IMG/VR virus record: IMGVR_UViG_3300009082_000069
Location: 1 to 21,075 of that record
Source: a virus
DNA length: 21,075 nt
Strand: one strand, 5' to 3'
This document shows, one piece after another, positions 1 to 21,075 of the stretch; the stretch's first letter is position 1, and the number at the start of each line of letters is the position of its first letter. The notes beneath the pieces were generated by a model that was given only the letters and a program-made list of their open reading frames with translations, was not told the DNA's origin and did no database searches. The position numbers were made by a program, and so were the translations under genes.

Positions 1-77
1 ACCGCACCGGAGGCAATATACCTCTCAGCAGGAATTACCTGGACATCACCCGGACCCTTATAGAGCTGAAAAGCCAT
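1..77 (-). CDS. probable head (capsid or decoration) protein, N-terminal fragment
   Basis: Reading leftward from an ATG at 77-75, an open frame runs off the window edge; its first residues are MAFQLYKGPGDVQVIPAERY. A clear ribosome binding site, GGAGG, lies 6 nt upstream of the ATG. Only about 25 residues are visible, so no domain can be recognised. Its place after the terminase, portal, scaffold-like and 244-aa genes is where tailed phages usually carry the major capsid or a decoration protein, so that is an inference from gene order alone. A hairpin in its leader (100-132) may affect its translation. Confidence 0.6.
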   Translation of the reverse strand, partial: MAFQLYKGPGDVQVIPAERYIASGA

Positions 78-99
78 ATAAGACCTCCAATACTTCAGT

Positions 100-132
100 G
101 GAGGAGGAGGACGCAAGCCCTCCTGATCCTCC
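100..132 (-). promoter_or_regulatory. purine-rich/pyrimidine-rich hairpin in leader of the leftmost gene
   Basis: On the plus strand, 100-105 (GGAGGA) pairs with 127-132 (TCCTCC) and 108-111 (AGGA) pairs with 121-124 (TCCT), around a 9-nt loop. In the leftward mRNA the first arm reads as Shine-Dalgarno-like GGAGG words and the second as CCTCC words that could also pair with the true GGAGG of the next gene. No U-run follows, so it is not a normal terminator. Translational control or transcript stabilisation are possible roles. Confidence 0.4.
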
Positions 133-143
133 TACTACACGAA

Positions 144-878
144 TTAACTCTCGGACTCGGGAGATTCTATCTCTGCCCAAGGACGACTCTTATCGTCATC
201 GGTAGCGACAAAACCTTTAACTCCCTGCTCCTCGATCCTCTGAACTCCACTTGATTTCCAAGCCAGAGCTCGTCTCTTATTGTCCTCAACTTTTGCCTTC
301 TGGTTCTTCTCGAACATCGCCTGAGGTATTCCGACCAACACCAACTCCGTTTTTCCATTTTTGGAAATCTCGTGGTGGGTTCCTTTCGCCCCAAGATATG
401 TTTTCGCATCATCAGCCGACAAAACGCGATAACCTTTCTCCAGATAGTAGTTGACCCGATCAGGTCTTGCCCATCTGTGGTGGATACCCGAGCGTATAGT
501 CAGATCGTTGATCTTATCAGACGCCTTTCCAACAAACTCCTTATCCACGCTGAACATTTCAGTGAACTGTTCATCCTGCTTTCCGCGCCAAGTATCATGA
601 AACTGCCGAGCAATCGAATACCTCGACCTGTTTCCCCTCGACAACTGCCGAACAATCCCTTCAGACAACGGAAGAAAATCTTCGTTCTGCGCGAACAACA
701 GATCAACACCTTCTGAGTCCAATTTTACCACAGTTGCCTCAGAGTATGAAGAGTCTATCATAAGAGATTTTGGAGTTATTTGAGTTTTTGCCTCATTCTC
801 CTCAGTTTGGGGGGCATTTTCACCCGCATCTACGTTCACATCCACCTCCGCTATCACTTCTTTCAGTTTTCTCGGCAT
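144..878 (-). CDS. phage protein of unknown function in head-gene cluster
   Basis: This is a 244-aa hydrophilic protein, rich in charged residues, without signal peptide or membrane segment. The start MPRKLKEVIAEV is set by AGGAGG 5 nt upstream, 10 nt after the stop of the preceding scaffold-like gene. I do not recognise its family. Its position between a scaffold-like gene and a probable capsid gene suggests a structural or assembly role. Near residue 20 it contains ENAPQTE, encoded by one of the ten copies of the 14-bp word AAATGCCCCCCAAA; the acidic N-terminal 35 residues look like a flexible extension. Confidence 0.85.
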   Translation of the reverse strand: MPRKLKEVIAEVDVNVDAGENAPQTEENEAKTQITPKSLMIDSSYSEATVVKLDSEGVDLLFAQNEDFLPLSEGIVRQLSRGNRSRYSIARQFHDTWRGKQDEQFTEMFSVDKEFVGKASDKINDLTIRSGIHHRWARPDRVNYYLEKGYRVLSADDAKTYLGAKGTHHEISKNGKTELVLVGIPQAMFEKNQKAKVEDNKRRALAWKSSGVQRIEEQGVKGFVATDDDKSRPWAEIESPESES

Positions 879-888
879 CTAATCCTCC

Positions 889-1860
889 TTATTTCACTCG
901 CCCTTGGGCTTTGAGATGCTCATAATAGAACCCGTGGTCGAGTCCCTTCCGCTCTGCTTCAGTTTTAACCCAAGAAGGAATAGCTACAACCTTCTTCGGG
1001 GTCGAGTTTGCTGCCGGACGTTGAGCCGACATCGGTGCAGTATAGGTTGATTGCGGTTGCTTTGCCGCAGGTTTGGTCGGATCAATTCCGAGCTCCTTCA
1101 GCTTCGCATCCAACATCGCCGCAAGTCTCTCTTCCTGCCCTTCGGTTACGAAATCCTCCATGTGACGAGCCTTCACTACTTCCAACGCCGTCTGGTACAC
1201 ACGGGGGTTCTGGATTCTATCTGCCACAGGGATACTCGCCACAGCCTGCTCTACTTCTTGTGCGTACTTGTCATAAACCTTCTTGGTACTCGGGTTTGCA
1301 AATAGAAGTTCACGCGACAACTGCGCCTGAGAAGAAGCAAACGTCTGAATCACAGGTCCCATCGTGCGAGCCTGTATTTCCATCTGCGCTCGATACGGAT
1401 TTTCCAATGTCAAATCGTTGATGTACTTCTCAAACTCCTTGTCAGACATCTGAGGAGCCTTGTTAGGAATTAGATATCCTGGAGTTACTGGAGCTTTTTG
1501 AGGTTGCATCTGGGTGACGAGCTGATTCATCGTCTGCTGTAGAGCCGAGACAGGGTTATTATTCGCCGCCTCTGCTGACAGCTTTGCCCTTTCCGCAACC
1601 AAGGCCGCCAATATCTCCTCACGGCTCTTCCCACGAAGCTCTTCCGGTTCGTCAGAGGCGGACTGCCTTGCGGCCATGGCCTCAGCCGACCCCTCTACCA
1701 CATACTCATACTCATCTTCTAAGGAGATATCCTGTTCTACCCCCTGTCCTGCTATCTCCGGAAGCAGAACATTGTCCGCATTCGTCAGGGGAGGAAGCGA
1801 TCCTCCCCCAGCCCCACTGTCCGCAGTCATAAACATCTGCATCTTCTTACTCATCAACAT
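889..1860 (-). CDS. scaffold-like head assembly protein
   Basis: A 323-aa acidic, Gln/Ala-rich and mostly helical-looking protein. AGGAG lies 7 nt before the ATG at 1860; a TTG one codon earlier is a less likely start. A low-complexity N-terminus leads to a Glu/Ala-rich segment (about 55-100), a Gln/Met-rich stretch (NQLVTQMQPQ), then alternating helices and a proline-rich linker before a conserved-looking basic C-terminus (SWVKTEAERKGLDHGFYYEH). Composition, size and position directly after the portal match phage scaffolding proteins, and a short basic C-terminal helix that docks onto capsid protein is typical of those. No protease motif was seen. Identification rests on context and composition, not on a diagnostic motif. 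Confidence 0.8.
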   Translation of the reverse strand: MLMSKKMQMFMTADSGAGGGSLPPLTNADNVLLPEIAGQGVEQDISLEDEYEYVVEGSAEAMAARQSASDEPEELRGKSREEILAALVAERAKLSAEAANNNPVSALQQTMNQLVTQMQPQKAPVTPGYLIPNKAPQMSDKEFEKYINDLTLENPYRAQMEIQARTMGPVIQTFASSQAQLSRELLFANPSTKKVYDKYAQEVEQAVASIPVADRIQNPRVYQTALEVVKARHMEDFVTEGQEERLAAMLDAKLKELGIDPTKPAAKQPQSTYTAPMSAQRPAANSTPKKVVAIPSWVKTEAERKGLDHGFYYEHLKAQGRVK

Positions 1861-2053
1861 CAAGTTTCTCCTCGGCCAAAGCCTTTATAATATCTCCAAG
1901 GACATTCTCGGCGTCTTTCAACGCACGAACCTGCCCTTGAGCTCGATACACCTCGTTACCTTCCGAACGCTCCAGGCTGGATTCCGCTACCTGGCGCCGC
2001 CGGTCCTGAAGGAACCGGAGCAAGGCTGCTCGTTCCTCCGAGTCCAACACCAC
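1847..2053 (-). CDS. small protein overlapping the 3' end of the portal gene
   Basis: An open frame in a different register from the portal fills the gap between portal and scaffold-like genes and overlaps the scaffold-like start by 14 nt. Its last 60 or so residues (ALLRFLQDRRRQVAESS ... NVLGDIIKALAEEKLDVDE) read as a soluble helical protein. There is no ATG at a sensible position; GTG at 2053, GTG at 2050 or TTG at 2047 are the likely starts, giving 66-68 aa. The first third would overlap the glycine/proline-rich portal C-terminus. Function unknown; a small head or connector protein is possible. The start is uncertain and the gene itself is moderately sure. Confidence 0.6.
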   Translation of the reverse strand: MVLDSEERAALLRFLQDRRRQVAESSLERSEGNEVYRAQGQVRALKDAENVLGDIIKALAEEKLDVDE

Positions 2054-4037
2054 CAACCCCCGGCATAACGCCGGGCTGACTCGGAACCGCCCCGCCACCT
2101 TGAGCAATTTGGGTTCCACCACCAACTGGTCCACTTCGCATAGCCTCCTTTTGTGCCTGAGTCTGTTCGATCCGCAGATCATCGTACGCCTTGAGCTGGA
2201 GTTTCAAGAAATCTAAGTACGGTAGATAATCTTTCGGGTCTCCTACATCGAAGAACTCAATCATCTTCGCCATAAAATCAGTAGAGCCGCAGAGTAACTT
2301 CATCAGAAGTTCTTTCTGCATCGGGTCCTGGGCCTGCTGCATCAAAGAAATTACCTGCAAAGCCTTTTCCCCGTAGATAGAGTACATTTGCGACATAGCC
2401 AAAAAGTTCTGCTTCCTCGCATCATCCGTCTTGGAGATATCCGTTGCCTTCACCATAAACCGGAACTTCGTCGGAATCTCCTCAACTTCCATCGAAAGAA
2501 TCTCCATGACGTTTGCCGCATCATCCGGATCAAGGAAGGACAGGTCCATCTTTTCCTTATTCGCCACACACTGGTAGAATGCGATCTGATAAATATTCGA
2601 GATGGATAACTCCGCATTTTGCAAAATGCTGTTCAAGATACTATTTGATTGCTGGGCAAGGTACATAGTCCCGCCCAAAGTTGCCCCGGACCCAACAGTT
2701 TTATCATTAAACCCTGCCATGTAATCGGAAGCTCCAGTAACCTTGTCCGCGTATTCACGAGCTATCATCTCACCAGACAAACAACTAGGTGCAACATCTG
2801 GGAAGTCTACAGGACGCAGGTCTGCCAACGGGTCGTCCAGCTCCATAACCTTAAACGGAGTGAACTCTTCGTCAGTAAGCCCAGAACCTCGTCTAGCAAA
2901 CCACAGCTTCAGCATCGCCAGGTGCGTTCCATCCAAACGCATATTGTGAAGCGTACTAACTTCCTCCTGCATCGCATCAGTCATCTCACAGACACCGACA
3001 CCGTAAAGCACATCCGGGTCGTCGAAGTAGATCACCGGCTCAATATCTCGGATTGAGAGCGGGTTATACTCGGAACGGAGCAGAGTCTTGGTCTCCGGTT
3101 CCACCCAAAGTTTAATATCCTCTGGAATCCCATCACCATCTACATCCCAGAAAACATTGCATTCATAAATCTCGTACTCCCTATTTGGTTCCTGCGCTCC
3201 AAGAGAACCTACCTCAACCCCAGCAGAGTTAAGAGTACTGAGAGTGTTTTCATCGTATTCTGTCAGCGGGACTGAAAAGACTCCAGTTACTTTTTCCAAA
3301 TCAAAAGCACCCATCGCAGCCTGCTGTTCCAGTTCATGCTTAAAGTATCGATATCTGACCGCTACCCAAGGTGCGCGTTGCAGGTCCTTCCAGTACGGAC
3401 GGGTAAAGAGGTCCTCAAGTCGAATCGAGACAATTGCCGGACCTTGATGCCGAGTATATGTTACCTGTTCAGAACCAGCGTCTCCAGTTCTCTTAAACGC
3501 CCACTTGTCAATGAGGAACGGAACCTTGACAAAATGAACTCCCATTGAGACTTGCTCGTAAAATATCGTCTGCATGTTCTTCGGCATATTGAGACCGTTT
3601 CGGGACTCAGCCAATCCCTTGAAGAACCTACCAAGACTTTCTGCTTTGTCTGCATCCGCAAGATTCATAGCCTGCACCGTTACCGGAGGTTTCTTCGTTG
3701 CGAATGCCGCAATCTCTTTTGCAAAAATTGTATTAACTTTCTGCGCCGTAAGAGGCGGCATGACGTTTGCCGACTTTTTCCAAGGAGACGAACGGGTTTC
3801 AGATTCAGGTTTCGCTCGTCGAAGACGACGATATCTCTCCCATCTCTCCTCAAGAGTCTTTCTATCCGCGCCATCCCGTACATCAAGAATCTCGGAGCAG
3901 ACGTATTCCAGGATGGCAGTTTTCGTTGCCGCATCCTTAAAAATGTCTGATGGCACATACGGAGTTTCCTGCGAAACCGTATCCTCAGCCTCTGTCGTTT
4001 CCATTCCGCTTGTATCCAGATTCAGTTCATCTGACAT
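1956..4037 (-). CDS. portal protein
   Basis: A 693-aa protein directly downstream of the large terminase (9-nt gap) with GGAGG 4 nt before its ATG. Portal proteins form the dodecameric ring at the capsid vertex through which DNA is packaged. The sequence has the usual pattern: acidic N-terminus, an early helical block with ERWERYRRLRR and the segment SPWKKSANVMPPLTAQKV, a central mixed beta region with ILDVRD- and VDGDGIPEDI-type segments, then DVLYGVGVCEMTDAMQEEVSTL (long helix), and a helical C-terminal domain ending in a Gly/Pro-rich tail (about 650-693). Size and gene order agree with large phage portals. The family assignment is by pattern and context. Confidence 0.85.
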   Translation of the reverse strand: MSDELNLDTSGMETTEAEDTVSQETPYVPSDIFKDAATKTAILEYVCSEILDVRDGADRKTLEERWERYRRLRRAKPESETRSSPWKKSANVMPPLTAQKVNTIFAKEIAAFATKKPPVTVQAMNLADADKAESLGRFFKGLAESRNGLNMPKNMQTIFYEQVSMGVHFVKVPFLIDKWAFKRTGDAGSEQVTYTRHQGPAIVSIRLEDLFTRPYWKDLQRAPWVAVRYRYFKHELEQQAAMGAFDLEKVTGVFSVPLTEYDENTLSTLNSAGVEVGSLGAQEPNREYEIYECNVFWDVDGDGIPEDIKLWVEPETKTLLRSEYNPLSIRDIEPVIYFDDPDVLYGVGVCEMTDAMQEEVSTLHNMRLDGTHLAMLKLWFARRGSGLTDEEFTPFKVMELDDPLADLRPVDFPDVAPSCLSGEMIAREYADKVTGASDYMAGFNDKTVGSGATLGGTMYLAQQSNSILNSILQNAELSISNIYQIAFYQCVANKEKMDLSFLDPDDAANVMEILSMEVEEIPTKFRFMVKATDISKTDDARKQNFLAMSQMYSIYGEKALQVISLMQQAQDPMQKELLMKLLCGSTDFMAKMIEFFDVGDPKDYLPYLDFLKLQLKAYDDLRIEQTQAQKEAMRSGPVGGGTQIAQGGGAVPSQPGVMPGVGGVGLGGTSSLAPVPSGPAAPGSGIQPGAFGR

Positions 4038-4046
4038 GATTCCTCC

Positions 4047-5798
4047 TTAGTATCCAGTAATTCTTGAAACTATTCGCTTACGAACTTTCTTCCTTTCATA
4101 TTCATCCTCATCATCCTGGTGCTCCGGAGACTTCGGACGTATTCCTCTATATATAGCAATTTTCAAAGCATCCAACAAGTCCATCCTACGCGACGGAAAC
4201 ACTCGAAGCTCTTCCATCAGCTTACTTCGAATCGACTTCTTTACATACAACTGACCTTTGTCCAAAACAGGTTGAAGGATGTTTCGAATAGTTGTTTCTT
4301 TCTCTCCAAGAGCCGGGATACCTAGAAAGTTTAGGTACTTCCCACGCATCTGTTCTTCTTTTCGGATAATACTGACGAAGCTCTTGAATCCTCCCTGAGC
4401 TTCAACAAACGTGGCCCGAACCTTAGTTCCGTACTTTTCCTTATACTGGAACAACCAATCAAAAAACTTCGTTGGAAGAACAAATCCCGATTCAACGTCC
4501 ACCAGGTAACGGTTTCCTAAATAGTCAGTCAACACTACTGCAACCGAGGCTCTAGAGTTGGACAACGACGCTTTGGTTGACCCTCCACTAGGGTCCCCCG
4601 CAATTACAAGATCACAGTCTCTAAAATCGATTCTCTCGTAACCATTTGCATCGGAGTATTTGACTATCTCATACGTCTCCTGAATGTCGTTCCACTCTAC
4701 CTCACAATCATGGACCTTGTACCCACCAAAGTCTGACGCACCTGCGGCAATCGGATTATTCGCGTACTGGCTCTGATAGACCCACGGATCAGATTCCAGA
4801 AGGGTGTCCAAAGCCGCAACGGTAAACGAATCTGGATTTATAGAATACTCACTCCCGTCTGCGTTCTGCTGTTTCGCGGGACGATAGTAGGTAACCCATT
4901 CACCATTCGGGTTTACAGGGTATTCAGATACTAACGGGTCCCAATATCCAAGTTGCTCCTTAGTCTCGTGCATCAGTCTCTCATACGGGTCGTCGATCGC
5001 GTACCTAGTTCCAACTACCATAACCCGAGAATACTTCCAACTCACTACCAGGTTCTTCAAGTTACTATATAGCCAATTTCCCATACGAGCCATTTCTGCT
5101 CCAGCCACATGGTCTGCATTAAGCATGTCTTCACCGACGATATCGTCACAGTCAAAGAGGTCTACGTGAATACCCTGAGTCGAACCACCTGCGGTGATAG
5201 CCTGAAGATTCGGTTCCGGGAAGCGTCGAGTTCGATTGTTTAGGATTAACTCGACATTCGACTTATTCTGTTTGCTCCATTCCGGGTACAGAGCTTTATG
5301 AAACTCGTTTAAGGTAAACGTATTTATAGTTGACTGAACAAAAGATAATGCGCGATCATACAGTTGCGACGTACACCCAACACGTAAGTTAGGGTCCCTC
5401 AATAACTCCCAACCGTTCGAGCCATGAGACCAAATAGTAGACTTGAAGCAAGCACGTGGTACTATCCCCGCCGCCTTTATCCCAGGTGTCGTGGCCACTC
5501 GTTGACGAAAGTTACACATATCGACATGAAGATCGGTGTTGAGCAGATTATACGGACCATCCGAACCAGCAATATATTTCAAATAAAACCACAGACTAAC
5601 GAACCCTGCTTCCCGAAGTAGGCTCATGACCTTTTCACTGGTCGCCATATTCTGTGAAGACGCTTCTGTAATAATCTGTCTTAACAGCAGTCCGGGGTCT
5701 TTCTCCTTCGCAAATGTAGGTGCCATCGGGTGAGGACTGAACTCCAGCCCTGGCCATATTTGGGGGGCATTTCCCGAGCTCTCAGGCATCCATCCCAT
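4047..5798 (-). CDS. terL: terminase large subunit (ATPase and nuclease)
   Basis: This is the DNA packaging motor. In the N-terminal ATPase domain PRACFKST (114-121) is a terminase-type Walker A, LFDCDDI (214-220) supplies Walker B, and VVGTRY (261-266) fits the coupling motif. In the C-terminal RNase H-like nuclease, IAGDPSGGS (399-407), FVEAQGG (464-470) and the DLLDALK segment near 555 provide the expected acidic residues. The 583-aa length is typical. It overlaps the end of the preceding gene by 17 nt; the ATG at 5798 has weak ribosome binding, and the fourth codon (ATG at 5789) is an alternative. Residues 10-13 (NAPQ) are encoded by a copy of the 14-bp word. Confidence 0.95.
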   Translation of the reverse strand: MGWMPESSGNAPQIWPGLEFSPHPMAPTFAKEKDPGLLLRQIITEASSQNMATSEKVMSLLREAGFVSLWFYLKYIAGSDGPYNLLNTDLHVDMCNFRQRVATTPGIKAAGIVPRACFKSTIWSHGSNGWELLRDPNLRVGCTSQLYDRALSFVQSTINTFTLNEFHKALYPEWSKQNKSNVELILNNRTRRFPEPNLQAITAGGSTQGIHVDLFDCDDIVGEDMLNADHVAGAEMARMGNWLYSNLKNLVVSWKYSRVMVVGTRYAIDDPYERLMHETKEQLGYWDPLVSEYPVNPNGEWVTYYRPAKQQNADGSEYSINPDSFTVAALDTLLESDPWVYQSQYANNPIAAGASDFGGYKVHDCEVEWNDIQETYEIVKYSDANGYERIDFRDCDLVIAGDPSGGSTKASLSNSRASVAVVLTDYLGNRYLVDVESGFVLPTKFFDWLFQYKEKYGTKVRATFVEAQGGFKSFVSIIRKEEQMRGKYLNFLGIPALGEKETTIRNILQPVLDKGQLYVKKSIRSKLMEELRVFPSRRMDLLDALKIAIYRGIRPKSPEHQDDEDEYERKKVRKRIVSRITGY

Positions 5799-6093
5799 CC
5801 TCTACCCAGGAGACATCCCCGATTAGGCCATGTTCATCTACCGGATTTCCCTCCGCGACCGAAGTAAGCCCGTCAAAGTATCCCATCTTTGCGAAGTCCA
5901 GCATCCCGATAAACGGTAGTATCGACTCATCCACCCCTTCAGCAGCAGCCCGAATATAGGAGACACTCTTATCCGCATACTCTACCACAACAGCTAGACG
6001 CTTAATCTGAGGTTCCATTACCTGTAGATCAACAATAACTTTTCGTATCTCGTTCATACTAAGCCTCGGCTCACCCGTTGTATTGAATCCCAT
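5782..6093 (-). CDS. small unknown protein between terminase subunit genes
   Basis: A 103-aa protein, MGFNTTGEPRLSMNEIRK..., lying between the putative small and the large terminase genes. An upstream ATG at 6129 would extend it, but GGAGA sits 8 nt before the ATG at 6093, right after the stop of the previous gene, so the shorter form is preferred. It is acidic, without Cys pairs or membrane segment, and appears helical in its first half. It overlaps terL by 17 nt, implying coupled translation. I do not recognise a family; a packaging accessory role is only inferred from position. Confidence 0.8.
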   Translation of the reverse strand: MGFNTTGEPRLSMNEIRKVIVDLQVMEPQIKRLAVVVEYADKSVSYIRAAAEGVDESILPFIGMLDFAKMGYFDGLTSVAEGNPVDEHGLIGDVSWVEDGMDA

Positions 6094-6094
6094 A

Positions 6095-6454
6095 TCACTC
6101 GTCTCCTTCCATTTGGGGGGCATTTCCAATCGGGACTATAGTTGCTTCGGTAACCTTTCCCATGAGTGCGAGTGTCTTCCCGAGGCCACCAAGAGCCTCC
6201 GTGATATGCGGCGTGATAGCCGTGTTGAATTGAAAATTGTTGGTAGTCTGCGCGGGTACGGTATTTGGCTTCGCTTTTCCTACAGCTTCAAGAGCCGTCT
6301 TTGCCGCGTTGAGTTTATCTTGAGGAGTAGCAGTGGAGGAGCGCATCAGGTCTATCAACGACCTAACCGCGAGTTGCTCAAGTACCTGCTTGTTGACTTC
6401 GAGGAAGCCCTGCTCCCCTTCTGGGGTCCGCAACTCAATCTCGGTTATTTCCAT
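6095..6454 (-). CDS. putative terminase small subunit
   Basis: A 119-aa protein at the head of the packaging genes, where small terminase genes normally lie. The segment LIDLMRSSTATPQDKLNAAK followed by TALEAVGK resembles the helical repeat found in many phage small terminases (a dose of Ala-rich helices preceding a C-terminal oligomer/portal-binding tail). No classical DNA-binding helix-turn-helix is obvious. The ribosome binding site is weak. The C-terminus IVPIGNAPQMEGDE is encoded in part by a copy of the 14-bp word (6112-6125). An alternative is an unrelated small accessory protein. Confidence 0.5.
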   Translation of the reverse strand: MEITEIELRTPEGEQGFLEVNKQVLEQLAVRSLIDLMRSSTATPQDKLNAAKTALEAVGKAKPNTVPAQTTNNFQFNTAITPHITEALGGLGKTLALMGKVTEATIVPIGNAPQMEGDE

Positions 6455-6512
6455 TCTTCAATAATGGCCCAATATCTCCAAATTGTCAATAGGTAGAAAT
6501 AGGTAAAAAGGC

Positions 6513-6598
6513 GGGGACAAGCAGGATAACCAGCAAGGTAGAGGTAAATGCCCCCCAAATCCTATTACCGCGCTGGCCTATGTAATCTGCTTGTCCCC
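6513..6598. repeat. 12-bp perfect inverted repeat with the 14-bp word in its loop
   Basis: GGGGACAAGCAG at 6513-6524 is the exact reverse complement of 6587-6598. Inside it, CCAGC (6530-6534) pairs with GCTGG (6572-6576) and GGTA (6537-6540) with TACC (6565-6568), making an elongated stem whose apex carries AAATGCCCCCCAAA at 6546-6559. It fills most of the intergenic gap between the zinc-ribbon gene and the putative small terminase gene. No U-run follows on either strand, so an ordinary terminator is unlikely; a protein-binding cruciform or RNA structure is possible. Confidence 0.85.
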
Positions 6599-6646
6599 TA
6601 GGGTTGCGAAACTCTAAGAAAAGAATAACAGAGAAGTAAGAAAAAG

Positions 6647-6910
6647 TCAAGAAGAAGCTACGGACCCTGCGGTGTAGGTGCTATCCCCTTCAGGGGATAC
6701 TTGGTAATAATACCCTATAGGGGGGTTACACCTGAAGCACTCGGTAACGTAGGGGCTGTAGACGGAACCACACTTAGGACAGACCCACCCGTTCGGGTAG
6801 GCTGGCAAGGAAGCTACTTTCCCCTCTGGAGCGAACGTGGTGCGGCCAGATAGGGTAACTTCGGTATTGCTCGGCTCTGTCCCTAAGTCCTCGGTTTCCG
6901 GGGCGATCAT
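6647..6910 (-). CDS. small zinc-ribbon protein
   Basis: An 87-aa protein with one zinc-ribbon-like motif, CPKCGSVYSPYVTECFRC (about residues 44-61), that is C-x2-C, 13 residues, C-x2-C. The flanks are Ser/Thr/Pro-rich and probably disordered. Its ATG overlaps the TAA of the co-chaperonin gene (TAATG), so the two are likely translationally coupled; GGAAGG lies just upstream. Such small zinc ribbons in phages often bind nucleic acid or protein partners, but no specific role can be read from the sequence. Confidence 0.85.
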   Translation of the reverse strand: MIAPETEDLGTEPSNTEVTLSGRTTFAPEGKVASLPAYPNGWVCPKCGSVYSPYVTECFRCNPPIGYYYQVSPEGDSTYTAGSVASS

Positions 6911-7245
6911 TACTTTTCCCTTCCTTCGAAGAACTCTTTCAACTCTTCCTCACTCGGGTTATCAAAGACAGCTTGCAGGTCTTTGAGTTCATAGACTACG
7001 TAGCGCACGTTGTCTTCCTCACACACGGCAAGACCGGAGGCTTCGTGGGGCAGTACCCGGACACCCGGCTTTAGGTAGTCGGGGAGGTCTGCGCCCACTT
7101 CGATCACGGTCGCCGTGGAGGTTTCCCACTGTGCGGATGTAGGAAGGATTATGAGTCCCTTGCTTTGAACTTTGTCGATGCGGGCAAGGAGCTTTCCGGC
7201 AACCGGGTGGAACTTCCCAGATTCAATGATCTCACGAGTGTTCAT
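6910..7245 (-). CDS. GroES-like co-chaperonin
   Basis: A 111-aa protein aligning by eye along most of the length of GroES: HPVAGKLLARIDKV at the N-terminus corresponds to the RPLHDRVIVKR strand, SKGLIILPTSAQ to the mobile loop with its GIVL anchor, STATVIEVG to the RGEVLAVG strand, LKPGVRVLPHEASG to the VKVGDIVIFN segment and YVVYELKDLQAVF to the C-terminal strand. The mobile loop is shorter on its N-terminal side. Phage co-chaperonins such as T4 gp31 replace GroES on the host GroEL ring to fold capsid protein; this is the likely role here, next to head genes. It has no ribosome binding site and a promoter 7 nt before its ATG. Confidence 0.88.
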   Translation of the reverse strand: MNTREIIESGKFHPVAGKLLARIDKVQSKGLIILPTSAQWETSTATVIEVGADLPDYLKPGVRVLPHEASGLAVCEEDNVRYVVYELKDLQAVFDNPSEEELKEFFEGREK

Positions 7246-7251
7246 GAGGAG

Positions 7252-7280
7252 AGGGTACCGTAGGTGGTGGGATTTGTCAA
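7252..7280 (-). promoter_or_regulatory. leftward promoter of co-chaperonin and packaging genes
   Basis: On the minus strand TTGACA (7280-7275) and TACCCT (7257-7252) are separated by 17 nt. The -35 box is perfect, the -10 matches three of six consensus bases. A start site 7 nt past the -10 falls on the A of the GroES-like ATG at 7245, so the message may have no leader. Confidence 0.6.
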
Positions 7281-7311
7281 GTAGGAGTTTGTGGGCTAAT
7301 TCTGATTGACT

Positions 7312-7340
7312 TTGACAAAAATGGTTAGAAGTTGTATGTG
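7312..7340 (+). promoter_or_regulatory. possible rightward promoter, divergent to the leftward one
   Basis: TTGACA (7312-7317), 17-nt spacer, TATGTG (7335-7340). It stands back to back with the leftward promoter and could feed the 7495 gene. A small hairpin follows at about 7368-7387. The -10 box is weak. Confidence 0.35.
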
Positions 7341-7444
7341 GTGCATTCCCCCAGCGACGCGCCCCGGTCCCCCATGTGGGTAACCCCTTAACACTTGTAT
7401 AGGTATACTCGCTTCCTTTTTCTTGTCAATCCTCTTTTGGGCTA

Positions 7445-7473
7445 TTGCTTTTCCTTCTCCCCCGTGAGAGAAT
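7445..7473 (+). promoter_or_regulatory. promoter of the CCRTGAGANAAT family
   Basis: TTGCTT (7445-7450), 17-nt spacer ending CCCGTGA, then GAGAAT (7468-7473). The stretch around the -10, including a TG at the extended -10 position, is shared with two other sites in the window (8346-8374, 9202-9230). It lies 21 nt before the ATG of the 80-aa gene. Confidence 0.55.
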
Positions 7474-7494
7474 CTTTATTAAGGAGACTTAATC

Positions 7495-7737
7495 ATGACA
7501 CAAGCTATTGAACGTGCCATCCCCGCTTCGAAAGCCCTTACGTTTTTCTACCCGAACGCTCGAATAGAAAAAGTTTTTCATACCTATTCAAGTACGCACA
7601 TAATCTACTCGCTTGAAACTCGTTTCGGCGTATCATCCCGTTTCCTCTTTTCCGTATCATCGGAAGGCGTCCCGCACAATTCGGCGCTTACTCCAGAAAT
7701 GGAAAAGCATCTTCTTGTCGCTTTGGGCATGAATTAA
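7495..7737 (+). CDS. small protein of unknown function
   Basis: An 80-aa protein, MTQAIERAIPASKALTFFYP..., with AAGGAG 8 nt before the ATG and a promoter just upstream. It alternates short hydrophobic strands (TFFYPNARIEKVF, HIIYSLETRFGV, SRFLFSVSSEGV) and ends with a helix, so a small alpha/beta fold is likely; no Cys and no membrane segment. No family recognised. It is the first rightward gene, on the left edge of the candidate origin region, a position often held by an early regulator or takeover protein. Confidence 0.75.
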   Translation: MTQAIERAIPASKALTFFYPNARIEKVFHTYSSTHIIYSLETRFGVSSRFLFSVSSEGVPHNSALTPEMEKHLLVALGMN

Positions 7738-7753
7738 CCGTCGGTTATCTATC

Positions 7754-8311
7754 TGTATCTAGCATGTATCTAGCATGTATCGGTGCGGATAGATACATAG
7801 ATTGACACTCCCCCGCGTGGAAATGGCCCCTTGAGTATTTGGGGGGCATTTCCGCGGCCTTGAGTCGTTTGTATTCCCCGTTATGACGCCTTTTTCGGCC
7901 CATTACGGCGCTTTCATGGTGTCTTTTATGCTCCCCCGTCCTTCCCACGCTTTTTCTCCATTTTCCCCCCATTTTCTCCCCCGTTGCATCTACTCCAAAA
8001 CCTATTTTCTTATTTTACATTATTTATTTTATATAATTTATTATACATATATATTACTATATATATAGAAAACCTTATAAATCTATGTATCATCCGCTCA
8101 AAAGAATTAAATTAAATTTAACTCTTTACCGTGTAACAATTTAACTTAATTAAATAAATAATTCCCCCGATGCACTAGATACATCGATACATTTAGTCCA
8201 ATTATTGACTCAACCCGAATCTATCTCTTTATCCTTCATACACTTATCTTTTTACCTTCCCCCTTCTCCATTATGATACATACTAGATACAACTAGATAC
8301 AACTAGATACA
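7754..8311. other. AT-rich block flanked by GATACA-core iterons (candidate origin or operator region)
   Basis: This gene-free stretch (7738-8406) holds two iteron clusters. On the left TGTATCTAGCA is repeated at 7754-7764 and 7765-7775, with TGTATC again at 7776. On the right ACTAGATACA is repeated exactly three times at 8282-8311. Further GATACA/TGTATC words occur near 7791, 8086, 8178 and 8276. Left copies mostly point opposite to right copies. Between them, about 7990-8160 is extremely AT-rich with TATATA runs. Iterons around an AT-rich unwinding segment, at the switch between leftward and rightward transcription, fit a replication origin; a repressor-operator array is the alternative. Confidence 0.55.
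7813..7855. repeat. imperfect hairpin using the 14-bp word as its right arm
   Basis: CCGC (7813-7816) and GGAAATG (7819-7825) pair with CATTTCC (7847-7853) and GCGG; CCCC (7827-7830) can pair with the G-run. The right arm contains TTTGGGGGGCATTT at 7838-7851, and the left arm carries an altered version (GGAAATGGCCCC). Intergenic. Confidence 0.6.
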
Positions 8312-8345
8312 TTTCAATACATACGAAAAAATATCCTTTTCCCGA

Positions 8346-8374
8346 TTGACATTTATTTCTACCCATGAGACAAT
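8346..8374 (+). promoter_or_regulatory. promoter of the 167-aa gene (CCRTGAGANAAT family)
   Basis: TTGACA (8346-8351), 17-nt spacer ending CCCATGA, GACAAT (8369-8374) with an extended -10 TG. The ATG it serves is at 8407, preceded by AAGGAG. Nearly identical to the promoter at 9202. Confidence 0.7.
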
Positions 8375-8406
8375 GAAGCATCTTAACGAAAAAGGAGTAA
8401 AGCCCG

Positions 8407-8910
8407 ATGCCTAAGACGATTAAATCGCATGTGCTTAATCCGACCACGGGAAAGCTAGTGCGCAAGACCGACCCCGTACCAACCCGCAAGAGTCTCCTTC
8501 AATACTCTTGCGCGGGACGCCGTGGTGCTTCCGTAGGTAAAAGCGCCTGGAAGCCCGGCGGGAGCGCCCACAAAACGGGAACCGCGCTCGACTCATGGGG
8601 CCGAGAATACGCTATTGACCTAGTGACGGGAAAGCGCGTTGTCTTTCAGCACCATAGTGTTGAGGTATGGGCCGGACTCAAGGCGACAAAACTTGAAAAA
8701 ACCGTTCGCCGTCTTTACCATAAGGCGGAACACGGCGGATTGACCACGAAAGAAATGGAATCCTTTATCTTGTACTCTCAAGATGAATTGATCCGCGCAA
8801 ACGTTGCGCTTTCCCGTTTAATCGAGAAAGTAGTATTCAATGCGTCAAGGCCACGACCGGACGCGGGGCGAGTCCTTACAAATAGAAGGAAGAAAGCAAT
8901 TTTCGCATAA
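8407..8910 (+). CDS. basic protein of unknown function
   Basis: A 167-aa, strongly basic protein. Residues 1-60 are Lys/Arg/Gly/Ser-rich (KSLLQYSCAGRRGASVGKSA), the middle holds WGREYAIDLVTGKRVVFQHH, and 95-145 look helical (LEKTVRRLYHKAEHGGLTTK); it ends in RRKKAIFA. It has its own strong promoter and AAGGAG. Charge suggests nucleic-acid binding. It lies between the iteron region and the structured RNA, so a role in replication start or in binding that RNA is conceivable but not shown. No family recognised. Confidence 0.8.
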   Translation: MPKTIKSHVLNPTTGKLVRKTDPVPTRKSLLQYSCAGRRGASVGKSAWKPGGSAHKTGTALDSWGREYAIDLVTGKRVVFQHHSVEVWAGLKATKLEKTVRRLYHKAEHGGLTTKEMESFILYSQDELIRANVALSRLIEKVVFNASRPRPDAGRVLTNRRKKAIFA

Positions 8911-8933
8911 TCGGACGGTCCTTTTTCTCAAAA

Positions 8934-9199
8934 ACTTCCCTGAATGAGTCGCTGAAAATTGCGACGAAACGCGGAGATATCCGCGTCGGAAGTAACGTCA
9001 AGACAACGTTCGATCGTAGAACGCTCTTGATCGTGGGCAGAATGATATAGGGATTGAAAGACTATCCGTCAACTATATCAGGAAGCCAGACGAAACCCTA
9101 TGCGCCGATACGGGAACCAAAAGGACGCGGTTTAACCGCTTTTCCCTATCCGCTAGACAAACGTCAACACGAGAAAGAGCGAAAAATCGATCGAATGGG
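8934..9199 (+). ncRNA. structured RNA region upstream of the large RNA (separate RNA or 3' UTR)
   Basis: No gene is visible in 8911-9200 but helices are dense. ACTTCC (8934-8939)/GGAAGT (8988-8993) encloses two hairpins, GTCGC/GCGAC (about 8948-8965) and ACGCGG (8969-8974)/CCGCGT (8981-8986). Next, CAAGA (8999-9003)/TCTTG (9025-9029) encloses CGTTC/GAACG; GATATAG (9044-9050)/CTATATC (9073-9079) encloses GGAT/ATCC (9051-9054, 9064-9067); then GCGGT/ACCGC near 9127-9139. It could be the 3' part of the 8346 transcript or an RNA of its own. Function unknown. Confidence 0.5.
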
Positions 9200-9201
9200 G
9201 A

Positions 9202-9230
9202 TTGACAATCCTTTCAATCCATGAGACAAT
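9202..9230 (+). promoter_or_regulatory. promoter of the large structured RNA
   Basis: TTGACA (9202-9207), 17-nt spacer ending CCATGA, GACAAT (9225-9230), matching the 8346 promoter in both boxes, spacer length and the CCATGAGACAATG segment. The predicted start near 9237 is 4 nt before the first long helix of the RNA at 9241. Confidence 0.75.
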
Positions 9231-9236
9231 GGATTC

Positions 9237-9760
9237 AAGAGTAAAGGAGAACGGGAGCGCAAGAGTGATAAACTTTTCGCGGGACCGTGGAAAATCCTTT
9301 ACCTTACTATAGGTGTTGGGCGAACCAGAGGCCCCCGCGCGTAATGGCGCGTTAGAAAAGGGAGAGCTATTGAACGTTCGCGTCTAGCAATCCTCGGACA
9401 ACTAAAGGTTCTTTAACATGAGCGCGTAGGACGTAGACACCTACATTAAAGCCAAAGAAGTGAACACTTTGGCGTAGCTCTCACCAGTCCAAGGCATGAA
9501 AGCCGGGGAGTACGGGCACTTCAATGGGCGGGAGTAAATCCTAATCATTAGAAGCCGTTGTTCTAGCCGGGCCTTGGATACCGCGATAGGCGGTAACACG
9601 GGGATAGGAAGTAAATACCTATCTTACTGAAAACCAGCAAAAGACGCACGTAGCCTATAGGGGGCCGTGGGAAACGGACAGGACGTTCTTTCCCCTCTAA
9701 CGGCCTCGGCTCGGACCACGTTCCCTAGCCAGCATTTCAGCCAGAAATGCCCCCCAAATA
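9237..9760 (+). ncRNA. large ornate structured noncoding RNA (ROOL/GOLLD-like size class)
   Basis: No protein frame fits here, yet many perfect helices can be drawn: 9241-9248/9295-9302 (8 bp), 9336-9340/9347-9351, 9426-9430/9440-9444, 9451-9457/9467-9473 (7 bp), 9488-9495/9571-9578 (8 bp), 9579-9584/9590-9595, 9603-9608/9618-9623, and 9663-9668/9700-9705 stacked on 9669-9674/9689-9694. CTATAGG at 9307-9313 can pair with CCTATAG at 9654-9660, closing a multibranched core. AGTA and GAA words around 9533-9553 could form a loop-E motif. A promoter ends just upstream. Phage-borne RNAs of several hundred nt near tRNA genes include ROOL and GOLLD; size and context fit, but family identity is not established. 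The 3' end is uncertain and could extend to about 9820. Confidence 0.65.
9732..9758 (+). repeat. hairpin carrying a 14-bp word copy at the 3' end of the structured RNA
   Basis: GCATTTC (about 9732-9738) pairs with GAAATGC (9744-9750) around a 5-nt loop, and AAATGCCCCCCAAA (9745-9758) forms the right arm plus a single-stranded C-run. As at 7813-7855, the left arm copies only the AAATGC half of the word. Confidence 0.65.
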
Positions 9761-9820
9761 ACAGCTACACTGCTCTTCGTTTTCATGTTCCCGCAAGCGA
9801 CGCCAAAAATCGTGGAGTTA

Positions 9821-9907
9821 AGGTTAGGTCAAGGGTATGAGAGGTGAACCGGAAACGGGTGTAGTCTCTCTAGGCCGCAAAGGCAGGTTCAATTCCTGCC
9901 TGACCTA
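9821..9907 (+). other. tRNA-like element without a normal anticodon arm
   Basis: AGGTTAG (9821-9827) pairs with CTGACCT (9900-9906) as a 7-bp acceptor stem, followed by A as discriminator. GCAGG-TTCAATT-CCTGC (9883-9899) is a canonical T arm directly joined to it. A short D-like hairpin (TCA/TGA, loop with GGG) follows the 5' arm. In place of an anticodon arm there is GAGAGGT/GTCTCTC (9839-9845, 9864-9870) holding a GAAA-tetraloop hairpin (CCG-GAAA-CGG). No 7-nt anticodon loop could be fitted. GGAG and the ATG of the next gene follow directly, so it may act as a leader element. A degenerate tRNA or a tmRNA-like fragment are alternatives. Confidence 0.5.
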
Positions 9908-9922
9908 TAAGGAGAGAAACTT

Positions 9923-10142
9923 ATGTTATCGATTGAAGTTAAGCCATCTACAGTAGAAGGGAAATACCCTTGCTTGATGAAGTCTACGGCGGGGAGCATT
10001 GTTTTATTCCAAAAAGGCATCAGTCGGAGTCGTGGTGAAAGAGGGAGCTGATTCCCTCAACTGCCTTGAGTATCCCTCGTATGCTTGGGACATGAAATAT
10101 TCCCAACCATTCTATGGGTCAGTGACTATCGAAAATAAGTAG
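9923..10142 (+). pseudogene. small gene split by a +1 frame change (frameshifted or programmed)
   Basis: AAGGAG lies just upstream of ATG 9923. Frame one gives MLSIEVKPSTVEGKYPCLMK ... IVLFQK and stops at 10051. Just after an A5 run (10011-10015) the +1 frame continues as ASVGVVVKEGADSLNCLEYP ... FYGSVTIENK to the TAG at 10140-10142. Joined, they make a plausible 72-aa protein of alternating strands; the second frame has no start or ribosome binding site of its own. Removing one A restores a single frame. Causes could be a natural inactivating insertion, a base-calling error in the homopolymer, or programmed +1 frameshifting at CAA-AAA-GGC. Family unknown. Confidence 0.65.
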
Positions 10143-10196
10143 GTAGTGGGCGAGTAGGCAATGCTGCTGAAAGCCCTTGTTTTTTAAGGAGGAACT

Positions 10197-10433
10197 ATGG
10201 AACAAAAGTATGCGAAGTATCAAGACTTCGCCAGAAGGATGTTAGCCTTTGACGGGAACTGCACACATTTGGACTGTAGACAGTGTCCTCTTGACGGGCT
10301 TCCTCATTCAAACACGCTAGGTGTTCCGGGGGTGCCGTCGGATACCGGCAACCCGAAATACCTCAAGGCTAAATTGGCTTTTTTCCAAAAAATTGTCAGC
10401 AGTCCTTTCGAGGAAGAACTAATAGTACTTTAA
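10197..10433 (+). CDS. small Cys-motif protein, paralogue of the 14992 gene
   Basis: A 78-aa protein with AAGGAGG 6 nt before the ATG. It has an N-terminal helix (KYAKYQDFARRMLAFDGN), the motif CTHLDCRQCPL (C-x4-C-x2-C-P, residues 22-32), a Gly/Pro loop, a second helix with KAKLAFFQK and an acidic end EEELIVL. The same layout, CFDIKCVGCPF and final EEEPIVL, recurs in the 64-aa gene at 14992, so they are paralogues. The three cysteines and a nearby His could bind zinc. Function unknown; the next gene's GGAGG follows within 5 nt of the stop. Confidence 0.85.
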   Translation: MEQKYAKYQDFARRMLAFDGNCTHLDCRQCPLDGLPHSNTLGVPGVPSDTGNPKYLKAKLAFFQKIVSSPFEEELIVL

Positions 10434-10445
10434 GGAGGGAGGAAA

Positions 10446-10982
10446 TTGAAGTTTAGTGATTTGTTTCTTGCGGCAGTTCTCGGACAAACTGCCAGCGCAA
10501 GGGAAAAGTATTCGCTCTTTCAGGCAGAACAAATACCATTTGAGCTTAGTCCTGCTCGTGCTGAAGTTTATCGTATGCTAAAGACTGGTATGGGTCAGGA
10601 GATGTTACTAGCCTTTATCAATCTGGATGTCGAAGAGAGGAGGATTCCTGCGCAATCCAGAGCGTATCTCTATTCAAAATACGACCTCATGCACCTATCT
10701 TATCTTCGGTATCAAGCAGTTGTTCCAACCAGTTGCGAAAATGGGCATAACTACCCATTGAACCAAATATCCATTGTAATTGATGGGGCGCGTGGTTTCC
10801 GCTTAAGCAGTTGTACTTCCGGGAACTGTCTTGATACAAACTCCCGGACCTACCGACTTCCGACGGATGAAGAGATAATCCGGGCAGTGTCTGGCTACTC
10901 GTTTCCTTCATCTTTCATCGCTGACTTTGAGTGCTGGGCGTCGGAAAATCCGAAATATGGGATAGTCGATATTGTCCTGTAG
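10446..10982 (+). CDS. unknown phage protein with Cys-rich C-terminal half
   Basis: A 178-aa protein read from TTG at 10446, chosen because AAGGAGGGAGG ends just before it and no ATG fits as well. The N-terminal half is helical (SDLFLAAVLGQTASAREKYS, EVYRMLKTGMGQEMLLAF). The second half carries CENGHNYPL (residues 100-108), a strand ISIVIDGARGFRL and SSCTSGNCLDT, so four Cys/His groups might bind a metal. It ends in the acidic/aliphatic IVDIVL. No family recognised. It closes a short operon, as a GGGC/GCCC hairpin with four T follows. Confidence 0.8.
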   Translation: MKFSDLFLAAVLGQTASAREKYSLFQAEQIPFELSPARAEVYRMLKTGMGQEMLLAFINLDVEERRIPAQSRAYLYSKYDLMHLSYLRYQAVVPTSCENGHNYPLNQISIVIDGARGFRLSSCTSGNCLDTNSRTYRLPTDEEIIRAVSGYSFPSSFIADFECWASENPKYGIVDIVL

Positions 10983-10984
10983 AT

Positions 10985-11000
10985 GGGCATAGCCCCTTTT
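10985..11000 (+). terminator. short hairpin with T-run after the 178-aa gene
   Basis: GGGC (10985-10988), ATA, GCCC (10992-10995), then CTTTT. The stem is only 4 bp, so termination would be weak. Confidence 0.35.
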
Positions 11001-11061
11001 CACTCCTCGTGTCTCTCCCCTACACGTATGTGTGGGATATTTTCTCTATAGGAGGCCATAC

Positions 11062-11361
11062 ATGGCTCTCACCAAAAACATCGTCGTATCCACTTCCGAG
11101 GCGAAAATCTACGGTCCGACGGACTACTGCGATGCTCTCATCGGTGCTCTGGACGGGAAGAAAATCTTCCGTTCCGACTATCTCGACAAGCTCGAAGCGG
11201 CGATCAAGGCCAAGGACGAGAAGTACGTTAAGACCTTCAAGAAGCTGACTTCGGACAAAATCCACAGTGCCTCCGGTTACGACACGGATCATCCCTTCGT
11301 TACCGCTGAAGGCCGTTCCGGTACGAAATACCGCTCCTGGCGGTATGTCGCGGTGATCTAA
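11062..11361 (+). CDS. 99-aa Lys-rich protein, probably highly expressed
   Basis: The ATG at 11062 is preceded by AGGAGG (7 nt spacing); an earlier frame opening at 11032 has no such site. The protein MALTKNIVVSTSEAKIYGPT... is soluble, with a basic helical centre (LDKLEAAIKAKDEKYVKTFK) and a Tyr/Arg-rich end (KYRSWRYVAVI). Its codons are strongly biased to C- and G-ending forms (AAG, GAC, CTC, ATC, TTC, TCC), unlike its neighbours, which suggests high expression. A strong hairpin spans its stop codon. It is unrecognised. It directly precedes the amidoligase-like gene, so a substrate or partner role there is possible but only inferred. Confidence 0.85.
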   Translation: MALTKNIVVSTSEAKIYGPTDYCDALIGALDGKKIFRSDYLDKLEAAIKAKDEKYVKTFKKLTSDKIHSASGYDTDHPFVTAEGRSGTKYRSWRYVAVI

Positions 11362-11368
11362 TCACCGC
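11350..11368 (+). terminator. strong hairpin across the stop codon of the 99-aa gene
   Basis: GCGGTGAT (11350-11357), loop CTA, ATCACCGC (11361-11368): 8 bp perfect, containing the TAA stop. No T-run follows, so partial termination or protection of the mRNA 3' end is more likely than full termination. Confidence 0.5.
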
Positions 11369-11369
11369 A

Positions 11370-11441
11370 GTGGAGAGTTGCTTAGGCGCAAGTGTGAGAA
11401 CGTTAAGTTACTCATAAGCAGGGTCACTCCTGCCTCTCCAC
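11370..11441 (+). promoter_or_regulatory. cloverleaf-like leader before the amidoligase-like gene
   Basis: GTGGAGAG (11370-11377) pairs with CTCTCCAC (11434-11441). Inside are a D-like arm TTGC-TTAGGC-GCAA (11378-11391), a middle arm TGAGAAC/GTT-CTCA with a GTTAA loop and a bulged A (11395-11414), and a T-like arm GCAGG-GTCACT-CCTGC (11418-11433) joined directly to the closing stem. The order of arms copies a tRNA but the middle loop is not an anticodon loop and the T-like loop has 6 nt. AGGAGG and the ATG at 11453 follow at once, so a translational control element is possible. Confidence 0.5.
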
Positions 11442-11452
11442 AGGAGGTTAAT

Positions 11453-13300
11453 ATGAATGTAGTTAGAAGCATAGTTAAGGGCGCAATATCGAGCTTCCTA
11501 TGTAACTATGTGGAAGTTTCGGAAGTTACACAGGAAGACTTGGTTCCGTTTATCGGGAAGTACATATATTCCGGTGAATTTGTCAAGATTGAACGAGTCA
11601 CAGCCTCTTGTATTTACGGAAGAGATTCCACGGGAAATAGACGGATTGGTTATGATTCGGCCACGGTTCTCCCACTTGTGACAGAGGTTGTTGAATCTGC
11701 TAGGATGCACAATAAAAGCTCTGTAGACGATTCAGCCCTTCGATGGATGCGAACGTCGTCCTCCCCGGACACAATCACAGAACGAAATCACACCATTTTC
11801 AACATGCTTACCGCAAGGGAACGGGTCGGGAATCTACGCGAACTTTACAAACGGGTGACTGCTTCCAAAGGAGACAGAGTTCTAGCTTGGCAACTTAAAC
11901 TCCTTCAAGCAGAAGGGATGCAGCAATGCCCTATGTGTGGGAAGTGGCATAAGGAAACTCAGGGACGATGTCCAGAATGTCAGGAGGTCGTGGACCTCTT
12001 CAGTACTTGTTTCACGTGCGGGGAATTGCTTCTAGGAGAGGAAAAATACAAGCGAGTTTTCGATGATGGTATCGAGCGGTATGTTTGTTCTACCCACGCA
12101 ATAGGAAACATCATCTGCTCTTGCGGTAAAATAGTCCAACGCTCAACCGACTCCGACCCATTTTCTTGCCCCACCTGTGAGGCATCTAAGGTAACGTGTA
12201 GGCAGTGTCGAAGACAGGTTCCTCTCAAAGAAGCATTAACCATCGAAGGAATCTCCCTCTGTAAGCCTTGTGCCTCTCACGGGTGTTCCCGCGAATACCA
12301 CAGCAACGAGTCGCACTCTAATCCGAGATTCATAGGGAAACATGAACTGGGAGAGTTCCCCCTTTTCCTCGGAGTAGAGCTTGAGGTGGATCGAGCGTCC
12401 GGTGGGGCAGTCCTGGCTTATCCAACGATGGTTCTTCGGTTAATCGACTCGTTCATGGCTGAAGAAAAAGTTGAAGCTACGCGAGACGGTTCTCTCTCCA
12501 GTTACGGAGTTGAGATAATCTCTCAGCCAAAAACCATCGGAGCTTGGAGAGAGTCCCGCCCCAAATGGGAACGCTTCTTTAAGGGAATATTGAAAGCTGG
12601 TTTGCGGGGGCACGATTCCATCAAAGCCGGACTTCATGTTCATGTGAACAAGAGTGCTTTCGGAGAACTCGGATATGCCATCAACTGTTCTGACCCGACC
12701 CGTTGGGAAAAAGTCATCCCTGGCAGGTTAAGCCTACTTCTGGGAAGGTTTGAAAAAGAGATACTCTACTTCAGTCGGAGAACAGCAGACAGCAAGAGTT
12801 CCTGGGCCGCGCCAGTTCTAACTGCACAGCAGATAGCGGAAACCGTCACTGATCTGAGAAAGTTCCAAGCACTACGGGACTCCCAGATTGCACGTTCCGG
12901 GCATCACAGTGAGTTAAACATTTCTAACTCGAACACCTATGAGTTCCGAACATTCCGCTCGACACTTAATATTGATACGTTCTATGCAACGTTGGAGTTC
13001 GTGTATGGAATATGTAAGTTTGTCATGGATAATACGTTCGAGACGTGCCGAGATATCTCTTTCGATGCGTTAATCGCAGAGATCAACAGTCCCGTTCTTT
13101 CGGCCTATGTTTCAAGAGTTGTTCCACTTGGAATCAATTCCTCCAACCTCGGAGTCGAGACGGAAACCGGCAGTAGCGAACCTGATCCCATTGTTCCGAC
13201 TCAGGAAGAAGAAGAGGAAGATTCTGACCGTTACGAAGAGGACGAAGAGGACGAAGAGGACGAAGAGGACGAAGAGGACGAAGAGGACGAGCCATTCTAG
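11453..13300 (+). CDS. zinc-ribbon and amidoligase-like protein with acidic repeat tail
   Basis: A 615-aa protein from ATG 11453 (AGGAGG, 5 nt). Residues 1-150 are unrecognised. Residues 159-278 hold several Cys pairs (CPMCGKW, CPEC, CFTC, CSCG, CPTC, CRQC, CKPC), a zinc-ribbon array. From about 300 the sequence matches the amidoligase fold of the glutamine-synthetase-like superfamily (Amidoligase_2 type): GVELEVD (307-313), DGSL (345-348), VEIISQP, GLHVHVNKSAF (393-403) and YEFRTFRSTLN (496-506). Such enzymes join an amine to a carboxylate using ATP. The C-terminal 32 residues are Glu/Asp repeats from a 9-bp DNA repeat. The next gene is amidotransferase-like, which supports an amide-forming pathway. 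The substrate is unknown. Confidence 0.8.
   Translation: MNVVRSIVKGAISSFLCNYVEVSEVTQEDLVPFIGKYIYSGEFVKIERVTASCIYGRDSTGNRRIGYDSATVLPLVTEVVESARMHNKSSVDDSALRWMRTSSSPDTITERNHTIFNMLTARERVGNLRELYKRVTASKGDRVLAWQLKLLQAEGMQQCPMCGKWHKETQGRCPECQEVVDLFSTCFTCGELLLGEEKYKRVFDDGIERYVCSTHAIGNIICSCGKIVQRSTDSDPFSCPTCEASKVTCRQCRRQVPLKEALTIEGISLCKPCASHGCSREYHSNESHSNPRFIGKHELGEFPLFLGVELEVDRASGGAVLAYPTMVLRLIDSFMAEEKVEATRDGSLSSYGVEIISQPKTIGAWRESRPKWERFFKGILKAGLRGHDSIKAGLHVHVNKSAFGELGYAINCSDPTRWEKVIPGRLSLLLGRFEKEILYFSRRTADSKSSWAAPVLTAQQIAETVTDLRKFQALRDSQIARSGHHSELNISNSNTYEFRTFRSTLNIDTFYATLEFVYGICKFVMDNTFETCRDISFDALIAEINSPVLSAYVSRVVPLGINSSNLGVETETGSSEPDPIVPTQEEEEEDSDRYEEDEEDEEDEEDEEDEEDEPF
13235..13288 (+). repeat. 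six exact tandem copies of a 9-bp coding repeat (GAAGAGGAC)
   Basis: GAAGAGGAC occurs six times without change and encodes Glu-Glu-Asp units in the tail of the amidoligase-like protein. Every unit keeps the frame, so slippage would only change tail length. Identical codons in all units suggest recent expansion. Confidence 0.95.
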
Positions 13301-13335
13301 GCGTCTAATCAAATTATTCTTTGGAGGTAGTAACA

Positions 13336-14481
13336 ATGTGCATAATCGTGTCAAAAGAATCCGGGTTTCCTATGCCCGATAAGGAACGGTTGGAAGGTTG
13401 TTTTGAAAACAACTCCGACGGAGCCGGGTTTATGTTTCCAAAAGGCGGGAAAGTCTACTACCAAAAGGGGTTAATGGACTTCAACACCTTCCACACAGAA
13501 CTTCTGTCTCAGTTTCAGACGGAGGAAGAAATCCTTAAAACTCCGATCGTCATGCACTTTCGGATAGGAACTCACGGGGATAAGAAAGCTCCGACACACA
13601 CTCATCCGTTCCCTCTTACGGAAGATATGAATGAGATGGTGAAGCTGGAAGGGTCCTTCCCTTATGTCATTGCTCATAATGGGATAATCTCGTCTCCTAT
13701 GGTAGGAAAGTGGAAATACCCAACCGGAGAGAAAGACGAAAAGGGAGAAGAAATCTACATTCATCCCTCAGATACGATGGATTATGTCCACGACATCCTC
13801 TACCCGATGTCAAAGATTCCTGATTGGTTCAATTCAAAGATGGCTCACAGGCTGGTCAACTTTTCTATCGGGTACTCGAAACTTGTTATCATGAAAGGCG
13901 ACGGTTCTCTTTTGTACTTCGGGGGTTGGGAACAGCCGGACAAAGACATCAACATATTCTACAGCAACAAGAACTACTACAAACGTGTTCCGATCACGAC
14001 CTATAAAGATAAATATTATGATCGTGATTATGATGACGACTATTGGAGAGATTGGGGGTATAAGGGGAAGGTAAACGAAAACCGGGCGCAGGAAACAATT
14101 AGCCCGTCGAATCGTACTTCAACCAAGTTCCCGCATTCGAAGTTCAGAGCTTCAAAAACCGCATTCAGCTTCTCCCCCGGCGACCCTCAGAATCTTTTTC
14201 CTGCCAAAAAAGGCTCAAAGATTTTCATGAATCGCTCAAAGCAGGGGGTACGATATTTCCCTGATCGAGATGGGGTTCTCGTGTATCGTATCGGGACTTC
14301 AGGAAAAGTGTGGCTCTATGAGATGGATGTCGTTTCCGGCTTAATCTGGTACGTCTCTGATGCAATACTAGAAGAACCGGGGCAAAACACGCTTCTTCTT
14401 CTTACGGGACCCGGCGGAACGGTAACCGACCCGTTAGATGAAGAGGTCGAGACAGTTACTAAAGAGGTTATAAACCTCTAA
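13336..14481 (+). CDS. class II glutamine amidotransferase-like (Ntn hydrolase) protein
   Basis: The start is ATG 13336 after GGAGG; this puts Cys at position 2, where Ntn-type amidotransferases expose the nucleophile after Met removal. MCIIV, NNSDGAGFMF (25-34), MHFRIGTHG (73-81), THPFP (89-93) and AHNGI (113-117) follow the class II glutamine amidotransferase pattern (nucleophile Cys, Arg and Gly for glutamine binding, Asn-Gly oxyanion site). The total is 381 aa; residues 200-381 have no known domain, with a Tyr/Asp-rich stretch near 215-240. The likely reaction is release of ammonia from glutamine or hydrolysis of a gamma-glutamyl or amide bond. It is directly downstream of the amidoligase-like gene (35-nt gap). 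Confidence 0.82.
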   Translation: MCIIVSKESGFPMPDKERLEGCFENNSDGAGFMFPKGGKVYYQKGLMDFNTFHTELLSQFQTEEEILKTPIVMHFRIGTHGDKKAPTHTHPFPLTEDMNEMVKLEGSFPYVIAHNGIISSPMVGKWKYPTGEKDEKGEEIYIHPSDTMDYVHDILYPMSKIPDWFNSKMAHRLVNFSIGYSKLVIMKGDGSLLYFGGWEQPDKDINIFYSNKNYYKRVPITTYKDKYYDRDYDDDYWRDWGYKGKVNENRAQETISPSNRTSTKFPHSKFRASKTAFSFSPGDPQNLFPAKKGSKIFMNRSKQGVRYFPDRDGVLVYRIGTSGKVWLYEMDVVSGLIWYVSDAILEEPGQNTLLLLTGPGGTVTDPLDEEVETVTKEVINL

Positions 14482-14494
14482 GGGGAGTTAGAAA

Positions 14495-14863
14495 ATGATT
14501 AAAACCAGGGATGTTTGGGAAGTAGTTAGCGGTACTTTGGGGGGCATTTGTTTTGCCATCATACTTGCCATGTTGATAACTTCGATAGTTCGTTGCGGGG
14601 CAACATCGGAAAAAGAAAATGCAAAAATGCCCCCCAAAGAAATACACGTCCAGTCGAGCATCTACATCCTCGACTATTGCGAATATACAACTATGGATCA
14701 AGGGGACGTTGCATTCCTTTCGTATACCTTCAACGGCCAAGTCAATGGTATCTCGTTTCATTCTGAAAAAGAGGTCAAGATTTTTGTCAAATATCTTCAC
14801 ACACTTGGGAAGGTGTCTTTCTTAAATGATACTGCGGTGTATGTAAAATTGCTCTCAAACTAG
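14495..14863 (+). CDS. single-pass membrane protein of unknown function
   Basis: A 122-aa protein with AGGGGAG before ATG 14495, 13 nt after the amidotransferase-like stop. One strong transmembrane segment (about 14-32: TLGGICFAIILAMLITSIV) is followed by a 90-residue soluble domain with short strands. Two copies of the 14-bp word in opposite orientation lie in the gene (14536-14549 and 14625-14638), encoding LGGI in the membrane segment and MPPK after it. A terminator-like hairpin follows. Function unknown. Confidence 0.8.
   Translation: MIKTRDVWEVVSGTLGGICFAIILAMLITSIVRCGATSEKENAKMPPKEIHVQSSIYILDYCEYTTMDQGDVAFLSYTFNGQVNGISFHSEKEVKIFVKYLHTLGKVSFLNDTAVYVKLLSN
14536..14638. repeat. inverted pair of the 14-bp word within the membrane-protein gene
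   Basis: CTTTGGGGGGCATTT at 14535-14549 is the exact reverse complement of 14625-14639, 75 nt apart, so DNA or mRNA can form a 15-bp perfect stem. It is the only closely spaced opposed pair in the window. Confidence 0.9.
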
Positions 14864-14870
14864 GTTTCTC

Positions 14871-14899
14871 CCTCCTCGTATGGGGAGGTAAGTTTTTTT
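14871..14899 (+). terminator. Rho-independent terminator-like hairpin
   Basis: CCTCC (14871-14875) pairs with GGAGG (14884-14888) around an 8-nt loop, followed after TAAG by seven T (14893-14899). It follows the membrane-protein stop at 14863, closing that gene block. Confidence 0.55.
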
Positions 14900-14900
14900 A

Positions 14901-14976
14901 AGGGGAGAGGAAAGAAGCCTGCTCCCCGGCGTATGATTTGGGGGTAAGGAAGCGTTGCTCACCTGCCCCCATCTTT
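14901..14976 (+). promoter_or_regulatory. two G/C-rich hairpins in leader of the 64-aa gene
   Basis: The GGGGAG arm just after 14901 pairs with CTCCCC near 14911-14926. Next, GGGGG (14940-14944) plus TAAGG pairs with CCTGCCCCC (about 14960-14968) with one bulged A, followed by ATCTTTT. The second looks like an intrinsic terminator or attenuator placed just before the 14992 start codon. Confidence 0.45.
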
Positions 14977-14991
14977 TACAAGGGTAAACCT

Positions 14992-15186
14992 ATGGATGTT
15001 GAAGCAGTTTATAGAAATCGAGCTAGAGTCCTTGTAAGGAATCATGGAAGTTGCTTTGATATTAAGTGTGTTGGTTGTCCTTTCCGAAGAGCTGACGGTG
15101 CCTGTTACTCCTCCTCTGCATTCGAAAAAGCCAGAGCCTACCTTAATCTGGCCTCAGAAGAAGAAGAAGAACCTATAGTTTTGTAA
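14992..15186 (+). CDS. small Cys-motif protein, paralogue of the 10197 gene
   Basis: A 64-aa protein from ATG 14992 with AAGGG upstream; a TTG at 14938 would add 18 residues but lies inside the leader hairpin. It has an N-terminal Arg-rich helix (VYRNRARVLVRN), CFDIKCVGCPF (C-x4-C-x2-C-P), a fourth Cys in DGACYSS, a helix (FEKARAYLNLA) and the acidic end EEEEEPIVL. Layout and end match the 78-aa protein at 10197. The four Cys could bind zinc. Function unknown. Confidence 0.8.
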   Translation: MDVEAVYRNRARVLVRNHGSCFDIKCVGCPFRRADGACYSSSAFEKARAYLNLASEEEEEPIVL

Positions 15187-15208
15187 CCCTCTAAGGGAGG
15201 AAAGATAT

Positions 15209-15601
15209 ATGCCGTATAAAACAGTAAAGCAGGATGGACCGGACTGGTTGCCGAGAGCAGTGGTTTGCAGGGTGTGGGATTACGACAGATCACTTGCAAT
15301 AGAAAATATTCAAATAGTGGGTCATGACGGGGCTTATTTCGTGGATTGTTATAATAATAGTTGGCTCCATGCCGAACCCATCGAAGAATGGGAGCCGGTA
15401 GTCGGTCAGCGGTATGTTTTTTGGGATGATGGCGATGAACATATATTTATAGGCTATTATTCTGGATCGATAAAGGAGCGTTTTGTCTTATCGTGCTTCG
15501 GTAATTTCGACCACATCGCACGTATCAAGAACGATGACGGTACAATGGTTGACCTTGACTGTACGGTTGAGGAGTTGAAGGAGCGTACAGAATGGCTATA
15601 A
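15209..15601 (+). CDS. unknown phage protein, beta-rich
   Basis: A 130-aa acidic protein with GGGAGG before the ATG, 22 nt after the preceding stop. It alternates Trp/Tyr-rich strands: AVVCRVWDYDRSLAI, NIQIVGHDGAYFVDCYNN, VVGQRYVFWDDGDEHIFIGY and RFVLSCFGNFDHIARI, ending in a helix VEELKERTEWL. This suggests two related beta segments, perhaps an SH3-like small barrel pair. No catalytic motif. Its end overlaps the next start by 10 nt. Confidence 0.8.
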   Translation: MPYKTVKQDGPDWLPRAVVCRVWDYDRSLAIENIQIVGHDGAYFVDCYNNSWLHAEPIEEWEPVVGQRYVFWDDGDEHIFIGYYSGSIKERFVLSCFGNFDHIARIKNDDGTMVDLDCTVEELKERTEWL

Positions 15602-15807
15602 GGTCGACAGAATGGCATGAAGAATGCTTAATCAATTTCAATGTGTCTCTTACGGAATATAAAAAACAACTCAAATATATTGAGAGCAAAATCGAACAAA
15701 TGGAAAAAGAATCAAAGTTTATGGCTTTACAGATTGAAACCGCAAAGGCTCAAAACCGAAAAGGATTTGACGGAGGCCGTTTTATGGTAAAGAGGGGCAA
15801 ACCATGA
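15592..15807 (+). CDS. small coiled-coil protein
   Basis: A 71-aa protein whose ATG lies inside the end of the preceding gene, with an upstream GGAG at about 12 nt. Residues 15-55 (TEYKKQLKYIESKIEQMEKE...) form a clear heptad-like coiled coil; the C-terminus is basic. It overlaps the next gene by ATGA. Function unknown; the pairing with a downstream two-helix membrane protein may be relevant. Confidence 0.75.
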   Translation: MAIRSTEWHEECLINFNVSLTEYKKQLKYIESKIEQMEKESKFMALQIETAKAQNRKGFDGGRFMVKRGKP

Positions 15808-16019
15808 CCGACGCTGAGAAGACAAGAACTATTAAGAGTATTGTTCTTACATTTTTCGGGCTTATTATTGGTCTATTAGTAAGCACATTTGTATACGGTG
15901 GATTCGGTTATATAACCGCACCAGGACCAGATGGAGCGCTTGCCAGATTTGTGATTGCTCTTGGTGCAATCATTGGCGGATTTATGGCGCATGCGGGTAA
16001 ATGGGGAAGGTATCTATGA
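15804..16019 (+). CDS. two-helix small membrane protein
   Basis: A 71-aa protein with two predicted membrane helices: about 10-34 (IKSIVLTFFGLIIGLLVSTFV) and 45-65 (LARFVIALGAIIGGFMAHAG), a short Gly/Pro loop between, and both charged ends on the same side. Its ATG overlaps the previous stop, and its stop overlaps the next ATG, in ATGA form. Size and two-helix form resemble class II holins, but no lysis enzyme lies nearby, so this stays a hypothesis. A membrane anchor for other early proteins is an alternative. Confidence 0.8.
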   Translation: MTDAEKTRTIKSIVLTFFGLIIGLLVSTFVYGGFGYITAPGPDGALARFVIALGAIIGGFMAHAGKWGRYL

Positions 16020-16876
16020 CCCCCGCTGAGAAGCTGGAAAAAGCGCGGGAGGCTTTAGAAATCGCGGCTAAGTTTTGTGGGAAACATACCGCCGATGCAT
16101 GTCCTGATACAGTGGCAATACCGATAAATGAAGCACTTAAACTCCTCTCCACCCCCTCAGATCCGTTGCCGAGTGATAGGGATGACGATGGAGACGATGA
16201 AGAGGTAATTAGGCTTGAGTTGATGGCTCATGGAGTTCCTGCCGCCCTCATCGCCTCCCACCGTGAAGCGGCTGTCAAAGCGGAAAGGGAGCGATGCGCG
16301 GAAAGATTATGCGCTTTCGCGTGCGAGCAAAACGCACCTGAGTGTAAATGCAGGTGCGGTGAATGGAAAGCCATCATGCAAGGAGACGGGAAAATGAGCG
16401 AACGAACCTGCGAGACGTGCGGAGGGAAAGGATACACAGCAGAACACTCGCCCGGAGTAAACGATCACGACGGGGAAGGGAACTGCCTTGGAGCTTGTCC
16501 CGTTCAAGTGCAATGCGAGAAGTGCAATGGGACAGGAAAGATTCAACCGCCCACCGAACCAACCGAGATAGACCGGCTTTACGAAGACGAACTTGGATAC
16601 CAAGCCGCTCGCGCATCAGAGTTTGAAGCCGAAGTTCGCCGACTCCGTGCTGAGATAGAGCTTGCTTATAAATGCATGACGCAGTTAACAAACGATACGA
16701 AAAGCATCCGTACCGAGCTTGCCGAAGAGAAGGCGCACGGGGATAGGCTGGATAAGGCGATAGAAGAATGCCTCGGATTTATTACCGAGCTAAAAAACCA
16801 CGGGGTAGACGGGTGGGTTTCCGAGCGGGAAGTTAGGGCTATTCATGCCGCCCACGAAGCAAGGAGGAAAGGATAA
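16016..16876 (+). CDS. DnaJ-type zinc-motif and coiled-coil protein
   Basis: A 286-aa protein from ATG 16016 (ATGA overlap; GGGGAAGG upstream). It has an N-terminal helix, an acidic stretch (SDRDDDGDDEE), a Cys-rich segment (CFACEQ-like to CKCRCGEW, about 105-123), two CxxCxGxG units, CETCGGKGY and CEKCNGTGK (about 133-177), then a helical coiled coil to the end. CxxCxGxG pairs bind zinc in DnaJ co-chaperones; here there is no J domain, so a zinc-binding adaptor is a better description. The composition is Ala/Glu-rich, with codon use richer in G/C than its neighbours. Function unknown. Confidence 0.8.
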   Translation: MTPAEKLEKAREALEIAAKFCGKHTADACPDTVAIPINEALKLLSTPSDPLPSDRDDDGDDEEVIRLELMAHGVPAALIASHREAAVKAERERCAERLCAFACEQNAPECKCRCGEWKAIMQGDGKMSERTCETCGGKGYTAEHSPGVNDHDGEGNCLGACPVQVQCEKCNGTGKIQPPTEPTEIDRLYEDELGYQAARASEFEAEVRRLRAEIELAYKCMTQLTNDTKSIRTELAEEKAHGDRLDKAIEECLGFITELKNHGVDGWVSEREVRAIHAAHEARRKG

Positions 16877-16882
16877 CTAATC

Positions 16883-17308
16883 ATGGATGGAATAGTATCA
16901 ACACTCTCAAAACTTCCGGAATGGGCAAGCATGACCCCGCGCGAAAAGTTCAATCTTGTGGGAAAGCATCAAAAGATAAACCGCGATAGGAAAGAAGAAG
17001 AAGAAATAAGACGAGTAGAGCCAGAAGCGAAAAAGGTATTACCGAAAGTTCCGAAGCCGACAAAGCAAAAGGACCCTTTCTCTCCCCCTGGCGGGTACTA
17101 TTCCATGATTGACGTTATTAAAAGGAATAGTGTAAGCTCTGCCACAATCAAACGGTACATAGCAAATCATCAGGTGAAGGTGTACCGGCAAGGCTTTCGG
17201 ATAGCAGTTTGTGAATGTGATGTTATCTTGGCGATAGAAGCCGGTAAGCAGGTTAGGCGAAATAACGGTAGGATAACAGGTTATAAGAATAGAAAGGAGG
17301 GAAAATGA
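16883..17308 (+). CDS. winged-HTH (excisionase/MerR-like) DNA-binding protein
   Basis: A 141-aa basic protein. The N-terminal half is charged and probably disordered (KEEEEIRRVEPEAKKVLPK). Residues 70-125 read as a winged helix-turn-helix: YYSMIDVIKRNSVSSATIKR then YIANHQVKVYRQGFRIAVCE, that is a helix, recognition helix with SSATIKRYI and a wing, as in Xis, MerR or phage helix-turn-helix 17 proteins. A regulator of early genes is likely; a role in excision is possible, but no integrase is seen in the window. Its end overlaps the next start (ATGA). Confidence 0.75.
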   Translation: MDGIVSTLSKLPEWASMTPREKFNLVGKHQKINRDRKEEEEIRRVEPEAKKVLPKVPKPTKQKDPFSPPGGYYSMIDVIKRNSVSSATIKRYIANHQVKVYRQGFRIAVCECDVILAIEAGKQVRRNNGRITGYKNRKEGK

Positions 17309-17922
17309 ATACTCTTGCTCAATCTTTTTTAACTCCATCATACCTTTTTGAAAAGGTAACACATGGACCGTGGATCACTGTTGGTTGTAATCTCCAGTAC
17401 CGACTTGACTTCCATGAAGGAAGTCAAGCCTTGATTATTTCTTTTCAAAGCACCAAGACAATGGATGACTGGGCATTCGATGCTCTTGCCCTTCCAACCC
17501 TCTTTCGAAAGAGGCATCTTGGGTTATACCTTCAGTACTGGTCGGCAAGAGGGAAATTGTTAAAATATATACTCCCGGCCCTAGAGAGGTTTAGGCCCTC
17601 AAGAATCGAATTAGTTGGGTACTCTGCTGGTGCAACTCACGTGACCAACTTCGCATGGGACCTAGCAAAGAAAACAAGTCTTCCTATTGCCCTTACTCTG
17701 TTCGGTGCACCGAGGTATTACAAAACAAGGAAGAGGGTGTGTGAAGAGTTTTTCGGACAGGCTAGAGACATCTACGTATCATTTGATCCTGTACATAGTC
17801 TCCCTCTACTTTGGAAGCAAATCGGCTATCCGATTAAACTTCCGTCTCAAGGTGAAATGTTTGCTACCCTAAACCACACACCCTATGCCTATAGAGAAGG
17901 ACTAAGGAAGAATGCGTTCTAA
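17305..17922 (+). CDS. lipase-class-3-like alpha/beta hydrolase
   Basis: A 205-aa protein with the alpha/beta-hydrolase order: strand QALIISFQST (41-50), DDWAFDALALP, then the nucleophile elbow ELVGYSAGATH with Ser107 (GYSAG, 105-109), strand ALTLFGAPRYY (129-139), Asp161 in FDPVHSLPLL and His191 in TLNHTPYAY. The FGAPR and D-x-VHSLP motifs are typical of lipase class 3 enzymes, so it likely hydrolyses an ester such as a lipid. No signal peptide, so it acts inside the cell unless released by lysis. AAGGAGGGAAA precedes the ATG. Such enzymes are uncommon among early phage genes. Confidence 0.8.
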   Translation: MNTLAQSFLTPSYLFEKVTHGPWITVGCNLQYRLDFHEGSQALIISFQSTKTMDDWAFDALALPTLFRKRHLGLYLQYWSARGKLLKYILPALERFRPSRIELVGYSAGATHVTNFAWDLAKKTSLPIALTLFGAPRYYKTRKRVCEEFFGQARDIYVSFDPVHSLPLLWKQIGYPIKLPSQGEMFATLNHTPYAYREGLRKNAF

Positions 17923-17932
17923 GGAGTACTCT

Positions 17933-18100
17933 ATGCGTGATTTAGACTTTTATACCGCTATCTCCGGACCCACTACCCTACTTGCAGACCAGGCCATTGA
18001 TGCGTTGATGCATCTCTACAACGAAGTTCTTACTCTTCGAGAGAAAGTGAATGCTCTTGAAGACAAAGTTTCTCAACTTCAATCTTTATCTTTACGCTAG
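17933..18100 (+). CDS. small coiled-coil protein
   Basis: A 55-aa protein from ATG 17933, with AAGGAG 7 nt upstream; an earlier ATG at 17912 inside the hydrolase gene has no such site. The sequence MRDLDFYTAISGPTTLLADQ leads into a helix VLTLREKVNALEDKVSQLQS with leucines at heptad positions, a short coiled coil. Function unknown; possibly an oligomeric adaptor. Confidence 0.7.
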   Translation: MRDLDFYTAISGPTTLLADQAIDALMHLYNEVLTLREKVNALEDKVSQLQSLSLR

Positions 18101-18108
18101 GAGGTTCT

Positions 18109-18510
18109 ATGGCAGGAGTAAAACATGACCAAGGAAAGGTTCGGATGGATTTACTTCCGAACGATGCGCTACTTGCTGTGGCCCAAGTGCTCACTATGGG
18201 AGCGGCAAAATATGGGGACCGTAATTGGGAGGAAGGTATCCCAGCCAGTCGCCTGGAAGCCGGTCTCTTGCGGCATCTAACCCAATGGAAGATGCACCAG
18301 GACAAAGATAGTGAATCGGGACTCCCACATCTAGCACACATGGCCTGCAATGCCTTGATGCTTCTTGCATTGGAGTTACGTTATACTCCAAACTTCGATG
18401 ACCGCCCACCTGTGTATGGGTTCAATCCCTTATTCGACTCATTCTTTTCACGCAAGCCGATTCCCCCGAAGGAGGTCGAATGCCCGAAAGCGGAAAGCAG
18501 AAGCTACTAA
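18109..18510 (+). CDS. MazZ-like (DUF5664) dATP/dGTP diphosphohydrolase
   Basis: A 133-aa protein matching the DUF5664/MazZ family by eye: GVKHDQGKVRMDLLP (3-17), GAAKYGDRNWEEGI, LRHLTQWKMHQDKDSESGLPHL and CNALMLLALEL. The D/E-x-E-S-G and H-L residues are the expected metal-binding set of the all-alpha NTP pyrophosphohydrolase fold. MazZ removes diphosphate from dATP or dGTP, in Z-genome phages supplying dGMP for 2-aminoadenine synthesis, but the family also occurs in phages with normal DNA. No PurZ or DatZ is visible here. It has AGGAGG before the ATG. Its last 31 nt overlap the next gene. Confidence 0.88.
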   Translation: MAGVKHDQGKVRMDLLPNDALLAVAQVLTMGAAKYGDRNWEEGIPASRLEAGLLRHLTQWKMHQDKDSESGLPHLAHMACNALMLLALELRYTPNFDDRPPVYGFNPLFDSFFSRKPIPPKEVECPKAESRSY

Positions 18511-18698
18511 TTGCTGGGTATGAAGCCAGCAGTTGGAAGAGACCTGGAGAAAAACTTCTCCTGTGTGACAAATGTTATGGAGAAAAAGCCCTCGAACTTC
18601 GGGCAGACTTTCACACATTCCCTTTGTTCTTCACTGAGTTACTCCCCAACGACAGTTGTTCGTTGTGCAAAAAATCATTACTACAGGAGGACAAGTGA
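18480..18698 (+). CDS. small zinc-finger-like protein overlapping the MazZ-like gene
   Basis: A 72-aa protein, MPESGKQKLLIAGYEASSWK..., whose ATG lies 31 nt inside the previous gene with GGAGG 6 nt upstream. CDKC (about 29-32) and CSLC (about 60-63) form a possible zinc site of two C-x2-C knuckles about 27 residues apart. It ends LLQEDK and overlaps the next gene by GTGA. Function unknown. Confidence 0.75.
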   Translation: MPESGKQKLLIAGYEASSWKRPGEKLLLCDKCYGEKALELRADFHTFPLFFTELLPNDSCSLCKKSLLQEDK

Positions 18699-18961
18699 GT
18701 GGAACAGAAGTAGTCACTCGAATCTTTCAACAGCTTCCTAACGCGAAAGTTCCTATCCACGGATTATCTGAGTTACGTAAGTATCTCTCCGAACACATGT
18801 TGACTTGGAATGGACGAAAGGTGGTTGGATTCAGCTCATTCGCTGACGAGATGTACGTCAAAATCGAGGTAAAGGGAGTCATCTCCCGCCACTTCTATGG
18901 AATAGTCGATGACGTAGCTTACAACGTACAGAGTGGTTTTTACGAAGGTGGTACTAAATGA
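18695..18961 (+). CDS. unknown small protein with GTG start
   Basis: An 88-aa protein read from GTG at 18695, chosen because AGGAGG lies 5 nt upstream and the start overlaps the preceding stop as GTGA; an ATG at 18656 lies inside the preceding gene. It has an N-terminal helix and strands (KVPIHGLSELRKYLSEHML, VVGFSSFADEMYVKIEVK, HFYGIVDDVAYNVQ), a small alpha/beta layout. No motif recognised. It ends in ATGA overlap with the nuclease gene, so it may be its partner. Confidence 0.75.
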   Translation: MSGTEVVTRIFQQLPNAKVPIHGLSELRKYLSEHMLTWNGRKVVGFSSFADEMYVKIEVKGVISRHFYGIVDDVAYNVQSGFYEGGTK

Positions 18962-19935
18962 GTGAACCTACAATCAAAGAGATTGTCCGAGAAAGTTCAC
19001 TTGGGTTCCACTTCATAAACACCTTTCAAAATTGCCCAAGGAAGTGGTACATCAAGTATTTGGGGGGCATTTTGCCGAGCCGTCTTGGTAAGGCCCTTAT
19101 ATTGGGAAAGGCATGGCATTCGGGGATGGAAGTCTTCTATCGAGGGAGTAAGACAGAGGATTCCAAGGCCCTTGCCGAGACAGCCTATCTCGTAATGCTT
19201 GCCGAGATAACGGAGAACCGCCTCCAATTCAGAAAGCTGGAGGACTTCGACGAGGTTGTGTTCAAGTTGCCGATACTTTTCCGCAAGTGGTATGACGAGA
19301 TTGGAGTGAAGCTCCACGAAGAGTATGACATTCTTTTTATTGAGGAGCAGTTTGAGCCAAAAGTGGGGAACCAATTCACCATGACTATCCGACCGGATGC
19401 TGTAGTGAAGAAGCGATCTACTGGGGAAATCCTCATACCAGAACACAAGACTACGGGGTACTCTATCCAAGGAATGCTTGAGACAGTGGAGCAACAAGAC
19501 CAAGCAACCGCGTATGGTTGGGGGTTGCTTGAAACTCATCCGGAGTTGCGACTTAATTTCGGTGGAGTCCTTCTCGACATCGTGTTTTCCCGCGCATCGG
19601 CAAAAAGTAGAGACCCGAATGCAGAAGTCCAGCAAGTACAAATGATTCGATCTAAGTTCTCAATTGCTCAGTTTGAGATAGAGATGTTAGGTCTATTCCA
19701 GGACCTAGCCAGGCGGATAAAAGCCTATGATAAGGGTGTACCGGATGCACTTCTATTTCCACGGAATGGCTCTGCTTGCTCTACATTCGGGTGTGAGTAT
19801 GCTGACATCTGTCGGACCAGGATAACTCCTGGTATGGTACTCGGGTCAAACTATTTTGTAGACCCGTGGGCTGGACGTGAAACCCTGTTTGCTCAGGCGG
19901 AGGAGTCTTGTGAATCGGGGGGAGATCGTAGCTAG
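18958..19935 (+). CDS. RecB/Cas4-like PD-(D/E)XK nuclease
   Basis: A 325-aa protein with the RecB-family order: GKAWHSGMEVFY (His53), EEQFEP (Glu130), TIRPDAVV (Asp147), ILIPEHKT (Glu162, Lys164) and QDQATAYGWGL (Gln182, Tyr186), the QxxxY motif. Cys26 in NCPRKWYIKY near the N-terminus and CSTFGCEYADIC (274-285) near the C-terminus match the four cysteines that hold a 4Fe-4S cluster in AddB and Cas4 nucleases. It is a DNA exonuclease or endonuclease, likely paired with the downstream Sak4-like ATPase for recombination. A copy of the 14-bp word encodes LGGI at residues 35-38. Confidence 0.88.
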   Translation: MSEPTIKEIVRESSLGFHFINTFQNCPRKWYIKYLGGILPSRLGKALILGKAWHSGMEVFYRGSKTEDSKALAETAYLVMLAEITENRLQFRKLEDFDEVVFKLPILFRKWYDEIGVKLHEEYDILFIEEQFEPKVGNQFTMTIRPDAVVKKRSTGEILIPEHKTTGYSIQGMLETVEQQDQATAYGWGLLETHPELRLNFGGVLLDIVFSRASAKSRDPNAEVQQVQMIRSKFSIAQFEIEMLGLFQDLARRIKAYDKGVPDALLFPRNGSACSTFGCEYADICRTRITPGMVLGSNYFVDPWAGRETLFAQAEESCESGGDRS

Positions 19936-20002
19936 GAATGGTGGGGTAGTCGTTCTGGCTATCCTAACCATCTTAATCGTCCTAATTCTTTCTTGGAGGT
20001 AG
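19910..20002 (+). CDS. 30-aa single-span membrane peptide
   Basis: GTG 19910 to TAG 20002 encodes VNRGEIVARNGG followed by a long hydrophobic run VVVLAILTILIVLILS and WR. GGAGG lies 6 nt upstream. It overlaps the nuclease end by 26 nt and its last codons (TGGAGG) supply the ribosome binding site of the next gene, so translation of the two could be linked. A small membrane peptide, possibly a holin-like or signalling peptide. It could also be a chance frame; the hydrophobic pattern and the ribosome site favour a real gene. Confidence 0.5.
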   Translation: MNRGEIVARNGGVVVLAILTILIVLILSWR

Positions 20003-20003
20003 A

Positions 20004-20765
20004 ATGGCAAGTTATTCGTCCTTGATAAAAACGTATGACGCGAGGGAAGCCTCGGGTACGTTTCGGGTTCTAGTCTACGGAAATGCTGGTTCGGGGAAGA
20101 CACGGTTTGCGTCTACTTTCCCCAAGCCTTTATTCATAGACACGGACAAAGGTATGCGGAGCATCCCGACGGGGGATATCAAAATGATTCGTCTTCCTAA
20201 AGTCGGGACCTACACCATGCTCCTCAACATCCTCACTGATATCCGGAACAAGGCGGGAGACTTCGTTCCAGGGGGACCGTTGGCTGACCGGGAGACTATT
20301 GTTATTGATAGTATCTCCTCTCTTGCTGACGAGTACCTCATGCAGGAAATCATGATTGGGAACAAGCGAGACCCGATCATGGAGAATGCACAACGGGACG
20401 ACTACGGTCGTCTCAAAATCGCTCTTATTCAGGTCGGAAACGTCATCAAAGACATTTCAGACACAAAGAATGTCGTCGTCACTGCCCTTGTGGATGAGGA
20501 AAAGGATGAGCTCACGGGGGCGCTCGAAGGTAAGCCCATGATGACCGGGAAGTACCGCGATATTATTGGTGCCGTCTTCGACGAGGAATACTTTATGGAG
20601 CGCTCGGAAGTGGCTGGGGCCGTAAAGTACAATCTCTACGCAACAAAGTACAAGTGGTATGAAGCAAAGACCAGACTCTTGGATCAGGTTCGCTTCGAGG
20701 ATGCCAACTACGACAAGATTCGTGCGTCATTCCGGTCGCTCAAAATGCCCCCCAAAGTTTCTTGA
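20004..20765 (+). CDS. Sak4-like RecA-fold ATPase (single-strand annealing)
   Basis: A 253-aa protein with GNAGSGKT Walker A (26-33), the acidic strand TIVIDS (98-103) as Walker B and a following AAA/RecA core (KNVVVTALVDEE). This fits the Sak4-type phage ATPases (AAA_24 group), which bind single-stranded DNA and aid annealing or recombination, often with a phage SSB-like partner and nuclease. Here a RecB-like nuclease is just upstream and a candidate partner gene just downstream. Residues 247-250 (MPPK) at the extreme C-terminus are encoded by a copy of the 14-bp word (20743-20756). TGGAGG precedes the ATG. Confidence 0.85.
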   Translation: MASYSSLIKTYDAREASGTFRVLVYGNAGSGKTRFASTFPKPLFIDTDKGMRSIPTGDIKMIRLPKVGTYTMLLNILTDIRNKAGDFVPGGPLADRETIVIDSISSLADEYLMQEIMIGNKRDPIMENAQRDDYGRLKIALIQVGNVIKDISDTKNVVVTALVDEEKDELTGALEGKPMMTGKYRDIIGAVFDEEYFMERSEVAGAVKYNLYATKYKWYEAKTRLLDQVRFEDANYDKIRASFRSLKMPPKVS

Positions 20766-20791
20766 CAAGATAGCGAGACCTGCGCTATAGT
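20762..20791 (+). promoter_or_regulatory. promoter of the last gene
   Basis: TTGACA (20762-20767), 18-nt spacer, TATAGT (20786-20791), a near-consensus vegetative-type promoter. A copy of the 14-bp word ends 5 nt upstream of its -35 box. The ATG it serves is at 20862, after GGAGGG. Confidence 0.75.
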
Positions 20792-20861
20792 AGGATTTCG
20801 ACCGAAGCAGGTTAGCGGGCTTGTGTCTGCTACTTCGGCGAGTTTTGAAGGAGGGACATAG

Positions 20862-21075
20862 ATGTCTCTTTTTGATGCAAAGTCTTTGAATGATGCTCCT
20901 GTAAGAACCGTACTCGAACCCGGCAAGTACCATTGCCGCATTGAGAAGGCCAAGGAGACGGTAAGCCAGCAGAAGGGTACTCCCGGAATTGAACTGGGGT
21001 TTACTGTCGTCCAGGGTCCGATCCAGACTAACCAGTCTGATCCGGCTGGAAGAAAAGTCTTCTCTTCCATCTGGA
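20862..21075 (+). CDS. putative DUF669/SSB-like partner protein of the Sak4-like ATPase, N-terminal part
   Basis: ATG 20862, with AAGGAGGG 7 nt upstream, opens a frame that runs off the window: MSLFDAKSLNDAPVRTVLEP, then KYHCRIEKAKETVSQQKGT and IELGFTVVQGPI. The Gly-x-Tyr start of a strand, an EKAK helix turn and the QKGTPGIELGF segment resemble DUF669-type phage proteins, which behave as single-strand-binding partners for Sak4-like ATPases. Only 71 residues are seen, so the call rests on a short stretch and on its neighbour. It has its own promoter, suggesting higher or separate expression. Confidence 0.55.
   Translation, partial: MSLFDAKSLNDAPVRTVLEPGKYHCRIEKAKETVSQQKGTPGIELGFTVVQGPIQTNQSDPAGRKVFSSIW

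Follow-up and report, generated by a model that had tools for sequence, protein, structure and literature searches.

A predicted early-operon leader RNA with a hammerhead-like ribozyme and a boxA-like motif in a phage

We describe a phage locus in which about 1,000 nt without a protein gene (8911-9922) open the rightward genes and would fold into an elaborate RNA. The window, the whole stretch of DNA analysed here, is a viral record of 21,075 bases; it carries the terminase (4047-5798) and portal genes on the minus strand and an exonuclease gene, Sak4 and a run of small genes on the plus strand. The most economical reading of the locus is the order promoter P1, ORF167, ribozyme, RNA-A, promoter P2, RNA-B with a boxA-like motif, tRNA-like element and next gene, and this predicted anatomy is well supported. 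Our preferred but tentative interpretation is an untranslated early-operon leader in which the ribozyme would trim read-through from the upstream gene and boxA would recruit Nus factors. The RNA appears to be a phage leader of a new type.

The gene-free span runs from the stop codon of ORF167 (8407-8910, plus strand), the first gene of the rightward operon with the Shine-Dalgarno sequence AAAGGAGTAAAG, to an SD-led ORF of 42 aa (9923-10051, plus strand). In the ORF listing, the longest frame within the span has 57 aa, and none of three small ORFs (9054-9224 and 9667-9840 on the plus strand, 9441-9599 on the minus strand) matched a PHROG family. An initial annotation had already called part of this region gene-free; we likewise find no convincing gene, and the borders have to be moved out to 8911 and 9922. 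Protein searches with ORF167, a 640-aa protein and Sak4 found no near kin, and a terminase search of bacterial genomes found no relative.

Two features flank the locus. Upstream, a short tandem repeat (ACTAGATACA) lies at 8280-8315, in the AT-rich DNA that separates the divergent gene blocks, and is possibly an origin or a regulatory site. Downstream, a small gene at 9923-10142 is apparently split by a frame change near 10019, where MLSIEVKP...FQKGI resumes as SVGVVVKEGADSLNCLEYPSYAWDMKYSQPFYGSVTIENK in the next frame; assembly error, decay and programmed frameshift are the alternatives.

The locus has twin promoters on the plus strand. P1 (8346-8374) lies before ORF167 and P2 (9202-9230) has a predicted start at 9237, that of RNA-B; both read TTGACA-17-GACAAT with an extended TG, so that hexamers, spacing and TG are identical. 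The promoter initially proposed at 9202-9230 is thus upheld by its motif and by its twin. A search of viral contigs for the form TTGACA-N12-CATGAGACAAT returned 35 matching contigs and no near relatives of the window. At 30 of the 35 sites no frame is open across the motif, as a promoter would show, which supports TTGACA-N12-CATGAGACAAT as a putative general promoter type. The -10 element of the TEM bla P3 promoter is likewise of the CATGAGACAAT form.

All RNA structures reported here are single-sequence predictions. When the whole window was folded in 500-nt segments, the plus-strand segments starting at 9001 and 8751 were the most over-stable of all, with energy differences of -38 and -37 kcal/mol compared to a mean of -6 (sd 10) over all segments. 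The excess is centred on 8751-9500 and is the strongest in the window. The best-folded element, RNA-A (8994-9200, plus strand), is predicted to form a compact multibranched fold closed by 9007-9016/9187-9196, with z -6.75, none of 200 shuffles as good and a minimum free energy (MFE) structure identical to the centroid. The terminator scan found within it a terminator-like hairpin (9127-9139) followed by TTTT. RNA-B (9237 to about 9732, plus strand) is a structured untranslated leader that begins at the predicted start; the 400 nt after P2 give z -5.4.

For the longer segment 9230-9780 the folding energy is -198.4 kcal/mol (z -4.22), which none of 100 shuffles matched; the MFE structure contains the long-range pairing 9307-9314/9653-9660 of the initial annotation. 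Each half of the region drawn in that annotation reaches only z -2.4 to -2.5 alone, which means that the separate helices it lists cannot be taken as firm. Since the best element lies outside them, the earlier borders were too narrow and cut off the best part of the structure. The broader proposal of a promoter-driven, large, structured non-coding phage RNA is supported by the sequence evidence.

Between ORF167 and RNA-A, we found a type I hammerhead-like ribozyme (8934-8993, plus strand) that had been missed initially and starts 23 nt past the ORF167 stop codon. A sub-threshold Rfam hammerhead match was the lead to it. Its stems follow the type I order: I, ACUUCC/GGAAGU (6 pairs); II, GUCGC/GCGAC (5 pairs); III, ACGCGGA-GAUA-UCCGCGU (7 pairs). 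Against the type I core consensus used (CUGANGA...GAAA...UH), the core reads CUGA-A-UGA with one extra A after A6; GAA follows stem II, GAAA and UC are present, and the predicted cut falls between C8987 and G8988, preceded by UC. A descriptor scan of both strands gave this site as the sole match in the window, and none in 100 shuffled windows. The RF00163 model matches it over its full length (positions 1-45) and with the same ends, at E 0.0035 and 17 bits, below the cut-off of 34 bits. The extra A is the obvious departure from the RF00163 consensus. An insertion after A6 has been described by Perreault and co-workers as a natural hammerhead variant of low activity (PMC3088659); the activity of this probable self-cleaving ribozyme is therefore likely reduced.

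Related phages carry ribozymes in the same place. Among about 95 loci fetched by terminase searches, the hammerhead scan gave five strong matches besides that of the window, and all six hammerheads lie upstream of the terminase on the strand opposite to it, and none elsewhere. The five are canonical, on the minus strand and at a stop codon: one of type I (L045, 8220-8269) and four of type II (L061, 5969-6033; L067, 7109-7168; L069, 7299-7358; L201, 3090-3161). Infernal also detects two of these four type II hammerheads, at about 30 bits and under the 37-bit cut-off. In a further relative (L070, 5722-5783, minus strand), a Twister-P5 ribozyme scoring 47 bits (cut-off 37.6) occupies the same slot directly after a stop codon. 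The starts of all seven ribozymes fall at or close to a stop codon, from 2 nt within it to 23 nt beyond it. The distance to the next gene is 21-128 nt in five of the seven, compared to 929 nt in the window and 700 nt in L070, where the gene-free DNA behind the twister folds strongly as well. Different ribozyme classes therefore occupy one intercistronic slot across related phages, with a very large structured untranslated RNA behind two of them.

Structured leaders also occur in related phages, with no significant sequence in common with the window RNA. In vir526 (BK063670), a near-consensus sigma-70 promoter is followed by an untranslated structured leader (z -5.4) with 463 nt to the first gene, and the structured gene-free leaders of L014, L015 and L062 each have a promoter-like site in front of them, that of L014 near the sigma-70 consensus; other relatives with a good promoter mostly have short leaders only. 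No convincing DNA homologue of the window RNA was found in phages, plasmids or relatives, and the best short match (G023, 33043-33062) was rejected as a hairpin after an ORF near Sak4 rather than the RNA locus. Of ten leader pairs aligned as RNA, one (L070-L062) came near significance and the others fell within shuffles. The recorded host of vir526 belongs to the archaeal Methanomicrobiales, yet its near-consensus sigma-70 promoters (L007, 1318-1346) argue for a bacterial host.

The leaders of vir526 and L135 are 97.6-97.9% identical in the 5' half and the 3' part, whereas the flanking non-coding DNA is 88-90% identical, which indicates purifying selection. Projected on the MFE structure, the same comparison gives no compensatory pairs; four changes affect one side only, and 13 pairs are disrupted or contain gaps. 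By eye, one helix changes from CGCAG/CUGCG in vir526 to CGUAG/CUACG in L135; this single compensatory change lies outside the MFE structure and carries little weight. The octamer UUGAACGU (9370-9377, plus strand) is common to the window, vir526 and L014 at about 138-143 nt from the -10 element, and its equal distance from the promoter could reflect shared ancestry or coincidence. Searching viral contigs for the promoter together with UUGAACGU recovered L014, vir526 and L135 along with many unrelated matches, and we therefore leave it as possibly due to chance.

A k-mer comparison of the leaders yielded GTTCTTT, which pointed to boxA. RNA-B contains a boxA-like GUUCUUUAACA element at 9408-9418 (plus strand; GTTCTTTAACA in the window), likely an anti-termination signal. 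Over 623 kb, both strands included, we counted the form G[CT]TCTTTNANA 14 times: 11 matches are on the operon strand and 3 on the opposite one, each strand contributing 311 kb. In the leaders it occurs four times in 4.9 kb compared to 0.11 expected, an enrichment that is suggestive only, since this 11-nt motif was noticed before it was counted and the leader set was our own choice. The four leaders are those of the window, vir526, L045, where the motif starts 2 nt past the hammerhead, and L070, where it starts 82 nt past the twister; those of L009, L014, L015, L061, L062, L067 and L201 are without it. L069 and L022 have one motif each in nearby gene-free DNA. A TTGACA beside the L045 hammerhead was dropped as a promoter, boxA being the better fit. 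In rrn antitermination complexes boxA is necessary and sufficient (PMC10250234), and a boxA of comparable motif form (GTTCTTTAAAA) sits upstream of a Legionella CRISPR array (PMC7862264).

The resemblance of the locus to ROOL and GOLLD RNAs, raised in the initial annotation, did not survive an Infernal search with the Rfam 15 covariance models: neither family matched the window at E up to 5 or the segment 8911-9940 at E up to 10, nor did either reach gathering scores in 37 related-phage loci. ROOL, GOLLD and every other Rfam family were accordingly rejected as the identity of the RNA, as were a group I or group II intron, a riboswitch, a tmRNA and an intact tRNA (no Rfam match, no tmRNA call). 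The phage context of ROOL is present, with terminase, portal, Sak4 and a tRNA-Arg (11301-11376) in the window. The tRNA-like sequence that had been remarked on nearby does exist (9821-9907, plus strand), with an acceptor and T arm and an aberrant middle. As a tRNA it is weak: it scores 16.1 bits against a cut-off of 29, ARAGORN does not call it, and the fold of 9765-9925 is no better than shuffles (z -0.87). ARAGORN calls only the tRNA-Arg (CCT) in the window, which overlaps the end of an ORF (11032-11361) just ahead of the gene for the 640-aa protein; a relaxed run returned noise only. In a related phage, a comparable tRNA-like sequence (L217, 4552-4639, minus strand) lies between Sak4 and the next gene and scores 23.9 bits with the tRNA-Sec model (cut-off 47).

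In the mechanism that we propose, the phage's rightward (replication) operon opens with this leader locus. Transcripts from P1 would span ORF167 and continue downstream, and the ribozyme 23 nt past its stop codon would cut this read-through RNA, setting the ORF167 message apart from RNA-A. P2, as a second copy of the promoter, would start RNA-B, whose boxA-like sequence would bring NusB and S10 (NusE) to RNA polymerase, a role that boxA has in ribosomal RNA operons. The polymerase so loaded could then pass the structured, untranslated leader and transcribe the following 11 kb of genes, avoiding Rho-dependent termination. Anatomy, promoter twins, over-stable folding, the lack of a match to known large RNA families and the ribozyme slot of the relatives are read from sequence; that the RNA is transcribed, cleaved and bound by Nus factors, and what its fold is for, we infer.

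Other readings can be weighed against this one. RNA-B, or the ribozyme-released 8988-9740, might be a stand-alone ornate RNA that works as an RNA particle, as ROOL and GOLLD do, although unrelated to them. Its size, elaborate fold, phage setting and nearby tRNA-Arg would fit, as would L070, where 700 gene-free nt that fold strongly again lie behind a ribozyme; ROOL and GOLLD, which form cages, are found close to tRNAs in phages (PMC12286853). However, there is no Rfam match, the RNA sits directly ahead of the operon like a leader, and the leaders of the relatives have no conserved sequence whereas the giant RNAs were defined by conserved structure, so we regard such a particle as rather unlikely. 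A more specific version seems more doubtful still: a novel class of large phage RNAs that arise by self-cleavage, in which an exchangeable hammerhead or twister behind the stop codon of the first gene would free the 5' end, and an ornate, boxA-protected RNA of 700-930 nt would act alone in the infected cell. A leader of the early operon that combines a ribozyme with a boxA-like motif fits better.

We rate only marginally below the stand-alone particle, and also as unlikely, a leader that serves processing and protection: ribozyme and tRNA-like element would be cut sites (self-cleavage, RNase P/Z), the helices would shield the early mRNA, and boxA would be there by chance. Ribozymes between genes in seven phages speak for it, together with the sub-threshold tRNA-like elements of the window and L217 and the proposal that clustered hammerheads process phage transcripts (PMC3088659); yet the tRNA-like element is weak, 500-700 nt exceed the needs of protection, and boxA-like motifs are enriched in leaders. 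A riboswitch-like leader, controlling the early genes in response to a signal or to a bound phage protein, would suit the position between promoter and first gene and the compact fold of RNA-A. With no riboswitch match in Rfam, and with RNA-A preceding P2 rather than a gene, we consider it improbable. Finally, chance folding in spacer DNA beside a decayed hammerhead and a degraded tRNA would account for the missing homologue, the core insertion and the weak tRNA-like element, but it would have to produce z values of -6.75 and -4.22 in the most over-stable part of the window and a ribozyme slot common to relatives; that no functional RNA exists here is very improbable.

The leader that we favour has partial counterparts among known systems. 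The put RNA antitermination leaders of HK022 likewise head a phage early operon and act as RNA on the polymerase, but put sites are short hairpin pairs, the like of which was not noticed here. The boxA antitermination leaders of rrn operons, lambda nut and CRISPR arrays resemble the window in having a GUUCUUUAACA-type element near a promoter, in an RNA that is structured and not translated. Unlike them, the window has this arrangement in a phage early operon with an RNA far larger than a nut site, and no boxB or N gene was identified.

Like ROOL, the window RNA is phage-encoded, several hundred nt long and near a tRNA, with an elaborate (here predicted) fold; it differs in its leader position, in the ribozyme upstream and in the lack of a covariance-model match. 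GOLLD is similarly a large phage-encoded RNA, sometimes with a tRNA nearby, but no covariance-model match to it and no counterpart of its conserved 3' region were found. Size, fold and a nearby tRNA are thus insufficient to call a phage RNA ROOL or GOLLD.

The closest parallel for the ribozyme is provided by the phage hammerheads and twisters between genes (PMC3088659; RF00163, RF02276, RF02684), with which it shares three helices, a predicted cleavage site and an intergenic position in a phage operon; its catalytic core corresponds to that of the hammerheads apart from the insertion after A6, a known natural variant. It differs from phage hammerheads in carrying that core insertion and scoring below the Rfam cut-off, and from hammerheads and twisters alike in what lies behind it, roughly 930 nt of structured RNA that is free of genes and has a promoter of its own. 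The presence of a boxA-like motif in leaders of this sort suggests that ribozyme cutting, large phage RNAs and host Nus factors may be connected.
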